From Brevibacillus sp. DP1.3A (GTDB lineage Bacteria > Bacillota > Bacilli > Brevibacillales > Brevibacillaceae), in contig NZ_CP085876.1 of assembly GCF_013284245.2 (NCBI RefSeq), positions 3,517,001 through 3,581,000 of the forward strand: DNA of 64,000 nt, written 5' to 3'. The notes under the pieces were generated by a model, which was given only the letters and a program-made list of their open reading frames with translations, had not been told where the DNA came from and did not search any database. Below are positions 1-64,000 of the stretch, piece after piece. The first letter of the stretch is position 1, and every line of letters begins with the position of its first letter. Position numbers and translations under genes: made by a program.

Positions 1-308
1 TTACTTGAAATTCCGAGCCTGGAGCACCGGTGAATACCATTGTTCCGCTCTTCGGCAGAGTCACTTTGTTGTTGCCACTGACGATGGAATAGTTGAGAGG
101 GTATTCGCCTTCCTTATCATATACAGCGAAAGACCCCTCCTTTGGTAGTTTGACCGTTATCGTTTTGCCTATTGCTTCTGCCGCGATTTTCTCCAATCCT
201 TGGCTATCCGCAACCGCAGGGGCGACGCTTGCAGCCGTTGCTCCGGTTGGTGCTATCACAGTCAAAGCAAGTAAGCCCCCATTTTCTTCGTAATAATGTC
301 TCTGCCAT
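1..308 (-). CDS. Partial secreted protein at left edge, possible 5' frameshift
   Basis: A minus-strand reading frame enters from the left edge and is open up to about base 322. It encodes a hydrophobic stretch ending ALTVIAPTGATAA, then a short beta-rich segment with KVTLPKSGTMVF near the end. This looks like a signal peptide followed by a secreted domain, but no good start exists in this frame. An ATG at 306-308 in the next frame gives MAETLLRRKWG, an ideal positively charged signal-peptide start. Removing one G from the five-G run at 276-280 joins the two parts. The gene is either broken or has an indel at this homopolymer. The product lies mostly outside the window and its function cannot be named. 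The DNA immediately upstream is the 3' end of a GNAT gene on the same strand. Confidence 0.45.
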
Positions 309-355
309 CTGAGCAAATGAATGATTCAATCAATATGAGACGAGACATGGGACTC

Positions 356-1108
356 TCATTCCATGCAGTCGGGAGAAATCACTTCCCATTTTCCAAACAG
401 CGTGAAACCCGCTGCTTTCGCCAAAGCCGTAGACGTATGGTTATCGAGTTGGCATCGATACTGCGGTTCGTATCCCTGACCATAGGCGTATTTGCAGATA
501 GAACGAACCACTTTGCGGGCGTGACCTTTTCCTCTAAAGGATGTCAGCGTCAGTACCCCAAGATCCGCAATTTGCGCATCCTCCTCCCATGGATACATAC
601 TGGAAGCGCTGACTAAGCGATTTTGCTCAAAAGACCCGAACACCGCCCAATGATCCAATTCCACATAAGCGTCATCCAAATCTTGTTCCGAGGCGGAGGA
701 TGCGAACTCGGAGAAAACCGCCTCATCATGCACGGTTAACCGGCGTAAGTCACCTTCGAGGTTTTCTTGCAGCAATACGTTCTTATCGGCTTTTGAAAAA
801 TAAAAAAGATAGTCTGCGCCATGCAGTGTGACGCCCGCTTCATTCAATTTCTGGCGAAAGATCGACTCAGACAAGGATTGTCGTGGAGAGAGGCCTATCT
901 TATCAGCCAGCGCAGGCGTCAAGACCGCCATAACACGTCCGTCGGAGGTTTCCAACACCATGACCCGACTATCTTCGTCAAGTGCAGGGTTTATGGCAAC
1001 AGTAAAAGAGTCATCACTATAGAGGACGTCACCGTTCAAAAATTGCTCCCGCCAAAAGTCAGTGATCGTTTGTGAAAATACAGGCGCACTTCTTACTGGA
1101 TTTGTCAT
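356..1108 (-). CDS. GNAT-family N-acetyltransferase
   Basis: This 250-residue protein has an unassigned N-terminal half and a C-terminal GNAT fold. The acetyl-CoA pyrophosphate-binding motif RGKGHA is at residues 192-197, followed by the NHTSTALAKAAGF helix typical of motif B. GNAT enzymes move acetyl from acetyl-CoA to an amine; the substrate cannot be read from the sequence. The start is the ATG at 1108, because GGAAGTG lies just upstream. A longer frame to 1147 adds 13 residues with no ribosome binding site. The gene stands alone, with about 130 bases of unremarkable sequence before the next upstream gene, the alpha/beta hydrolase. Confidence 0.8.
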   Translation of the reverse strand: MTNPVRSAPVFSQTITDFWREQFLNGDVLYSDDSFTVAINPALDEDSRVMVLETSDGRVMAVLTPALADKIGLSPRQSLSESIFRQKLNEAGVTLHGADYLFYFSKADKNVLLQENLEGDLRRLTVHDEAVFSEFASSASEQDLDDAYVELDHWAVFGSFEQNRLVSASSMYPWEEDAQIADLGVLTLTSFRGKGHARKVVRSICKYAYGQGYEPQYRCQLDNHTSTALAKAAGFTLFGKWEVISPDCME

Positions 1109-1242
1109 TATGTTCACTTCCTTATACGTTAGACTTATGTGAAGCACATTCTTTACCTTGATATAGTGTGAAGGTCAACAACAAAACACCATTGGAATGC
1201 ATCACCTTCATTGTTTAGACTCATCGAATAGTTCTTCCGCCA

Positions 1243-2256
1243 TTATGTATGCTTCGGAAGTTTCTTTAGAAATTGATCGATTGCATCCATATAACCCGGT
1301 ATCGTAATTTGTCTGGGAGCGAAAAGACTAATGAGGACTGCACGTATATTTGAATTAGCCGTTTGCTTGCTTAACATGGAGTGATCAGCGTCAGGGAAGA
1401 CCGATACGGTCAGCAGCTCAGGTTTTACGATATCGCGATATACCCTTTCTGTATCCTTCACATCGACATGTATATCTTCTTCCCCCAGAAGCAGAAGCAC
1501 AGGCGAATTGAAATTTCGAAGGTCATCAGTGGCATCTGACAAGAAATTTTTGCTCACAAATGTCCATCTTTCTTTTGACATCAAATTATTTTCGCGAGCG
1601 GTTTTTACATACTCCTCATAGGAGACCTGTTTTTCCAAAAGGGTGAGTACTTGCAAGTCATACGCCTCTTTGTCTTGAATTTCCGCTTCTGAGTACCCGT
1701 CTATCACCATTTTTTTGCGTGTATGGTATTGCCCTTGACTTACCCAATTAATGGCGGGCGATAGAAGAAGGCTGAATGCGAGCGGTTCCTTCTTGGCGAG
1801 CTTTGGAATGACCCATCCTGCCTGGCTTGCTCCCCAAACCCCAATTTGTTTCTCGTCAATCATTGGCTGCTCTTTTGCCCAAGCAATAGCCTCACGCGCT
1901 TCTTCCACGCGGTCATCTATACTCTGATGTAACCAATTGCCCTCGGAACCGTTCATTCCTCTCTTATTAAGGGACAAGGAGGCGTAACCAAGAGAGGCTA
2001 ACCGCTCAAATAGCGGCTTATAGCCATCATCATGCGTGGCATCAATAGGTCCATCACCATGTATAAACAAGACTAAGCCCAATTTGTTCGTGTAGTTTTT
2101 AGGCAGTACGAACGTACCGGTCAATTTGCCTTCAGATGTCTGGATTTCAACGGCTTGCTCAATCATATCAAAGCTGTTTTGCTCCCATATGTATAGTCCT
2201 GCACCGCCAAATAGCAGGACGATGATCATCATGGAAATCATTATTTTCTTTTTCAT
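1243..2256 (-). CDS. Membrane-anchored alpha/beta hydrolase
   Basis: This 337-residue serine hydrolase starts with a KKK stretch and one hydrophobic segment (about residues 5-23), so it is probably anchored outside the membrane or exported. It has the oxyanion motif HGDG at 66-69, the nucleophile elbow GASQAG with Ser144, a likely acid Asp261 in GEEDIHVD, and the base His292 in DADHS. The fold fits the dienelactone hydrolase/prolyl oligopeptidase-like group that cleaves esters or small amides. Its promoter carries the same 17-bp palindrome and 19-bp spacer as the promoter of the MerR regulator at 3347, so it is probably a target of that regulator. The natural substrate is unknown. Confidence 0.82.
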   Translation of the reverse strand: MKKKIMISMMIIVLLFGGAGLYIWEQNSFDMIEQAVEIQTSEGKLTGTFVLPKNYTNKLGLVLFIHGDGPIDATHDDGYKPLFERLASLGYASLSLNKRGMNGSEGNWLHQSIDDRVEEAREAIAWAKEQPMIDEKQIGVWGASQAGWVIPKLAKKEPLAFSLLLSPAINWVSQGQYHTRKKMVIDGYSEAEIQDKEAYDLQVLTLLEKQVSYEEYVKTARENNLMSKERWTFVSKNFLSDATDDLRNFNSPVLLLLGEEDIHVDVKDTERVYRDIVKPELLTVSVFPDADHSMLSKQTANSNIRAVLISLFAPRQITIPGYMDAIDQFLKKLPKHT

Positions 2257-2551
2257 CTACCCTTCTCCTCTTGAAAAGATTTCATAGTGAATATCTCCAA
2301 CCATACACCTTAGGTCAGACCTAAGATCAAGTAATATTAGAAGAAGTCATTATAGGCATATTAAGTCTTCGAAAGGTGTGACAAGTTATCTTTGCTCCCG
2401 CCTGAATGGTCAGATGATTGTAACTTGAGCTTAGAAAGAGGTTTTTGAGTTGATAACATTTAAAATGCAAGATTTGTGTGGACGGTACGGTACTTGGTAA
2501 GAAGCTGCGGATTGAAGAAAATTAGGATAAAGAGATTGGGGCAGATACCCA
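2257..2551. other. Intergenic region with hydrolase promoter
   Basis: Bases 2299-2330 hold the MerR-type promoter/operator of the hydrolase, described separately. From about 2340 to 2551 I see no convincing gene, hairpin or repeat; it is AT-rich and has stop codons in all frames. Confidence 0.6.
2300..2330 (-). promoter_or_regulatory. MerR-type promoter/operator of the hydrolase gene
   Basis: Read on the minus strand, a -35 box TTGATC (2325-2330) and a -10 box TATGGT (2300-2305) are separated by 19 bp. The spacer is filled by the palindrome CTTAGGTCAGACCTAAG (2309-2325, arms of 8 bp around one base). A 19-bp spacer with a dyad inside it is the hallmark of promoters activated by MerR-family DNA distortion. 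The same element lies in front of the MerR gene at 3347, inverted relative to this one. Confidence 0.85.
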
Positions 2552-3148
2552 TCATTTTCTTACTACCAGTTGAATGACATGGGCTAATCCGGTGTGCGCC
2601 TTTCCTGCCACACGCTCTTGTTCGCCATAGAAGAAATGGATCACCTCATGACCTTTGCACCAAGCAAGAATTTCTTTTGGATCATAAAGCATGTCAAGTT
2701 CCTGGGGGCCGCCTGTACCATACTTTAATTGTTTCTCCGAGAATACCTCAAGCATGAGAATTCCTTTGGGCTTTATTGCCTTTTTCATTTTATTCAGAAC
2801 CATCGTCTGAGCATTTTTATGAAAATGTCCATATACCATAATCGCGGTATCATACTGTTCGCTCGGCACATCCTCTTCCAAAAGGTCAATTTTTTGGGTT
2901 TGTACGTCAACGGAATGCTTCCGAGCCAGTTTTTTCGTTTTTTGCAATCCGCTCTCCGCATAGTCAATGGCTGTCACTTCAAGATTTCTTTTTGCTAAAA
3001 AAACTGCATTCCGGCCTTCACCCTCTGCAAACGCGATCACTTTTTGTCCTTGTTCTAACCGAAAAGCTTGTTGTTGAATAAAAACGTTAGGTTCTTCCCC
3101 ATAATAATATTCTTCCGAATGAAAGCGCTCATTCCAAATATTCGCCAT
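2552..3148 (-). CDS. Class I SAM-dependent methyltransferase
   Basis: About 198 residues, beginning MANIWNERF. It has a SAM-binding motif I region AFAEGEGRNA near residues 40-50, an acidic motif (AIDYAE) at the end of strand 2, and LMLEVFSE later in the fold, as in the TehB/UbiE-like methyltransferases. The start at 3148 lies 9 bases after AGGAGG; a second ATG two codons upstream (3154) is only 3 bases from it and is less likely. It is divergent from the MerR regulator. The methyl acceptor is not evident; related small enzymes act on toxic anions or small metabolites. Confidence 0.8.
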   Translation of the reverse strand: MANIWNERFHSEEYYYGEEPNVFIQQQAFRLEQGQKVIAFAEGEGRNAVFLAKRNLEVTAIDYAESGLQKTKKLARKHSVDVQTQKIDLLEEDVPSEQYDTAIMVYGHFHKNAQTMVLNKMKKAIKPKGILMLEVFSEKQLKYGTGGPQELDMLYDPKEILAWCKGHEVIHFFYGEQERVAGKAHTGLAHVIQLVVRK

Positions 3149-3279
3149 ACTCATCGGCCTCCTGTCATTAAAATCCATTGTAGATTTATTATATCTACAA
3201 TATCTCCAAAGACATGGATGTGTCAATATCCCGTGGTATCGAGAGCATCTAAAAAAGAGTCTACCTTTGAACGTACCTC

Positions 3280-3310
3280 TTGACCTTAGGTCTGACCTAA
3301 GGTGTATGGT
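3280..3310 (+). promoter_or_regulatory. MerR-type autoregulatory promoter/operator
   Basis: The -35 box TTGACC (3280-3285) and -10 box TATGGT (3305-3310) are separated by 19 bp, and the palindrome CTTAGGTCTGACCTAAG (3285-3301) sits in the spacer; the symmetry extends to 3283-3303. The next gene downstream is the MerR regulator, so this is most simply its autoregulated promoter. It also drives the overlapping GNAT gene. The element matches the one at 2300-2330, in inverted orientation, over about 26 bp including the -10 box. Confidence 0.88.
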
Positions 3311-3346
3311 TAAGATATTCTACCACATCCTAAGGGAGTAACGTTT

Positions 3347-4138
3347 ATGAAGAGTGAAATCACCATTAGCGAATTAGCTAAGCTTATGAATGTGTCTGTT
3401 CATCAGATTCGTTATTTTGAAGAGAAAGGGGTTCTTCTACCTGCTTACGTAGATAACAATCAGTATCGAATGTATAGCATGGATCAAGTTTACCAGCTAG
3501 CCCATATTCTGTTGCTTCGCAAATTGGGAGTGCCTGTCCAGTCGATTAAAGAATGCATGACTTCCTATTCTGCTGATCAATACGGGCAGCTACTCAATCG
3601 TTCTTTGAGAGAAATAAATAAAGAGTTGCTTCGCCTTCAAGAGCTTCAGCAATTCATAACAAAGGTTTTGCATGAACAAAAGAATTTTCAATCTCACACG
3701 AATCCCTACCAAATAAAGTGGCGTGAAACCACTTATTTGGCACGGTGGATCGAAATGAGTTCACAAATGACGCTAAACGCCAAACTGTTAGCTGAACAGG
3801 CCAAGTCAGTCCCGAACTTGTTCGAATCGGACATTCATTTTATCGAGGATGGTTCCAGTACCCTTACGTTATACACGGAAACAGAAGCGCCTGGCGATTT
3901 TTCAATACCCAGCGGCAACTATCTGTCTACCCAGAGGCTAGTCCATGAAGAGGATGAGCTTGAACAAGTGATTGAACAGTTTTACACCTATGCCGCAGCT
4001 CAGTCTCATGTTATACAGGGACCCTTGATTCTCATTGAAAGATCTTACTTATCCCTATTTAGTCAAAGCCAGCTGCATTATGAACTACAAGCTATGATCG
4101 AACCGACTACCCATTTCGAAAGGGGAACCCGATCATGA
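3347..4138 (+). CDS. MerR-family transcriptional regulator
   Basis: This 263-residue protein has an N-terminal winged helix-turn-helix (ISELAKLMNVSVHQIRYFE, residues 7-25) followed by the second wing, a coiled-coil dimer helix rich in Leu and Glu (about 75-110), and a roughly 150-residue C-terminal domain that presumably binds an effector. There is no Cys cluster of the metal-sensing MerR type, so a small-molecule or drug signal is more likely. The start at 3347 follows GGGAG by about 9 bases. The gene lies just downstream of a 19-bp-spacer promoter. Its stop overlaps the start of the GNAT gene by four bases, so the two are translated together. Confidence 0.88.
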   Translation: MKSEITISELAKLMNVSVHQIRYFEEKGVLLPAYVDNNQYRMYSMDQVYQLAHILLLRKLGVPVQSIKECMTSYSADQYGQLLNRSLREINKELLRLQELQQFITKVLHEQKNFQSHTNPYQIKWRETTYLARWIEMSSQMTLNAKLLAEQAKSVPNLFESDIHFIEDGSSTLTLYTETEAPGDFSIPSGNYLSTQRLVHEEDELEQVIEQFYTYAAAQSHVIQGPLILIERSYLSLFSQSQLHYELQAMIEPTTHFERGTRS

Positions 4139-4755
4139 CTGTATCACCAATTACGATAGAACCTATGCATTCTATGTTCAATCAACAGATTGGTCAACTT
4201 CTTGTTCACGGGTTTCGTGGGAAATTCCAAACCCTTACGAAGCTCAATGATGGCGATCTCGCCCTTTTTTTCGAAAAGTTATTGGATCATGTTCCTTCAG
4301 ATCCTGCAAGTCAACGAATGGTCGCGCTACAAGAGGGAGAAGTTATCGGGACGATATCCATCAAGTGGAAGACCGAATCTACTAGCATGAAAACATTTCC
4401 TGGATGGAAGAACTTCCATCGTTTTGGAAAATGGAATCTCCTGAAAATGTTCATCGGGTTATCTTTCTTAGACCATAAACCAGAGGCTGGAGAATGTTAT
4501 ATTACAGACGTTGTTGTCCATCCGGATCATCAAGGCAAAGGAATTGGAAACCTGCTATTGCAGTGGGCGCAGAATTTCGCACAAACACAACCTAGCCTAG
4601 ACAAGTTAAGCTTGTACGTCGCAGGCAAAAACCCCCGGGCAGAGCAGCTTTACCAGCGATTATCGTTCCATACGCAATTGCGAGAAAGCAGCTTCCTATC
4701 ACATATTTTATTCAAAGAGAAAAAATGGAGTTACATGGTGAAGAGATTAAAATAA
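4135..4755 (+). CDS. GNAT-family N-acetyltransferase, MerR-linked
   Basis: This 206-residue acetyltransferase has a clear motif A, VVVHPDHQGKGIGNLLL, with HQGKGIG at 132-138, and a motif B tail (NPRAEQLYQRLSF). Its ATG overlaps the stop of the MerR gene, forming a two-gene operon. A MerR regulator followed by a GNAT enzyme recalls the BltR-BltD arrangement of Bacillus, where the acetylase acts on polyamines, but no efflux pump is present here. It could modify a toxic amine whose sensing also induces the hydrolase at 1243. The substrate is inferred, not seen. Confidence 0.85.
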   Translation: MTVSPITIEPMHSMFNQQIGQLLVHGFRGKFQTLTKLNDGDLALFFEKLLDHVPSDPASQRMVALQEGEVIGTISIKWKTESTSMKTFPGWKNFHRFGKWNLLKMFIGLSFLDHKPEAGECYITDVVVHPDHQGKGIGNLLLQWAQNFAQTQPSLDKLSLYVAGKNPRAEQLYQRLSFHTQLRESSFLSHILFKEKKWSYMVKRLK

Positions 4756-4762
4756 CTCATGA

Positions 4763-4799
4763 CAAAGGGCGAATCGTCTCTACTAGAATCCGCCCTTTG
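4763..4799. terminator. Hairpin between convergent genes
   Basis: The 9-bp arms CAAAGGGCG (4763-4771) and CGCCCTTTG (4791-4799) pair perfectly around a 19-base loop. No long T run follows on either strand, so this is a weak or bidirectional terminator candidate between the GNAT gene and the convergent oxidoreductase. Confidence 0.5.
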
Positions 4800-4888
4800 C
4801 TCGCTAGCTTCCTCTTTCATTCTCCGTATTTCTTTACATATATCTGGCTGTTCGCGAAGGTAATCTCTGAACGAAAGGTGTCTTTCAA

Positions 4889-5944
4889 TTAATCTATTTC
4901 ACGAGAAAATCGGATTAGTCGACAGCACTCTAATTCTTTCATCTGTACGTTGTTTATTATCTCCTTCGCAGCTAAGCGGCTAATGATGGGAGCTAGTGTA
5001 ACAGCTGAATGCATAACGGTCAGATAAAGACCCTTTATTTGGTCATGAAATCCCACAATGGGGTAACCGTCTTCAGGCATGGGTCGCAAGCCTACTGTGA
5101 TGCTTTCCAGCTCCAACTTTTCTCCTCCTTTTAAATTGTGCCGTAGAATTTCAAACGCCCGCTTTCCAACTGCCTCTGGTCCATTTTGTTCAGACTCATC
5201 GATATAATCTTCCGCTGCTAGTAACGTATCATCGGTTAGTTGTCTCGCTTCAAACATAGAATTTGAAACTAAGGTGTGGATCAGCTTTTCTTTCGATTTC
5301 ATTCGGATCAGTATAGAAGGCGAAGGAGCGACAGGAACATTGAAGCCTACTGGCTGACAGAGTTCGGATATAGCTGTGCCAGTTGCTAATACAATCACAT
5401 CTGATTCTATTAAACCATGGGAGGTGTTTACCCCAACAACCTTAGAACCCTCTGTGATTATTTGCATCACTTTTGTATCAAACAGTATGTTCGCTCCATT
5501 TTCTTCTGCTTTTTTCACTAAAAGTTTTGTAGTCAAAATTGGATCTAGTGCGCCTTCTTCGTTCGCATAATAAGCTTCCTCGGGGTATTCCTTTAGATTC
5601 GGTTCTAATTCTATGATTTGCTGCCGTTTTAATGGTTGTTTACGAGACTCGTCATAATCTGTAGGGGTTTCCCAAGTCAGTGATCCATCCCATTTTATTT
5701 CTAGATCAGGTATCTCTTTTTCTAATTCATGATATTCGGCTATCGATGCATCATACAAATGTCGAAAATTTTCTAATACCCGGCCCGATGGATTAATCCA
5801 AGCGAAAGATTTATTAGTGACTTCACATGCAGCAGTTGAATTCGTCTCTAGTAAAGTGACATTCTGATTCTGCTTTGATAAATAATAGGCCATGGATGCA
5901 CCAACAATACCAGCACCAACCACTACAATTTTTTGTTTCTTCAT
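4889..5944 (-). CDS. FAD-dependent oxidoreductase of the DAO family
   Basis: A 351-residue flavoprotein. The N-terminal dinucleotide-binding motif VVVGAGIVGASMAYYL is followed by the glutamate ending strand 2 (LLETN). The C-terminal part GLRPMPEDGYPIVG and HSAVTLAP match the glycine/D-amino-acid oxidase (DAO) fold, which oxidises secondary or D-amines to imines. The start at 5944 follows GGAGGG by 10 bases; the frame extends upstream without a better site. It is monocistronic. The substrate could be a D-amino acid, sarcosine-like compound or similar; this cannot be decided here. Confidence 0.82.
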   Translation of the reverse strand: MKKQKIVVVGAGIVGASMAYYLSKQNQNVTLLETNSTAACEVTNKSFAWINPSGRVLENFRHLYDASIAEYHELEKEIPDLEIKWDGSLTWETPTDYDESRKQPLKRQQIIELEPNLKEYPEEAYYANEEGALDPILTTKLLVKKAEENGANILFDTKVMQIITEGSKVVGVNTSHGLIESDVIVLATGTAISELCQPVGFNVPVAPSPSILIRMKSKEKLIHTLVSNSMFEARQLTDDTLLAAEDYIDESEQNGPEAVGKRAFEILRHNLKGGEKLELESITVGLRPMPEDGYPIVGFHDQIKGLYLTVMHSAVTLAPIISRLAAKEIINNVQMKELECCRLIRFSREID

Positions 5945-6034
5945 CGTGAGAGTTCCCTCCTGATAACATCCCCTATGCAATTTCTACCCCTAGGACATCC
6001 ACGTAAAAATGCTACACATGAAGGATAGCCGTCT

Positions 6035-7267
6035 TCAGGATCTTTGCTCATACAGCTTAACAATCTCGATGATGGTTTTTACAGCCTTCACCATATTGTC
6101 AACGGAAACATACTCGAACCGTCCGTGGTAGTTTTCTCCGCCTGTGAAAACATTCGGTGTTGGCAATCCCATGTAGGATAGCTGGGAGCCATCCGTGCCA
6201 CCGCGAATCGGCTGAATAATCGGCACGATTCCGAGGTTTTCTAGTGCTTGTGTAGCGATGTCCACTACTTCCATTACAGGCTCAATCTTTTCCCGCATAT
6301 TGAAGTATTCGTCTTTGATTTCGAGCTCAATTCGCTTCTCTCCGTATTTTTTCTGTAATTCTTCCACAATACGAGTCAGTTCGGACTTTCTTTCCTGAAA
6401 CCGATTACAATCGTGATCCCGGATCAAATAACGAAGCTGAGTTTGTTCGACGTCACCTTGAATGGAAAACAGATGATAGAAGCCTTCGTAACCCTCCGTC
6501 TCCTCAGGAGTTTCATTAGCTGGCAGCCTTCCATGCAGCTCCATAGCTATTTTAGCAGCGTTGACCATTTTACCTTTGGCTGAGCCGGGGTGAACATTCT
6601 TCCCTTTACAGGTAATGATCGCTGATGCAGCATTAAAGCTCTCGTACTCGATCCCGCCAAGAGGGCCACCATCCATCGTGTAAGCATATACTGCGTCGAA
6701 TGCGGACACATCAAACTTGTCTGGGCCTCTGCCGATTTCTTCATCAGGGGTAAAAGCTACTCTTACTTTCCCGTGTTTTCGTTCTGGATGTCGAATCAGA
6801 TAAGCCATAGCGGTCATGATTTCGGCAATACCGGCTTTATCATCCGCGCCAAGTAATGTGGTACCATCTGTCGTGATTAAGGTATGGCCTTTGTAGCCAG
6901 CCAGCTCTGAAAACTCGCGCGGTGTAAGGACAATATTCAGTACTTCATTCAAGACAATGTCTTGTCCGTTATAATTTTCAATGACTTGCGGCTTCACGCC
7001 AGCGCCGGTAAAATCGGTGGCCGTATCCATATGAGCAAGAAAACCGATTGTTGGAATTTCTTTGTCTGTATTGGACGGTAGGGTCGCCATTACATAACCG
7101 TTCGAATCCATCGTAACTTCCTGCATACCTATGGCTTTCAGCTCGTCTACGAGCATTTGGGCAAGCACTAGCTGCCCTGGTGTAGAGGGGCAAGTTTCGC
7201 TGTTCTCATCGGATTGTGTATCAACTTGTGCGTAAGAGATGAATCTATTCATGATTTCCGTTTTCAT
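6035..7267 (-). CDS. pepT: Peptidase T (tripeptide aminopeptidase)
   Basis: This 410-residue M20-family zinc peptidase removes the N-terminal residue from tripeptides in the cytoplasm. The family ligands are all visible: His79 and Asp81 in AHMDTATD, Asp142 in GADDKAG, the catalytic pair Glu176-Glu177 in [10 protein letters not shown], Asp199 in YTMDGG, and a late His in [12 protein letters not shown]. The RGGTDGS and [12 protein letters not shown] motifs are typical of PepT. Length and spacing match the enterobacterial enzyme. GGAG lies about 13 bases upstream of the ATG. It is a single gene, not obviously linked to the neighbouring regulators. Confidence 0.95.
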
Positions 7268-7438
7268 GGTCTTATCTCAACTCCAGTACAATTAGTCAAA
7301 AGAGGCAATCTCGTGACAAATTCTACCACGATCCCCGTCTATTCTTCAATCCGTACGCCATATAGAACGATTGAACTCGGTTGTCCATGGTATACAGCCA
7401 GTTGTCTTCATGCTTCCAGTTCAAACGAACGGACTGCA

Positions 7439-7484
7439 CAAATAGCCCACTATGCTCTCCGTAACAGGAGGGGTGGGCTATTCA
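7439..7484 (-). terminator. Rho-independent terminator after the ArsR gene
   Basis: Arms AATAGCCCAC (7441-7450) and GTGGGCTATT (7473-7482) pair perfectly, with an inner CTCC/GGAG stem. The element lies just past the stop of the ArsR gene on the minus strand. Its U tract is short. Confidence 0.6.
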
Positions 7485-7508
7485 AGGTTTCAAACTGTCT
7501 TCGCTTAT

Positions 7509-7823
7509 TTATTCTTCCGTGTGGTCAAGAAATGTCTCAAGCTCATCCAGCTTGCTCGACCAGAAGTGACGATATGACTCCAGCCATTGATCGACCTCTT
7601 GGAGAGGTTCCGGCCGTATCGAATAGATGCTTTTTTGCGCAACCGATCGCACAGTAACCAAACCAGCTTCCCGCATGATTCGCAAATGTTTGGAAACACC
7701 CGGTTGACTTAACTGACACTTGTCTACGAGCTCACCAACTGAGCGATCACGGATACGCAGGAAATCAAGCATAGTCCGTCTGTGCGGCTCAGCCAAAATT
7801 TCAAATATATTCATGGTTTTCAT
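7509..7823 (-). CDS. ArsR-family winged-helix repressor
   Basis: A 104-residue protein that is almost entirely an ArsR-type winged helix: ILAEPHRRTMLDFLRIRDRSVGELVDKCQLSQPGVSKHLRIM, with the recognition helix SQPGVSKHLRI near residues 39-50. No metal-binding Cys pair is present, so it belongs to the non-metal branch that often regulates an adjacent SRPBCC (AHSA1-like) gene. Such a gene lies about 155 bases upstream on the same strand, which fits this common pairing. AGGG precedes the ATG. Confidence 0.87.
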   Translation of the reverse strand: MKTMNIFEILAEPHRRTMLDFLRIRDRSVGELVDKCQLSQPGVSKHLRIMREAGLVTVRSVAQKSIYSIRPEPLQEVDQWLESYRHFWSSKLDELETFLDHTEE

Positions 7824-7924
7824 TGTAATCCCTGCTTTTATTGTTGTAATTTCATGAAGTTGGCCGTTCTTTTTGCGTACTGCTCTGTCATCGGTATCTC
7901 CAAATCATGCCGTGGGACAAATCC

Positions 7925-7984
7925 TTAAGTAAGCCCATGCTCCAAGTAATATTTCAGTAAAGTCAATGCTTCACCCCATTCAAC
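7925..7984 (-). pseudogene. C-terminal remnant of a second SRPBCC protein
   Basis: A short open stretch on the minus strand reads VEWGEALTLLKYYLEHGLT and then stops. WGEALxxLxxYLE is the usual last helix of AHSA1/SRPBCC-domain proteins. The intact SRPBCC gene just upstream ends in a different sequence in another frame, so this looks like the surviving tail of a second, deleted copy or of a rearranged C-terminus. Confidence 0.45.
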
Positions 7985-8465
7985 TTAAATTAGAATTAGA
8001 AGCATATTTCTCGCGTATTTCCTTCATGCGTTCCCAAGGAAACTGGCGAAACTGTTCATGAAGGACGATATCCAGCACATCAAGATGCACATGCCAGCCC
8101 GCCAAAAAATCGGGAACAATAGCGGGTCCGTTAAATGTGTGTGTGAGATGTAGAAGGCACCCTTCCCCTTCTTCCTTTAGACTCCATCGCACTATAGAGT
8201 GTCCCGATGTTTGCTCTAGCCATGTGTACTCCAACTCGTAAGGGGGATCGACTTTGGTGAAATGGCCATGTACGAGATCTCCATTCTCCCACCGAAATGC
8301 AAGTTTGCCGTCCACATTCAAATCCAACTCAGTCTGCACGGTTAGCCATTTGGCAAGTTGCTCTGGGCTCGTGATCGCTCTCCATACTTTTTCTACCGGA
8401 TGGTTCAAATAACGCTCGAAGCTAACGACACGGCGTCCATCCATCTGTATAATCTTTCCGTCCAT
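7980..8465 (-). CDS. SRPBCC (AHSA1-like) domain protein
   Basis: This 161-residue single-domain protein has the START/Bet v1-like signature of the AHSA1 family: an opening strand with FERYLNHPVEKVWRAITSPEQLAKWL, a middle sheet (LEYTWLEQTSGHSIVRWSL), and a long C-terminal helix. Such proteins bind hydrophobic ligands in a cavity and are often controlled by an adjacent ArsR repressor, as here. The start at 8465 is chosen because GGAGGG lies 4 bases upstream; an upstream in-frame ATG at 8486 has no site. A remnant of another SRPBCC C-terminus directly follows it. Confidence 0.85.
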   Translation of the reverse strand: MDGKIIQMDGRRVVSFERYLNHPVEKVWRAITSPEQLAKWLTVQTELDLNVDGKLAFRWENGDLVHGHFTKVDPPYELEYTWLEQTSGHSIVRWSLKEEGEGCLLHLTHTFNGPAIVPDFLAGWHVHLDVLDIVLHEQFRQFPWERMKEIREKYASNSNLS

Positions 8466-8594
8466 ACAATCCCTCCGAGACTTCAAATTTACTGTTATTG
8501 GTAATTATATTACCATTTGGTTATATAACTACAAAGTGATGAAGTGAATAATGTAACCTCCAGCCCCATAAAAATTGGCTTTGGACTGACTCTG

Positions 8595-8656
8595 AAAAAT
8601 AAAACAGCGGCGACTCAAGACCTGAAAATGCAGTCTTGGACTCACCGCTGTTTTGA
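8595..8656 (-). terminator. Terminator of the DHFR-like gene
   Basis: A long, slightly mismatched hairpin runs from AAAACAGCGG at 8601-8610 to CCGCTGTTTT at 8645-8654, with an inner CAAGAC/GTCTTG stem. On the minus strand it is followed by ATTTTT. It lies just past the stop at 8666. Confidence 0.8.
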
Positions 8657-8665
8657 TTGAAATAT

Positions 8666-9232
8666 CTATCCAGTATATGATTTCCCATTCAAATGATAGA
8701 TGAGTTGCACAACGCCAGAGGAGAACGTTTTTGTATTCACCAAACTCAAATTCAACCTCTGTTTTATATCTATAAACAACGGTTTTCCTTCTCCCAAAAT
8801 AACAGGGAGAACAGATAATCGAAATTCATCGACAAGCCCTAAATTGATAAAAGTTGTAATAAGACTGGCTCCACCATATAGCCAGATGTCTTTGCCAGGC
8901 ATGTTCTTTAATTGATTGACTACTTCAAGAATATGATCGTTGATGAATATTGCTTTATGATCAGTCCCTTTTTGTGTCTTGGAAAACACATATTTTTCTT
9001 TACTATGAACCAATGCCCAAATCTCTTTTTCCGTATCCGTATGTTCTATTTCTGGCGTAAATTGTCCCCATAAATCATAACTTTTTCTTCCATAAAGAAT
9101 AGTGTCGATTTGATGTAAGAAATGAACAAACCCCATTTCGTCGTCCATTATGCACCAATCAACTTCCCCATTTTTCCCTTCAATAAAACCATCTAAAGTA
9201 ACGGCTAAATCTAAAATGATTTTTCGCTTCAT
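8666..9232 (-). CDS. Dihydrofolate reductase-like (RibD C-terminal family) protein
   Basis: A 188-residue protein of the RibD-C/DHFR-like family: it opens with IILDLAVTLDGFIEG, has LYGRKSYDLWG in the middle and DIWLYGGASLITTFINLGLVDE, where the GG loop contacts NADPH. Members such as the Bacillus YyaP/YwjB group are presumed NADPH-dependent reductases of unknown substrate; a true folate role is not implied. The start at 9232 is preceded by AAGGAGA at good spacing; the longer frame to 9265 has none. Confidence 0.83.
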   Translation of the reverse strand: MKRKIILDLAVTLDGFIEGKNGEVDWCIMDDEMGFVHFLHQIDTILYGRKSYDLWGQFTPEIEHTDTEKEIWALVHSKEKYVFSKTQKGTDHKAIFINDHILEVVNQLKNMPGKDIWLYGGASLITTFINLGLVDEFRLSVLPVILGEGKPLFIDIKQRLNLSLVNTKTFSSGVVQLIYHLNGKSYTG

Positions 9233-9308
9233 AAATAGTTCTCCTTTCGTTGATCTACCACCCATTTTAGACTTTTAAATATGTCATCTTGTGTCTTATT
9301 CCTAGTGT

Positions 9309-9357
9309 AAAAACAGCTCACTTCATTGGCGATAGATGCCATTGAGTGAGCTGTTTT
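9309..9357 (-). terminator. Terminator of the TetR-dapF operon
   Basis: The 13-bp arms AAAACAGCTCACT (9310-9322) and AGTGAGCTGTTTT (9345-9357) pair perfectly, with an inner CATTGGC/GCCATTG stem. The minus-strand side ends in a U-rich tail. It closes the long operon that ends with dapF. Confidence 0.85.
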
Positions 9358-9393
9358 ATGAGGTACGGCTATTTCATTATCGTGCTCCATGCA

Positions 9394-9458
9394 ACGAAAG
9401 TGGATTTGATGGATTACTTCAAGTATCTTCCCGTGATCGACTGTTCCACATGGATGAT
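9394..9458 (-). repeat. 65-bp duplicate of a uvrA-paralog 3' end
   Basis: These bases match 22518-22582 at 62 of 65 positions. In the second copy the sequence is the last codons of a UvrA paralog and 20 bases past its stop. Here the same frame reads IIHVEQSITGRYLK then stop, directly behind the dapF stop codon. It is a fossil of a UvrA-like gene, or a small transferred segment, caught between dapF and its terminator. Confidence 0.85.
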
Positions 9459-9472
9459 ATTGTGTGGCGTTC

Positions 9473-10315
9473 TCATGTCCATGCATCGGGCAACAAATGT
9501 CCTTCTGCTACCAGCTTCGAGTTGCCTTCCAAGTAAACGGATTCGGCAGCATAATCTGTGAGATGGTAAGAAATTTTAAGGGGTCCCCCTCGAGTGAGCA
9601 GGTTCACAGAGGTGTCTACATGTCCTAAAATACCGGCAATGATTGCTGCAGCAGTCGATCCGGAACCGCACGCGTAGGTCTCTGCCTCTACTCCGCGCTC
9701 ATAGGTTCTGATGCTAAGCGTTTGCCTATCAATCAGTTCCACAAAATTTACATTCGTACCATTGGGAAACTGCTGCTGATCATTTCTGACCATTCGTCCC
9801 CATTCTCTGAGCTGGTCGTCCGCTATCGCGAAAACATTTTCGACAAACCAGACCGTGTGGGGAACTCCGACAACACCGTAATGGTAGACGCCGCTTGGTC
9901 CGTCCCACTCATATGGTTGATTCAGCTTCAGCGCTTGCAATTGAACGTCGGGGAACTTGACATTCACGCCGTTCTGATTCAGCTCTGCCTGATAGATGCC
10001 GGCCATCGTTTCGAAACTCATCTTCGCCTTGGCTGCTCCGATGTGGTAAGCAAAGCGCGACATGCACCTTGCACCGTTGCCACACATTTCTCCTTCACTG
10101 CCATCTGCGTTAAAATACCTCATCTTAAAATCGGCGATGTTGGAGTTCTCCAGCAGCATGAACCCATCCGCACCGATTGAAGTGCCCCGCCTGCATACAT
10201 TTTGGACAAAGGCTGAAAGCGCAACCTCGTTCAACATGCCATCGCGATTGTCTACTACAATAAAGTCGTTGCCACAGCCATTCATTTTTTTAAACGGGAT
10301 CCCAAGATCAAACAT
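9473..10315 (-). CDS. dapF: Diaminopimelate epimerase
   Basis: DapF interconverts LL- and meso-diaminopimelate for lysine and peptidoglycan synthesis, by a two-cysteine, cofactor-free mechanism. Both catalytic cysteines are visible: Cys78 in EGEMCGNGARC and Cys216 in YACGSGSTAA. The N-terminal FKKMNGCGNDFIVVDNRDG is diagnostic. The length (280 residues) fits the family. The start at 10315 follows AAGGAGGAG. Unusually, it is the last gene of a peptide-import operon and not part of a lysine operon, which suggests a role in using imported wall peptides, or a second copy of the enzyme. A uvrA remnant begins within 15 bases of its stop. Confidence 0.95.
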   Translation of the reverse strand: MFDLGIPFKKMNGCGNDFIVVDNRDGMLNEVALSAFVQNVCRRGTSIGADGFMLLENSNIADFKMRYFNADGSEGEMCGNGARCMSRFAYHIGAAKAKMSFETMAGIYQAELNQNGVNVKFPDVQLQALKLNQPYEWDGPSGVYHYGVVGVPHTVWFVENVFAIADDQLREWGRMVRNDQQQFPNGTNVNFVELIDRQTLSIRTYERGVEAETYACGSGSTAAAIIAGILGHVDTSVNLLTRGGPLKISYHLTDYAAESVYLEGNSKLVAEGHLLPDAWT

Positions 10316-10382
10316 TTCACTCCTCCTTTTATCCGATGTACCGTGCAAAAAAGTTCCAGGATTATGGAGCAGTCACCTTGCT

Positions 10383-11366
10383 TTAAGAAGGATCGATTGC
10401 GGGAAATGATTGATAGAGATGACAAGCGACTGATTGCCCTTCTATTTCACACAGCTTTGGCAACTCGACTTTGCATATTTCCATTCTAGAACGGCAGCGC
10501 GGATGGAATTTACATCCCTCCGGCGGATTAGACGGAGACGGGAGATCGCCCGTCAACACAATTTGCTCGCGCGTATCATCAGGATCGGTAATGGGTTTGG
10601 CTGAAAGTAATGCTTGTGTATAGGGATGCAGCGGTCGTTCAAACAGCTTCTCTTTCTCAGCATACTCGATGATTTCACCTAAATACATGACCGCCACTTT
10701 ATCGGCAATGTGCTCAACTACGCTCAAATCATGCGAAATGAAGACATAGGTCAAGGAAAATTGTTCTTGCAAATCCTGCAGCAAATTAAGGATTTGCGAT
10801 TGAATCGACACATCTAGGGCGGAGACAGGCTCATCTGCGATAATCAGCTTTGGCCGAAGAATCAGGGCACGGGCGATGCCAATTCGTTGTCTTTGCCCTC
10901 CGGAAAATTCGTGAGGATAGCGAGATAGATGCTGCTTGCTCATGCCGACAATCTCAATCGTTTCTTCCAGTAGCGCTTGTCGCTGCTCTCGGGGAATACA
11001 GTGCGAAATCAGCGGCTCTGTCAAGATGTGCCCGATCGTTAGTTTCGGGTTCAATGTTTCAAATGGATTTTGAAAAACCATTTGCATATTTCGCCTTACT
11101 GCACGCATTTCATTTTTGTTCATTTTTCCTATTTCGTTACCTTGAAAACGAATTTCGCCTTGGACTGGATCCAGCAAACGCAGAATACATTTTCCCAATG
11201 TAGACTTTCCGCAGCCTGACTCCCCGACAATCCCCAGCGTTTCTCCTTCATAGACGCTCACATCAATCCCGTTTAGAGCATGAACATAATGCGGTTGTTG
11301 AAACCACCCTTTTTTCATGCGAAACAGCTTGCGTAGCCCTTTCACTTCCAGGATTGGAGTCGTCAT
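10383..11366 (-). CDS. Peptide ABC importer ATPase (OppF/DppF type)
   Basis: This 327-residue ATPase energises peptide uptake with its partner encoded just upstream. Walker [10 protein letters not shown] begins at residue 48; the signature [13 protein letters not shown] and Walker [13 protein letters not shown] follow; the C-terminal oligopeptide-transporter extension includes [10 protein letters not shown] and a GCKFHPRC Cys motif that in this family can bind a [4Fe-4S] cluster. Its ATG overlaps the stop of the OppD-type gene by four bases. It belongs to the TetR-led operon; dapF follows 67 bases downstream. Confidence 0.92.
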
Positions 11367-12358
11367 CCACCTACCACCGAGCTTTCCTGTTCATAATCCT
11401 TGTCTTGGGTAAATAACCAGCATCGACAAGAAGAATGCTGATCCACTGGATGGAGCACAGGGTTTCGCTCCCAACATATCGCCATCACTCTATCGCATCG
11501 CGGGGCAAAACGGCATCCATTGGGTTTGTTTTCCGGTGTCGGCACACTGCCTTCTATGCTGTGAAGCCTCTTTGCGCGTTTCCTTGGTGTCGATTGGAGC
11601 AAACCTACGGTGTAAGGGTGCTTCGGATTGCGCAGCAACGAGCGTACGTCCGCTGTTTCAATCGCTTGTCCCGCATACATCACCATGACGCGGTCGCATA
11701 CTTCAGCGACCACCCCTAAATCATGCGTAATCATGATCACTGACATGCCGATATCCCTTCTGATTTTTTTGATCAGATTCAAGATTTGCGCTTGAATTGT
11801 CACATCCAATGCGGTCGTCGGTTCATCAGCGATCAGTAATGACGGATTGCATGCGATCGCCATGGCAATCATCACCCGCTGCCTCATTCCTCCTGACAAA
11901 CGATGCGGGTAATCCCTGTAAATCTCTTCCGCTCGGGAGATGCCCACCAAGGTAAGCAAATCCAGTACCCGTTGCTTTACCGCCGCTTTGCTTTCACCCT
12001 CATGCTCGTGCAGTACCTCACTGATTTGTCGGCCGATCTTCAACACCGGATTTAACGAATGCATCGGTTCCTGAAAAATCATCGCCATTTCCTTGCCTCT
12101 GAGACTGCGCATCTCGGCTTCACTCATCGCAAGCACTTCCTTCCCGTTGAATCGAATGCTTCCAGTCAAAGTGGCCGTATTGTCCAACAGTCGCATGAGC
12201 GAGAGCGAAGTGACGCTCTTGCCGCACCCCGACTCTCCGACAATTCCCAGCGTCTCCCCTTTTTTCACATGTAAATCAAGCTGATCAACAACCGTAATCG
12301 TACCCGACTCTTTCGTGAACCGGGTTGTCAGCCCTGTCACTTCCAATACATTGTCCAT
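11363..12358 (-). CDS. Peptide ABC importer ATPase (OppD/DppD type)
   Basis: A 331-residue ATPase, the first of the two nucleotide-binding subunits of the importer. It has Walker [13 protein letters not shown], the signature [14 protein letters not shown] (MRQR is typical of OppD/DppD), Walker [13 protein letters not shown], and the C-terminal GCRFAPRCD motif. Downstream it overlaps the OppF-type gene; upstream, the permease gene ends 36 bases away. Co-translation with the second ATPase is implied by the overlap. Confidence 0.92.
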
Positions 12359-12394
12359 AAATGGAGTCCCCTCTCCAATCCTCTTATTGCCCTT

Positions 12395-13279
12395 TTACTT
12401 TTGCGTACGAGGATCAAAAATATCACGCAAGGCATCTCCCAGTCGGTTTACTGCCAACACGACAATGGTGATGGCCAATCCCGGGTATGTCGCAAGCCAC
12501 CAGGCATCGGACAAATAATCTTTTCCTTCGTTCAACATGGTCCCCCATTCGGGAGTCGGCGGCTGCGCGCCCAAGCCGATAAAGCCCAACGCAGCCGTAT
12601 CAAGAATCGCTCCCCCCACGAACAGTGTCATGTAAACGAACAATACATTCGTAATATTGGGGAGAACCTGGAAAAGAATGATCCACCAACTCGGCGTCCC
12701 GATCGATCTGCTGGCTTCCACATATCCAGAAGACATGATCACGAGCGTCGCTGCCCTGATCAGACGAGCAAAGCTGGGAATCGAAGAAATACCGATTGCG
12801 ATCATCGCATTGGTTTGACTCGGTCCAAGCGCCGCGACAATGGCCAAGGCCAAAATGATCCCCGGCAAGGCGAGCAAAATATCCATAATCCGCATGAGCA
12901 GGTGATCAATAAATCCTCCCACATACGCACTGATGACACCAATCATCGTTCCTGCCGATACTGTGATGCCGACCGCCATGACAGCAACCACAAGCGTAAC
13001 GCGCGTTCCGTATAAAATACGGGAAAACAAATCGCGGCCGATCGCATCCGTTCCGAGAACATGCTTGGCAGACGGGCCTTGCAAAAAGGCTTCGTAATTA
13101 CTTTCAGTAGGGTCATAAGGAGCGATCCAAGGCCCGACGATTCCGATCGCAGAAATGAGTAAAAGCACCACCAAGCTTAGTTTTGCTGCTCGTTGTTTCT
13201 TGATTTTTCCCCAAAAGGCAAGCTTGGGAAAAATCGGGGACTTGGCTTGCGGCGCGACGGTTTTGCTCACCTCATTCAA
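12395..13279 (-). CDS. Peptide ABC importer permease (DppC type)
   Basis: About 294 residues with a cytoplasmic N-terminus, then six membrane segments. The inner-membrane coupling loop EASRSIGTPSWWIILFQVLPN matches the EAA motif of binding-protein-dependent permeases, and the N-terminal DPTE..HVLGTDAIGRDLFSRILYG block is typical of DppC/OppC. I place the start at the TTG at 13279, eight bases after AAAGGAGGGG and immediately after the stop of the upstream permease; a longer frame to 13324 would overlap that gene with no site. Confidence 0.88.
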   Translation of the reverse strand: MNEVSKTVAPQAKSPIFPKLAFWGKIKKQRAAKLSLVVLLLISAIGIVGPWIAPYDPTESNYEAFLQGPSAKHVLGTDAIGRDLFSRILYGTRVTLVVAVMAVGITVSAGTMIGVISAYVGGFIDHLLMRIMDILLALPGIILALAIVAALGPSQTNAMIAIGISSIPSFARLIRAATLVIMSSGYVEASRSIGTPSWWIILFQVLPNITNVLFVYMTLFVGGAILDTAALGFIGLGAQPPTPEWGTMLNEGKDYLSDAWWLATYPGLAITIVVLAVNRLGDALRDIFDPRTQK

Positions 13280-13280
13280 G

Positions 13281-14219
13281 TTACCGCCCCTCCTTTTCCG
13301 TAATGAGGTCGACACGCGGATCAATCAAACCATAGAGGAGGTCGACCATCATATTTACCAAGACATAGACAAAGCCCATAAGCAGCACAATGCCCTGAAT
13401 CATCGGAAAATCACGGGCTGAAATCGCACGGATAGCCAATGTGCCGATTCCAGGCCAGTTGAACACTTGTTCGATTATCACCGCCCCGCCCAGCAGAGTC
13501 GCGATTTGCAAGCCTACCACCGTAACAACAGGAATCATGACATTGCACAAGGCGTGTCGGAATAGGATGATCGACTCTCTCAATCCCTTGGCCCGTGCCG
13601 TTCGAATGTAATCATGGGAAAGCACTTCGACCATACCGGAACGCGTCAGGCGACTGATCATCGCGGAAGACAAAATGCCCAAGGTACAAGCAGGCAAAAC
13701 AAGATCCTTCCATCCCGTACCGCCCGCGATTGGAAACCAGCCTAATTGAACGGAAAAAAACATGATTACGATTAACCCCAGCCAGAAGCTCGGCAGCGAT
13801 AATCCGATCGAAGCTACCGCCATCAGCATAAAGTCCACGAGCGTATTTTTGTATTTCGCAGCGATAATTCCCATCGCTAAGCCAATCGCGACCGCGATGC
13901 CAATCCCAGCGAAGGCTAGCTTGGCCGTTACCGGAAACCGTTCCATAATTTCCACGATGACAGGTCTTTCTGTTTGTAAGGAAGTCCCGAAATCCCCTTG
14001 GATGACTTTTTCCATGTAGGTCAGGTACTGATGAGGAAGGGGCTGATTTAGCCCCATTTGTTCACGTAACTGTTCCACTTGTGCTTTTGTAGCCTTTTCC
14101 CCTAACATGATCCGTACCGGATCTCCAGGAATAAAATGAACGAGCGCAAACGAAAAGATGGAAATGCCGAGGAGGACAATCACTCCTGATAGCATCCGAT
14201 TTAACAAATACTGTTTCAT
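13281..14219 (-). CDS. Peptide ABC importer permease (DppB type)
   Basis: This 312-residue permease has six predicted membrane segments. The N-terminal region FSFALVHFIPGDPVRIMLG and the EAA-type loop DYIRTARAKGLRESIILFRHAL are characteristic of DppB/OppB. It pairs with the DppC-type permease whose TTG start directly follows its stop. The upstream neighbour is the serine hydrolase, 46 bases away, so the transporter genes are embedded in the middle of the catabolic operon. Confidence 0.92.
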   Translation of the reverse strand: MKQYLLNRMLSGVIVLLGISIFSFALVHFIPGDPVRIMLGEKATKAQVEQLREQMGLNQPLPHQYLTYMEKVIQGDFGTSLQTERPVIVEIMERFPVTAKLAFAGIGIAVAIGLAMGIIAAKYKNTLVDFMLMAVASIGLSLPSFWLGLIVIMFFSVQLGWFPIAGGTGWKDLVLPACTLGILSSAMISRLTRSGMVEVLSHDYIRTARAKGLRESIILFRHALCNVMIPVVTVVGLQIATLLGGAVIIEQVFNWPGIGTLAIRAISARDFPMIQGIVLLMGFVYVLVNMMVDLLYGLIDPRVDLITEKEGR

Positions 14220-14265
14220 GATTCGTTCACTCCTCTCTTCCAGAATGCGTATTCATTGCTTACGG

Positions 14266-15567
14266 CTAAACTCGCTTGGGAATTTGGCGATAGGAGCCCA
14301 TCATGCGAATGACCGTTTGACTTCCGTCTCGTATAAAGCGTACGGTTTGATCCGACCCTTCAACGTTCGTGAGAAAAACGTCTTCGTCGATAGCTTTTAA
14401 AGAGAATGAGTCCGAATGATCGACCGTTACGATCAGCGTGCCTGCATCCACGCTTACCTGTAGATGAATACCTTCCATAGAGCCGTACTCGCCCGCATAT
14501 TCAAGCAGACGATCTGTCGGGAGGTCATATTCCTTATACGTGACATGCGTTGATTTCGCAGGACGATTCTCGATACAGTGAAACGTGCCATGTGCCAATG
14601 CGGCAGCCGGCGAACCGCTGAGATTGGTGAGCGCCACGGCAGCCAATCCGTTCTCGGGGATGATGCTCATGTAGGCTTGGATCCCTTTCTCTCTGCCGCT
14701 ATGGCCCAGCATCAAAGCACCGTAGAAATTGGGTGTAATCGCTACACCATACCCGTAATATTGGTTATGTTCGCATCGGAAATAAGGGGTGGTCATCTGC
14801 TGCACACTTTCCGTGCGAAGAATTCGTTCCTTGCCAATCAAACCTTTCGTTCGAAACAGCTCGGTGTATCTCATCATGTCGGTGAGCGTTGATTTTAATC
14901 CGCCGGATGATTGAAACGGCGGTGTCTCAAATAGCGGTGTCCTATCCTCGTACCCGTGCAACTCCACCAAAGAAAAGCAACTATGCTGCATTCCCGCTGG
15001 TTGAAGGATATGCTCCTTCATGTACGTCGAATATGGCTTGCCGCTTGCCCGCTCAACAATTGCTCCCAGTAGCGTATAGCAATCATTGGAATAACTGAAC
15101 TCCGTACCTGGTGCGCCCAATAAAGTAAATTCCAGTTGTGCCAGATAGGTCATCAATTCCTCATAGGTGTTCATTCCATGCTTGAGTGCTTCATCGACGC
15201 AAGATAATGGCGGCAAACCGGAGGAATGGGTTAGAAAGTTGTGAATGGTGATTGCTTCCGTTCCACTTCCCGTTTTCACATGAAACTCTGGCAAAAAGCG
15301 GGAAACAGGATCTGCAACCGTCAGTTTTCCGGCTTCCTGTAGCTGCATGATCGCAATAGCGGTGAACGATTTCGTAATCGAAGCGATTCCGAATATCGTA
15401 TCAACTGTCGCTACCTGACATTGCTCGGCATCACGATAGCCGAAGCCTTTGGCATAAACGAGCTGTCCGTTTTTGGCCACTCCTATTGCAGCTCCAGGCA
15501 CCTTGCTTTCCATCATTGTTTCTCGGACAAACTCCTCATAACTCACGATCCATTCCTGATTGTTCAT
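14266..15567 (-). CDS. Cytoplasmic serine hydrolase, beta-lactamase/DD-peptidase fold
   Basis: This 433-residue protein has the penicillin-binding-protein fold: Ser63-x-x-Lys66 in ASITKSF, Tyr159-Ser-Asn161 in SYSND, and HSG in place of the KTG triad (GHSGREKG). There is no signal peptide, which is unlike wall-acting DD-peptidases and suggests that it acts on imported material. Relatives include D-aminopeptidases, esterases and AmpH-type peptidases. It lies between the substrate-binding protein and the permeases of the operon. It is clearly homologous to the protein at 38536-39984, which also sits next to a peptide-binding protein. Substrate assignment is inference. Confidence 0.87.
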   Translation of the reverse strand: MNNQEWIVSYEEFVRETMMESKVPGAAIGVAKNGQLVYAKGFGYRDAEQCQVATVDTIFGIASITKSFTAIAIMQLQEAGKLTVADPVSRFLPEFHVKTGSGTEAITIHNFLTHSSGLPPLSCVDEALKHGMNTYEELMTYLAQLEFTLLGAPGTEFSYSNDCYTLLGAIVERASGKPYSTYMKEHILQPAGMQHSCFSLVELHGYEDRTPLFETPPFQSSGGLKSTLTDMMRYTELFRTKGLIGKERILRTESVQQMTTPYFRCEHNQYYGYGVAITPNFYGALMLGHSGREKGIQAYMSIIPENGLAAVALTNLSGSPAAALAHGTFHCIENRPAKSTHVTYKEYDLPTDRLLEYAGEYGSMEGIHLQVSVDAGTLIVTVDHSDSFSLKAIDEDVFLTNVEGSDQTVRFIRDGSQTVIRMMGSYRQIPKRV

Positions 15568-15598
15568 GACCTGTTCTCCTTGTTTTTTGTTTCCACGC

Positions 15599-17242
15599 TT
15601 ACTTAACCCACACGTCCTGATACAATTTCAGTCCGGATGGATCAAGCATCAGACCCTGAACACGGTTATTTACCACGACAAATCGTTTTTCCGTGTAAAT
15701 GGGAATCCAAAAAGCCTCCTCCACAGAGCGCTTCTGAAGATCTTCATAGATTTTCGCTCTATCGTCGCTCTTCATCGTCACCTGTCCCTTTTCCAGCAAG
15801 GAATCGATCGTTTTGTCATGGATGGCTGAACGATTCATCCCACCGATCTGAGTTGAATGCATGAACGGAAACAAGATATCAGGGTCATCAGCGACGTATC
15901 CATCCAGCGCCAAGTCAAATGTGCCGGCAGCAGTTAACTGGTCAACTGCGCTACCTTCCAGAGTAATGATTTTCACGTCTACCCCAATCGCTTTGAACAT
16001 TCCTTGCATCAACTGGGCAGGTTGAGACCATACTTCCATACTCAACATTTCGAGATGAAGCGGTTTTCCTGCTTTCTCCCTTATCCCTTGTGCATTCAGT
16101 TTCCATCCGGCTTCTTCCAGGAGCTTCACCGCTTCCTCGGGGTTGTATTTGTATGCATATTGGGCAATGGATTGATCGTATCCGAACAAATTTGCTGGCA
16201 GCGGACCATCTGCAACAATTCCTTCGCCTTGCAGATGCGACTGCACGATAGCATCTTTCTTTACTGCCATTTGTAACGCTTTGCGTACGCTTTTATCTTG
16301 TAAAATCTCGCTGTTCAAGTTCAGCTCGACAAACAGTCCCAAGCCGCGCTTTGTCTGCTCAAGTACTGTAAAACGATTGTTGTTCTTGAATTTCTTCGCG
16401 TCTTTCGCAGGCAGATCAGCGATGTCGATGGTTCCACTTTCCAAAGCAGCGACAGCCGTTTGCGGATTTCGAATCAATTTCAGAACTAATTTGTCTGGCC
16501 TCGGTGGTCCTTGATTTTTAAAGAAGGGCGTTGCCCAGCGATACGCATCATTTAGAATCAGCGTGATAGAGTCTCCTGATTTCCAGCTCTCCATCTTCCA
16601 TGGACCGACACCGACCGGATTCCTTCCGTATTGATCCCCAAACTTTTGCACCGCGTCCACCGAGAGCGGCTGCATCCAGCTCGCGGAAGTGAAATAGGTG
16701 AGAAGCGTGGCAGACGGTTCATTCAACTCCAAAATAAGGGTCTGATCATCTGGTGTTTTGATCGATTTGATGATGCCAAGAACCATCCCTACGCCTTTGG
16801 GAGCGATTTCCGGAGACATGGCCCGCTCAAACGTTCGCTTGTACGCCTGTGCAGTAAGCAGTGTCCCATCATGAAAGGTAACGCCTTGGCGAATGCGAAA
16901 TGTCCATGTCTTCCCATCTTCCGAAATGGAGTACGATTCGGCCAGATGAGGCTTGACCTCATTTGTTTGGGGGTCTCTGTAAAGCAGAGCCCCCCCTAGA
17001 TTGAGTGCGACCGCCTCCGTGCTTAACGCTGTCGATTTGTGGACATCCAGTGTATCTGGTTCACTGCCGATCGCAACAGTGATCGTTCCGCCCTTTTTCT
17101 CGGATATATTGGCATCTCTTTTTCCTTCATCAGTATCTGGTTTCGTGGCTAGCGTACCGCAGCCGGCCACACCTGCCAGCAGTACGAAACAAGAAAGGAC
17201 AATGCTCACAAACGTGGCGGTTTCCCGCTTTCTTATCCCCAT
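15599..17242 (-). CDS. Peptide-binding lipoprotein (SBP family 5)
   Basis: This 547-residue extracellular receptor delivers substrate to the permeases downstream. A lipoprotein signal ends in the lipobox GVAGC, giving a lipid-anchored Cys. The mature part has the family 5 hallmarks: GGTITVAIGSEPDTLDVH, SEDGKTWTFRIRQGVTFHDGT, NPVGVGPWKMESW, and the C-terminal WIPIYTEKRFVV region. The ATG at 17242 is preferred to the GTG at 17254, which overlaps the likely site GGGAGA. It is a paralog of the binding protein at 40012-41631. Such receptors bind peptides, but some take nickel, opines or sugars. Confidence 0.92.
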   Translation of the reverse strand: MGIRKRETATFVSIVLSCFVLLAGVAGCGTLATKPDTDEGKRDANISEKKGGTITVAIGSEPDTLDVHKSTALSTEAVALNLGGALLYRDPQTNEVKPHLAESYSISEDGKTWTFRIRQGVTFHDGTLLTAQAYKRTFERAMSPEIAPKGVGMVLGIIKSIKTPDDQTLILELNEPSATLLTYFTSASWMQPLSVDAVQKFGDQYGRNPVGVGPWKMESWKSGDSITLILNDAYRWATPFFKNQGPPRPDKLVLKLIRNPQTAVAALESGTIDIADLPAKDAKKFKNNNRFTVLEQTKRGLGLFVELNLNSEILQDKSVRKALQMAVKKDAIVQSHLQGEGIVADGPLPANLFGYDQSIAQYAYKYNPEEAVKLLEEAGWKLNAQGIREKAGKPLHLEMLSMEVWSQPAQLMQGMFKAIGVDVKIITLEGSAVDQLTAAGTFDLALDGYVADDPDILFPFMHSTQIGGMNRSAIHDKTIDSLLEKGQVTMKSDDRAKIYEDLQKRSVEEAFWIPIYTEKRFVVVNNRVQGLMLDPSGLKLYQDVWVK

Positions 17243-17284
17243 GAATGACACCACTCTCCCATGTTTGGAACATATCCTTGCCTC

Positions 17285-18364
17285 CTACGATCTGAGCCAT
17301 TCAACCGTTTTTTGATCCAGCTTTTTGACGAGAGCCGTCAGTAATTTCACCGTATTTTCCACATCATCATGATGGAGAATCGAAGCGTGGCTGTGAATGT
17401 AACGCGCTGGGATTGCGATGACGATGGATGGAGCCCCTTTGCCAACCATATGAGCAGCTCCTGCGTCCGTACCCGCACCTGCAATAGCAGCATATTGATA
17501 AGGGATGCCTTCCTCTTCAGCCGTATCAAATAACAGATCCCGCAATTTCCGATTGGGCACGAGCGAGCCATCGAATAGACCAATCGTAGGCCCGCCACCG
17601 CACTTGATATCAGGCAAATTAGGAGAGTCGGCGCTTCCTGGCGTGTCAAACGTTATCCCCGTCTCCAATGCAATGAATATATCTGGCTGCACCATATACG
17701 TGCTCGTGAATGCGCCGCGGCATCCCACTTCTTCTTGTGCAGTAGCGCCGCTAAATACGATGTTGGGGTGATCCGTTTCTTGCAACTGTTTCATTACTTC
17801 AATGGCTGTCAGGCAACCGCCGCGATTATCGAGCGCTTTTGCCATATACATCTTGTCATTCGCCATCACCGTGAAAGGGCAGATCGGCACAATCGGATCA
17901 CCTGGGCGAATTCCCAGCTCCTTCGCTTGTTCTGCACTGGATGCTCCGATATCAATGAACATCCGCTCGATTTCAACCACTTTCTTTCGTTCTTCCGAAG
18001 ACAGCAGATGCGGCGGTTTTGACCCGATTACGCCGACAATATCCCCTTTGCTTGTTTTAATGTTCACGCGCTGTGCCAACATCACCTGCGACCACCAGCC
18101 ACCAAGCGGCTGGAAGGCGATGAATCCATCCTTCATGACACGCGTTACCATGAACCCCACTTCATCCATATGGCCCATCATCATGATTTTGGGTCCATTG
18201 GCCAGGCCTGTTTTTCGCCCGATTATGCTTCCCAGATTATCTGTGAACACTTCTTCTGTAAGCGGTTCCAAATACGTATGCATTAATTCTCGCACTTCCT
18301 GTTCTTGTCCGGGAACTCCGGCAGCCTCTGTCAGCTCTTTCAGTACCTTTACCCAACTATTCAT
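17285..18364 (-). CDS. M42-family metalloaminopeptidase
   Basis: A 359-residue cytoplasmic aminopeptidase/endoglucanase-like M42 peptidase. Metal ligands and catalytic residues are visible: His65 and Asp67 in GHMDEVGFM, Asp179 in KALDNRGGC, Glu211-Glu212 in ATAQEEVGCRGA, and a late His in YIHSHAS. Such enzymes form large hollow complexes that trim N-terminal residues from short peptides. The start at 18364 follows AAGGAAG; a longer frame to 18460 lacks a site. In this operon it most likely trims peptides after uptake. Confidence 0.92.
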   Translation of the reverse strand: MNSWVKVLKELTEAAGVPGQEQEVRELMHTYLEPLTEEVFTDNLGSIIGRKTGLANGPKIMMMGHMDEVGFMVTRVMKDGFIAFQPLGGWWSQVMLAQRVNIKTSKGDIVGVIGSKPPHLLSSEERKKVVEIERMFIDIGASSAEQAKELGIRPGDPIVPICPFTVMANDKMYMAKALDNRGGCLTAIEVMKQLQETDHPNIVFSGATAQEEVGCRGAFTSTYMVQPDIFIALETGITFDTPGSADSPNLPDIKCGGGPTIGLFDGSLVPNRKLRDLLFDTAEEEGIPYQYAAIAGAGTDAGAAHMVGKGAPSIVIAIPARYIHSHASILHHDDVENTVKLLTALVKKLDQKTVEWLRS

Positions 18365-18389
18365 CCCTATCTTCCTTTCTATTTGCATG

Positions 18390-19961
18390 TTATCTCCAGC
18401 TATCATCCATGCGATCATAGGAACCGATGCGAAGATCTGCTTTTTCGTTCGCCAGTACATGCTTGGCTATACGCTCAGATGGGGTACGAGGCAATTCACT
18501 GCGGTATTCCCAATATCGTGGAACCTTGTAGTAAGCAAGATGCTCGGTGCAATAAGAGATCAATTCGTGAGGAGGCACCGTTTGGCCCGCTTTCACTACC
18601 ACGTATGCCTTGATTTCTTCCCCGCGTATTTCGTCTTTCACTGGAAGGCAGGCAGCATATTGCACGGCCGGATGCATTTTCATGACTTCCTCAACCTCAG
18701 CAGCCGAAATATTTTCCCCGCTCCGGCGAATCATCTCCTTTTTTCTGCCGACATAATAGATGTATCCGTCTTCGTCCATTCGCACCAAATCTCCGGTGTG
18801 GAACCAGCCGCCCTGAAAGGCAGCGCAAGTCGCATCAGGATCTTTATAGTAGCCATCCATCATCCCCAAGCCCCGTAGGAGGAGCTCGCCAACCTCGCCC
18901 CTCGAAACGGGGTGGTTGTGAATATCAACTATGCGGACGGTCCGGTCTTTATCCGGTTTTCCGATGCAGCCTGTTCCGAGCAATCGGTCATGATCGTGTG
19001 GTTTTACCGAAATATCTCCACCTGTCTCTGTCATGCCAAAAACCTCATACCATGGCGCGCCCCATCGCTCTTCCAATTCGCGGTGCAGATGCGGGGGAAT
19101 GGCCGAGCAAAGGATGGTGCGAACGTTATTTTCCCTGTCCACTGGCGAGCGTGGTGCTTTGACCATTAGCGTAGGCATGATCCCCAGGCAGTAGAAAAAG
19201 GTAACGCCATATTGCCGTACTTTCTGCCAAAAAGTAGAGGGATGAAATCGATCGAGAACCACAAGCTTTGCCCCCACAGCGATCGCACCCAGCAAATTCC
19301 ATTGCGGGTCCATATAGTAAAAGGGCTGCGCCGTTAACAGTACATCTGAATTGGTCAAATTGGGATGCTGCTCGACCATCTTTTTTGCTATGGTGATCCA
19401 ATATTCATGTGAAAGCATACACCCCTTGGGTAAGCCTGTCGTACCAGATGTATATTGGATGTTGACTAAAGTTTCAGGAAAAACGGTAAGCGCTGTTGGA
19501 GTCGTGGGCGCGGTTTCACACATCGTTCTGAAATCGACAGCGTTGGGATCGTCTGATTGGTCTACTGAGAGGATTGTTTTGAGGGTTTGTAAGGAAGGTC
19601 TGATCTTCTGTAGCAGGGATATAAATTCCTGTGAAGTTATGATAATGATTGCTTCGGAGTGGTGGAGGATATACTGTGCATCGTACTCTTTGTAATTTAC
19701 ATTTATCGGCACGATAGTCGCGCCTAGTTTTGCCAACGCCAGCCAGGTAAGCGGGAATTCCGGCTGGTTCCTCAGCATGACGGCTACCCGATCCCCATAG
19801 CCTACGCCCAGCACTTGGAGCATGTTGGCGATCTGGTTGGAACGGTCTTCTATCTCCTCAAATGACAGTTGTTCATTCCATTCATCAAAGACAAGCCCGA
19901 TTTTTTCTCCCCATCGTTTGGCCGCCCGTGCCGTCAAAGACTTGATTTCTTGCATGTCCAA
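18390..19961 (-). CDS. Acyl-CoA ligase (AMP-binding, CaiC-like)
   Basis: This 523-residue ANL-superfamily enzyme makes an acyl-CoA from a carboxylic acid, ATP and CoA. It has the P-loop YTSGTTGLPKG (170-180), the GMTETGG motif near 310, the GWFHTGDL adenylate motif near 395, and a C-terminal lysine in RIAKHVL. The lid segment RRSGENISAAEVEEVM resembles the crotonobetaine/carnitine-CoA ligase group. The start is TTG at 19961, ten bases after AAGGAGGG; an ATG two codons later is also possible. It sits between enoyl-CoA hydratase and M42 peptidase genes. The acid is unknown; it may come from an acylated peptide. Confidence 0.88.
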   Translation of the reverse strand: MDMQEIKSLTARAAKRWGEKIGLVFDEWNEQLSFEEIEDRSNQIANMLQVLGVGYGDRVAVMLRNQPEFPLTWLALAKLGATIVPINVNYKEYDAQYILHHSEAIIIITSQEFISLLQKIRPSLQTLKTILSVDQSDDPNAVDFRTMCETAPTTPTALTVFPETLVNIQYTSGTTGLPKGCMLSHEYWITIAKKMVEQHPNLTNSDVLLTAQPFYYMDPQWNLLGAIAVGAKLVVLDRFHPSTFWQKVRQYGVTFFYCLGIMPTLMVKAPRSPVDRENNVRTILCSAIPPHLHRELEERWGAPWYEVFGMTETGGDISVKPHDHDRLLGTGCIGKPDKDRTVRIVDIHNHPVSRGEVGELLLRGLGMMDGYYKDPDATCAAFQGGWFHTGDLVRMDEDGYIYYVGRKKEMIRRSGENISAAEVEEVMKMHPAVQYAACLPVKDEIRGEEIKAYVVVKAGQTVPPHELISYCTEHLAYYKVPRYWEYRSELPRTPSERIAKHVLANEKADLRIGSYDRMDDSWR

Positions 19962-19981
19962 AAGGTTTCAGCCCTCCTTCT

Positions 19982-20752
19982 CTATACCGATCTTTTTTTT
20001 CGGAACCCTTCAGCCGCCTGCTTGGATTCGATCGTTTGCACGGTTGCCAGCGCATGCTCGATCTCCAATTCAAAAGCTGCCTCCAGATCGCATTGTGCCC
20101 CGCGATTTAGCGCAAATTTGGCTTTTGCAAGCGCTACTTGCGGGAGCTCAGCTAACCGTTTCGCCCACTTGTCAGCTTCTTCAGCTAACACTTTATGATC
20201 CACTACCTTGTTGATGAGTCCTAGATGCAGTGCTTGCGATGCACCGAACCTTTCGCCCGAAAACAGCAATTCTTTCGCCCGGACCAGTCCGATTGCGATG
20301 GGAAGGATATGCGAGATTCCTCCGGTAACACTAAGTCCCACACTCACTTCCGGAAAGCCAAATTCGGCATCTTGAGCGGCGATGATCAAATCGCATCCGA
20401 GCGCAAACTCACAGCCTGCTCCTAATGCATAACCATGGACCGCAGCGATCACCGGGAAAGGAACACGCTGGATCTTTCGTGTTATATCTTGAATTTTCTG
20501 TAAATTAAGACGAATCTCAGCCTCACTTGCAGGCTTTTCTTCATGACGCAAATCATGTCCTGCACAAAAAGCATTCCCGCGACCAGCCAGTATTGCTGCC
20601 CTTACTCCTTCCCGTTCCAACTTATCGAGCGATCCATACAGCTCCTCTACCAATTGTGGAATCACCGCATTTAACCGCTCGGGGCGATTCAGGTGAATCC
20701 AGCCTATCTCTTGATGGATCTCACACTCTACCACCGCCTTACGTGTTGTCAT
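19982..20752 (-). CDS. Enoyl-CoA hydratase/isomerase family protein
   Basis: A 256-residue crotonase-fold enzyme. The oxyanion-hole segments AFCAGHDLRH and HGYALGAGCEFALGCDLIIA are clear, with a conserved Glu in CEF and another in FPEVSVGLS. Crotonases hydrate, isomerise or cleave acyl-CoA thioesters. It begins inside the 3' end of the amidohydrolase-like gene (14-base overlap, site GGAGG) and is followed 20 bases later by the acyl-CoA ligase, so the two probably act in sequence: ligase first, hydratase next. The exact substrate cannot be deduced. Confidence 0.9.
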   Translation of the reverse strand: MTTRKAVVECEIHQEIGWIHLNRPERLNAVIPQLVEELYGSLDKLEREGVRAAILAGRGNAFCAGHDLRHEEKPASEAEIRLNLQKIQDITRKIQRVPFPVIAAVHGYALGAGCEFALGCDLIIAAQDAEFGFPEVSVGLSVTGGISHILPIAIGLVRAKELLFSGERFGASQALHLGLINKVVDHKVLAEEADKWAKRLAELPQVALAKAKFALNRGAQCDLEAAFELEIEHALATVQTIESKQAAEGFRKKRSV

Positions 20753-21623
20753 TCTTTTTTACCTCCGCCTTTATTTTGGAAAACAATGCTTTTGCATTCG
20801 AACCGAGCACCTTCTCTAGCACCTCGGGCTTTATGCTTAATTCCTTCCATTCTGCAATCGCGCGTTTCAGAGGAAATACAGGCCAGTCTGTTGCAAAGAG
20901 GATTTGATCTTGCAAGAGGTTGTTTGCTAACCTGTACATCATCTCCCACCCTGCTCCTTGCACCCCCAAATACCTTGGAGAAAGCCCGCCCAAATCCATC
21001 AGAACATTGGGGTGCTTGCGCGCTACAGCAACCATTTCTGGCACCCAGGGCCACCCCCCATGACACGCGATCAATGTTAATTCCGGAAAATCACAGGCGA
21101 CTTGATCCAGCAACAGCGGGTGTTCATTCCGGATGGGATGAATCATCGAATAATTAATTCCCGTATGAATAGCAACTGCCAAGCCTAACTCGGCAGCCTT
21201 TGCGTATACGGGATATAATTTGCGATCATCGATCGGCATCTCAAAAAATGCAGGCTGGATGTTTACTCCCAGAAAACCCAGCTCTTTGATGCGGCTCACT
21301 TGTTGGACAGCGCGCATCGGTCTGAAATGCTCCATTGAAATCGTACCGAACCCTGAGAAGAGCTCGGTGTGAGCGGATATGATTTTTGCCAATGCTTCAT
21401 TCAGCGCATCCCCATCCTCGCCGAATTCGTATTCTGCATGCATAATGGCGTGGTCTACTCCTGATTCTTTCATTTCTTGAATCAAATCGTCGAGCGTTTT
21501 CGCGATAGTCGATCTTACTTGTAACACCGCATCATATTGAGCGACGTACTCATTTCGCATTTCACCTATGCGTGCCTCACGGAACTGCTGTGGCAAGCGG
21601 ACACGAGCATCAAGAATGTTCAT
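20739..21623 (-). CDS. Amidohydrolase-2-like protein with altered N-terminal metal motif
   Basis: A 294-residue TIM-barrel protein of the amidohydrolase-2 group (ACMS decarboxylase and relatives). Seen motifs are AIHTGINYS, LIACHGGWPWVPEM and ILFATDWPVFP, which supply the usual His, His and Asp ligands. The opening metal motif, normally DxHxH, reads LDARVRLP: both histidines are arginines. Either metal binding has changed or the enzyme is of a divergent subtype. It overlaps the TetR gene upstream and the enoyl-CoA hydratase downstream, both by 14 bases, so all three are tightly coupled. Confidence 0.82.
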   Translation of the reverse strand: MNILDARVRLPQQFREARIGEMRNEYVAQYDAVLQVRSTIAKTLDDLIQEMKESGVDHAIMHAEYEFGEDGDALNEALAKIISAHTELFSGFGTISMEHFRPMRAVQQVSRIKELGFLGVNIQPAFFEMPIDDRKLYPVYAKAAELGLAVAIHTGINYSMIHPIRNEHPLLLDQVACDFPELTLIACHGGWPWVPEMVAVARKHPNVLMDLGGLSPRYLGVQGAGWEMMYRLANNLLQDQILFATDWPVFPLKRAIAEWKELSIKPEVLEKVLGSNAKALFSKIKAEVKKNDNT

Positions 21624-22272
21624 GCGCAGCAGCCCCCAGCCATGGTTTCATAAAAAAACGAGCGGGTTCAGGCAGATCCAAATCGGAGACAGTCAGTTGC
21701 TGTCCGTTCCGCTTTGCCTGAACGAGTGCAAGCGCCATATCGGAAAAATTCAAGCTGATTTCTTCCAATGAATTTGGACCATCAGGCGAGTACCAATGGG
21801 CGACACCCGTGCACATTTGAAGCAAAGCCAGGACGGCAAGCTTGGTATTTTCTATCGTAAATACGCCCTGCTCTAATCCGCCCGTTAAAATACGCTGCCA
21901 GAGCAGCTCATATTCACTGCGCAACCTGGCAATTTCTACGCGCGTATCTCCTGTCAGCGCACGGAACTCGGTATCTACTACTAGCGCTGTTAGCTTGTCA
22001 ATGGCATGGCTGGTAACATGAAGCTGTACAAACGCTGCCAATTGTTGTTCGGGTGCTTCAAGCTCAGCGAGCACTTCCTTTGCATTTCCAAGAAGGGTCT
22101 GTAACCCTTCTTGCATGATGGCAACGAGCAGATCCTCTTTTGTCTTCATGTAATGATAGAGGGTGGAGGAGGTTACCTCTGCTTCTAGAGCGATATCACG
22201 TATGCTGGTTGCTTCAAAACCTTTTCTTGCGAATAGCCGTAATGCTGCTTGAAATATTTTTTCTTTCGTCAA
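21610..22272 (-). CDS. TetR-family repressor heading the operon
   Basis: This 220-residue regulator has an N-terminal TetR helix-turn-helix: FQAALRLFARKGFEATSIRDIALEAEVTSSTLYHYMKTKEDLL, with the recognition helix near residues 33-42, and a helical ligand-binding domain. The TTG start lies nine bases after AAAGGAG. It is the first gene of a twelve-gene operon and overlaps the next gene, so it is probably autoregulated by a ligand derived from the pathway, perhaps an acyl-CoA as in FadR-like TetR proteins. A palindrome about 65 bases upstream is a possible operator. Confidence 0.88.
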   Translation of the reverse strand: MTKEKIFQAALRLFARKGFEATSIRDIALEAEVTSSTLYHYMKTKEDLLVAIMQEGLQTLLGNAKEVLAELEAPEQQLAAFVQLHVTSHAIDKLTALVVDTEFRALTGDTRVEIARLRSEYELLWQRILTGGLEQGVFTIENTKLAVLALLQMCTGVAHWYSPDGPNSLEEISLNFSDMALALVQAKRNGQQLTVSDLDLPEPARFFMKPWLGAAAHEHS

Positions 22273-22336
22273 AAAAGCGCGCTCCTTTCATGTCCATTTA
22301 CATGTGGCGGTTACATCATTTGCTTTTTGGGTTTTG

Positions 22337-22352
22337 TCGATCGATCGATCGA
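22337..22352. promoter_or_regulatory. Candidate TetR operator (CGAT palindrome)
   Basis: TCGATCGATCGATCGA is a perfect 16-bp palindrome made of four tandem CGAT units. It lies about 65 bases upstream of the TetR start, where an autoregulatory operator would be expected. The repeat could also be an incidental simple repeat. Confidence 0.4.
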
Positions 22353-22430
22353 TTGGTTGTTTGTAATCACCACTTTACTAATCACTCAATTCAATGTCAA
22401 GATTATTTTTTATTTTCTGACATTTGCTTT

Positions 22431-22485
22431 GGCATAACATAAATCTCCCCCGGTTTCCCATGAGGAGATCTGAATTCGTTATGCC
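22431..22485. terminator. Extended hairpin between uvrA paralog and TetR promoter
   Basis: Outer arms GGCATAAC (22431-22438) and GTTATGCC (22478-22485) pair perfectly, and an inner CTCC/GGAG stem can form. No T run follows on the minus strand, so its role as terminator of the uvrA paralog is uncertain. Confidence 0.4.
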
Positions 22486-22537
22486 ATAGCAGCTTTTACG
22501 TCGGAATCCCATACATTACGAAAGTGGATTTGATGCA

Positions 22538-24790
22538 TTACTTCAAGTATCTTCCCGTGATCGATTGTTCCGCATGGATGATCTGCGGAGGTATGCCCTC
22601 GAAGACCACCTGACCGCCGTTACTGCCTCCGTCCGGTCCCATATCGATAATCCAATCCGCTTGGCTGATCACATCGAGGTTGTGCTCGATGACGATTACC
22701 GTATTGCCTGCATCTACGAGGCGATTCATGATCTCCAGAAGGTGACCGATATCAGACATATGTAAGCCAGTCGTCAGCTCGTCCATCACGTAAATGCTGC
22801 CTTTCTTGTGCAGTTCGCTTGCCAGCTTGATGCGCTGGCATTCCCCGCCAGAGAGTGTGCTGAGTGGTTGGCCGAGTGTAATATAGTTCAGCCCTACATC
22901 ACTCATCGCCTGGAGCTTGCGCATTACCTCTTTTAGCTCAAAAAATTCCAATGCCTGCTCCACCGTCATCTCTAACACTTCTGCAATTGACTTGCCATTC
23001 AGCTTGTACGCGAGCACCTCTTCCTTAAACCGTCTACCTCCGCAGACTTCGCACGGCAGCTTTACGCTTTCAAGGAATGCAAGGTCTGTATACACAACAC
23101 CTAGACCTTGACAGTTCTCACAAGCCCCCTTGGAGTTGAAGCTGAACAAGCCTTGATTGACCTTGTTCGCGGAAGCAAACGCCTTGCGCACATCATCCAT
23201 GATCCCTGTGTAAGTCGCTGGATTCGAGCGCGTGGACACGCCTACCGCCGATTGGTCGATGACGATCGCATCCGGATGGTTGCTGAGGAATACATCGTTA
23301 ATCAGCGTACTCTTACCTGAGCCTGCGACACCCGTAACTACTGTCAGCACTCCGGTTGGAATATCTACACTCACGTTCCGCAGATTGTGCAGTGTGGCAT
23401 CCTCGATGGACAGCTTGCCGGACGGCTTCCTGGAATCTTGCTTCAGTTGGATCGGCCGCTTCATATCGGTGCCTGTCAGTGTCCCTGATTCAAGCAGGCC
23501 TTGGAAGTTTCCTTCATACACGATGGTACCGCCGTGGCTGCCGGCGTGAGGCCCGACGTCGACGATATGATCTGCCACTTTGATCACATCGGGATCATGC
23601 TCGACGACAATGACGGTATTGCCCTTGTCGCGCAGCTTCTGAAGCAATTCATTTAACCGATGTACATCACGGGGGTGTAAACCAACGCTGGGCTCATCAA
23701 AAATGTAAGTAACATCCACCAGACTGCCACTCAGATGCTTCACCATCTTGACACGCTGCGACTCGCCGCCGGACAAGGTATCCGTCTCACGGTCCAGCGT
23801 CAAGTAGTCTAGACCGATATCCACTAGATGCTGCAACCGCTCCGTCAGCGACTTGACCATCGGTGCGGCGACCGAATCGTCAATCTCCTGAATGACCCGG
23901 ATGAGCCGACCGACCTCCATGGAGGACATCTCTGCAATGTTGAGGCCATTGATTTTGCAGTTGAGTGCAGCCTTGCTAAGTCTTGCGCCGTGGCAGCTTG
24001 GACAGGGACCTTCAGTGATGAACGGCGCAACAGCTTTTTGTGTACGCTCAGACTTCGTCTTTACATCCTGCTTGATGTATTTGTTGGTGAACTTCTCAAG
24101 AACGCCTTCTACTGTAATGTTCACGGCTTTCCCGGCGAATTGCATCTCCACTTTCCTCGCCTTAGCGTACAACAGCTGTTCAAGCTCCTCATCCGAATAA
24201 TCGCTCAGCTTCTTGTCAGGATCGAAGCCCGTCTGCACGAGCATATTCCATTCCATACCGTCTACCTTATAGTCCGGCAGCTTGATTGCCCCTTCATTCA
24301 ACGACTTTGACATGTCAACCGCTTTGCTGATGTCGACGCCTAATTTGCGACCGATACCGTTACATTCGGGACACATGCCTTGTGGATCGTTAAAAGAGAA
24401 CATATGCGCTTGTCCAACATAAGGCTGGCCCACTCGGGAGAAGAGCAGGCGGAGAATGGGAGAAATATCGGTAATCGTGCCCATCGTGGAATGGGAACCG
24501 CCCCCCAGTCGCTTCTGGTCTACGATAACCGCCATGCTGAGGTTCTCGATCGCGTCTGTATCCGGCTGCGGATAGCGGGGCAGGAAATTGCGCACGAACA
24601 TGCTGAAGTTCTCATTCAGCAATCGCGTGGATTCTGCAGCGATCGTATCGAAGACGATCGATGACTTACCAGATCCAGATACACCGGTGAAGATCGTAAT
24701 CTTCCGCTTAGGAATGCGCAAGGATACGTTCTTGAGATTGTTTTCCCTCGCACCGGAGATTACGATATACTCCTGATTAGATTCGCTCAT
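22538..24790 (-). CDS. Short-class UvrA paralog (ABC excinuclease subunit-like)
   Basis: This 750-residue soluble twin-ABC protein has the UvrA layout: Walker A GVSGSGKSS at 36, signature LSGGESQRVKMV, a second Walker A GVAGSGKSTL, signature LSGGECQRIKLA, and zinc modules CPECNGIG, CPSCHGARL, CENCQGLG and CEVCGGRRF. It is about 190 residues shorter than housekeeping UvrA, as in the class II paralogs linked to resistance to DNA-binding drugs. The start at 24790 follows GGAAGG by nine bases. Its last 23 bases and 3' flank are duplicated at 9394-9458. It stands alone, upstream of the TetR operon. Confidence 0.9.
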   Translation of the reverse strand: MSESNQEYIVISGARENNLKNVSLRIPKRKITIFTGVSGSGKSSIVFDTIAAESTRLLNENFSMFVRNFLPRYPQPDTDAIENLSMAVIVDQKRLGGGSHSTMGTITDISPILRLLFSRVGQPYVGQAHMFSFNDPQGMCPECNGIGRKLGVDISKAVDMSKSLNEGAIKLPDYKVDGMEWNMLVQTGFDPDKKLSDYSDEELEQLLYAKARKVEMQFAGKAVNITVEGVLEKFTNKYIKQDVKTKSERTQKAVAPFITEGPCPSCHGARLSKAALNCKINGLNIAEMSSMEVGRLIRVIQEIDDSVAAPMVKSLTERLQHLVDIGLDYLTLDRETDTLSGGESQRVKMVKHLSGSLVDVTYIFDEPSVGLHPRDVHRLNELLQKLRDKGNTVIVVEHDPDVIKVADHIVDVGPHAGSHGGTIVYEGNFQGLLESGTLTGTDMKRPIQLKQDSRKPSGKLSIEDATLHNLRNVSVDIPTGVLTVVTGVAGSGKSTLINDVFLSNHPDAIVIDQSAVGVSTRSNPATYTGIMDDVRKAFASANKVNQGLFSFNSKGACENCQGLGVVYTDLAFLESVKLPCEVCGGRRFKEEVLAYKLNGKSIAEVLEMTVEQALEFFELKEVMRKLQAMSDVGLNYITLGQPLSTLSGGECQRIKLASELHKKGSIYVMDELTTGLHMSDIGHLLEIMNRLVDAGNTVIVIEHNLDVISQADWIIDMGPDGGSNGGQVVFEGIPPQIIHAEQSITGRYLK

Positions 24791-24954
24791 GCCAAACATC
24801 CTTCCGATAGTATTCATTTCTACTTATATTTACATTGTACCATTCAGAAGGAGATCTTTCGTACCTGACTGTTCTCGCTTCCAACCCGCGCTCTCCTACC
24901 TATTATTTCCAAGGAACGGTCGTTACTTTCACCATAACGCCCGCAAGGTGAGTA

Positions 24955-26217
24955 TTATCCTCTAAGCATCAAGGCGGAGACAAGCTCACCCTGTAGCATT
25001 CCCTTCCCTCCAGGTGGAATCTTGATTAAGCAATCGGAATCTTTAATGGAGACCGTAACGCTTGATTGATCCATCCCGACAGGTTTTACGAATACTCTAC
25101 CATCGATTACATACGACTTTCCCCGGACATACCGAGGATACGCATTTACCTTTGTAAAGTCTTCGCCTAGAAAAGCAGTAAAGTCCTGCAAGTAACGATT
25201 TTGAATACCCTGCATACCCAAAATCACAGGACGAACGAATAGCTCAAAACCAACAAAGCACGCTCCCGGATTACCTGACAAGGCAAACAAATATTGATCA
25301 TTCCAAATCCCTGCTGACGTAGGGCTTCCGGGACGCATCGCTACTTTGTTAAACAGGACCTTCCCATTCCATTTTTCAAAAATATCTACGAGAATGTCGT
25401 AGTCACCTACCGATACCCCACCTGATGTAATCACGAAATCTGCAACGGAAAATGCTTCAAGAATAAGAGCTTGTGCTTGGTCCGCTTCGTCTGGGATGGA
25501 ACCCATCAGTAATGGAATCCCTCCTGACCCCCGAATAAGTGCCGCCAGCATGTAAGAGTTACTGTTTCGAATTTTCCCTGAACAAAGTGGCGCATCTACA
25601 GGCAAAAGCTCCGAACCTGTTGCAAATATCGCGATGGTTGGGCGCTTATATACTTTGACGCGGGAGAAACCGAATGTAGCCAACAAGGCGGTCTCACCAG
25701 CGAGGATTTCTGTACCTTTTTGCAGGACGCAAGCGCCCATTGTGATTTCGTGACCAATCGGAGTCAGGTTCTGCCCAGGCTGGACTTCTTTTTTAATCGA
25801 AATGTATGTTTTGCCCTGCTCTTCAAAGTCGTCTGTCATTTCCAGCATGATGACTGCGTCTGCATTTTCAGGTACCATGGCTCCCGTCATGATTCGGGAG
25901 GCTGTTTTTTGCGATAATTTTTTTGTAGGAAGAGCACCACACGGAATATTGTCGATCACTTCCAAAAGGACTGGAGACTCAGGGGATGCTCCGCGAGTTG
26001 AACTGGATATGATCGCAAAACCGTCCATCCCGGAACGCCGGAAATGAGGCATGTTGTCAGACGCAATGATATCCTCCGCCAATGTACGTCTGTAGGCATT
26101 TTCCAATGAGACTTCTTCTACACCGAGATGGTTCAGATGTTGCTCAATTCTGCGCTGTGCTTCCATGACTTGAACCGCATTGCGGTGAATTCGATTCACG
26201 CTTTCTACTTTATCCAT
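24955..26217 (-). CDS. moeA: Molybdopterin molybdenumtransferase MoeA
   Basis: MoeA inserts molybdate into adenylylated molybdopterin, the last common step of molybdenum cofactor synthesis. The 420-residue protein has the N-terminal MoeA domains (FRRSGMDGFAI; MTGAMVP), the MPT-binding domain with TSGGVSVGDYD and NPGACFVGFELFVRP, and the C-terminal domain IV. The start at 26217 follows GGAGGG at 13 bases; a longer frame overlaps the moaA end. It is the last gene of the formate dehydrogenase cluster, which needs this cofactor. Confidence 0.93.
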   Translation of the reverse strand: MDKVESVNRIHRNAVQVMEAQRRIEQHLNHLGVEEVSLENAYRRTLAEDIIASDNMPHFRRSGMDGFAIISSSTRGASPESPVLLEVIDNIPCGALPTKKLSQKTASRIMTGAMVPENADAVIMLEMTDDFEEQGKTYISIKKEVQPGQNLTPIGHEITMGACVLQKGTEILAGETALLATFGFSRVKVYKRPTIAIFATGSELLPVDAPLCSGKIRNSNSYMLAALIRGSGGIPLLMGSIPDEADQAQALILEAFSVADFVITSGGVSVGDYDILVDIFEKWNGKVLFNKVAMRPGSPTSAGIWNDQYLFALSGNPGACFVGFELFVRPVILGMQGIQNRYLQDFTAFLGEDFTKVNAYPRYVRGKSYVIDGRVFVKPVGMDQSSVTVSIKDSDCLIKIPPGGKGMLQGELVSALMLRG

Positions 26218-26227
26218 GTCGTCTACA

Positions 26228-27234
26228 CTACCCTCCAATTTGAGACATGCGCCTAACTGTTGGTACATGCGTTTGACTCTCATCGACGAAAGCTTTAGCC
26301 ATTTCGTGATTCAGTGGTTTGATATGCAGTACTCGGAAAAAGAGGTCGCGTACTGCTTCATCGTTTCCAATACACTTACGAACGTTAAACTCATCCGACC
26401 AATATAGGCATGGCTTTATATTTCCATCTGCTGTCAAACGAAGTCGGTTGCAAGTTTCGCAGAAATGATCGCTGCGGGATGAATAAGCCCAAAACTCCCC
26501 TTGGCGCCTTCTATCCGAAACGTTTGTGCGGGTCCGTTGCCTCGCACATGATGACTCTCAGCCACTTTCCAGCCCAATTGATGACAGCGGTCCAAAACAG
26601 TGGACAAAGGTAGATAGGATTGCTTCCATCTCATATCGTTGTGGCCGATGGGCATGTACTCAATAAAGCGAACTTGTAACTGACTATCGATCGTGAGCTG
26701 AAGAAAATCTTCTATTTCGTCATCATTGATCCCCTTCATAAGTACGACGTTCAACTTAATCGGTTCTATCCCTACTTGTTGGCATGCAGCTATACTATCC
26801 AGAACTCGATGGACATCTCCACCGCGGGTAATCAACGAAAAACGATCCGCTTTCAACGTATCCAGACTGATATTCACACGGTTCAAGCCGGCTTCTTTTA
26901 ATTTTTGGGCCTTTCTCGCCAAGAAAATCCCATTGGTAGTCATAGCGATATCTTCGATTCCTGGAATTTCCGCTATCGCCGATACCAAATTTTCTATGCC
27001 TTTGCGGACCAATGGTTCTCCACCTGTCAGCCTTACTTTTTTGACCCCCATTTCGGCCAAAACCCTCACAACCTCTGTGATTTCTTTCATAGACAAGATA
27101 TTTTCATCCGGTTCAAATTCCATTCCATCAGCAGGCATGCAGTAAACACACCGCAAGTTGCAACGATCCGTTACTGAAATGCGTAGATAGTCATGGACAC
27201 GACCAAAAGCGTCCACCAATTCACTTGGAATCAC
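26228..27234 (-). pseudogene. moaA: moaA, GTP 3',8-cyclase, disrupted by a frameshift
   Basis: MoaA is a radical-SAM enzyme that starts molybdenum cofactor synthesis from GTP. The N-terminal part is intact: Cys25, Cys29 and Cys32 in CNLRCVYC, then TGGEPLVRK. At about 26471-26476, after the codons for GLIHP, one base appears to be missing. The original frame runs to a stop 12 codons later, while another frame continues with SDHFCETCNRLRLTADG and the essential C-terminal Gly-Gly. The second [4Fe-4S] cluster and the GG tail are therefore lost from the main frame. The GTG start at 27234 follows GGGGGA. This is a true mutation or a sequencing indel. Confidence 0.88.
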
Positions 27235-27280
27235 TGGACTTCCCCCTTTCAGCATTATGAACGCCCCCTTGTTCGCATCA

Positions 27281-27448
27281 TTATAAAAGTAAAAACTTTG
27301 CCGACTTTTCCCACAATAGGAAGAAACGTATCTTTTCGGGTGAAACCTTAATCATCGGTGACTCTGTTACGATGGAATCTTCCACTGCCTTCAACGTACC
27401 ATATTCATCATGCAGGACATGTGATGAAACGCACACCGGTTGAATCAC
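27281..27448 (-). pseudogene. Truncated fdhD-like N-terminus
   Basis: A GTG start at 27448, nine bases after GGAAGGGGG, opens a 55-residue frame. Its middle, AVEDSIVTESPMIKV, resembles the conserved start of FdhD (sulfur carrier for formate dehydrogenase), where an acidic residue and V-E-xP-l-T-i-xV are typical; the frame then leaves the family and stops. FdhD is normally about 260 residues. Its place between the fdh genes and moaA is where fdhD is usual. I read it as a decayed or deleted fdhD; a small unrelated protein is the alternative. Confidence 0.5.
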
Positions 27449-27477
27449 GAGCGTTTTCCCCCTTCCTACCATACGGA

Positions 27478-27828
27478 TCAAGAAATTGATCTATCTAATA
27501 CATAGACAGTCATGGCAATATCCTCTTCAATACTGATATCTGAAAAAATCCGCAGGACCTTTGCGTGGATGATATCCTCGAGTTTTGCTACTACCGCAGG
27601 GTCGTTGTAAATATTCTTCACGAGCTTCGTGCGTGCATCGTGTACCATTCGTTTGCCTTCATCAGACAGAATCATAAATTTTTCTACATTGGTCAGGTTC
27701 CCTTTCATTTCACAGATCACCCATGGACCACAAAAACGTGTAACGATTTCTTTTGGGCCGTTACCAACGTATTCTTTTCGAATCTCACGAACTAGCATAC
27801 TGAATTGATGTTCGAGATTTTTCGTCAT
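27478..27828 (-). CDS. DUF2294-family protein
   Basis: A 116-residue cytoplasmic protein matching the DUF2294 pattern: an opening helix, GPKEIVTRFCGPWVICEMKG, a central MVHDAR segment, and IEEDIAMTVYVLDRS at the end. Some family members are annotated as Na-translocating decarboxylase-related, but function is unproven. The start at 27828 is preceded by AAAGGAG at good spacing and lies 15 bases after the PsiE-like gene. Such genes are recurrent neighbours of Firmicutes formate dehydrogenases. Confidence 0.75.
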   Translation of the reverse strand: MTKNLEHQFSMLVREIRKEYVGNGPKEIVTRFCGPWVICEMKGNLTNVEKFMILSDEGKRMVHDARTKLVKNIYNDPAVVAKLEDIIHAKVLRIFSDISIEEDIAMTVYVLDRSIS

Positions 27829-27842
27829 TCGATGTTCTCCTT

Positions 27843-28238
27843 TCATTCTCCCAGTTTGTTCTTACGAGGAGCCAACAGTAGGTAACAAATGATCAGGATC
27901 AGAATAACTAGCGATAGAATCAGATTATTCATAGCATCATCACGATTGACGATGATAAAACGTATCGTGCCGGTAATGCCGATATAGACGAGGTAACGTA
28001 GCGGAAAATGATACTCTTCCTTAAAATATTTGACGATCATAGAAACAAAAACAAAGTACAGAAAAAAGGCTAAGACTTCCTCCAAAATATCATGAACGTT
28101 AGTATTACCAAGAAGTGCAGCTGTCACAATGAAATACAGTTCGCGTACCAGATAAAAGCTCAACACAAGCCCCAGAATGATGAGTGAAGTATTTAATATC
28201 CGTTGATAGAAGTGCACGATCGATGTCTCTTTCATCAT
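27843..28238 (-). CDS. PsiE-family membrane protein
   Basis: This 131-residue protein has four predicted membrane helices (about 13-38, 50-70, 80-98 and 105-123) separated by short charged loops, and the family-typical LVYIGITGTIRFIIV stretch. PsiE is phosphate-starvation inducible in enterobacteria; its role is not known. Its ATG overlaps the stop of the DUF1641 gene. Placement inside a formate dehydrogenase operon suggests a role at the membrane, for example in anchoring or quinone contact, but this is inference. Confidence 0.8.
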   Translation of the reverse strand: MMKETSIVHFYQRILNTSLIILGLVLSFYLVRELYFIVTAALLGNTNVHDILEEVLAFFLYFVFVSMIVKYFKEEYHFPLRYLVYIGITGTIRFIIVNRDDAMNNLILSLVILILIICYLLLAPRKNKLGE

Positions 28239-28714
28239 TCCTTTAAGCCCGCTCCTAATCCTTTCAGCAGGTTTATGCCAAAACCCATCGCCCGATTGAT
28301 GTCTGGATCACGCAGAGCTTTCATCAAATCGAAGACACCTGCCTTTTTTCCAGAGCGAAGAGCATCATCTGCCCTTTGTAGACCCTTTGTAACACCGCCC
28401 ATCAGCTTTTTTGTCATTTCAGGATCTAGCTCAGTTAACCCACCTGCGGCAGCCATAGCATTGTTGATCATATGAGTGACAGGAGGACGTACCATTTGCC
28501 CTACGACAATTTTGGCAATATCCTCCTTCGCCTCGACGGCGGCGTTGAGTGCTCCAAGAATTCCACTTGCATGGAGTTCCTGGAGCAGCTTGATCGTTGC
28601 CTGGATCCCTTCCGGATTTTTGGCGAGCGCTTGTATGACACTTTCTACCGATTGATCTTGTTTTTCTTTTTCGGTAAGAACAGGTTCTTCCACTTTTGAA
28701 ATCGGTCTAGCCAT
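28235..28714 (-). CDS. DUF1641 protein linked to formate dehydrogenase
   Basis: A 159-residue, Ala- and Leu-rich helical protein with a C-terminal DUF1641 core (FDLMKALRDPDINRAMGFGINLLKGL). The order fdh-DUF1641 corresponds to yrhE-yrhD in Bacillus. The start overlaps the stop of the fdh gene (TAATG), so the two are translationally coupled. Its function is not known; a partner or adaptor role for the dehydrogenase is plausible. A second DUF1641 gene in this window adjoins sulfide:quinone oxidoreductase. Confidence 0.85.
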   Translation of the reverse strand: MARPISKVEEPVLTEKEKQDQSVESVIQALAKNPEGIQATIKLLQELHASGILGALNAAVEAKEDIAKIVVGQMVRPPVTHMINNAMAAAGGLTELDPEMTKKLMGGVTKGLQRADDALRSGKKAGVFDLMKALRDPDINRAMGFGINLLKGLGAGLKE

Positions 28715-31665
28715 TATTTTTTACCTCCCACCATGTTTACATCTGCAATCGGTTCATAATCATCTCTGGCCCATTTGCGCTCTACTTGGACACCCATCTG
28801 AGGATTTCGCTTCGCATAACGGGGATTGTACATAGGTAGTGGAGTCATTCCTTCTTCATTAAGAAACTCCATACGTACCTTTGCTTGCTTGTAGGCAGGG
28901 GTTTGCGTGCGAACGTCCCCGACGCTGCCGGTTAAAAGGTTAATGGCATTTTCATGGCTAACAGAGTGCATGGGTACATACAACTCTTTGCCGCTGACTC
29001 GATCTGTCACGAGAACACGAAGCTTAATGGCACCGTATGGAGAGACTAGACGAACCAATGAACCGTCTTTTAGCCCCCGCTCGCTGGCAAGCTCAGGGGA
29101 AACCTCCACAAAAACTTCCGGTAGCTTATATTGGATGCCTTTTGATTTATTCGTCATGTTACCTTCATGGAAATGCTCCAGTAGTCGTCCATTATTTAAG
29201 GTAAGATCAAATTCCGTTGGATACTCCATAGGCGGAACATATTCGACGAGCGAAAGTCTTGCTTTACCGTCTGGGAAGTTGAATTGTTCTTTGTACAGAA
29301 GCGGCTCGTCGGTACCTTCTTGTTGCACGGGCCAAAGTAAGCTACTCCATCCTTCTAAATGATCGTATGAGACTCCAGCATAAATGGGTGCCAGGCTCGC
29401 AATTTCGTCCATGATTTCAGCAGGGTGTTCGTAACTCCAGTTTGCGCCCAGGCGTTGTGCAATCAGTTGGATGATCGACCAGTCTGGTTTTGATTCTCCC
29501 AGTGGTTCCATTACTTGATACAACCGCTGGATACGTCTCTCCGTATTCACAAAGGTACCCTCTTTTTCCAGGGATGGAGACGCAGGTAAAACGACATCGG
29601 CAAATTGAGCCGTTTTGGTCAGGAATACGTCTTGTACGACAAAGAAATCAAGCTTGCTGAGCGTATCATGCACGTGGTTGGCGTTGGAGTCGACCCAAGC
29701 CATGTCTTCCCCCATCAGATACATGGCTTTCAGTTCACCTTTCTCCACTGCTTCCAGCATTTCGATATTGGTTAGGCCTGGTTTGTTCGAGATCGTTACG
29801 CCATATGCTTCTTCAAATTTGAGCCTCGCCTGATCATCCGTAATAGGCTGATAACCTGGAAGCCATGTAGGGAGTGTTCCCATGTCGCATGCGCCTTGTA
29901 CGTTGTTGTGTCCACGCAATGGATAGGCTCCTGCTCCTGGTCGACCGTAGTTTCCTGTTACCAGCAAGAGATTAGAGATAGCGGCTGACGTATGCGAACC
30001 CGCGATATTCTGCGTCACACCCATTCCCCACAAGATGCAAGTACCATCTGCCTCGACAATCATTTTGGCTGTTTGAATCAACTGTTCTTTTATCAGCCCG
30101 GTTACTTCCACAGCGTAATCCAGCGTGTAATTTTCAAGCATTTTCCGATAAGCCTCAAAATCGTTTACTCGATTTTGGAGAAAGGCTTCGTTATGCCAGC
30201 CTTGATCGATGATGTACTTCGCGACTGCCGTCAGCCAGACAAAATCGGTCCCTTGTTTTGGATGCAGAAAGAGATCAGAACGTTCGGCCATTTCATGCTT
30301 GCGCAGATCAGAGACAATCAGTTTTTGACCGTATAATTTCTTTGCCCGTTTTACGCGGGTTGCCAAAACGGGATGACCCTCAGTTGGATTCGCCCCGACG
30401 ATGATGACTAGTCCGGCACTTGCGATATCCTGAATGGTTCCCGAGTCCCCACCGTATCCTACCGTTGCCAGCAATCCGTCAGTAGCTGGTGACTGGCAAT
30501 ACCTGGAGCAGTTATCAATATTGTTTGATTCAAATACCTGCCGCGCCAGTTTTTGCATGAGGTAAGCATCTTCGTTGGTTGTTTTGGATGAGCTTACAAA
30601 TCCCAGCGCGTTGCCTCCGTAGTTTTGCTTGATGGAACCCATTCTCTCAGCGATCAGTGATAGTGCCTCATCCCACGTAGCTGGTACAAATGCGTCTCCT
30701 TTTCGAATCAAGGGTGTGGTCAAGCGTTGGTCACTGTTAACAAAATCCCAACCGAACTTTCCTTTCACACAAGTAGAGACACTGTTGACTGGGGAGTCTT
30801 CCGTTGGTTCGACTTTCAGAATGTGGCGGCCTTTGGTCCATACCTCAAATGAACAGCCTACCCCACAGAACGTACATACGGTTTTCGTTTTCTTGGTCCG
30901 TGTTTCCCGCATCGCCGCCTCTACTTCAGAGATAGCAAAAATGCTGCTGTAACCTGGCTCGACTTCTTTAATGAGATCGATCATCGGATTCAACAAGTCT
31001 TTTTTAATCCCTGACAGAAAGCCAGCTTCACCGAGCATGGATTTCTCTATCAACGCGTTGCACGGACAGACTGTCACACACTGACCACATGACACACAAG
31101 ATGATTCGTTAATTGATTGATTGTCATCCCATATCAATCTAGGAATCTCTCGCTCCCAATCGATGGTGAGCGTTTCATTTACCTGTAAATCCTGACAAAC
31201 CTCCGTGCAACGTCCACAGAGAATGCATTGATCGGGATCATAACGATAGAACGGATGCGACATATCCACCTCTTCCTTTTTTTCTCGGAACGGGCGTGTT
31301 TGGTGGTCAACTTCGAGCAGCTCTGCCGTATTGTGAACCCGACAATTTCCGTTGTTGTTGTCGCAGACGGTACAATAAAGCATGTGGTTTTCCAAGATCC
31401 GATCCATTGCTTCTGCCTGTGCACCTTTTGCCCGTTCAGAGGATGTAAGGATGTGCATCCCTTCCTCGATAGGAGTCGAGCACGCCCGCATCATTTTTCC
31501 GTCAATTTCACACATGCACGTATCACAAGTTTGAATGGGCCCTACTATGGGTGAGTAGCAGATGTGAGGATGCTCTATTTCTTGTTGCAGCAAATAATCC
31601 AGGATACGGGTTCCTTCCTTCGCTTCATGCTTCACTCCATTTAGTTCAAAGCTTATTTTTTTCAT
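28714..31665 (-). CDS. fdhF: Formate dehydrogenase alpha subunit, iron-sulfur and molybdopterin type
   Basis: This 983-residue enzyme is predicted to oxidise formate to CO2. From the N-terminus: a [2Fe-2S] domain (Cys36, 47, 50, 62), a His-Cys3 cluster site (YCTVCDNNNGNC), two [4Fe-4S] sites (Cys147-157 and 190-200), the cluster of the catalytic domain (Cys264, 267, 271, 299), molybdopterin domains, and a C-terminal dinucleotide-binding domain. The likely active-site residue is Cys390 in SRYCQSPAT, not selenocysteine. The start at 31665 follows GGAGG by 11 bases. It heads an operon with DUF1641, PsiE, DUF2294, fdhD-like, moaA and moeA genes. Confidence 0.93.
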   Translation of the reverse strand: MKKISFELNGVKHEAKEGTRILDYLLQQEIEHPHICYSPIVGPIQTCDTCMCEIDGKMMRACSTPIEEGMHILTSSERAKGAQAEAMDRILENHMLYCTVCDNNNGNCRVHNTAELLEVDHQTRPFREKKEEVDMSHPFYRYDPDQCILCGRCTEVCQDLQVNETLTIDWEREIPRLIWDDNQSINESSCVSCGQCVTVCPCNALIEKSMLGEAGFLSGIKKDLLNPMIDLIKEVEPGYSSIFAISEVEAAMRETRTKKTKTVCTFCGVGCSFEVWTKGRHILKVEPTEDSPVNSVSTCVKGKFGWDFVNSDQRLTTPLIRKGDAFVPATWDEALSLIAERMGSIKQNYGGNALGFVSSSKTTNEDAYLMQKLARQVFESNNIDNCSRYCQSPATDGLLATVGYGGDSGTIQDIASAGLVIIVGANPTEGHPVLATRVKRAKKLYGQKLIVSDLRKHEMAERSDLFLHPKQGTDFVWLTAVAKYIIDQGWHNEAFLQNRVNDFEAYRKMLENYTLDYAVEVTGLIKEQLIQTAKMIVEADGTCILWGMGVTQNIAGSHTSAAISNLLLVTGNYGRPGAGAYPLRGHNNVQGACDMGTLPTWLPGYQPITDDQARLKFEEAYGVTISNKPGLTNIEMLEAVEKGELKAMYLMGEDMAWVDSNANHVHDTLSKLDFFVVQDVFLTKTAQFADVVLPASPSLEKEGTFVNTERRIQRLYQVMEPLGESKPDWSIIQLIAQRLGANWSYEHPAEIMDEIASLAPIYAGVSYDHLEGWSSLLWPVQQEGTDEPLLYKEQFNFPDGKARLSLVEYVPPMEYPTEFDLTLNNGRLLEHFHEGNMTNKSKGIQYKLPEVFVEVSPELASERGLKDGSLVRLVSPYGAIKLRVLVTDRVSGKELYVPMHSVSHENAINLLTGSVGDVRTQTPAYKQAKVRMEFLNEEGMTPLPMYNPRYAKRNPQMGVQVERKWARDDYEPIADVNMVGGKK

Positions 31666-31693
31666 CTTCTTTAAAACCTCCAAGAAAATAATA

Positions 31694-31760
31694 AAAGCCC
31701 ACCATCAAACAACCTGAGCATGAACACATGAACATGCGCAAATTGTTTAATGGTGGGCTA
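31694..31760 (-). terminator. Leader terminator/attenuator hairpin upstream of fdh
   Basis: A 17-bp stem with one G-U pair (arms 31696-31712 and 31743-31759) has an inner GCATG/CATGC stem and is followed on the minus strand by TTTTATTATTTT. It lies only about 30 bases before the fdh start, so transcripts from the candidate promoter at 31871-31901 must pass it. This is the layout of a transcription attenuator. Confidence 0.8.
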
Positions 31761-31850
31761 ATTCCTAAGCATCCAAGGATACTCGTTATCCGTCCCAACG
31801 TACATATAAGTGAGATCAGGATGATTGAGCAATTCATCATTACTAACCAT
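31758..31850 (-). CDS. Possible leader peptide upstream of fdh
   Basis: A 30-codon frame opens at ATG 31850 and stops at TAG 31758-31760, exactly at the foot of the attenuator hairpin. Its sequence is not low-complexity (it ends YMYVGTDNEYPWMLRN). No clear ribosome binding site is seen. A translating ribosome stopping there would touch the hairpin, as in leader-peptide attenuation. It could equally be a chance frame. Confidence 0.4.
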   Translation of the reverse strand: MVSNDELLNHPDLTYMYVGTDNEYPWMLRN

Positions 31851-31870
31851 CAATGATCAGCTACGGGTAC

Positions 31871-31901
31871 ATTATATCACCGGATCTACATGGTATTCCA
31901 A
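31871..31901 (-). promoter_or_regulatory. Candidate fdh operon promoter
   Basis: On the minus strand, a -35-like TTGGAA (31896-31901) and a perfect -10 TATAAT (31871-31876) are spaced 19 bp apart. The wide spacing suggests that an activator may be needed. It would start a leader of about 200 bases ending in the attenuator. Confidence 0.5.
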
Positions 31902-31928
31902 CTTTTTTTATGGAAGGATTGTGCACAT

Positions 31929-31967
31929 GAAAAAGCTGTCAGGGAACATCAGTTCCTCCGACAGCTT
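31929..31967 (-). terminator. Terminator of the SGNH-hydrolase gene
   Basis: Arms AAGCTGTC (31933-31940) and GACAGCTT (31960-31967) with an inner GGGAAC/GTTCCT stem form a stable hairpin. On the minus strand it is followed by a short T run. It lies past the stop at 32003. Confidence 0.82.
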
Positions 31968-32002
31968 ATCACTGCCAATCATCCTATGATTCTATTGCTT
32001 AC

Positions 32003-34666
32003 TTACAGAAGAGGCAAGATTGCGTTTGTGTACGCCTGGGCTCCCTTTTGATTTGGATGACCGATGGAGGCACGCTTGCAAATCTCGAAATCCAAGCCCG
32101 TGCACCCTGCTTCTGTGCAAGAAACGAGGCGTTCAGCTGCGATCAGGTCTTGTGGAGTCAGGTCCAAATTGATGCCGAATACATAGGGGTCATCAGTCAG
32201 GGCAGCGTGCTCGGGACCAAAATTCGGATCGGCGAAAAAGATACGCGGTTTATCGAGCTCCGCATTTCTCTCATCGATTGCTTTGCGCAGGTAGAGCTTT
32301 GATTCTGCTTCTAGCTGGGCACAGCGCTTGTATACCTTTTCCAACTCAGCTGCACCCAGAATCCCTCCGGCTGCACCGCCGCCGACTCCTCCGACAATGG
32401 CCCCTACGCCGATCAACAGTGCTTCTACCACAGCCATATCGCTCTTTTCAGACACAGGTGGATAATAACCGGTAACGATGACTTTGGCTTGTGTAAATTT
32501 ATTCGTCACCTCGACCAGCAATTTCTTCATGCTCACAAAGAAATAGTCATAATGTAATTTCCCCAAATCGGCTGGATGGAAAGGATTCAGAACTGTCCGA
32601 ACATCGACATCGTTCATACCTCCATCCAAAAGAATCAGATCCACCAAGTCAGCCTCGCCTTTGAAGAACGCACATTGCTGTAGGATCGTTGGGAATGATT
32701 TAGGTACCTCACCGTCTACGGGGGCCACTACATCATCCTTACCCTCTCCAATAATGGCGCCGGAATGAGCGAGTACTTGTGTATATTGCTTGATATTTCC
32801 TTCTCTGGCCTGAACGGCTGCACCCACGATGGAATAAAACTTCTCATGCTCTTGCAAGCCTTGCCCCCAGCTCACGGAATCGCCCATCACGAGCATATGG
32901 AAGGTTTCTAGTGTTAGTGGAATTTCATTGGAAGGTGTGCCATCGGATAGCCGTACTTTCAGGGTCACATGCTCACCCGCTGGATTGCTCTCCACATCGG
33001 CAGGTCGAATCATGGTAAATTCCATTTGAGTCGAGCTTACCATCCGTACTTCGGGCATTTCTTGGTTGTTTACCAAGACGCGTGACCCTTCGGAAAAGCC
33101 GCTTCCATTCACGATCACTTTTTGTCCAGGTCTCACTCGCGTTTTCACTTGATTTTCTTGCTGAGCGGAACTGACTCGTGGATTCACGAAGACGGATGCC
33201 TTGCTGGAAAGAGTCATATCTGATTGTCGAACCTGAAGTGTATGAGAGCCTCCTGTCACAAAAGGCAAGACAAAATGGAGCATCGTATCACTTACTACCT
33301 GGGTTTTCGTTTCCGTGCCATCGATCAGAACGACATCGGTTTTGGTATACCGACTTCCTTCCAGCGTCACTGTATCACCTGCGAATGCATAGAGCGGAGA
33401 TACATGGCTAATCGACGGCTCCAGGAGCTTGCGTCTGAATTCATCTGCGTCGATGGCTCGAAAGCTCACAGGATCAGACAATCTGCCTCCCGCATATCCG
33501 ACACGACCAGCATCGGCAAATGAACCCTGCACTCCCGGTTGACCTGCCGTTCTCGGCCCGGGACCACATGCCGTACCGAATTTTCCATTCTTGGTGTCAC
33601 CCACGGCGCCACCCGGTCCGCCTGCTCCAGGATTGCCAGGAATTCCCCCTGCCCCCGGGCTGCCTCCCTCAATCGTGATCGCAAAGCCCTGCGAATAATT
33701 TTGGATGATCGTTTGTGGCGCGTACAGAGTCAGCCGACCGCCAGCGCCCCCATTGCCACCCGGGCCTCCGTATCCAGCTGCACCGCCACTTCCTCCATTT
33801 CCACCTGCTCCTGCTCCAGCTTTGCAGAAACCTGCCCAATCCAATTCGGCTGGCTTGCCTTTTCCTCCTCTGCCACCATCTCCACCGTCTTGCCCAAACC
33901 CACCTTGTGTGCCATCTTGCCCTTTCAAGTCAAAATGAGGGCGTCCCGCCATATTGAGGACCCATAATTCGAGTTCAGGAGCAGCAGCGCCGTCGAATCC
34001 ACGGTCTCCAGGCAATCCATGTGTTCCAGGTGTCCCCGGAATGCCGGAGAGCGTCGAAGACATCGGTGCATCAGGCGGTGTTATTGGTTTTTGTCGTTTA
34101 GCTGGAACATAGCGGTAAGGACGCTCCCATGTAAACGTTACATTTTGTCCGACCGTCAACTTTTCGGCGATGATGATCAAGTAGCGCTGCGGATATTTCA
34201 AAATAACATTGGTTCCATCCTCGATATAAATTTCTGATGCGGCCCAATAGGCAGTGTCGACCGATATATTCAAGGCCGATGCAGGAGACGGAACAGCTAG
34301 TGTAGCCGTCATTTTTTTAGGGAACGGGATGGTTTGCAACAGTTCTGCTTTTCCACTCAACATTTGCAACGTTGGTGTAGATTTGGTTGAGTCGATTCGA
34401 TACGCAGACTGAATCATGGTATTCCCACTGACGAGCGTGGGGGTTGGTTTCGTCAATCCCGACTGAGGTACAACCGTTCCGCGGATCTTGAGCGCCCCCA
34501 GACTGGACAGGGACGTAATCCCGAATGACTCTAGCACCGCTTTATGATACGTCATTCGATCCTGAACCATTTGGGGTGCTGCTTGGAAGGAAGCCGGATT
34601 CACAGCCATCGTCGTAATCCCGAGCGTATTTCCCCCTGCATTGAAAGTGTTTGTAGAAGTTGACAT
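32003..34666 (-). CDS. Large Gly-rich protein with IPT/TIG repeats and a C-terminal SGNH hydrolase
   Basis: An 887-residue multidomain protein. After a roughly 200-residue N-terminal region comes a Gly-rich, collagen-like stretch (about 215-400: GTPGTHGLPGDRGFDG, GGNGGAGG, GNPGAGGPGG), then two IPT/TIG-like beta domains (about 425-500 and 515-605), then an SGNH/GDSL-type hydrolase with GDSVSWGQG (Ser), GGMND (Asn) and a final GHPNQKG (His). No signal peptide or anchor is visible, which is odd for this architecture. The start at 34666 follows GGGAGAGGG. A glyoxalase-like gene lies upstream on the same strand. Substrate and location are unknown; a carbohydrate esterase of spore or cell surface is possible. 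Confidence 0.82.
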   Translation of the reverse strand: MSTSTNTFNAGGNTLGITTMAVNPASFQAAPQMVQDRMTYHKAVLESFGITSLSSLGALKIRGTVVPQSGLTKPTPTLVSGNTMIQSAYRIDSTKSTPTLQMLSGKAELLQTIPFPKKMTATLAVPSPASALNISVDTAYWAASEIYIEDGTNVILKYPQRYLIIIAEKLTVGQNVTFTWERPYRYVPAKRQKPITPPDAPMSSTLSGIPGTPGTHGLPGDRGFDGAAAPELELWVLNMAGRPHFDLKGQDGTQGGFGQDGGDGGRGGKGKPAELDWAGFCKAGAGAGGNGGSGGAAGYGGPGGNGGAGGRLTLYAPQTIIQNYSQGFAITIEGGSPGAGGIPGNPGAGGPGGAVGDTKNGKFGTACGPGPRTAGQPGVQGSFADAGRVGYAGGRLSDPVSFRAIDADEFRRKLLEPSISHVSPLYAFAGDTVTLEGSRYTKTDVVLIDGTETKTQVVSDTMLHFVLPFVTGGSHTLQVRQSDMTLSSKASVFVNPRVSSAQQENQVKTRVRPGQKVIVNGSGFSEGSRVLVNNQEMPEVRMVSSTQMEFTMIRPADVESNPAGEHVTLKVRLSDGTPSNEIPLTLETFHMLVMGDSVSWGQGLQEHEKFYSIVGAAVQAREGNIKQYTQVLAHSGAIIGEGKDDVVAPVDGEVPKSFPTILQQCAFFKGEADLVDLILLDGGMNDVDVRTVLNPFHPADLGKLHYDYFFVSMKKLLVEVTNKFTQAKVIVTGYYPPVSEKSDMAVVEALLIGVGAIVGGVGGGAAGGILGAAELEKVYKRCAQLEAESKLYLRKAIDERNAELDKPRIFFADPNFGPEHAALTDDPYVFGINLDLTPQDLIAAERLVSCTEAGCTGLDFEICKRASIGHPNQKGAQAYTNAILPLL

Positions 34667-34735
34667 TCTTTTTCCCTCTCCCTTATCACAATGAATGAAA
34701 TAGTTTGTGCGAGCCAGTCTCCATTGCACGGACGA

Positions 34736-35161
34736 TCATTCTTGGCTAACGCCGAATTCCTCTAACTCCCGAAAGCTGATTTTTCTTCTTTGTGGATGTG
34801 TTGTTTCTCCTCGATGCTCCCAAATGATCTCCACATGATTGCCTTCCGGATCAAGAAAAGAAAAACGTGCATATTCGCTCTCCACATACGGACCATGTGC
34901 CAAAATACCGTGATCCGTCAGCCTCCTCCACACTTCCTTGAAGTGATCCAACGTATCCACCCAAAAAGCCAGATGCACATGATGCGGATTGTTCAGGATG
35001 AGCAAATCATGCCTGCCCGATTGCGGATCAATCGCCAAGCATGCCGTTTCGTCGCCAGGGTTCACTACTGCCAATTCAAGTGCGGTTTCATAAAAAGAGG
35101 CCAATCTGCGAACATCATGCGCGTATAAGGAAATGTGACCCAAGCGGCTTAGCTTTGACAT
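34736..35161 (-). CDS. VOC/glyoxalase-fold protein
   Basis: This 141-residue protein has two beta-alpha-beta-beta-beta modules of the vicinal oxygen chelate fold: LGHISLYAHDVRRLASFYETAL at the start, and a second half with HVHLAFWVDTLDHFKEVWRRL and SFLDPEGNHVEIIWEHRGE. The metal-ligand positions (His near residue 8, His near 75, Glu near 121) fit extradiol dioxygenase or glyoxalase relatives. It is followed by the SGNH gene about 70 bases downstream and is divergent from the AAA-LuxR regulator. Confidence 0.85.
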   Translation of the reverse strand: MSKLSRLGHISLYAHDVRRLASFYETALELAVVNPGDETACLAIDPQSGRHDLLILNNPHHVHLAFWVDTLDHFKEVWRRLTDHGILAHGPYVESEYARFSFLDPEGNHVEIIWEHRGETTHPQRRKISFRELEEFGVSQE

Positions 35162-35348
35162 GTTCCCTCCATCCTTTCGTATTGACTCGCCTGTTTCATC
35201 CTAACACCGAGAATATGGGGCTCGATATTACTCGAAAGGATGCATCCAAAAGGATACCCGTGCGATAAATATGAGTACCCAGTATAAAAGAAGCGTAGTA
35301 AAATCGTAGGAAGAAAAAGGAAAAACTTGTGATGGAGCAGGTGATGCT

Positions 35349-37406
35349 ATGAATTATCAGGATAGCCTTGAAGAGCTGGAAAGTCGTCTATTGGTGGGAA
35401 GAACCGAGGAAGTCCTTCATTTTTTGAAGTTGCTTGCGGATGAGCGGCGCTCCAAAAAAATCATGAATCTCTTCGGGACCGCAGGCGTCGGAAAAAGCTA
35501 TTTGCTCGACGAGCTCAGACGGCAGGCTCATCTGCGTCAAGCAGCTACTCTCTCTTTGGACAGCGAGCAATTTTGGCACACGCCCTCTGATTTTTGCCTG
35601 CATATTTTGCAGGCATTGCACGTTTATCATAAGGGAGAAGAGCACCATCCTTCCCAATTGTTGGAGGAATGTGTTTCGAAGCTGAATGAAAAAGCGGCTG
35701 ATCAGAGACTCGTCCTCTTTCTCGACATTTACGAGAACTTGGACGGCTTGGACCATTGGTTGCGCGAATATTTTTTTAAGCGATTAAGCGCGAATATCCT
35801 GATCGTGATCGCAGGGCGGCATCCGCTGTCTGAAGCTTGGCTTCTTTCGCCCGGTTGGCGGCACTTCATCAGTAGGGTCCCTTTGTCTCATCTTCCTTAC
35901 GATGCTGTTGAGCGCTATGCGCATTACTGTCACATTTTTGAACCGCCTATCATCCAAGAAATGTGGCGTCGCTCCAAAGGGCATCCCCTTACCCTTTCAT
36001 TGCTGTCCTTTACCTTGCAACCGAAAGATCAAGAAGGAAACGGTGCTTTTCATGAGGAAATGGATACGCTGCCGTTTGTCGTAAGTCAATGGCTGCGCGA
36101 AGTTCCCGGCGAGCATTTGCGTCCGCTCGTGGAAGCAGCTGCTGTATTGCGTCACTTCAATCAGGATAATCTGTCTTTTTTATTGAAAAGGGAAATCACG
36201 GCGTCCGAGTTTTTCCAATTGATCCGATTTTCATTTGTACGGAAAGTGGACAGCGGCTGGACGATTCATTCCTTGATGAGAGAATCCATTGCCCAGGATA
36301 TGCGGGCACGGACTCCGCTTCATTTTGCAGATTTGCAGAAGCGGGCCGTTCACTACTATTATGAGAAGTTTACCAAATCAGCGCATTCGGTCCGCACACC
36401 AGAAGCTTTGGAGCTTACCTTCTTTTTAGGTGACGCACTCATTCGCGCCTTTTTAAATTGGTTCGATCCATTACCCAAACCGTTCGAATCGATCCATACT
36501 AGTCATCGAGAAGAACTGCTGGAGTATATCCGCAATCAGCGGCACTCTCCCTCCCCTAAAACGATCAAGCTGTTTGATCCGCACACAAACCGCCATTTTG
36601 ATTTTCACCTGACAGCGGAGCAAACCTTGTACCCGTTGAATTGGCTTGATCATGACCGTTTATTCTCGCTGGGGTACGACGTGCTTCGCGTTCTGCGTAA
36701 TGAAAACGGAGCGATCTCGGCACTTGCCGCAGTTGTTCCCATCAACGAAAAAACCCTTCCTTACCTGATGGAGCATTCTGGCTCCCGTTCCTATTTCACC
36801 CCTCTATCCAAACAAGAGCTAGAACGGTTTAGCGTGCCGGAACACACACGGGCTGGCTGGTTCATTCACACGATTCATCAAGACGATTACGAGGATGTTT
36901 CTCAACATACAGCCATTGGCCATATGCTGCACGGTTTGATGTTCACCGGAGAATTTTTGTTGTGTTCCCCTGCACCATTTCCTTTTTTCAAAGCCGCTCA
37001 CGAAAGTTTGGGATTTGATATAGCTGAATTCGCCACCCACACCAACTATGACGGAGTAACACCCTCCCTCGTATTTTTCCGTGATACGCAAGGAGAGCAT
37101 CTCCCCGCTTATTTGCAAAAGCTACTCAAACGATCCGGATTGGATGCGGATTTGCCCCTGGAAGAAGAAGCGATTCCAGCTGCTGCTCCACCGACATCAA
37201 CGGGCATAGTCACAACACTGGACATGAGCATGCTGACGGCACGAGAACAAGAAGTAGCCGCCCTTGTTTTGGAGGGATTGACGAACGCGCAAATCGCTGC
37301 CCGCTTGTATTTGAGTGAAGTCACTGTAAAAAAGCATTTGAAATCGATTTTTGAAAAGATGGATGTCAGCAACCGGACACAGTTAGTGAAAAAAATGCTT
37401 GTGTAG
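35349..37406 (+). CDS. AAA/STAND ATPase with C-terminal LuxR helix-turn-helix
   Basis: This 685-residue regulator has a P-loop ATPase at the N-terminus (Walker A GTAGVGKS, 43-50; LVLFLDIYENLDGL as Walker B), a helical middle region, an unassigned region of about 250 residues, and a C-terminal LuxR DNA-binding domain (LTAREQEVAALVLEGLTNAQIAARLYLSEVTVKKHL). It resembles the MalT/STAND class, in which inducer and ATP drive oligomerisation. The usual tetratricopeptide sensor is not obvious. It is divergent from the glyoxalase/SGNH pair, which is its most likely target. A purine-rich site (GGAGCAGGTG) precedes the ATG. Confidence 0.85.
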   Translation: MNYQDSLEELESRLLVGRTEEVLHFLKLLADERRSKKIMNLFGTAGVGKSYLLDELRRQAHLRQAATLSLDSEQFWHTPSDFCLHILQALHVYHKGEEHHPSQLLEECVSKLNEKAADQRLVLFLDIYENLDGLDHWLREYFFKRLSANILIVIAGRHPLSEAWLLSPGWRHFISRVPLSHLPYDAVERYAHYCHIFEPPIIQEMWRRSKGHPLTLSLLSFTLQPKDQEGNGAFHEEMDTLPFVVSQWLREVPGEHLRPLVEAAAVLRHFNQDNLSFLLKREITASEFFQLIRFSFVRKVDSGWTIHSLMRESIAQDMRARTPLHFADLQKRAVHYYYEKFTKSAHSVRTPEALELTFFLGDALIRAFLNWFDPLPKPFESIHTSHREELLEYIRNQRHSPSPKTIKLFDPHTNRHFDFHLTAEQTLYPLNWLDHDRLFSLGYDVLRVLRNENGAISALAAVVPINEKTLPYLMEHSGSRSYFTPLSKQELERFSVPEHTRAGWFIHTIHQDDYEDVSQHTAIGHMLHGLMFTGEFLLCSPAPFPFFKAAHESLGFDIAEFATHTNYDGVTPSLVFFRDTQGEHLPAYLQKLLKRSGLDADLPLEEEAIPAAAPPTSTGIVTTLDMSMLTAREQEVAALVLEGLTNAQIAARLYLSEVTVKKHLKSIFEKMDVSNRTQLVKKMLV

Positions 37407-37410
37407 GACG

Positions 37411-37447
37411 AAAAAAGAGGAACCGTAGATGGCGGCTCCTCTTTTTT
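37411..37447. terminator. Bidirectional terminator
   Basis: AAAAAAGAGGAACCG (37411 on) pairs with CGGCTCCTCTTTTTT (ending 37447), apart from one mismatch. A-rich and T-rich flanks on both sides suit termination of the LuxR-type gene and of the convergent serine hydrolase. Confidence 0.88.
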
Positions 37448-37453
37448 AAATGG

Positions 37454-38539
37454 CTAGGGCATGACATAAGGTCGTTCAAATAAAATATTCTCGATTGCCC
37501 CTACAGCCTTTTCCGTCAACTCACGTTCCTGATCCACGTTTGTGAGATAAATAATCGTTTTATCTGTTTGAATATATCGTATCAAGTAGCTTCGATACCC
37601 CGGCCAGCCTCCACTGTGATGCACGACTTTTCCTGTCACCTGACCTTCACGCAGCCGCCAGCCATAACCATAATGAGATATGCTGTTGTCAGTTAGCTGC
37701 ACGGGGGAAAACGCTCTCTCTAGCGTTTCTTTTTTTACCAGCTTTTCTGTGTAAAGAGCTCTGTCCCACTTACGCAAGTCATCCAGTGTTGAACTGACCG
37801 CGCCGTCTCCCTGAATGCCATCCAGATAAATAACAAAATCGTGCTCACTTGATTGATCCGGTAACACAAATGCTTCAGATTGAGGAGAATATACGTATCC
37901 ATAGGCGTAATGCTGGATCAACTCAGGAGAATATCTTCGGTTGTACACTTTCGTGTTTTGCATACCTAATGGTTGAAAAATTTGTTGCTGCAAGAAATCG
38001 ACAAATCGTGTATCAGCTACGTGTTCTATGATAGAAGCCAATAAAGCATAGCCGGTATTACTGTACTCATACCTTTCATTGGGTTGAAACAACACGTCGG
38101 GCCGATGCTTGATTAGTTGTTCGAGTATGTCTTGATTCGTAGCGATTTGAGATTTATCCCAATATTGAGAAAACAACTCCATGTAATCTGGCAAACCGGA
38201 TGTGTGCACAAGTAGATTCTCTACAGTAATATCAGCATAAGGGAAATCAGGAAAGAATTTGTCGACTTTATCTGTATAGTCGACCTTCCCTTGCTCTTGC
38301 AGGATCATGATGCCCATTGCTGTAAACGCCTTGGAAACTGATGCGAGTTCAAATACCGAATGCGGTGACAATCTCTCAGCCGTTTCCAGATTGGCGAATC
38401 CTATGGAATTTTGATAAAAAGGTTTCCCTTCTTCCAAAATCAGGATGTTGCCGTTCCAATTGTTTTGTTCAGCAATCGTTGATAAAAGCTCATCAAGCTG
38501 GCGGCATCTCGTATCACTTACATTGGCTTGCTGGGTCAT
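37454..38539 (-). CDS. Serine hydrolase, beta-lactamase/DD-peptidase fold (second of pair)
   Basis: A 361-residue protein with Ser67-x-x-Lys70 in LASVSKAF, Tyr159-Ser-Asn161 in YEYSNTGY and HHSGG as the third motif. No signal peptide is seen, so it is probably cytoplasmic. It overlaps the stop of the upstream serine hydrolase by four bases, forming a tandem pair behind a peptide-binding protein. It is more distant from the other two hydrolases of this type and closer to esterase/AmpH-like forms. The substrate is unknown. Confidence 0.86.
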   Translation of the reverse strand: MTQQANVSDTRCRQLDELLSTIAEQNNWNGNILILEEGKPFYQNSIGFANLETAERLSPHSVFELASVSKAFTAMGIMILQEQGKVDYTDKVDKFFPDFPYADITVENLLVHTSGLPDYMELFSQYWDKSQIATNQDILEQLIKHRPDVLFQPNERYEYSNTGYALLASIIEHVADTRFVDFLQQQIFQPLGMQNTKVYNRRYSPELIQHYAYGYVYSPQSEAFVLPDQSSEHDFVIYLDGIQGDGAVSSTLDDLRKWDRALYTEKLVKKETLERAFSPVQLTDNSISHYGYGWRLREGQVTGKVVHHSGGWPGYRSYLIRYIQTDKTIIYLTNVDQERELTEKAVGAIENILFERPYVMP

Positions 38540-39984
38540 TTTTCGTTTCCCCCACTCGTTTTTTTATCTTGAATAGTAAATTGTCTTCCAGCAAAAGCCA
38601 TTCGAGCAATCTTATTATTTTCTAATCTAATAAACCGTGCAGAGCAATCTGTTCCAAAAGCCCGGACTACAAAGATATCTTCAGCAAATGGTCTCATTAC
38701 GTAGTTTTCTCCCAAAAAGGAGAGCATCAGTTGACCATCTTCCAATCGGATCGGCAATGTCCCAAACTCACTAGAGTGATAGTCCCCCACGAATTGATTC
38801 ATCGCTTCCTCGGTTAGGAAATCAATCTTGCTAACCAGATGAGAGGTTTCTGGAGGGCGGTTTTCCAGACTATTTAGCGCACCCACCATAACCGCCAAAA
38901 CCGGCGACAATTCTAGATTGGACAGTGCCACTCCGGCCAGTCCTGTTTCGGGAAAGAAGCACATCTGAGCCGTAACCCCTTTAATACCACCACTATGTTC
39001 AACTAGCGTTTTTCCGTAGTAGTCAGTAGTTATGACCAAGCCATACCCGTAAAATTGACCAGGTGCCATATCAGTCGGAAAATAAGGGGTCATCATTTGT
39101 TGTACACTTTCAGGTGCCAGGATACGTTTTCCCCCTGCTATAAGCCCACCTTTGCAGAACATGTCCGTATATTGCAGCATATCCCGCACCGTTGATTTTA
39201 GGAATCCTGCCGCACGAGAAGAGGGAGTATCCCACCAATTCAGAGATGGAATCACTTCCTTGTGATCACCTCTGTCTTGCTTGATATACAGATTTGTAAT
39301 ATTCTCATAGCCATTCAGCTCTTCCAGAAAAAAGCTCGTGTGCTCCATCCCGATTGGATCTATGATATGCTCCTTAACATAAGCCTCATATGACATCCCG
39401 CTGACGCGCGTAATGATCGCTCCCAGCAAGGCAAAACAATCATTCGAATAACTGAACTCTGTACCTGGTGGCCCTAAAAGCTCTAAATCTAATGAAGCGA
39501 TAACACGCATCAGGTCTTCGTACGTATCGATTGGTAGCTCATCATCTGTATAGTTTTGTAGAAATGGATGGTCTTCTATCTCATTCTCTTCCAAGCTTCG
39601 CATCACACTTGCAAAAAATGTTGGCAAGGGGGGAATTCCACTCGTATTCGTCATAAAATGATGAATCGTGATTTGCCCCACATCAAGATTTTTCAGACGG
39701 AATTCCGGCAAGTATTTGACAACAGGGTCATGTACGGATAACTTACCAGCTTCTTGTAATTGCATGACCGCCACACAGGTAAAGGATTTTGTTATCGATC
39801 CTATTCCAAAGACCGTATCGATTGTAACTCCTAACTGCCGTTCCACGTCACGGAAGCCAATTTCGTTACTATAGAAGATTTGACCATCTTTTGCTAATCC
39901 CATACAAACACCAGGAACCTGACCGTCTGTTATCATTTTTTGAGCATATTTTTCAAAAGAATCAATCCATCCAATATTTTGCAT
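38536..39984 (-). CDS. Serine hydrolase, beta-lactamase/DD-peptidase fold (first of pair)
   Basis: This 482-residue protein is an evident paralog of the serine hydrolase at 14266-15567: both open with WI.S-E, have V.G.GLAK/VAK-DGQ, and share FGI.SITKSF (Ser63, Lys66) and GTEFSYSND (Tyr179, Asn181). The third motif is EHSGG. It also lacks a signal peptide. It lies 27 bases behind a binding protein that is a paralog of the one at 15599-17242. The repeated pairing points to a conserved receptor-hydrolase module for a class of peptides, perhaps D-residue-containing ones; that is inference. Confidence 0.88.
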   Translation of the reverse strand: MQNIGWIDSFEKYAQKMITDGQVPGVCMGLAKDGQIFYSNEIGFRDVERQLGVTIDTVFGIGSITKSFTCVAVMQLQEAGKLSVHDPVVKYLPEFRLKNLDVGQITIHHFMTNTSGIPPLPTFFASVMRSLEENEIEDHPFLQNYTDDELPIDTYEDLMRVIASLDLELLGPPGTEFSYSNDCFALLGAIITRVSGMSYEAYVKEHIIDPIGMEHTSFFLEELNGYENITNLYIKQDRGDHKEVIPSLNWWDTPSSRAAGFLKSTVRDMLQYTDMFCKGGLIAGGKRILAPESVQQMMTPYFPTDMAPGQFYGYGLVITTDYYGKTLVEHSGGIKGVTAQMCFFPETGLAGVALSNLELSPVLAVMVGALNSLENRPPETSHLVSKIDFLTEEAMNQFVGDYHSSEFGTLPIRLEDGQLMLSFLGENYVMRPFAEDIFVVRAFGTDCSARFIRLENNKIARMAFAGRQFTIQDKKTSGGNEK

Positions 39985-40011
39985 GCGCTTCTCTCCTTTG
40001 TTGACATGTAG

Positions 40012-41631
40012 TTAGTTCTCGACCCAGCTGTCATTATATGTCGGCATGACAGATGTCCACTTTACTCCTTTTACTCGAGCGTTTATGACAGTAAAGGCCT
40101 TCTCGTAATAGAGAGGGACAACATACGCTTGCTCAATCAGTTGCTTTTGTACATCCATATACACTTGCTTTCTGGCATCAGTCTGTATGGTTGTACGCCC
40201 TTTTAAAAGGAGGGCATCCAGCTTGTCATCTTTTACACCAGACAGGTTGTAGACACCGCTGGAATGAAAATAAAAGTATAAAATATCAGGGTCATCATAG
40301 GCGCCGGATATCAACGTTACATCAAAATTTCCTTTTACGACTTCCTGCATGTACCCTGCTATTTCCAGATTCTGAATCATTATGTTGATACCAGCCTCTC
40401 TCAGCATGGCTTGGAGCAATTGGGCTTCTTTGTCAAAATCTGCGGTACTGAGTAACTTCAGACTCAGTGTTTTTCCGTCCTTTTCTCTCACACCATTTCC
40501 GTTTACTCTCCAACCAGCATCGTCCAACAATTTCTGTGCTTCGTCCACACTATACGCGTACCCGTACTTCTCTAAGGATTTGTCATACCCTAGCGTCGAT
40601 GGAGATAACGGTGTATGGGCTACTTCGCCTTCTCCCTGCGTAACAGCTTGGATAATGGCTTCTTTATTGACGAGCATTTGAAATGCTTTTCGCACCTGAA
40701 TATCTTCAAATGGTGGTCTCTTCAGATTCATCTCCATCAATAATCCCAGACCAGGGCGTAAGCGCTCTATCACTTCATATTTCGAATTATTCCGATAATA
40801 ACTTGCATCTTTCACAGGTATTTCCGTGGCTACATCGATAGCACCACTCTCTAGCGATAACAACCTGAGTTGGCTGTCAGCAATCGCTTTTATGACAAGT
40901 TTGTCTGCTCTTGGAGGACCTTGATTTTCATAATATGGCTCTCCCCACTGAAAAGCTTCATTTCTAACATAGGTGACACCTTCGCCCGTTTTCCAGCTCT
41001 CAAACTTCCACGGGCCTACTCCGACAGGACTCCGGCTATAGTCCTCTCCTGCCTTTTCAATCGCTTTTAACGATAGCGGCTGTGTTACATAATTCCCTAG
41101 CGAATCGAGAAAGGCAGTATTAGGTTCATGTAGTTCCAGAACGAGGGTCTGATCGTCTGGCGCTTTCACACTTTTTATTGGAGCCATTACTTCAGCGGCT
41201 GTTTTTGCTTTTGTCTGCGGATTGAGAACACGATCGAAGGTTTCCTTAAAACTTTTTGCAGTCAGAGGTGTTCCATCGTGAAAGGTAATCCCGGAACGAA
41301 TGGTGAAGGTCCACGTTTTGCCATCCTCAGAAATTTTATAGTCACTAGCCAGAGAGGGCTTGTATTCGTTTGAGGCAGGATCCTTATATAGCAGTGATCC
41401 ACCGAGCAACCAGGTATAGACCCCAGCAGATCCAGCAGACATGTGAGCATCTAACGTATCCGGTTCATAAGGGTACGCTACTGTAATGGTTCCACCCGTT
41501 TTAGGTTCAGCACTCTCCTGTTGCTCGGCTGGCACAGTTGTTTGCGTGCTGCAACCAACCACCAAGAACAAACATAGAGTGACAAATCCCCTCCAAAAGA
41601 CACTGTACGTTTTTCGCTTGTTTCTCTTCAT
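40012..41631 (-). CDS. Peptide-binding lipoprotein (SBP family 5), second copy
   Basis: A 539-residue receptor. The signal peptide ends in the lipobox VVGC. Family motifs GGTITVAYPYEPDTLDAH, SEDGKTWTFTIRSGITFHDGT and SPVGVGPWKFESW are present. It resembles the binding protein of the TetR operon closely, including NQGPPRADKLVIK. No permease or ATPase genes are adjacent, so it may use the transporter encoded at 10383-14219 or another one. Two serine hydrolase genes follow; a MerR regulator gene lies upstream on the same strand. Confidence 0.92.
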   Translation of the reverse strand: MKRNKRKTYSVFWRGFVTLCLFLVVGCSTQTTVPAEQQESAEPKTGGTITVAYPYEPDTLDAHMSAGSAGVYTWLLGGSLLYKDPASNEYKPSLASDYKISEDGKTWTFTIRSGITFHDGTPLTAKSFKETFDRVLNPQTKAKTAAEVMAPIKSVKAPDDQTLVLELHEPNTAFLDSLGNYVTQPLSLKAIEKAGEDYSRSPVGVGPWKFESWKTGEGVTYVRNEAFQWGEPYYENQGPPRADKLVIKAIADSQLRLLSLESGAIDVATEIPVKDASYYRNNSKYEVIERLRPGLGLLMEMNLKRPPFEDIQVRKAFQMLVNKEAIIQAVTQGEGEVAHTPLSPSTLGYDKSLEKYGYAYSVDEAQKLLDDAGWRVNGNGVREKDGKTLSLKLLSTADFDKEAQLLQAMLREAGINIMIQNLEIAGYMQEVVKGNFDVTLISGAYDDPDILYFYFHSSGVYNLSGVKDDKLDALLLKGRTTIQTDARKQVYMDVQKQLIEQAYVVPLYYEKAFTVINARVKGVKWTSVMPTYNDSWVEN

Positions 41632-41727
41632 GTGTCAGCATGCCACCTCCTAGCCTTTTCTTTTGGAAACAACTTCCGATGATGACAGATGATTTCACCT
41701 CCTTCGCAAGCTGTAACAAAGAGTGCA

Positions 41728-42750
41728 TTACTCTTCATCCAGTTGTTGAAGCTTCCACTGTAATCCTTGGTAGAATAATTCATTTGTTTTCATATACGCT
41801 TGCAGACCTGGGTACAGGATTGAACAAATTCTTCTGAAGCGTTCGAGATTTTCTGATTGGTTTGAAAGCAACCTTTCAGCAAATCGACGGAAAAATGACT
41901 GCGAGACAGGGAGTTCGTCAACATCGGCAAACAGCAAGACATACTCTTGAATATTCGCCTGTACGACAGGACTGTCTGGGGGTGCATGTTGCTCCGCTGC
42001 TTTCAACAACTGTTTAAGGTTTTTAAGCATTCTGGCGCTCCACATCTCCACAGTGATCTTAGGTAGGTGAACTACTTCTAGGAAGGACATAACATCTTGC
42101 TGCATCTCCTGGACAATCTGTGGATCATTAAACATTTCCTCCAACTCATCTAATGCAGCCGTTTGTGCTGCCGAAAGCTTGCCTTCCAGCAACGAAGAGA
42201 CGTTAACCCCTAACAAAAATATTTCTCGCCATTCAACTGGGAATTGTTCAGGAAAAACGGACGAAACCATTTTTTCCAAAATAAACTTTTCTCGTTCCAA
42301 TGCATCTGTAGAAATGGATTCAATTAGCTCGTGCATATAGCTCAAAGAATCACTGCCACCCTTACTCTCCTTTGTTTGTTCCAAAATGGATTTCATGCTG
42401 GCAAGAGTACGCATTTGGATGTCCAAAGCTTCAATTTGCCATTCTATCGCCATATCAACAGGTATATCCCCAGCTAACATTCTCTTGATCTCATCAATCC
42501 CAAAGTTTAAATAGCGAAGGGTTAGGATCAGTTTTAACCGCCATATTTCCTCTGCCGTATACATACGATGACCTCCAGGAGTTATCTCAGCAGGTGAAAG
42601 CAGGCCGATCTCGTCATAATACCGAACAGTGGGTACAGAAGAGCCTGTCATTTTCGCCACTTGTCCGATGAAGAACTTCACGTCCTTCGTTGTTCGTTCA
42701 GTTTGTTGATTTTGTGTGGTGTCTAATCTGTTCCTCGCCTTTCCGTGCAC
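41728..42750 (-). CDS. MerR-family regulator with long effector domain
   Basis: About 340 residues. A MerR helix-turn-helix (FFIGQVAKMTGSSVPTVRYYDEIGLLSP) follows a polar N-terminal tail, then the helix-rich dimerisation segment and a roughly 220-residue C-terminal domain similar in type to TipAS-like helical ligand-binding domains. The GTG start at 42750 lies nine bases after AGGAGG, the only good site. It is followed by the binding protein and the two hydrolases, which it probably controls. I could not find an obvious 19-bp-spacer promoter here. Confidence 0.85.
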   Translation of the reverse strand: MHGKARNRLDTTQNQQTERTTKDVKFFIGQVAKMTGSSVPTVRYYDEIGLLSPAEITPGGHRMYTAEEIWRLKLILTLRYLNFGIDEIKRMLAGDIPVDMAIEWQIEALDIQMRTLASMKSILEQTKESKGGSDSLSYMHELIESISTDALEREKFILEKMVSSVFPEQFPVEWREIFLLGVNVSSLLEGKLSAAQTAALDELEEMFNDPQIVQEMQQDVMSFLEVVHLPKITVEMWSARMLKNLKQLLKAAEQHAPPDSPVVQANIQEYVLLFADVDELPVSQSFFRRFAERLLSNQSENLERFRRICSILYPGLQAYMKTNELFYQGLQWKLQQLDEE

Positions 42751-42854
42751 GTTACAACACCTCCTAACCAATTATAAAACCTCTAGTAACTTGAGATTCA
42801 AGGGGCAATATGTCAACTGATGATCATGCGTTCACCGTAGTGTAATTTGAACAT

Positions 42855-42886
42855 GAAAAAGCCTGGTGCTTGTTGTCACCTGGCTT
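42855..42886 (-). terminator. Terminator of the cysteine-synthase-like gene
   Basis: Arms AAGCCTGGTG (42859-42868) and CACCTGGCTT (42877-42886) pair with one mismatch; on the minus strand the hairpin is followed by TTTTTC. It lies downstream of the gene ending at 42926. Confidence 0.78.
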
Positions 42887-42925
42887 CGTAAACTCGTAAG
42901 GTTTACATGATCGGACGGTTGAAGG

Positions 42926-43888
42926 TTATTCATAGAGATCTGTGCTTAAATATTTGAGCCCTGAATCATTAATCGTCAACACAATATCTGCTCCTTTTTC
43001 TTTCCCTTTCAAAAGCTGTAAGGCAGCCGCAACATTTGCTCCTGAAGAAAATCCTGCGAATATTCCTTCTTTTCTTGCTAGTTCTCTTGTAACTTGTGTC
43101 GCTTCTTCATCTGTAACATGGATGTAGTCTGTAACCAAGTTTTTATCCAGAAGAGGTAAATCCATGGAATATCCCCCACCTTGGATCTTGTGATTGAGGT
43201 TAGTGGCAGCTTTGCCAGAGTAGAACGGTGCGGTGTTTGGTTCAACTAAATAACACCGAATGTTGGGATTATACTTTTTTAACGTTTTTGCACAACCTGT
43301 AAAAGTGCCACCAGAACCTGCAAAATCAAGGAAAACGTCTACTTTTCCATTCGTTTGTTTCCAAATTTCTTCCCCCGTGTGAAATTCATGAGCATGAATA
43401 TTGCCAATGTGATGAAATTGGTCTGCACGGAATGCATTTCTTTCTTTTGTTATTTGCTCCGCAACTTCTTCCACTTTAGCAAGATCTTCTCCAGAAACTT
43501 GCCCTATTGGAGAACCAGGCGCTTGGTCTACTAAAACAACTTCTGCTCCCAGTGCTTGCATCATCCTCGCTCTTTCCATTGAATTTCCTTTTGACATGAC
43601 AGCAACGAATTTATACCCTTTGACTCCGCAAACTATCGCAAGCCCTGTCCCTGTATTGCCACTCGTTAATTCCACCACAGTATCATTTGGATTTAGTATT
43701 CCAGCCTTCTCAGCCTCTTCAATGATCTGCAAGGCGATTCTATCCTTTTTGCTAAAGCCTGGATTTAAATATTCCAGTTTGGCGAAAATATTTCCATCGA
43801 GATTTTCTGTTAGCCTAGAAAGATGAACCATGGGAGTGTTACCAATCGCTTGATGAACGCCCGATAAAATCGTGTTCTCCATAGACAT
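42926..43888 (-). CDS. PLP-dependent cysteine-synthase-like enzyme
   Basis: A 320-residue fold-type II PLP enzyme. It has the phosphate loop SGNTGTG (76-82), the PLP lysine Lys48, and GFSSGANVAAALQ near the C-terminus. The lysine motif, usually PGGSIKDR, reads PGFSKKDR here, with Phe for the second Gly. The upper part SPIGQVSG and the GGTFTG loop also fit CysK/CysM relatives. It probably makes cysteine, or a beta-substituted alanine, from O-acetylserine or O-phosphoserine. The start at 43888 or at the ATG two codons on (43882) cannot be separated. It is divergent from an XRE-cupin regulator. Confidence 0.87.
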   Translation of the reverse strand: MSMENTILSGVHQAIGNTPMVHLSRLTENLDGNIFAKLEYLNPGFSKKDRIALQIIEEAEKAGILNPNDTVVELTSGNTGTGLAIVCGVKGYKFVAVMSKGNSMERARMMQALGAEVVLVDQAPGSPIGQVSGEDLAKVEEVAEQITKERNAFRADQFHHIGNIHAHEFHTGEEIWKQTNGKVDVFLDFAGSGGTFTGCAKTLKKYNPNIRCYLVEPNTAPFYSGKAATNLNHKIQGGGYSMDLPLLDKNLVTDYIHVTDEEATQVTRELARKEGIFAGFSSGANVAAALQLLKGKEKGADIVLTINDSGLKYLSTDLYE

Positions 43889-44008
43889 AGCGCCTCTTTT
43901 CGTATATTTTGGACTATATAGTGTCTGCTTCAAACTATATATAGCTCGATTGTAAAGTATAACGTACATGCGTGCAATATAGCGTCCGTACTCGATGGAG
44001 GGTATTTA

Positions 44009-44566
44009 ATGGAGGAATTTCAGACAAATATTGGAGAGAACATAAAGCGTATTCGGAAAGAAAGAAACTTGAGCTTGGATAAAACTTCTGAAATAACAGG
44101 AGTTAGCAAAACAATGTTAGGACAAATTGAAAGAGGCAAGTCGGCTCCAACTATCACAACCCTTTGGAAAATAGCTAGCGGGTTGCGCTTATCCTTTTCT
44201 TCACTCGTTAGTCAATACAAGCCGAATGTTACGATCGTAAAAAAGAAGGAAGTAAATCCGATTATTGAAAATAACGGACAGTATCGTGTATATCCACTGG
44301 TACCGTACAATCCAGAACAACAGTTTGAGATCTTCTTGGTAACCCTTGAACCAGGATGCGAGCATATAGCAGAACCGCATTCAACAGGGGTTGAGGAATT
44401 CATTCTCGTAAATGAAGGCACGCTAGAGGTTGTTGTCAATGAACAAGTTTATATAGTTGAGCCTGAGGATACTCTTATTTTTAAAGCAGACAGGCCTCAC
44501 ATTTATCGAAACAACGGAGATCGTATCGTAAAGTGTTCCGTAGTCATTCACTACTCTAGTCAATGA
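44009..44566 (+). CDS. XRE-family regulator with C-terminal cupin
   Basis: A 185-residue protein: an N-terminal Cro/cI-type helix-turn-helix (IGENIKRIRKERNLSLDKTSEITGVSKTMLGQIERGKS, 7-45) and a C-terminal cupin barrel (about 105-180: HSTGVEEFILVNEGTLEVVV, then DRPHIYRN). Such regulators sense small molecules in the cupin and often control adjacent amino acid or sulfur metabolism genes. The divergent cysteine-synthase-like gene shares its control region, so it is the likely target. Site GGAGGG precedes the ATG. Confidence 0.9.
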   Translation: MEEFQTNIGENIKRIRKERNLSLDKTSEITGVSKTMLGQIERGKSAPTITTLWKIASGLRLSFSSLVSQYKPNVTIVKKKEVNPIIENNGQYRVYPLVPYNPEQQFEIFLVTLEPGCEHIAEPHSTGVEEFILVNEGTLEVVVNEQVYIVEPEDTLIFKADRPHIYRNNGDRIVKCSVVIHYSSQ

Positions 44567-44572
44567 AAACAA

Positions 44573-44603
44573 AGAGAAACCCCACTACATGTAGGGTTTC
44601 TCT
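44573..44603. terminator. Bidirectional terminator
   Basis: AGAGAAACCC (44573-44582) pairs perfectly with GGGTTTCTCT (44594-44603). It separates the XRE-cupin gene from the convergent ddl gene. Confidence 0.85.
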
Positions 44604-44627
44604 TCCGTTAGGTCACTAGCATAATTG

Positions 44628-45560
44628 CTAGTCGTTAGCAGTGTTCCCCCATTCCTGTTTCCGCTCATGGAGAGAGCTCGCAATAATACGGTCCAGCAGC
44701 TGTGTAAAAGTCATACCTGCTGCAGCTGCACTCTTTGGAAACAGGCTGTTGGCAGTCATCCCCGGTAAGGTGTTCACTTCTAGCACGTAAGGCATATCCT
44801 CACACAAAATCATATCGACCCTTGCATAGACCTTGCACTGCAGCAGTCGGTAGCTGGCGAGCGCCGCCTCGCGGACACGCTGCTGAGTAACGGAAGGAAG
44901 CTCGATCACCTTCTCCTCCGCGCCACCGTCCTCATATTTCGCTCGGTAGTCGAACCACTCTGAATGCGCGGAGCGAATGCCGATAATCGGTAGTACTTCG
45001 CCATCCAGAATTGCGCAGGTAAGCTCCGTCCCTTTCAAATAGGGCTCAATTAAGATTCCCTGATCCAAATGGCGGGCTTCCTGAACTGCTGACAGCAGCT
45101 CCTTCTCATTATGCACGAGCTGGACACCGATGCTGGATCCTCCCATGTTCGGCTTCACAATCACCGGGTAACTTAATTGCTCTACGGCCTGAGGATCATA
45201 AACGTCCTTCCAGTAAAGTCCTACAGGCGTTTGAATGCCTGCCTCCTTCAGCAGCATTTTGGACAGTTGCTTATTCATACATAGGCTACTTGCCAGGACA
45301 CCGCTTCCTGTATATGGAATACCCAGTGTCTCCAGCGCTCCCTGTACCGTGCCATCCTCACCATATTGGCCATGCAGCGCCAATAGCGCGAAATCGATGC
45401 CTTCCTGCTGAATCTGAGTGATTAAATCCGCTCGCTGCGTAACGACAATGGGAACTGCCTCATAACGAGTGCGATCCAAATGATTGATCATCTCTTGACC
45501 AGTCTTCAGTGAAACCTCACGCTCAGAAGAAATACCACCCATAATAACGCCTATCTTCAT
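44628..45560 (-). CDS. ddl: D-alanine--D-alanine ligase
   Basis: A 310-residue ATP-grasp enzyme that joins two D-Ala for peptidoglycan. Family features: N-terminal MKIGVIMGGISSEREVSL, the YTGSGVLASSLCMNK segment, the ATP-binding VKPNMGGSSIGV, and the metal/ATP site EVNTLPGMTANS, followed by SLFPKSAAAAGM. The length is typical. It lies 44 bases behind the MocR-type gene, the arrangement known from Brevibacillus brevis, where DdlR activates ddl. Confidence 0.95.
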   Translation of the reverse strand: MKIGVIMGGISSEREVSLKTGQEMINHLDRTRYEAVPIVVTQRADLITQIQQEGIDFALLALHGQYGEDGTVQGALETLGIPYTGSGVLASSLCMNKQLSKMLLKEAGIQTPVGLYWKDVYDPQAVEQLSYPVIVKPNMGGSSIGVQLVHNEKELLSAVQEARHLDQGILIEPYLKGTELTCAILDGEVLPIIGIRSAHSEWFDYRAKYEDGGAEEKVIELPSVTQQRVREAALASYRLLQCKVYARVDMILCEDMPYVLEVNTLPGMTANSLFPKSAAAAGMTFTQLLDRIIASSLHERKQEWGNTAND

Positions 45561-45604
45561 GATGACACCTCATTTTTCTCAAATGGTTGTGCGGCTTGTA
45601 ATCG

Positions 45605-47095
45605 TTATGTCTCAAGAAAGCGACGCGCTTGTTTGCCGATGATCTGAATCCCCCGCTCGATATTTTCATCCGTTACTCGTGAAAAACCAAGTCGCAAGGT
45701 ATTCGTCCCTGTTCCTTCTTGAATAAAAAATTTGTCCCCCGGTGCAAAAATGACACCGTGCTCTGTGCAAGCTTCTAGCAGTTGGCGTGTATTTACCGCT
45801 ATCGGAAAGGTAAGAAACAAATGCAAGCCCCCGTCGCCAGACAATTGTGCCTCGGGGAGATGTGCTTCACAGCAAGCCTTCGTCAGCTCATATTTGCGCT
45901 TATATTCCATACGGGCCTTTTTTACATATTTATCGAAATTTCCATTCAGCAAATATTGATAGAGTATCGATTGATCGATGGTTGATGTATGAATGGTTCG
46001 TGCACGCTTAATGCTTTCCAGATTATCGATTAGTGCCTTGTCTCCGAGCACCCAGCCCACTCGCAATCCAGGGAACAGTACTTTGGAGAAGCTACCTATA
46101 TAGATGACTCCGTTTCCTTGCCCTGCTGTTGCGATTAATGGCGCAACATGCGCTCCCGAGTAGCGCAGCTCCTCATTGAATCCATCCTCGATCACCGGAA
46201 TCTGATAGCGCATCAGTAATTTCATAACGGCACTGCGCTTCGCTGGCGACATGACAATGCCTGTCGGATTGTGATAGGAAGGAGTCAAATAGGCCAGCTC
46301 GAAGCTGTTTGTCTGCTTCTGCAATACAGCCTCGAGCTGCTCTACATCAATACCATCACTCTCCATCGGAATGCCAGTAATCTCAAATCCCTGCAGCTTT
46401 AAATTCTTGATCGCTGTATGATGAGTTGGATTTTCACAAATGGCTGCTCCACGGCGAGCAGAAGGGCGCAGTGCTGACAGTACTATGTCAAAACCTTCTG
46501 TAAACCCGCTTGTAATCAGCATATCCTTGCCGCTTACATCGACGCCCTTATTCTCCATATAACGCATCAAGTAATCGATCAGTGGCTTGTAGCCCTTGGC
46601 ATACCCGTAATTGAGCAGCACTTGCCCTTCGATTGCCATCCGATCCATAAAGGCTCGCCTTACATCCCCCAGATCAAACAACTGTTCATCCGGCGCGATG
46701 CTTGTGAACGAAATAGTTTCTTTTTTGGCGCGAATGCCCTGCTTCATCATGTCCAGCTCTGCAGCGGATACAGCATATTCATTCATCCGTGCCTTCCAGT
46801 CGATCTGCCAGGAGTCGGAGCCGTCAGCTCCTCCTTTATCCGCAGCCAAATGGCCCTCCATAGCGGTAACATAGCTGCCTTTGCCGGGAATCGCATACGC
46901 AAATCCGTCATCGGCTAGGCCTTCATAGGCTGCAATCACCGAATTGCGACTCACTTTTAGCAGACTGCTCATTTCTCGTGTGGAGGGCAGCTTTTGATCC
47001 GCCTGAAGCGCGCCTTTGATTATTAAACGTTTGACGTATTCTTTCACTTGTATCGCGACTGGACGGTCACCAACAAGCTTGAAATCCTGGAACAT
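45605..47095 (-). CDS. ddlR: MocR-type regulator of D-Ala ligase (DdlR-like)
   Basis: This 496-residue protein fuses a GntR winged helix (residues 1-75: GALQADQKLPSTREMSSLLKVSRNSVIAAYEGL) to a fold-type I aminotransferase-like domain. The PLP lysine lies in IGSFSKVLFPGLRVGW. Such MocR proteins bind PLP and an amino compound and usually do not catalyse. A regulator of this kind, DdlR, is known in Brevibacillus brevis to control ddl in response to D-Ala-D-Ala. Its position directly upstream of ddl supports that assignment. Confidence 0.88.
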   Translation of the reverse strand: MFQDFKLVGDRPVAIQVKEYVKRLIIKGALQADQKLPSTREMSSLLKVSRNSVIAAYEGLADDGFAYAIPGKGSYVTAMEGHLAADKGGADGSDSWQIDWKARMNEYAVSAAELDMMKQGIRAKKETISFTSIAPDEQLFDLGDVRRAFMDRMAIEGQVLLNYGYAKGYKPLIDYLMRYMENKGVDVSGKDMLITSGFTEGFDIVLSALRPSARRGAAICENPTHHTAIKNLKLQGFEITGIPMESDGIDVEQLEAVLQKQTNSFELAYLTPSYHNPTGIVMSPAKRSAVMKLLMRYQIPVIEDGFNEELRYSGAHVAPLIATAGQGNGVIYIGSFSKVLFPGLRVGWVLGDKALIDNLESIKRARTIHTSTIDQSILYQYLLNGNFDKYVKKARMEYKRKYELTKACCEAHLPEAQLSGDGGLHLFLTFPIAVNTRQLLEACTEHGVIFAPGDKFFIQEGTGTNTLRLGFSRVTDENIERGIQIIGKQARRFLET

Positions 47096-47137
47096 CCTTC
47101 ATCGCCCCCGTCTATAATGATGGCATGGGAGACGAGA

Positions 47138-47182
47138 GAAAAAAAGAACCACCGCACTGGATTTTTCATCCTTCGGTGGTTC
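47138..47182 (-). terminator. Terminator of the Spo0E-like gene
   Basis: GAACCACCG (47146-47154) pairs perfectly with CGGTGGTTC (47174-47182); on the minus strand the hairpin is followed by TTTTTTTCTC. It ends the Spo0E-like gene just before the ddlR promoter. Confidence 0.88.
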
Positions 47183-47223
47183 CTCTTTTGCGATCATTTT
47201 TTAGTAGGCCGATAGTGAATCCT

Positions 47224-47514
47224 TCACCAGATGCTATCTGCTTTATGGGTGTTTTGTGCCATCACAATATATTTGTCCAATTGCTGGCTTACACCCAAAA
47301 CTGCGTCACTAGTAAGACCATGTGTTCCTGCCAATTCAATCATTTGTTGTCGTAGTTGTTCGATGCTTGTTTCTAGATCTAAGTGATGGCGACTTGCTTC
47401 TATTCCCGCGCCCCAGATCGTGCACTTACTTTTCGGGGCACCTTCTAATTCTCTTTTCGGGGATGTTCCTAGGTGCACAGGGACGTCCCTTTCTAATGAA
47501 CTTGCGAGAGCTTT
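47224..47514 (-). CDS. Spo0E-like aspartyl-phosphate phosphatase, unusual start
   Basis: The C-terminal half reads IEQLRQQMIELAGTHGLTSDA then VLGVSQQLDKYIVMAQ, the Spo0E-family helical hairpin with its SQxLD motif; these small proteins dephosphorylate Spo0A and delay sporulation. The N-terminal half is not family-like and contains a GC-rich palindrome. AGGAGG lies upstream, but the triplet at its proper distance (47515-47517) is ATA. A GTG at 47526 overlaps the AGGAGG itself. Either a non-standard start is used or the original start was changed. The end given (47514) marks the frame after that triplet; the true start is unresolved. Confidence 0.6.
   Translation of the reverse strand, partial: KALASSLERDVPVHLGTSPKRELEGAPKSKCTIWGAGIEASRHHLDLETSIEQLRQQMIELAGTHGLTSDAVLGVSQQLDKYIVMAQNTHKADSIW
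47459..47490. repeat. REP-like palindrome inside the Spo0E-like gene
   Basis: An 11-bp stem with two G-U pairs (GGGATGTTCCT and AGGGACGTCCC) encloses the loop AGGTGCAC. The form, a GTGCA-type loop between GGGACGT arms, recalls bacterial repetitive palindromes associated with REP transposases. It falls in the non-conserved N-terminal part of the gene. Confidence 0.5.
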
Positions 47515-47602
47515 TATGTTAAGCACCTCCTATTTTTACAAATTATTACATTAACAAGTATAAATGAATATGCAAGAATTCAACAACTAAGAAAAAATTG
47601 AA

Positions 47603-47640
47603 TAGAAAAAAACATCCTATCGAAAGGATGTTTTTTTCTA
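47603..47640. terminator. Bidirectional terminator after the aminopeptidase P gene
   Basis: TAGAAAAAAACATCC (47603-47617) pairs perfectly with GGATGTTTTTTTCTA (47626-47640). It serves the M24 peptidase gene ending at 47674. Confidence 0.92.
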
Positions 47641-47673
47641 TAATGGATGAATCCATTCGCTCGTAAGCGTTCG

Positions 47674-48936
47674 CTATTCCTTTTTGCCAATCAACAATTC
47701 CACGTCTTCGATTTCCTTCGGGATCTGCGGTGAGAGCACCTCGCAGCCGTCTTCTGTTACTAACACATTATCTTCAATCCGAATGCCAATCGCTTCTTCC
47801 TCTATGTACAGACCAGGTTCAATCGTGATCACCATACCAGGTTGCAAAGCAGCACTGTAATCCGAGACATCGTGCGTATCCAGTCCAAGGTGATGAGCCA
47901 CGGAATGATAGTAGTATTTGGGGAGCTCACTGCTTTCTTGGATGAGGCCGAGGCGCAGTAAGCCGTCTGTCAGGACTTGTTTCGTGACATCATTGAGTTG
48001 TGTGAGTGTGACACCAGGCTTGACTGCTTCGATGGTCTTGATTTCTGCTTCGAGCACGAGTTGATAGATCACTTTCTGACGTTCTGTAAAGCGACCATTC
48101 ACGGGAAACGTTCGCGAAATATCAGCCGCATAGTAGTTCGATGTTGCACCGAGGTCAAGGAGGACCAAGTCACCATCTTCCGCACGCTGATTATTCGCTT
48201 CATAGTGCAAGACAGTAGCATTGATTCCGCTAGCGATAATAGGTAAATAAGGAAGCTCGCGAACACCATGCGACTTCAACGTGAAATCATAGTGCGCCTC
48301 TAGCTCATATTCCATGATTCCAGGACGTGCATGCGACCACATGCGCCGGATTGCTTCATCTGTGATCGCAATCGCACGTCTGATTTCTACGATCTCTGCC
48401 GGACTTTTCACCATACGCAGTTCTTTCAGCCATGGGCCCGCATCGTGAATCTGCAGGGTCCGGTATTTCTTTTGTGCGTCTTCGGCAAAAGTCTCTGCAG
48501 GAGTCTGCTCGTCGCTCCACAGATAGCGATACAAGTCAAGATAGAGCGAGTACTTGCCTTCACAGCGCCTCATAAAGGTTCCAAATGACTCCAGCCACTC
48601 ATCGAGATAGTCAAAGTGTTCGATACCAGACTGCTCTTTCGCCTCTTGATCTGATAAGACGGCCCCTGTCCATTTCGCTTCCAGCTCATTTGGGCGCTGA
48701 AGAAATAACGTTTCGGTCACGATGCCAGCGCGTTTCGTAATCATGAGAATGAGGTTGCTTCGCGCAATGCCCGTTAGATAATAGAAGTTGCGGTTCGGTG
48801 AAAACGGATATTTATCGTCATTGCTGCGTGTCTTGACAACCCCTGAAAATAGGACAAGTACGCTGTGATCAGGCATTTTTTCCGCGAGTCTTTGACGGCG
48901 ATTGATAAACTCTTTTGAATCCATAGTTATTGTCAT
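47674..48936 (-). CDS. pepP: Xaa-Pro aminopeptidase (M24, PepP-like)
   Basis: This 420-residue cytoplasmic enzyme removes an N-terminal residue that precedes proline. An N-terminal creatinase-like domain (FYYLTGIARSNLILM) is followed by the pita-bread catalytic domain with the five-ligand dinuclear site: Asp in DLGATSNYYAADISRTF (two), His in HHLGLDTHD, Glu in TIEPGLYI and Glu in RIEDNVLVT. The start follows GAAGGGG by ten bases. It is monocistronic, with its own terminator. Confidence 0.93.
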   Translation of the reverse strand: MTITMDSKEFINRRQRLAEKMPDHSVLVLFSGVVKTRSNDDKYPFSPNRNFYYLTGIARSNLILMITKRAGIVTETLFLQRPNELEAKWTGAVLSDQEAKEQSGIEHFDYLDEWLESFGTFMRRCEGKYSLYLDLYRYLWSDEQTPAETFAEDAQKKYRTLQIHDAGPWLKELRMVKSPAEIVEIRRAIAITDEAIRRMWSHARPGIMEYELEAHYDFTLKSHGVRELPYLPIIASGINATVLHYEANNQRAEDGDLVLLDLGATSNYYAADISRTFPVNGRFTERQKVIYQLVLEAEIKTIEAVKPGVTLTQLNDVTKQVLTDGLLRLGLIQESSELPKYYYHSVAHHLGLDTHDVSDYSAALQPGMVITIEPGLYIEEEAIGIRIEDNVLVTEDGCEVLSPQIPKEIEDVELLIGKKE

Positions 48937-49079
48937 TTGTAGTAGACCCCTTCATTCGTGAATTTCTTCATGGCTTGATCCAGCATAGGAAAGGCGCTCT
49001 TATCCTTTCTTCTATATTTTAGGATACTTTCATCATTTGGGAAACGAGTTTCGCAATAAACCTATTATTGCGTTCATAA

Positions 49080-49120
49080 AACAAAGAGCAGATGCTTTAG
49101 GCAATCTGCTCTTTGTTCTA
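49080..49120 (-). terminator. Terminator of the riboswitch-controlled importer operon
   Basis: AACAAAGAGCAGAT (49080-49093) pairs perfectly with ATCTGCTCTTTGTT (49104-49117), and a T run follows on the minus strand. It lies just past the stop of the binding-protein gene at 49149. Confidence 0.92.
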
Positions 49121-49148
49121 GTAAATGACGACAGCATTTTATTAATCG

Positions 49149-50780
49149 TTACTCTGCCACTCTTTTCGCCCAACGCAGGTCCGGTGTCCCGGTTACACTG
49201 AAGCGGATGCCTTCGACCTTTTTGCTGTTGAGGTAGTTTTCGTTATTGAAATAAACCGGGATGACGGGCATGTCCTGCATCAAAATGGTTTCAGCGTCGT
49301 GCAGAAGCTTCATGCGTGCTTCCTCGTTTTGCTCAACCTTTGCTTTTTCGATCAGCTCGTCAAACTTCGGATTGGCCCAGTTGGTGAAGTTGCGGGAGCT
49401 TTTCCCTGTATACAGCTCCAGCATCGCGAGCGGATCGAGGTAATCGCCGCCCCAACCCATGCGGGCAATCTGGAAGTTTTTCTGCTTGAACGTATCGATG
49501 TACGTTTTCCACTCTTGATTTTCCAGCTTCACTTGCACACCCAAGTTTTGCTTGAACATTTCTTGTAGCGCTTCGGCGATCTTCTTGTGGTTTTCCGCGG
49601 TGCTGTATTTCAGTGTAATTGGCGGAAGCTCTGTCCAGCCTTCTTCCTTCAAACCTTCAGCCAGGAACTGCTTCGCCTTAGCCGGATCAAACTGATAGTA
49701 AGGCGCTACTTCTTCTCGGAAGTCCTTGCCCGAAGGAGTTTTTACCCCAAATGGTGTATAACCGTACGCCGGGAGCTGGCCTCCCTTGGTCACGTTTTTC
49801 GTCAGGATGTCCCGATCGATCGCGTAGGAAAAGGCCTGACGAATTTTCGCATTAGTGAATGGCTTTTCCTCTACGTTGAACGTGTACGTATAAATGCTGT
49901 AGTCCGGGAATGATTTGTACTCTTCTTTTTCTTTTTCTTGCTCAATTACGTCGATCGGCAGGGAGTCAATCAGGTCGAGCGCTCCTGTTTTGAACATCTG
50001 GTAGTAGGTAGTTGCTTCGTTGACCATCTTGAAGTGGACGGTTTCCATCGTTACCTTTTCTTTCTCCCAGTAGCTCTGACTTTTGGCGATTGTCAGTTGA
50101 CTGTTGTGGTCCCAGCTCTCCACGGTGTACGGGCCATTGGTCACGATGCCTTTCGCTTCGGCCGCCCAGTTTTTGTCTGCATCCACGACTTTTTTGTTCA
50201 CCGGCAAATAGGCGCGACTCATCATGATTTTCGGGAAATAGGTGATCGGGTCTTTCAATCCGACGATGAGTGTGCGGTCATCCTTTGCCTTAATCTGAAC
50301 GTCATCCACGCTACCTTTGCCCGTGTTGTATGCCTCCGCGCCTTGTATGTAGTAGAGTGCGGATGGTTCATAGGCGGCAGTCTGCGGATTCAGCACGCGT
50401 TTCCATGAGTATTCGTAGTCATGCGCCGTCAAGGGATCGCCGTTCGACCATTTCATCTCGGGGCGCAGGGTAAACGTGTAGGTTTTTCCGTCCGGGGAGA
50501 CTTCCACCTTTTCTGTTGCCCCTTCGCTGATGTCTCCATTTTGGCTGTATCGGTACAATCCTTCGTACAGATGGTCAATCACCCAGTACGAGGTGGTATC
50601 GGAAGCGAATGCCGGATCTAAAGTGTACGGTTCGCCCCGCAGGTTAGCGGTAATGACTTGTTTGACGGCTGCTCCCGTCTGTTGATCGGAAGACGTAGCC
50701 GGTTTATCGCTGCCGCACGCAGAAAGCGCAGGTACAGCGAGCGCCAGCAATGCGGCAAAAGCGAGCAATCCCTTTTTCAT
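49149..50780 (-). CDS. Oligopeptide-binding lipoprotein (OppA type)
   Basis: A 543-residue receptor of family 5. Signal peptide MKKGLLAFAALLALAVPALS ends in the lipobox ALSAC. It has the OppA features RGEPYTLDPAFASDTTS, SPDGKTYTFTLRPEMKWSNGDPLTAHDYEYSWKR, and GPYTVESWDHNSQL, which distinguish it from the two Dpp-like receptors elsewhere in the window. It is the last gene of the operon read from the SAM riboswitch: B, C, D, F, then the receptor. Gene order with the receptor last is less common. The ligand is probably a peptide; methionine-containing peptides would suit the regulation. Confidence 0.92.
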   Translation of the reverse strand: MKKGLLAFAALLALAVPALSACGSDKPATSSDQQTGAAVKQVITANLRGEPYTLDPAFASDTTSYWVIDHLYEGLYRYSQNGDISEGATEKVEVSPDGKTYTFTLRPEMKWSNGDPLTAHDYEYSWKRVLNPQTAAYEPSALYYIQGAEAYNTGKGSVDDVQIKAKDDRTLIVGLKDPITYFPKIMMSRAYLPVNKKVVDADKNWAAEAKGIVTNGPYTVESWDHNSQLTIAKSQSYWEKEKVTMETVHFKMVNEATTYYQMFKTGALDLIDSLPIDVIEQEKEKEEYKSFPDYSIYTYTFNVEEKPFTNAKIRQAFSYAIDRDILTKNVTKGGQLPAYGYTPFGVKTPSGKDFREEVAPYYQFDPAKAKQFLAEGLKEEGWTELPPITLKYSTAENHKKIAEALQEMFKQNLGVQVKLENQEWKTYIDTFKQKNFQIARMGWGGDYLDPLAMLELYTGKSSRNFTNWANPKFDELIEKAKVEQNEEARMKLLHDAETILMQDMPVIPVYFNNENYLNSKKVEGIRFSVTGTPDLRWAKRVAE

Positions 50781-50807
50781 TATGATTTCCTCCTTGTTCT
50801 CCTCTGT

Positions 50808-51764
50808 CTACTGTACAAGATGGCAAGCGATCCAGTGTCCGTCCCTCACCTCCTTCCAATCCGGCGCTGTTCTGGCGCAAACGCCTTGGGCAACCGGACA
50901 TCTGGTGCGAAACGGGCAACCGCTTGGCGGATGAATCGGGCTGGGCGGTTCTCCGGTCAGTACAATCTGCTCCCGCTCTTCGCGCTGGGCAGGATGGGAG
51001 ATCGGCATAGCCGAGATCAACGCCTGCGTGTACGGATGTAGCGGCGTGGCAAACAACTCCTCGCTCGGGGCAAGCTCCATCATCTGCCCCAGATACATCA
51101 CACCAATCCGGTCGCTGATGTGCTTCACCATCGACAGATCATGGGCGATAAACAAATAGGTGATGGACCGCTCTGCCTGAAGATCGGCTAAAAGATTGAC
51201 GATTTGCGCCTGAATGGACACATCTAGTGCGGAGATGGACTCGTCTGCCACGATAAAGCTGGGCTCCACCGCAAGCGCACGGGCGATTCCGATCCGTTGT
51301 CGCTGGCCGCCGCTGAATTCATGCGGAAAGCGTTTTGCGTGGCTTGGGTGCAATCCTACTAGCTCCAGCAGCCGATAGATGCGTTCTTCTCGCTCTTTTC
51401 CTTTTGCCAAACCATAGGAGTCGATTCCTTCGGCGATGATGTCGCCCACCCGTAAACGCGGATTGAGTGAGGCCTGCGGATCCTGGAAGATCAGCTGCAT
51501 GTGGCGGTTTGCTTCCCATCGCTCACGTCTATCCATCGTGGCGATGTCTTTGCCTTGAAACAGAATGCGACCCGCAGTAGCCGGGTACAGGCCCACGATC
51601 GTCCTGCCCAGCGTAGACTTGCCGCAGCCGCTTTCCCCAACGATTCCGAGCGTCTCCCCTCGCCTGATTTCAAAAGAGACTCGGTCAACAGCTCTAACCC
51701 GTTGGCCTCCGCCAATCTCAAACGATTTAGCGAGATTCTCCACCCCTACAATGTTGTCAACCAT
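50808..51764 (-). CDS. Oligopeptide ABC importer ATPase (OppF type)
   Basis: A 318-residue ATPase with Walker [13 protein letters not shown], signature [13 protein letters not shown], Walker B FIVADESISALD (Ser replaces the usual Pro after DE) and the C-terminal HPYTQALISAMP and GCPFRTRCP motifs. It overlaps the OppD-type gene by 19 bases. It should pair with that ATPase under the permeases of the same operon. Confidence 0.92.
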   Translation of the reverse strand: MVDNIVGVENLAKSFEIGGGQRVRAVDRVSFEIRRGETLGIVGESGCGKSTLGRTIVGLYPATAGRILFQGKDIATMDRRERWEANRHMQLIFQDPQASLNPRLRVGDIIAEGIDSYGLAKGKEREERIYRLLELVGLHPSHAKRFPHEFSGGQRQRIGIARALAVEPSFIVADESISALDVSIQAQIVNLLADLQAERSITYLFIAHDLSMVKHISDRIGVMYLGQMMELAPSEELFATPLHPYTQALISAMPISHPAQREEREQIVLTGEPPSPIHPPSGCPFRTRCPVAQGVCARTAPDWKEVRDGHWIACHLVQ

Positions 51765-52780
51765 GTGTCTCCCTCCCTGCTACCATCCACGCTTCTGCTC
51801 TTTTGGGCACGCGGGTCGTTCAGCCAGCAGCTCGCCTCATGCTGATTAAAAAACGAATTCGATTGCGGCATATGCTCTACGCAAATTTCCATGGCAAATC
51901 GGCAACGTGCAGCGAACGGGCAACCGGCAGGCGGACGAAACAGATCCGGTGGTGTCCCTTCGATGGGGATCAGCCGCTCTTTTTTACCTGCTTCGAGACG
52001 TGGCACAGACTGCAACAGTCCTTGTGTGTATGGGTGGCGCGGGTTGTCAAAGATTTCTCCAACCGGGCCGCTCTCCACCACTACGCCTGCGTACATTACC
52101 GCGACATGATCGGCCACCTCTGCGACGACGCCCAAATCGTGTGTGATCAAAATGACCGAGGTGTTCAACTGCTCTTGCAACTCTTTCATCAGACGAAGGA
52201 TCTGCGCCTGAATGGTCACGTCGAGCGCTGTCGTCGGCTCGTCGGCGATAACCAACTGCGGTTGGCAAGCAAGCGCCATGGCGATACCGACACGCTGCCG
52301 CATACCTCCGCTTAGCTCATGCGGATATTGTTCAAATCGTCTCGCCGCCTCCGAAATGCCTACCCTCTCCAGCAGTTTCAACGTCTCTTCCTTTGCTTCC
52401 GTCTTCGTCTGCTTAAGATGTTTGATTAGCCCTTCCGCAATCTGCTGACCGATTTTCATCGTGGGGTTCAGTGAGGTCATCGGGTCCTGAAAGATCATAC
52501 CGATCTGCGAGCCACGAACCTGCTGCCATTCCAGCTTCGGCAGCCCCGTCAGTTCACGCCCGCGAAACCGAATGCTACCGCCTTTTACCTGACCGGATCG
52601 CGGAGGAATCATCCCCATCAATGCTCGAGCAGTCACACTTTTTCCACAGCCGCTTTCCCCGACAATCGCCAGCGTCTCTCCCTCCTTCACAGAAAAGGAA
52701 ACCCCTCTTACCGCCTGCACCTCTCCACCGTACGTGCGAAAGGAGACGCGCAGCTGATCTACTTCCAACAATGGTTTCAC
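51746..52780 (-). CDS. Oligopeptide ABC importer ATPase (OppD type)
   Basis: About 344 residues, with Walker [15 protein letters not shown], signature [14 protein letters not shown], Walker [13 protein letters not shown] and the C-terminal GCPFAARCRF motif. The start is the GTG at 52780, placed seven to eight bases after GAGGGGGAG and just after the permease gene; the frame extends to 52834 without a site and would overlap the permease. A 19-base overlap joins it to the OppF-type gene. Confidence 0.92.
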   Translation of the reverse strand: MKPLLEVDQLRVSFRTYGGEVQAVRGVSFSVKEGETLAIVGESGCGKSVTARALMGMIPPRSGQVKGGSIRFRGRELTGLPKLEWQQVRGSQIGMIFQDPMTSLNPTMKIGQQIAEGLIKHLKQTKTEAKEETLKLLERVGISEAARRFEQYPHELSGGMRQRVGIAMALACQPQLVIADEPTTALDVTIQAQILRLMKELQEQLNTSVILITHDLGVVAEVADHVAVMYAGVVVESGPVGEIFDNPRHPYTQGLLQSVPRLEAGKKERLIPIEGTPPDLFRPPAGCPFAARCRFAMEICVEHMPQSNSFFNQHEASCWLNDPRAQKSRSVDGSREGDTWLTTL

Positions 52781-52793
52781 GATGTACTCCCCC

Positions 52794-53741
52794 TCATTTC
52801 CTGATCCGCGGGTCCAGTGCGTCCTGCAAACCATCCCCGAGCGCGTTGCACGCGAACATGGTAAGGGAAATCATGAATCCCGGAAAAAACAGCCGCCACC
52901 ACTGTCCGCTCAGCATAACCGCTAGCGCGTCGTTGGCCATGGTTCCCCAGCTGGCGGTTGGCGCTTGCACACCCAGCCCAAGAAAGCTGAGAAACGATTC
53001 GGCAAAAATCGCATGCGGTATCGTAAAGGTCAGGTTGACGATGATGACGCCGATCGTATTCGGCAGCAGATGTTTGATGATAATTTTGGCATGAGAGGTA
53101 CCCAACTTTTCTGCAGCCAGCACAAACTCCTGACGCTTGATCTGCATGATTTGTCCTCTGACCAGGCGGGCCATTCCGACCCACCCAGTTAGTGAAAGGG
53201 CAATAATGATCGTAGTGAGACCAGGCTCCAGAACCACCATCAGCAGGATTACCACCAGCAGATACGGAATGCTGTACAGAATTTCAGCCAATCGCATCAG
53301 GATGTTGTCCACACGGTCGCCCAGCTTGTTCCTCCCTGCCATGTAACCGGAAATCCCGCCGACGCATACACCGATCACTAGGTCGATAGCAGCTGCCGCC
53401 ACACCAATAAACAAAGAGATTTGACCGCCTACCCAGGTACGTGCCCACATGTCCCGACCCAAGTCATCCGTTCCAAACCAATGCTCGTCCGACAGCGGCA
53501 GATTACCCTTCGTCAATGACTGTTCATGCGGGCTGTGGGGAACGAGAATCGGACCGATGATCGAGAGGGTTACCACTGCCATGAGCAGGAAGAACCCGAG
53601 CATTGCCAGCTTGTTGCGGCACACCCGCTGCAATACCTCCTGCCAATATCCGAGACTGGGACGTTTCCGAATTTCTTCGGATAGCCTGTTTCGGTCTACT
53701 GGTCGAAACAGGCTATCCAGTTGTGTTGCCTGATTGGCCAT
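52794..53741 (-). CDS. Oligopeptide ABC importer permease (OppC type)
   Basis: This permease has about 314 residues and six membrane segments. The cytoplasmic N-terminus is followed by DEHWFGTDDLGRDMWARTWVGG, and the coupling loop KRQEFVLAAEKLGTSHAKIIIKHLLPN is a good EAA motif. The ATG at 53741 lies ten bases after GGAGGG and overlaps the end of the OppB-type gene region by design (its stop is at 53746). It forms the channel with OppB. Confidence 0.9.
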   Translation of the reverse strand: MANQATQLDSLFRPVDRNRLSEEIRKRPSLGYWQEVLQRVCRNKLAMLGFFLLMAVVTLSIIGPILVPHSPHEQSLTKGNLPLSDEHWFGTDDLGRDMWARTWVGGQISLFIGVAAAAIDLVIGVCVGGISGYMAGRNKLGDRVDNILMRLAEILYSIPYLLVVILLMVVLEPGLTTIIIALSLTGWVGMARLVRGQIMQIKRQEFVLAAEKLGTSHAKIIIKHLLPNTIGVIIVNLTFTIPHAIFAESFLSFLGLGVQAPTASWGTMANDALAVMLSGQWWRLFFPGFMISLTMFACNALGDGLQDALDPRIRK

Positions 53742-53745
53742 AACG

Positions 53746-54678
53746 CTACTTCCCTCCACTCGTCAATCTGATGCGCGGGTCAATCACCCGATACAGTAGG
53801 TCGATGATGTACAAAGTAAAAATGAGCACAAAGCTGTAAAACACTGTCGTTCCCAAAATAACGGGATAATCGCGGTTAAAAATACTTTCCACGAAGTATT
53901 TGCCGAGCCCGGGAATGGCGAAAATCTTTTCCACCACAAAGGTTCCCGTCATCAGGTTGGCAAACAGCGGACCGATAAAGGTAAGAACCGGTAGGATGGC
54001 ATTACGCATCCCGTGTCTAACGACAATAGAAAAGGTGCCAAGCCCTTTCGCCTCCGCTGTGTTTATGTATTCCTGTTGCCAAACCTCAAGCATGCTGGCT
54101 CGTACGAAACGGGCGATAATGGCGAGCGGACCGATAGCGAGCGCAAGCGTTGGAAGTATCGAATGCTCCCAACTCCCCCACGCAGCAACGGGCAGAAGCT
54201 CCCATTTGACCGCCATGTACTTGATCAAAAGTGGCGCCAGAATAAAACTGGGGACGGAGATCCCAATGATGGCTGCAAACATAGACAAGAAATCCAAGGT
54301 TCGATTGTGATAGAGTGCCGCTACGATTCCCAGTGTGATTCCACCTGCCAGTGCGACAATAAACGACTGGAGTCCCAGAACAGCCGATGCGGGGAATCCC
54401 TCTGCAATCAGCGTGTTCACATCCCTCGTCTTGGACTGGATAGAGGGCCCCAAGTCAAATTGCAGCAATCCTTTCAGATAGAGCAGGTACTGTACCGTGA
54501 TTGGCTGATCCAGGTTGTACTCCGCCCGCATGTTCTTTACCACTTCTTCTGGAAGCATTTTGGCGTCAGACGCGAACGGGTCACCCGGAATCAGGTGCAT
54601 GGTCACAAACGTTACCGTGACAATAATCCAAAGGGTAACGATCATGAGAAAGCCACGCTTGACCGAATAATGAAGCAC
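53746..54678 (-). CDS. Oligopeptide ABC importer permease (OppB type)
   Basis: A 310-residue permease, first gene of the operon. Membrane segments alternate with FVTMHLIPGDPFASDA near the N-terminus and the coupling loop EYINTAEAKGLGTFSIVVRHGMRN, both typical of OppB. Upstream lies a SAM-I riboswitch with its own terminator, so translation and transcription of the whole importer are controlled by SAM. GGAGG precedes the ATG. Confidence 0.93.
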   Translation of the reverse strand: MLHYSVKRGFLMIVTLWIIVTVTFVTMHLIPGDPFASDAKMLPEEVVKNMRAEYNLDQPITVQYLLYLKGLLQFDLGPSIQSKTRDVNTLIAEGFPASAVLGLQSFIVALAGGITLGIVAALYHNRTLDFLSMFAAIIGISVPSFILAPLLIKYMAVKWELLPVAAWGSWEHSILPTLALAIGPLAIIARFVRASMLEVWQQEYINTAEAKGLGTFSIVVRHGMRNAILPVLTFIGPLFANLMTGTFVVEKIFAIPGLGKYFVESIFNRDYPVILGTTVFYSFVLIFTLYIIDLLYRVIDPRIRLTSGGK

Positions 54679-54740
54679 GTTGTTTCCTCCTTCACATAAT
54701 ACAAAGTAAAAAGATATGAATACTATGAATTATAAATATA

Positions 54741-54768
54741 GAAAACCCCTCTCCGAAAAGAAGAGGGG
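54741..54768 (-). terminator. Riboswitch expression-platform terminator
   Basis: CCCCTCT (54746-54752) pairs with AGAGGGG (54762-54768), and the minus strand continues with GGTTTTC. It is the off-state terminator of the SAM riboswitch, about 65 bases before the OppB-type gene. Confidence 0.85.
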
Positions 54769-54789
54769 CAATTACACGGTTCCCACCTT

Positions 54790-54890
54790 CTCATCTCGCA
54801 GAATAACTCCGCAGGAATTGGCACCGTAAGGTCAATCAGACCAAGGTTGCCGGGTTTCATCGGGCCAGTCCCTCCACCACTCTAGATAAG
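54790..54890 (-). promoter_or_regulatory. SAM-I riboswitch (S box)
   Basis: On the minus strand the aptamer begins CTTATCTAGAGTGGTGGAGG and contains GACTGGCCCGATGAAACCCG and GCAACC, the highly conserved S-box core. The P1 helix forms between CTTATCT (54884-54890) and AGATGAG (54790-54796). SAM binding normally stabilises P1 and lets a downstream terminator form, so the operon is on when SAM (methionine) is scarce. A promoter and a terminator at proper distances complete the unit. Confidence 0.95.
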
Positions 54891-54931
54891 AATGTTCTAT
54901 GAAATTTAATTTCATCGTAAAATTCTTTTTT

Positions 54932-54959
54932 ATCTTATCATTTTACTCGGATATGTCAA
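54932..54959 (-). promoter_or_regulatory. Promoter of the riboswitch-controlled operon
   Basis: On the minus strand TTGACA (54954-54959) and TAAGAT (54932-54937) are separated by 16 bp, a near-consensus sigma-A promoter. Transcription would start about 35 bases before the aptamer. Confidence 0.75.
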
Positions 54960-55010
54960 TCCTGTTCAATGACAATTGATTTTTCTTTATTATTTTGGAA
55001 AAGCAAATCT

Positions 55011-55802
55011 TCATACACGTATGAATATAAGGATGTCAGCCCAAATCTTAATCGTGGTGGCTAGGATCAACAAGGCCAGAATGGTTTGGAGAACCCGTGT
55101 ATCCAAACGTTTGCTGACCTTCGTACCGAGCGGCGCTGCCATGATACTGGCGATTACCATGATCACGGATGGCCACAGTAATATGTCCCCCGCCATCCAT
55201 TTCCCTGCAGTCGAACCGATGGAAGAAAGAAAGGTAATGGCAAGAGATGAAGCAATCGTAACTCTTGTCGGGATCTTGAGGATGATCAACATGATGGGAA
55301 CCAAAATAAAAGCGCCAGCTGCCCCGACAATTCCGGAGGCGCCTCCGACAATCAAAGCGGATAATACGGCTGTTGGTTTATGAAAGATAACCTCGTACTG
55401 TTCACGTTCGTCCATTCGCTTTTTTGGCAGGAACATCAAGATTACAGCAATGGTGGCCAGGATGGCGTAAACGATATTGATGGCTTCTGCCGATAGATAT
55501 TTTCCTCCATACCCTCCAAGCAAGCTTCCTACGATAATGGCACTTCCCATGTACAGAACGAGCTGGTAGTGAATAAGCTTATCTTTTCGCAGAGTCCAAA
55601 CAGCAGCTAGGGTGGCAAAAAATACTTGGATTGCACTTATTCCGGATACTTCGTGAGCTGTGTAAGCAACGAATCCAAGGGCGGGCGGAATGTACAGAAG
55701 CATCGGATACTTGATGATGGAGCCCCCGATTCCGACGAGACCAGAAATAAATGATCCCGCGAAACCGATAACAAACAGTGTGATCACAAGGTCGATAGTC
55801 AT
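55011..55802 (-). CDS. TauE/SafE-family sulfite or organosulfur exporter
   Basis: This 263-residue membrane protein has about eight hydrophobic segments and the family repeat GxxGIGGGxxxxP seen as GLVGIGGSIIKYPM, with a second related segment GGASGIVGAAGAFILVP. The family exports sulfite, sulfoacetate or thiosulfate-type anions. It follows the persulfide dioxygenase-rhodanese gene by 31 bases, so removal of sulfite or thiosulfate produced by sulfide oxidation is a sensible role. Confidence 0.88.
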   Translation of the reverse strand: MTIDLVITLFVIGFAGSFISGLVGIGGSIIKYPMLLYIPPALGFVAYTAHEVSGISAIQVFFATLAAVWTLRKDKLIHYQLVLYMGSAIIVGSLLGGYGGKYLSAEAINIVYAILATIAVILMFLPKKRMDEREQYEVIFHKPTAVLSALIVGGASGIVGAAGAFILVPIMLIILKIPTRVTIASSLAITFLSSIGSTAGKWMAGDILLWPSVIMVIASIMAAPLGTKVSKRLDTRVLQTILALLILATTIKIWADILIFIRV

Positions 55803-55833
55803 ACGCTCACCCTTTGCAACACCTCGATTCGTT

Positions 55834-57252
55834 TTACCCTCGTTCTACGACTGCCAAGCCGTCTTTTTGCCATTTCAAGATTCCGCCGCTCAAATTCATT
55901 ACATCCTTGAATCCATTTGCCTGAAGAATGCTTGCGCCAATAGCGGATCGGGCACCGGAACGGCACTGTACGAGAAGAGGCTTATCGTGAGGAATCTCAT
56001 CCAGCCGCATGGCGAGCGTACCGAGCATGATGTGCTGTGCATCCGGAATGTGTCCTTCCTTCCACTCAGTCAGATTACGTACATCTACTACGTGAACCTC
56101 TCCCTTTCCCACCCGTTCTGCAATCTCCAACGGTGTTACCTCTTCGATTGTCTCGAGCGAAGACACTTCACTTTCCATCAGCTTGCCGCTGTCGATAAAG
56201 CCTGTAACATGATCAATCCCTACGGAATGCAAGGCCTGCAAAATCTCGTTCAGCTCATCTGGGGTAGTCATGACATGAACCGGACGATCGTAATCGACGA
56301 TCCAGCCCACCCAGTTGGCGAATGACTTGTTAAAAGGAATGTGAAGTGTTCCCTCCAGATGCCCCTTCGCAAAATTCTGGAAAGGACGCGTATCGATAAT
56401 CTGTCCGTTTTCCAGCGATTCCTTTACCTGTTCAAACGAGTTGAACTCTTGAACAACAGGGAGTTCGTTAAGCAAGGCAGGACCTTCCTTATTCACTCGT
56501 TTCATCACTGCAAAATACGTTGGTGGCTCTGGTTGTCCATCCAGGAGTGCCTTGACGAATTCCTCTTCACTGGAGTGTGTCATCGCCCAGTTAAAGAGCT
56601 TTTCATAACCGACGGTAGAAGACGGCACGGCCCCCAGTGCTTTGCCGCAAGCACTTCCTGCGCCATGAGCTGGCCATACCTGCATATAATCCGGCAGTTG
56701 CTTGAATTTTTGGAGGGACTGGAACATGGCTCTTGCACCTGACTCGGACGTACCCTTCATTCCCGCCGCTTTTTCGAGCAAGTCCGGTCTGCCGATATCG
56801 CCGACAAAGACAAAATCTCCCGTAAAGATCCCGATGGGGCGATCTGCATTCCCTCCGAGGTCTGTCAAAAGGAAGGAGATGCTTTCGGGTGTATGGCCAG
56901 GCGTATGCATAACTTCAAATAGCAAGTTCCCGATAAAAAAGCGATCCCCATCGTGGACAAGCTGATGGTTCAAACCTTCCAAGTATTGATATTTCCAATC
57001 TTCATCGCCCTCATTGGATAAAAACAGCTTCGCCTGATAGGCTGCGCCCAGTTCCCTGGCACCAGACACAAAATCAGCGTGAATGTGGGTTTCCGTTGCG
57101 GCTACAATGGTAACTCCCTCTGCTTTAGCGACTTGAAAATAAGGAGCCAGATTGCGGGCGGGATCGATCACAATCGCCTCCCCGGTTTTTTGGCAGCCAA
57201 CCAGATAAGATGCATGGGCCAGTTTTTCATCATAAAAGTAACGCAACAACAT
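55834..57252 (-). CDS. Persulfide dioxygenase-rhodanese fusion (CstB-like)
   Basis: A 472-residue protein with three parts. The N-terminal metallo-beta-lactamase fold has His56, His58 and Asp60 in THIHAD, HTPGHTPES, and TGDFVFVGDIGRPDL, as in persulfide dioxygenases. Then follow two rhodanese domains. The first (IDTRPFQNFAKGHLEG) has no active-site Cys in the expected loop; the second keeps it in QCRSGARS. CstB of Staphylococcus has the same layout and converts persulfides to thiosulfate. The start at 57252 is placed after GGAGGA. Confidence 0.92.
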   Translation of the reverse strand: MLLRYFYDEKLAHASYLVGCQKTGEAIVIDPARNLAPYFQVAKAEGVTIVAATETHIHADFVSGARELGAAYQAKLFLSNEGDEDWKYQYLEGLNHQLVHDGDRFFIGNLLFEVMHTPGHTPESISFLLTDLGGNADRPIGIFTGDFVFVGDIGRPDLLEKAAGMKGTSESGARAMFQSLQKFKQLPDYMQVWPAHGAGSACGKALGAVPSSTVGYEKLFNWAMTHSSEEEFVKALLDGQPEPPTYFAVMKRVNKEGPALLNELPVVQEFNSFEQVKESLENGQIIDTRPFQNFAKGHLEGTLHIPFNKSFANWVGWIVDYDRPVHVMTTPDELNEILQALHSVGIDHVTGFIDSGKLMESEVSSLETIEEVTPLEIAERVGKGEVHVVDVRNLTEWKEGHIPDAQHIMLGTLAMRLDEIPHDKPLLVQCRSGARSAIGASILQANGFKDVMNLSGGILKWQKDGLAVVERG

Positions 57253-57278
57253 GATACATTCCTCCTTTAACACGTCTG

Positions 57279-57881
57279 TTATTTGTTTGATTTTTCCGCG
57301 AGTACTTCGAGCAGCGATTGGGTAAAGCGAAGTGTCTTTTGGACGGTGGGATCTTTCATGAGCTTGTAAAGCGTGAACACGGAAACGGGTTCGCTTTTAT
57401 GTTCGGCTCGTACTTTTGCTTCCTGGAAGACAGCCACTCCATGCTCCACTTGTGCGGACACAGGAGCGATGTACGCCTTCATACCGTTTAGCAAGTATTG
57501 TTGCGATTGCTTATCCTCTCCAAGGCTTTCCAAAAAATCAGCAGCTTGTTCGAGAACGCTGACATATTTAACGAGCTTTGGCATCTTATCAAGCAAAGTA
57601 AACAGGGCATCTACCGATTCTTTTTCCACAAAGAAACGGGACAGATGACCATCTACGCGCTCAAACAAATACCGTAGTGATTCCTGATCGCGTAAGATCG
57701 ATGTGGCTACTTCAAGTCCCTCTTCGACTGCAAGGACGGTATCTTTTATCTTCGGGAGCTTTCGGATCAATATGGTGATTGCTTCCTGAACTTCTGGATC
57801 AGACAAATCCTCTAAAAACATGTCAGAGCTTCTCTGTTCCTTCCTGGCGTTCGAAATGTTGCTCTCCCCCCTTTCTTTCAA
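57279..57881 (-). CDS. DUF1641 protein linked to SQR
   Basis: A 200-residue, helix-rich cytoplasmic protein with a C-terminal DUF1641-type core (VSVFTLYKLMKDPTVQKTLRFTQSLLEVL). It has no membrane segments. The start is uncertain: TTG at 57881, seven bases after the SQR stop, is used; GGGGGGAG lies inside the frame with no ATG or GTG at its proper distance. A second DUF1641 gene accompanies formate dehydrogenase in this window, hinting at a general link with quinone- or electron-transfer dehydrogenases. Confidence 0.78.
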   Translation of the reverse strand: MKERGESNISNARKEQRSSDMFLEDLSDPEVQEAITILIRKLPKIKDTVLAVEEGLEVATSILRDQESLRYLFERVDGHLSRFFVEKESVDALFTLLDKMPKLVKYVSVLEQAADFLESLGEDKQSQQYLLNGMKAYIAPVSAQVEHGVAVFQEAKVRAEHKSEPVSVFTLYKLMKDPTVQKTLRFTQSLLEVLAEKSNK

Positions 57882-57888
57882 GACTGCC

Positions 57889-59088
57889 TTACATCAATCC
57901 TTTAAGCATGCCATTCCAATAAAGGATGGGAAGCAGTTCTCTTTTCATCAAGTACATACTGAATCTCTCTTCAGATTGGTCAAAAGGAAAGGTTTCACAC
58001 GGCGTCAGATTGTAATCAAATTCGGCCAGCACCAGTTTGTTGTACCCTGTTACGAGCGGGCAGGATGTATAACCGTCATACTTGGCAACCAATGGATTAC
58101 CATTGATCAGCGCGAGGAGGTTTTTCTCGACGACAGGCGCCTGTTTGCGAATAGCAGCTCCGGTTTTGGACGTGGGAAGATTCGTGCAATCGCCTATGCT
58201 GAAAATAGTGGGAAATCTTTTGTGCGCAAGCGTAAATGGATCGACATCGAGCCAGCCTCCTGTGTCTGCCAATGCGCTGTTTGCAATGAAATCAGGTGCT
58301 TTCATGGGAGGGGTCACATGAAGCATGTCATACTTCCATACTACCTGCTCTTTCGTGTCCAGATTCTCGAATACGGCTTCTTTGGAATCCGCTCGCACTT
58401 CCATTAGATTATGCTTGTATCTGGTTTCGATGTTCTTGCGACGAATGACGTTATTGAGGGTATTGGCATACGTAGGAACGTCAAAAATACTTCCCTTCGC
58501 CGATGCAAAAATGATCTCTGACTGGTTGCGCACATGTAACTTACGAAAGTAATCATCAGCCAGATACATGATTTTCTGAGGGGCTCCACCGCACTTTACG
58601 GGTGAATTCGGGTGAGTAAAAATGGCAGTGCCGCCTTTAAAGCTCCGGATCGCTTCCCATGTACTTTCTACTGTTTGGTAAGCGTAGTTGCTGCAAACGC
58701 CGTTCTTGCCGACGGCATCCCTCAGGCCCTTTACCCTCTCCCAATCTATTTGCAAACCAGCAGCAACAACGAGGTAGTCATAGGAAAAGATGGTTCCTTG
58801 CTTCGTACTGAGCGTGTGTTGTTCCGGCTGAAACATGGTGACCGCATCGCAAATCCAGTCGACGCCTGCGGGAATCAGAGAGGAGAGGTCGCGCTCGGAT
58901 TCCTCCTTTTTCGCGGCACCACCTCCGACTAATGTCCACAAAGGCTGATAATAATGCTTGGACGCGGGATCGATGATGGCGACTTGTCCCTTGAGCCTTT
59001 TGGAAGCCCGGACGATACGGGCAGCAACAGAGATACCGGCTGAGCCTGCTCCCACGATAACAACCGTATAATGAGCTTGTTTTGCCAT
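57889..59088 (-). CDS. sqr: Sulfide:quinone oxidoreductase, type II
   Basis: This 399-residue flavoprotein passes electrons from sulfide to quinone and makes a persulfide. The FAD site VVIVGAGSAGISVAAR is followed by the type II SQR signature SPVKCGGAPQKIMYL; a second redox Cys is likely the one in TSCPLVTGY, near the C-terminus. The start at 59088 follows AAGGAGGAACT. Neighbours are a DUF1641 gene, a persulfide dioxygenase-rhodanese and an exporter, an ordered sulfide-to-thiosulfate route. A two-component system is upstream on the same strand. Confidence 0.92.
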   Translation of the reverse strand: MAKQAHYTVVIVGAGSAGISVAARIVRASKRLKGQVAIIDPASKHYYQPLWTLVGGGAAKKEESERDLSSLIPAGVDWICDAVTMFQPEQHTLSTKQGTIFSYDYLVVAAGLQIDWERVKGLRDAVGKNGVCSNYAYQTVESTWEAIRSFKGGTAIFTHPNSPVKCGGAPQKIMYLADDYFRKLHVRNQSEIIFASAKGSIFDVPTYANTLNNVIRRKNIETRYKHNLMEVRADSKEAVFENLDTKEQVVWKYDMLHVTPPMKAPDFIANSALADTGGWLDVDPFTLAHKRFPTIFSIGDCTNLPTSKTGAAIRKQAPVVEKNLLALINGNPLVAKYDGYTSCPLVTGYNKLVLAEFDYNLTPCETFPFDQSEERFSMYLMKRELLPILYWNGMLKGLM

Positions 59089-59220
59089 AGTTCCTCCTTC
59101 GACGACGATATGGTTTCCAATCGTACGATGATGGTTCATGAGGTGTAGTCTCTCTATTCAGTTTATTCCTCTGATATTTTTTCCATATAGGGGAAGTCCC
59201 CTACTTTTTGATCTATGCGA

Positions 59221-59865
59221 TTAAAATGCCAGATCGAGATATTTATTTTTAATGGCGTATTGGATCAATTGATGCTTGGAATCCAGTCTTAGTTTCTGCA
59301 TGATATTCGTTTTGTGGTTCTCCACGGTTTTGACGCTGATCAACAGCTTATCTGCCATTTCCTTATTCGTATAGCCAAGCACAATGAGTCTGACAAGCTC
59401 CTTTTCACGTAGCGTTAAAACAGAAGGCATCGTTTTGGCATCCGATTTCAGCCATAGATTGATGATCTCTTGCGATACGGAAGTCTTGTAAAAGCGCTTA
59501 CCTCTGTAGACTTCCGCAATGGCTTGAAACAGCAACTCGCCATGGCTGTTTTTTAAAATATACCCATGAGCTCCGACGGTAATAGCCTTCTGGACAAAAA
59601 TCTCCTCGTCATGCATGGTCAATATGACAATTTTCACGAAAGGATTCGACTTGCGAATCTCATTGCTCGCTGTAAACCCATCCAGCCCATTGGGCAATGA
59701 CAAATCCATCAGCACTACATCGGGTTCCAGCTGATTCGCTTTAAGGATAGCATCGTTGCCTGTATGACTCTCTCCGACAATTTTTATTTGAGAGTAACTT
59801 TCGAGAAGCACACGCAATCCCTTCCGAATCATCGTGTGATCATCAACCAAAAGCACTCGTATCAC
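59221..59865 (-). CDS. NarL/FixJ-type response regulator
   Basis: A 214-residue regulator. The receiver has the acid pocket VDDH, the phosphoacceptor Asp54 in VLMDLSLPNG, and a Lys near 105 (HGYILKNS). The C-terminal LuxR-type helix-turn-helix is LTLREKELVRLIVLGYTNKEMADKLLISVKTVENH. Its start overlaps the end of the kinase gene by four bases. It lies upstream of the sulfide-detoxification genes on the same strand and probably activates them. Confidence 0.92.
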   Translation of the reverse strand: MIRVLLVDDHTMIRKGLRVLLESYSQIKIVGESHTGNDAILKANQLEPDVVLMDLSLPNGLDGFTASNEIRKSNPFVKIVILTMHDEEIFVQKAITVGAHGYILKNSHGELLFQAIAEVYRGKRFYKTSVSQEIINLWLKSDAKTMPSVLTLREKELVRLIVLGYTNKEMADKLLISVKTVENHKTNIMQKLRLDSKHQLIQYAIKNKYLDLAF

Positions 59866-60938
59866 TCTGCTCTCCCTCCTTCTCCCACTACCGTTACCTT
59901 GATCGATGTACCTTCGTGGAGCACAGATTGAATCTGAAGAATTCCCTCCATCTGATCCACTCGCTCTTCCATATGTTTGAGACCCAGACCGACCTGAACC
60001 TGATCGCGAACAAATCCGATTCCGTTGTCCTGAATCAGCAAAGTCAGTTGGTCCTCTTCGTTGTACAAGATGACTTCAATGAGTGTCGCCTTCGCGTATT
60101 TTAGTGCATTATGTAAGGCTTCTTGGATGACACGGTACAGATTAATTTCCAAGATTGGCTGAAAATGATCGCTGACATTGCTGTAAGAAAAGGTAATGGA
60201 AACATCCTGATGTGCTTTGTTCAAGCTAGAAACAAGATGCCGAACCGTAGGAATCAGCCCCAGTTGATCGAGACTATGCGGACGTAGCTGAAGTGAATAG
60301 AGCTTGACGTCTTGCATCGCTTTTTCCAACTCATTCACGATCTCTTGCATGAATTCCCGGAATTGTCCTTCTTGGTTGAGACGCGTTTGAATCGCTTGAA
60401 TACCAACCGAAACGGAATACAAGGACTGTCCTACGCCGTCGTGCAGCTCCTGGGCCAGACGCTTATGTTCGTTTTCCTGGGCTTCTAGCGTTTTTTGCAG
60501 CACCTGCTTGGAGATTCTGACCTCCTCTTCTTTTTTCTTGACCGTCATATCTTTCAAGACCAGAAGTACATCCTGCATGTTTTGTTCGCCATTTTCATAG
60601 ATGACAGCCGTGCTCATTTCCATGTCAACGTACCGTCCTTCATACGTGGGCATCGCAGAAAGAAAATAGGGAACCTCCCGTTTGGCGAGCAAATAACATC
60701 GTTCTTCTCCCTCTTCCAGCTCTCTGCTCTGGCAGTAGGAGCAGAACGGCACCTTTTCTCCTCGCTTCCAACCGGTCATTTTTTCTGCGGATGGATTCAT
60801 CACCATAATTTTTCGTTCCTGATCCATGAGAATAATCCCGTCCTGCAAGTGGTCGAAGATTTGCTTCAGATAACCGTTATCCATCACCTTCCCTTCATCT
60901 CCATAGCATTCAAAATAAGTTGGACTTTGATCCATCAT
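59862..60938 (-). CDS. PAS-domain sensor histidine kinase with cysteine cluster
   Basis: A 358-residue soluble kinase: a PAS domain (about 20-130), a HisKA_3 dimer domain with His166 in LAQELHDGVGQSLY, and an HATPase (NALKYAKA; DNGIGF; GLGLKHMEERV). It has no membrane helix. Inside the PAS domain Cys66, Cys69 and Cys81 form C-X2-C-X11-C, close to the oxygen-sensing [4Fe-4S] cluster pattern of NreB (which has a fourth Cys). A redox, oxygen or sulfide signal is likely. Site GGAGG precedes two adjacent ATG codons. Confidence 0.9.
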   Translation of the reverse strand: MMDQSPTYFECYGDEGKVMDNGYLKQIFDHLQDGIILMDQERKIMVMNPSAEKMTGWKRGEKVPFCSYCQSRELEEGEERCYLLAKREVPYFLSAMPTYEGRYVDMEMSTAVIYENGEQNMQDVLLVLKDMTVKKKEEEVRISKQVLQKTLEAQENEHKRLAQELHDGVGQSLYSVSVGIQAIQTRLNQEGQFREFMQEIVNELEKAMQDVKLYSLQLRPHSLDQLGLIPTVRHLVSSLNKAHQDVSITFSYSNVSDHFQPILEINLYRVIQEALHNALKYAKATLIEVILYNEEDQLTLLIQDNGIGFVRDQVQVGLGLKHMEERVDQMEGILQIQSVLHEGTSIKVTVVGEGGRAE

Positions 60939-61183
60939 TGGTCCTCCAAGCTACAAGTTTTGTTTTTATCTAATCGTAAGAGACAGGGGGAGTGTTTCAA
61001 ATAGGTACCTTCCCCTATCTTAGTGGGTTTCTGACACAATACGAATGCCAGATGGATGATTGAAGGTTCGCTTGATAACGAATAAAGCGTAAAAATAATG
61101 CCTTGACTTAACAAAGTAGAACAGGTAATCTTTACCCGCACCACAAACGGGATTTTATAATGCAGAAAGGTTGTATTGACTTC

Positions 61184-62401
61184 ATGGAGTTATCTCACAC
61201 TACTACCAAGAAACAGACCAAAAAGGAAAAGTCTTCTATCTCTTTGCTCTCTCTTACAGTGGGCTCTTTTTGCATTGGGATGACGGAATTTGTCATTATG
61301 GGTCTACTGCCGAATGTTGCAGAGGATTTAGATGTTAGTATCTCTTCTGCGGGTCAACTCATTACCATGTATGCTCTAGGGGTAGCCATCGGTGCACCGA
61401 TACTGACAGTCCTCACCCACCGAATTCCCCAAAAGAAGCTACTCTGTCTACTAATGGTTCTATTTATTCTCGGGAACGGAATCTCTGTTTTTGCTCCCAA
61501 CTACGAAATACTGATGGGGGCACGCCTGATCACCGCTTTGACACACGGGACATTCTTTGGAGTTGGGGCTGTTGTAGCCTCTAGTCTTGTAAGTCCTGAC
61601 AAACGTGCCGCAGCCGTTTCCATTATGATGGCCGGCCTGACGATCGCCAATATTATTGGTGTACCTTTGGGGACTTTCATCGGTCAACACATGGGGTGGC
61701 GAGCCTCATTTGGCACTATAGCAATCATGGGAGTAATAGCACTGATCGGAATACTCGTTTTCGTCCCAAACATGCGGCAAAAAAACACCGGAAGTATCAC
61801 TGGGCAAATTACCGCTCTTCTCAAGCCCAAGCTCCTTCTGTACCTCCTGATCGGAGCACTGGGCAATGCGGGTCTATTCACCGTATTTACGTATATTGCG
61901 CCTCTGTTGACGCAAATTACCGGTTTTGCTGAGTATCATGTAACGTGGATTCTTGTCCTCTTTGGCTGTGGAGTGACCATCGGCAATATCGTGGGCGGAA
62001 AGCTTGCGGATTGGAAGCTGATGCCATCCATACTCGGACTTTACTTTACTATTTGCATCATTCTCACGCTCTTTACGTTTACCCTGTACAGTCCAATAGC
62101 TGCCGTATTGACCATTTTTCTATGGGGCGCTGCTTCTTTCGCTGTATTTCCAGGGCTGCAAGTGCGTGTGATGAATCTCGCACAGAATGCGCCAGCGCTT
62201 GCTTCTACCTCCAGTCATTCTGCCGGAAATCTAGGAAATGCAGCTGGTGCTTTCATTGGCGGATGGGTTATTACTCATCTTCATATTACCTCTCTCCCAT
62301 GGGTCGGCGCTATGCTCGTAGCACTGGGTCTGATTTTAGGAATCGCATCCTATATGGCTGAACGCAAGCAGCAACAAAGTGAAAAAGGGTACTCAATTTG
62401 A
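61184..62401 (+). CDS. MFS drug/arabinose-type exporter (DHA1)
   Basis: About 405 residues with twelve predicted membrane segments. The opening TVGSFCIGMTEFVIMGLLPNVAEDL matches the AraJ/YdhP-like DHA1 exporters, the cytoplasmic loop RIPQKK lies after helix 2, and RLITALTHGTFFGVG marks helix 4. An upstream in-frame ATG at 61160 is possible, with only GGGA before it; AAAGG lies 12 bases before the ATG at 61184. It is a single gene; the substrate is unknown. Confidence 0.87.
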   Translation: MELSHTTTKKQTKKEKSSISLLSLTVGSFCIGMTEFVIMGLLPNVAEDLDVSISSAGQLITMYALGVAIGAPILTVLTHRIPQKKLLCLLMVLFILGNGISVFAPNYEILMGARLITALTHGTFFGVGAVVASSLVSPDKRAAAVSIMMAGLTIANIIGVPLGTFIGQHMGWRASFGTIAIMGVIALIGILVFVPNMRQKNTGSITGQITALLKPKLLLYLLIGALGNAGLFTVFTYIAPLLTQITGFAEYHVTWILVLFGCGVTIGNIVGGKLADWKLMPSILGLYFTICIILTLFTFTLYSPIAAVLTIFLWGAASFAVFPGLQVRVMNLAQNAPALASTSSHSAGNLGNAAGAFIGGWVITHLHITSLPWVGAMLVALGLILGIASYMAERKQQQSEKGYSI

Positions 62402-62414
62402 GCACCCTTTTTCT
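62382..62414 (+). terminator. Terminator overlapping the exporter stop
   Basis: AAAAAGGGT (62382-62390) pairs with ACCCTTTTT, and an inner CTCAA/TTGAG stem completes the hairpin, followed by T-rich sequence. The stop codon of the MFS gene lies in it. Confidence 0.87.
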
Positions 62415-62424
62415 TTTGCGCTGT

Positions 62425-63057
62425 TTAAGCCGTTCCGTACGGTTTTGCCAGGATTCGCTCCCACATCGGAATAAACTGCTTGATCAGCGGTCCGATCGCA
62501 AGGGCCGTCACAAAGGTTCCCACAGAAACGGGTCCACCAAGCAACAAGCCCAACACCATGACCGTGCACTCTATACCGATCCTAACTTTACCGATGCCCC
62601 ATCCCATTCGCTCATGCAGAGCTAACATAAAACTATCACGTGGACCGGCTCCCAATCGCGGTGAAATATACATACCCGTGCCGACCGTATAGATGAGCAA
62701 TCCGACAACGAACAAAATGGCTCGTTCTATAACGGTTTCTCCTGTAGGAATCCAGTTCAGCCACATGAATAAGTCAATAAACAGTCCGAAGAAAAACATG
62801 TTTAAAAACATACCCACGTTAGGCCGGATCTTGCCAATGATGTAGGAAGCGAGAATGATCATGGCTCCCACGATTTGCGACCATATGCCGATGGTCAGTC
62901 CAAATGTTTTCTGTAATCCGATATGCAATGTATCCCACGGCGCAACACCTAAATGCGCCTCAATCATCATACCAATGCCAAACGCCATAACCGCCAGTCC
63001 GATCATAAACACACTGTATCGAACTGCAAGCGGATGAAGCTGTAACTTCCTCCACAT
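62425..63057 (-). CDS. YczE/YitT-type integral membrane protein
   Basis: A 210-residue protein with about five hydrophobic segments. Conserved elements of the YczE group are present: MMIEAHLGVAPWDTLHIGL and ISPRLGAGPRDSFMLAL, both with the G-x-x-P/D-turn that repeats in the fold. YczE in Bacillus affects lipopeptide or competence-related functions, but the biochemical role is not known. The start at 63057 follows GAGGGGGAG; a longer frame to 63096 has no good site. Confidence 0.85.
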   Translation of the reverse strand: MWRKLQLHPLAVRYSVFMIGLAVMAFGIGMMIEAHLGVAPWDTLHIGLQKTFGLTIGIWSQIVGAMIILASYIIGKIRPNVGMFLNMFFFGLFIDLFMWLNWIPTGETVIERAILFVVGLLIYTVGTGMYISPRLGAGPRDSFMLALHERMGWGIGKVRIGIECTVMVLGLLLGGPVSVGTFVTALAIGPLIKQFIPMWERILAKPYGTA

Positions 63058-63164
63058 GATTTTCTCCCCCTCTAATAATTCTGGCTTTTTCAGCACACGT
63101 AGGTGGGGATTTGGTGAATGTTACCTTATTGCCAACGATTTGAGTATTCATTAGGATCACCTTC

Positions 63165-64000
63165 CTAATTCGAAATGGGCAACATGATTTCCACGATGGT
63201 ACCCTTGTTAACCTCACTTGAGATGGTGATGGTGCCTTGATGGTCTTTGATTATTTTATTGCTGATAAGTAAACCTAAGCCTGTTCCTTTTTCTTTCGTG
63301 GTATAAAAAGGTTCACCAAGCCTAGGCAGCAGCTCTTGGGAAATACCACAACCATTATCGGTAAAACGAATCAGCACTTGGTTATTATGAAGGCATGTGG
63401 TTTCTATGCTGATTTCGCCATTCGCCGTGATAGCATCCAGGGAATTCTTCAATATATTGATAAAGACTTGTTTTACATGATTTTCTTCTCCTTTAATCGC
63501 TATCGGTATATGGCTGAATATGGTGTTGATCGAAATGTTGTTGAGATTCGCTTCTGATTCGAGAAACTTTACCACACTTTCAATGAGAGGATGTAAAAGA
63601 ATCCGCTTCACATTCAGAGTTTGCGGTTTGGCCAATACAAGCAGCTCACTCACGATAAAGTTGATGCGATCTAGCTCGGACAACATAATGTCTGTAAAAA
63701 TGACGCCCTCCGATAGCGTTGGCCGCAAGTACTGGATAAAGCCTTTCAATGACGTAAGAGGATTCCTTATTTCATGCGCGATACTTGCAGCCAATTCACC
63801 GATTACGGACAGCTTCTCTGTTCTGCGGAGAAGTTCTTCGTTCTGCTTCCTCTCCGTAATATCACGTGTAACGTTGATAAAGTATTGACTTTCGCCATCC
63901 GAGCTGAAAAAAGGCATTCCTTTTGATTCGAGGTAGATCCATTTCTCGTTTTCCACTTTGTATCGATACTCACATGTAATAGGTATATCGAATTGAAGCA
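63165..64000 (-). CDS. PAS-containing sensor histidine kinase, cut by right edge
   Basis: The 3' part of a kinase gene continues off the window. Seen in order: the end of a PAS/PAC domain (YFINVTRDITERKQNEELL), HisKA with the phospho-His in SIAHEIRNPLTSLKGF, and an HATPase with ILKNSLDAI, DNGCGI, and GTGLGL. The H-box and linker resemble the Bacillus sporulation kinases (KinA/KinE group), so it may feed the Spo0 phosphorelay; other roles are possible. The N-terminus is missing. Confidence 0.9.
   Translation of the reverse strand, partial: LQFDIPITCEYRYKVENEKWIYLESKGMPFFSSDGESQYFINVTRDITERKQNEELLRRTEKLSVIGELAASIAHEIRNPLTSLKGFIQYLRPTLSEGVIFTDIMLSELDRINFIVSELLVLAKPQTLNVKRILLHPLIESVVKFLESEANLNNISINTIFSHIPIAIKGEENHVKQVFINILKNSLDAITANGEISIETTCLHNNQVLIRFTDNGCGISQELLPRLGEPFYTTKEKGTGLGLLISNKIIKDHQGTITISSEVNKGTIVEIMLPISN

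Follow-up and report, generated by a model that had tools for sequence, protein, structure and literature searches.

The window analysed here is a 64,000-nucleotide stretch of the Brevibacillus sp. DP1.3A genome, in which twelve co-directional and tightly packed open reading frames, all reported in an earlier note on this DNA and all found again, run on the minus strand from 22272 to 9473. The block opens with a TetR-family regulator (21610..22272; TetR_C_24, FadR-like, below cut-off), followed by an amidohydrolase-like TIM-barrel protein (20739..21623; Amidohydro_2), a protein of the crotonase/enoyl-CoA hydratase family that keeps both usual glutamate positions (19982..20752) and an AMP-forming acyl-CoA ligase (18390..19961). 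Next come an M42 aminopeptidase (17285..18370; glutamyl aminopeptidase-like, below cut-off), a family-5 solute-binding protein with an AGC lipobox-like motif at residues 28-30, seen by eye (15599..17254), and an S12 serine hydrolase (14266..15567). Two Dpp/Opp-type permeases (13281..14219 and 12395..13324) and two ATPases, DppD-like (11363..12358) and DppF-like (10383..11366), both named from sequence with no profile scan, complete the importer, and the last gene encodes a DapF-family epimerase, DapF2 (9473..10348). Among the NCBIfam matches listed for eight of the operon proteins, a curated cut-off was passed by DapF2 only. The intergenic gaps range from -44 through -14 to +46 bases; the -44 gap belongs to the permease pair, given an upstream TTG start, and the maximum of 67 bases claimed earlier was obtained when DapF2 was started at its first ATG rather than at TTG.

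A promoter-like site, TTGACA-N17-TAAAGT, lies upstream of tetR (22372..22400, minus strand) as a consensus match only. Its TTGACA and most of the promoter stretch are conserved across the eight genomes that carry the operon, and promoter-like sites as a class are not enriched (12 found vs 17.6 ± 3.7 in shuffles). Between this site and tetR is a perfect 16-base palindrome, TCGATCGATCGATCGA (22337..22352), a candidate TetR operator that occurs once in the genome, in agreement with the view that the block is one unit. The palindrome is present in 8/8 whole-block genomes and also before tetR in genome G033 (L018/L030), and the operator-like site ranges out to Actinomycetota. In L033, L035 and L037 it stands before tetR in a shorter or repeated form, with L033 and L035 each carrying it at two promoters together with a TetR of 45-47% identity. 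L035 has three matches vs 0.01 expected, a count reached by 0/100 shuffles; the sites of L033 and L037 are weak, being equalled in 2 and 3 of 100 shuffles. L039 is without an operator-like site, and the sole 16-base match in G032 lies outside its operon. As for the single terminator proposed for the end of the operon, a strong terminator-like hairpin with a T run does lie there (about 9309..9357, minus strand), but the insertion that holds it is missing in all three other operon genomes aligned (G019, G002 and G006), so the hairpin is not a conserved operon end. No internal terminator stood out, with 18 terminator-like sites vs 13.5 ± 3.4 in shuffles.

The operon is carried by one branch of the genus: all twelve genes were found in identical order behind the same uvrA-like gene in 8/26 Brevibacillus genomes, the window's included, and the arrangement exceeds chance. 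Relatives had also been looked for in Paenibacillus, and none were found among 398 genomes drawn from the class. In that sample the amidohydrolase-like gene was confined to the same eight genomes (E ≤ 1e-40), and this type of DapF occurred in 15 genomes, all of one family (E ≤ 1e-50). Ninety plasmid records match DapF2, every one below 60% identity. A 65-bp direct repeat flanking the operon was considered as a sign that the entire block had inserted recently; this was rejected, the block being at the same place in seven other species, where the repeat is found at the uvrA end only.

The block is made of three modules with separate histories: a CoA core, the importer with the M42 and S12 enzymes, and the DapF paralogue. 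The core, formed by the TetR regulator, the amidohydrolase-like protein, the crotonase and the acyl-CoA ligase, is found again beyond Brevibacillus, complete or in part, with homologues in other Bacillota, Actinomycetota, Chloroflexota and Dormibacterota, and with transporters and hydrolases exchanged. The amidohydrolase-like gene has a CoA ligase gene no more than 1.8 kb away in 13/13 close relatives vs 6/67 other loci, a count to which PaaK and NDP-forming ligase types were added after the loci had been viewed; this linkage agrees with the proposed activation of an acid to its CoA ester. Metal-dependent amidohydrolases and ACMSD-type decarboxylases are marked by an N-terminal HxH metal motif. 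The window protein and its 13/13 close relatives carry DxRVR(L/V)P instead, so that RxR replaces HxH, while the TIM-barrel family fold is retained in the predicted model (pLDDT 88.4; top matches 3irs, LigJ and decarboxylases). The best match in both sequence and fold is the TIM-barrel protein BB4693 (PDB 3irs/3k4w), for which we know of no function. BB4693 also has RxR at its N-terminus, but it shares only 30% identity and, when aligned, is without counterparts of H153 and D246.

The S12 hydrolase has the three motifs of its family (SITK 63, YSN 159 and HSG 289, for SxxK, YxN and HxG) and, by eye, no signal peptide. Its closest solved relative is Pab87, a CubicO S12 peptidase of Pyrococcus abyssi (E 5e-59), which according to the available part of its description favours D-residues, is likewise encoded close to the genes of a dipeptide ABC transporter and has a suggested role in processing D-peptides from the environment (PMC2651629). 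CoA genes and DapF, both present in the Brevibacillus operon, are not named for the Pab87 neighbourhood in that part of the source. Besides the preference for D-residues, a cubic octamer is a mark of the Pab87-like type. Related clusters carry two S12 hydrolases with peptidase-like genes, or an amidase, or amino-acid permeases. Together with the importer, the M42 enzyme and the Pab87-like hydrolase, these bear out the peptide or amide theme of the earlier note; nothing found singles out its more specific candidates, a lipopeptide or a signal-form substrate.

DapF2 scores 239.3 bits vs the TIGR00652 cut-off of 114.65 and has both catalytic cysteine motifs (MCGNGARC and YACGSGS). A housekeeping role for it was rejected, as the genome has another DapF at C1:2203992, which DapF2 matches in two pieces within the first third (39%), and the two types fall into separate clades. 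In H. influenzae DapF, according to the accessible part of PMC8225329, N64, N157, N190, E208 and R209 bind the far end of diaminopimelate (DAP). DapF2 keeps four of these, and N157 is replaced by Val in 15/15 Brevibacillaceae DapF2 proteins. L134, which falls on the canonical side of the DapF tree, shows this change too, so the loss of N157 was dropped as proof of a non-DAP substrate. Elsewhere, the DapF2 clade is found behind a DctA/GltP-type symporter in 7/7 Brevibacillaceae and near diaminopimelate dehydrogenase in 5/6 loci read in other Bacillota. On the strength of these neighbours DapF2 looks catabolic, which fits its earlier inclusion in the pathway, and the clade probably has a degradative role and not one in making lysine and cell wall.

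Parts of the block resemble known systems, and the operon is not categorically new. In Bacillus subtilis, the dppB-E and ykfABCD genes handle wall peptides with a Dpp-type importer, peptidases inside the cell and an epimerase, as described in the available part of PMC2954226. YkfA, YkfB, YkfC and the M55 peptidase DppA are all missing among the Brevibacillus twelve, whose epimerase is of the DapF family and which add the CoA ligase, the crotonase and the amidohydrolase-like protein. These three kinds of protein also occur together in the couL/couM/couO genes for p-hydroxycinnamate in Rhodococcus. At title level, the open-licence literature gave nothing relevant on 3IRS/3K4W/BB4693, on a DapF operon in Brevibacillus or DAP breakdown, or on the operator sequence and gene set.

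The sequences show the unit and its conservation, the conserved operator-like site, which protein families are present, the distinct clade of DapF2, the absence of HxH and the ligase linkage. In the preferred reading, to which we assign a probability of about 0.5, TetR represses an operon for the catabolism of an organic acid bound through an amide or peptide link. The compound would enter through the Dpp-type importer, and the cytoplasmic S12 hydrolase and M42 aminopeptidase would free the organic acid along with amino acids, including D-configured ones, as suggested by Pab87 and the M42 relatives. The ligase could then turn the acid into a CoA thioester, which the crotonase may hydrate and the RxR protein may cleave, decarboxylate or hydrate, the order and the reactions being putative. 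The CoA ester or the acid would lift TetR off its one candidate operator, and DapF2, judging from its neighbours elsewhere, may epimerise diaminopimelate or a close amino acid from the peptide. Transporters or hydrolases of amide, peptide or amino-acid type in related clusters count towards this reading, as do the whole-block conservation, the recurring operator-like site, the ligase linkage, the closeness of the S12 protein to Pab87 and the neighbours of the DapF2 clade. Counting against it are the gene subsets that stand alone, the neighbours of the core in L031/L032, the lack of a DAP dehydrogenase in 8/8 operon genomes, the single NCBIfam cut-off passed and the absent, misplaced or weak operator-like sites of L039, G032, L033 and L037. 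The subsets also speak against an indivisible twelve-gene pathway: in L018 and L039 the CoA core stands with no importer, peptidase or DapF gene, and DapF occurs with the symporter or DAP dehydrogenase without the CoA core. The earlier note had named subsets recurring in unrelated operons of known function as evidence against a single system, and that claim is weakened in those terms; the other operons too are without established function.

The neighbours in L031/L032 suggest an amino-compound and not a peptide. The importer might carry a small lysine-, pipecolate- or ectoine-like compound that is oxidised to an acid, converted to a CoA ester and broken down, with the peptidases as Brevibacillus accessories, which we regard as possible but doubtful. 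The aldehyde dehydrogenases next to the core in L031 and L032 score 702 and 700 bits for L-piperidine-6-carboxylate dehydrogenase, just short of its cut-off of 730, with the next family at 319 and 307; FAD amine-type oxidases adjoin the core in both, and an M24 gene of L032 is distantly like ectoine hydrolase (121 bits, cut-off 575). APC permeases in L033, L035 and L039 and an aminotransferase in L031 and L034 fit as well. However, L031 and L032 are closely related and make one case, the twelve genes include no oxidase, transaminase or aldehyde dehydrogenase, and peptidase or S12 genes appear in two separate cluster versions (the eight operon genomes with G033, and G032). The separate histories of the modules, with DapF2 derived on present evidence from the symporter locus, would also suit murein-peptide salvage merely co-regulated with a fatty- or aromatic-acid pathway, lacking a single substrate. 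The one gene order in 8/8 carriers, the one operator-like site and the fact that in G032 and L034 too the core is accompanied by amide or peptide hydrolases make this rather unlikely. A staphylopine-like metallophore system, with the importer and a DapF-like racemase of the CntK type, is highly improbable. The binding protein does resemble NikA and CntA, but its 198 and 141 bits are far under the cut-offs of 393 and 800; CntK/HisR are DapF-like histidine racemases, as stated in the available portion of PMC11602996. Opine dehydrogenase and nicotianamine-synthase-like genes are not among the twelve, and the peptidase and CoA genes do not fit such a system.

A bolder reading can be put forward tentatively. 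The core would be an undescribed transferable module of TetR with a cross-phylum operator, ligase, crotonase and an RxR enzyme that lacks the usual metal motif and acts on a CoA ester in a new lyase, hydratase or decarboxylase reaction. Importers and amide hydrolases would be exchangeable, and Brevibacillus would have gained a catabolic DAP epimerase for using wall peptides that are acylated or contain D-residues. An orphan TIM-barrel family lacking HxH is now tied to CoA chemistry, a defined repressor and an operator-like site, and this tie opens the reaction of the RxR protein to testing; the acid should be identifiable from the TetR effector. Since the DapF2 clade is probably catabolic, a pair of dapF genes in a genome need not both be housekeeping copies.

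Twelve co-directional minus-strand ORFs, spanning 22272 to 9473, encode TetR, an amidohydrolase-like protein, crotonase (ECH) and an acyl-CoA ligase (genes 1-4), an M42 aminopeptidase, a family-5 binding protein and an S12 serine hydrolase (genes 5-7), two Dpp/Opp-type permeases (genes 8-9), two ATPases named from sequence without a profile scan (genes 10-11) and a DapF-family protein, DapF2 (gene 12). With the ORF starts chosen, neighbouring genes range from overlapping to 46 bases apart. Judged from sequence, the block appears to be a single regulated catabolic unit built from three modules, in which an amide- or peptide-linked acid would be imported and then cleaved, the acid activated with CoA and broken down further, and the amino acid released epimerised. 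These three activities would explain most of the block.

An NCBIfam scan covered eight of the twelve proteins, and among the matches listed (up to 25 per protein) only DapF reached the curated cut-off, so the curated models give no substrate for the other proteins scanned. The expected motifs were found in the M42 aminopeptidase, crotonase and ligase. SITK, YSN and HSG motifs occur in the S12 protein, and no signal peptide was seen in it by eye. Among proteins of solved structure its best match is Pab87 (5e-59), for which a preference for D-residues has been demonstrated (PMC2651629).

The complete set, with gene order kept, is present in 8 of 26 same-genus genomes (the window's own counted), including B. 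porteri, B. formosus and B. fortis. The same uvrA-like gene precedes the block in all eight carriers and the same DHFR-like gene follows it in seven, G013 being the exception. Of 39 genomes of the order, 10 gave a match to the amidohydrolase-like gene at E <= 1e-30; in drawn samples it turned up in 8 of 398 genomes from the class (E <= 1e-40) and 2 of 398 from the phylum. Shorter clusters occur in two more genomes of the order, G033 and G032, with high contamination values (7 and 9). The G033 cluster holds TetR, amidohydrolase, ECH, a frameshift-split ligase and M42, and no importer gene was found within the 20 kb read around it. That of G032 (B. fluminis) holds TetR, amidohydrolase, ligase, two S12 hydrolases, a GPH-type carrier, an M28/M20-type gene (weak matches) and an aminopeptidase-like gene labelled by hand, with no NCBIfam match; a partial amidase lies upstream. 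In the window strain only, among the eight carriers, a copy of the uvrA-like gene's 3' end lies immediately past dapF2, along with the terminator-like hairpin, forming a 65-base direct repeat of 95% identity (9394-9458 and 22518-22582).

A perfect palindrome, TCGATCGATCGATCGA, lies between a promoter-like site and tetR and is present in all eight operon genomes. When up to one mismatch is allowed, the window's genome and G006, another carrier, each have it at a single place; in G033 two overlapping matches make up one place, before tetR, and in G032 the sole match is on another contig, the operon there having a shorter ATCGATCGAT. At L035, an actinobacterial locus with a 47% identical TetR, the motif stands before the TetR-like part and its full 16 bases recur before the permease opening the ligase operon; the 12-base core is matched three times versus 0.01 expected, and 0 of 100 shuffles gave as many. 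L033 has weaker sites in the same two places (three matches versus 0.24 expected; as many in 2 of 100 shuffles), the L037 site is weak taken alone (as many in 3 of 100 shuffles), and at L039 the palindrome was not found in the 200 bases upstream. Recurrence of this putative operator is the strongest sign that the CoA core (TetR, amidohydrolase-like protein, crotonase and ligase) is a regulatory unit.

The genome collection was scanned with the amidohydrolase family, the best 80 of 96 confirmed loci being kept and ORFs in high-GC loci being called mechanically. The 13 closest among these 80 (L027-L039, 46-98% identity) come from Brevibacillus, Pseudogracilibacillus, Actinomycetota, Chloroflexota and Dormibacterota; L027-L030 and L037 belong to genomes already in the order-level counts. 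Twelve of the 13 have an AMP-forming CoA ligase no more than 1.8 kb from the amidohydrolase-like gene (frameshifted in L030, on the opposite strand in L032), and in the same range the 13th has an NDP-forming acyl-CoA synthetase-like gene. When three ligase types are counted, two of them added only after the loci were seen, 6 of the other 67 loci, many on short contigs, have a ligase within 1.8 kb and 10 have one within 3 kb. A TetR homologue is inside or adjoining the cluster in 8 of the 13, and at L133, in another family of the phylum, a relative (47%) stands directly behind a PaaK-type ligase. A tree of 45 selected rows sets the ligase-linked group apart by a branch (100/99); a permease-linked group of 15, with one unlabelled row within, is likewise set apart by a branch (99/97).

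The transporters accompanying the core vary. The Brevibacillus carriers, L034 and L038 have Dpp-type ABC genes, which in L038 are on the opposite strand; in L036 a Dpp permease lies 9 kb from the core; L033, L035 and L039 have APC amino-acid permeases, and G032 has its GPH-type carrier. Among the more distant relatives, a Dpp-type permease gene is within 125 bases in 13 of 67 loci. As a rival to uptake and cleavage of a linked acid, an amino compound may be degraded via piperideine-6-carboxylate-like chemistry, as two of the closest loci, L031 and L032, suggest.

The model of the amidohydrolase-like protein is a TIM barrel (pLDDT 88.4; 15 sequences), closest to 3irs, an uncharacterised Bordetella protein (TM-score 0.79/0.83), followed by the LigJ hydratase and then dihydroxybenzoate and carboxyvanillate decarboxylases. 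Metal-dependent members of the amidohydrolase family carry HxH at the N-terminus; this position reads RVR in the window protein and all 13 close relatives, whereas H153, H188 and D246 are retained. We infer that the active site is altered or metal-free and that the protein acts as a lyase, hydratase or decarboxylase. In distant relatives at L054, L059, L080, L085, L087-L091, L094, L097, L102 and L104, whose genes stand immediately before Dpp-type importer genes, the counterparts of H153 and H188 are gone too, and these proteins may not be conventional enzymes.

Another DapF is encoded in the window's genome at C1:2203992. In a 35-sequence tree, whose inner placements are unsure because several branches are long, the eight operon DapFs make up a single clade (100/100) within a 21-member DapF2 group, which is separated from 14 canonical DapFs (100/100). 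DapF2 occurs outside the operon in seven Brevibacillaceae genomes, in all seven with a symporter directly ahead, labelled DctA/GltP-type from NCBIfam matches that are all below cut-off; in four operon genomes checked, the symporters are only 31-32% identical. At three of these seven loci (L013-L015), probably close kin, two tandem S12 genes stand next to a DppA-like M55 gene, at most 10 kb from the symporter-DapF2 pair, and there is a Dpp-type permease in the vicinity.

The phylum sample gave 19 further matches, of which the best seven loci were read; one, L134, is a canonical DapF by the tree. In five of the remaining six, a DAP dehydrogenase lies within about 1.8 kb of the DapF2-clade gene (257-314 bits, cut-off 180.6), L132 among the six being aligned over the first two thirds only and perhaps broken. 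An M55 gene is present in two of the six (below cut-off) and a Na+/H+-antiporter-type carrier in three. DAP dehydrogenase turned up in 2 of 26 same-genus genomes, neither of them a carrier. Use of DAP is therefore a likely role for the clade and only a probable one for the operon's own DapF2. The N157 change in DapF2 is compatible with a shifted specificity, of which it is no proof because the canonical-side L134 shares it. At L131, two DAP-dehydrogenase-like genes (10043-10945 and 13059-13961) occur with one DapF2-clade gene. A few kb off the symporter-DapF2 pair of genome G022 (L011:5096-7747), ORF translations have a short repeated peptide pattern that suggests a CRISPR array.
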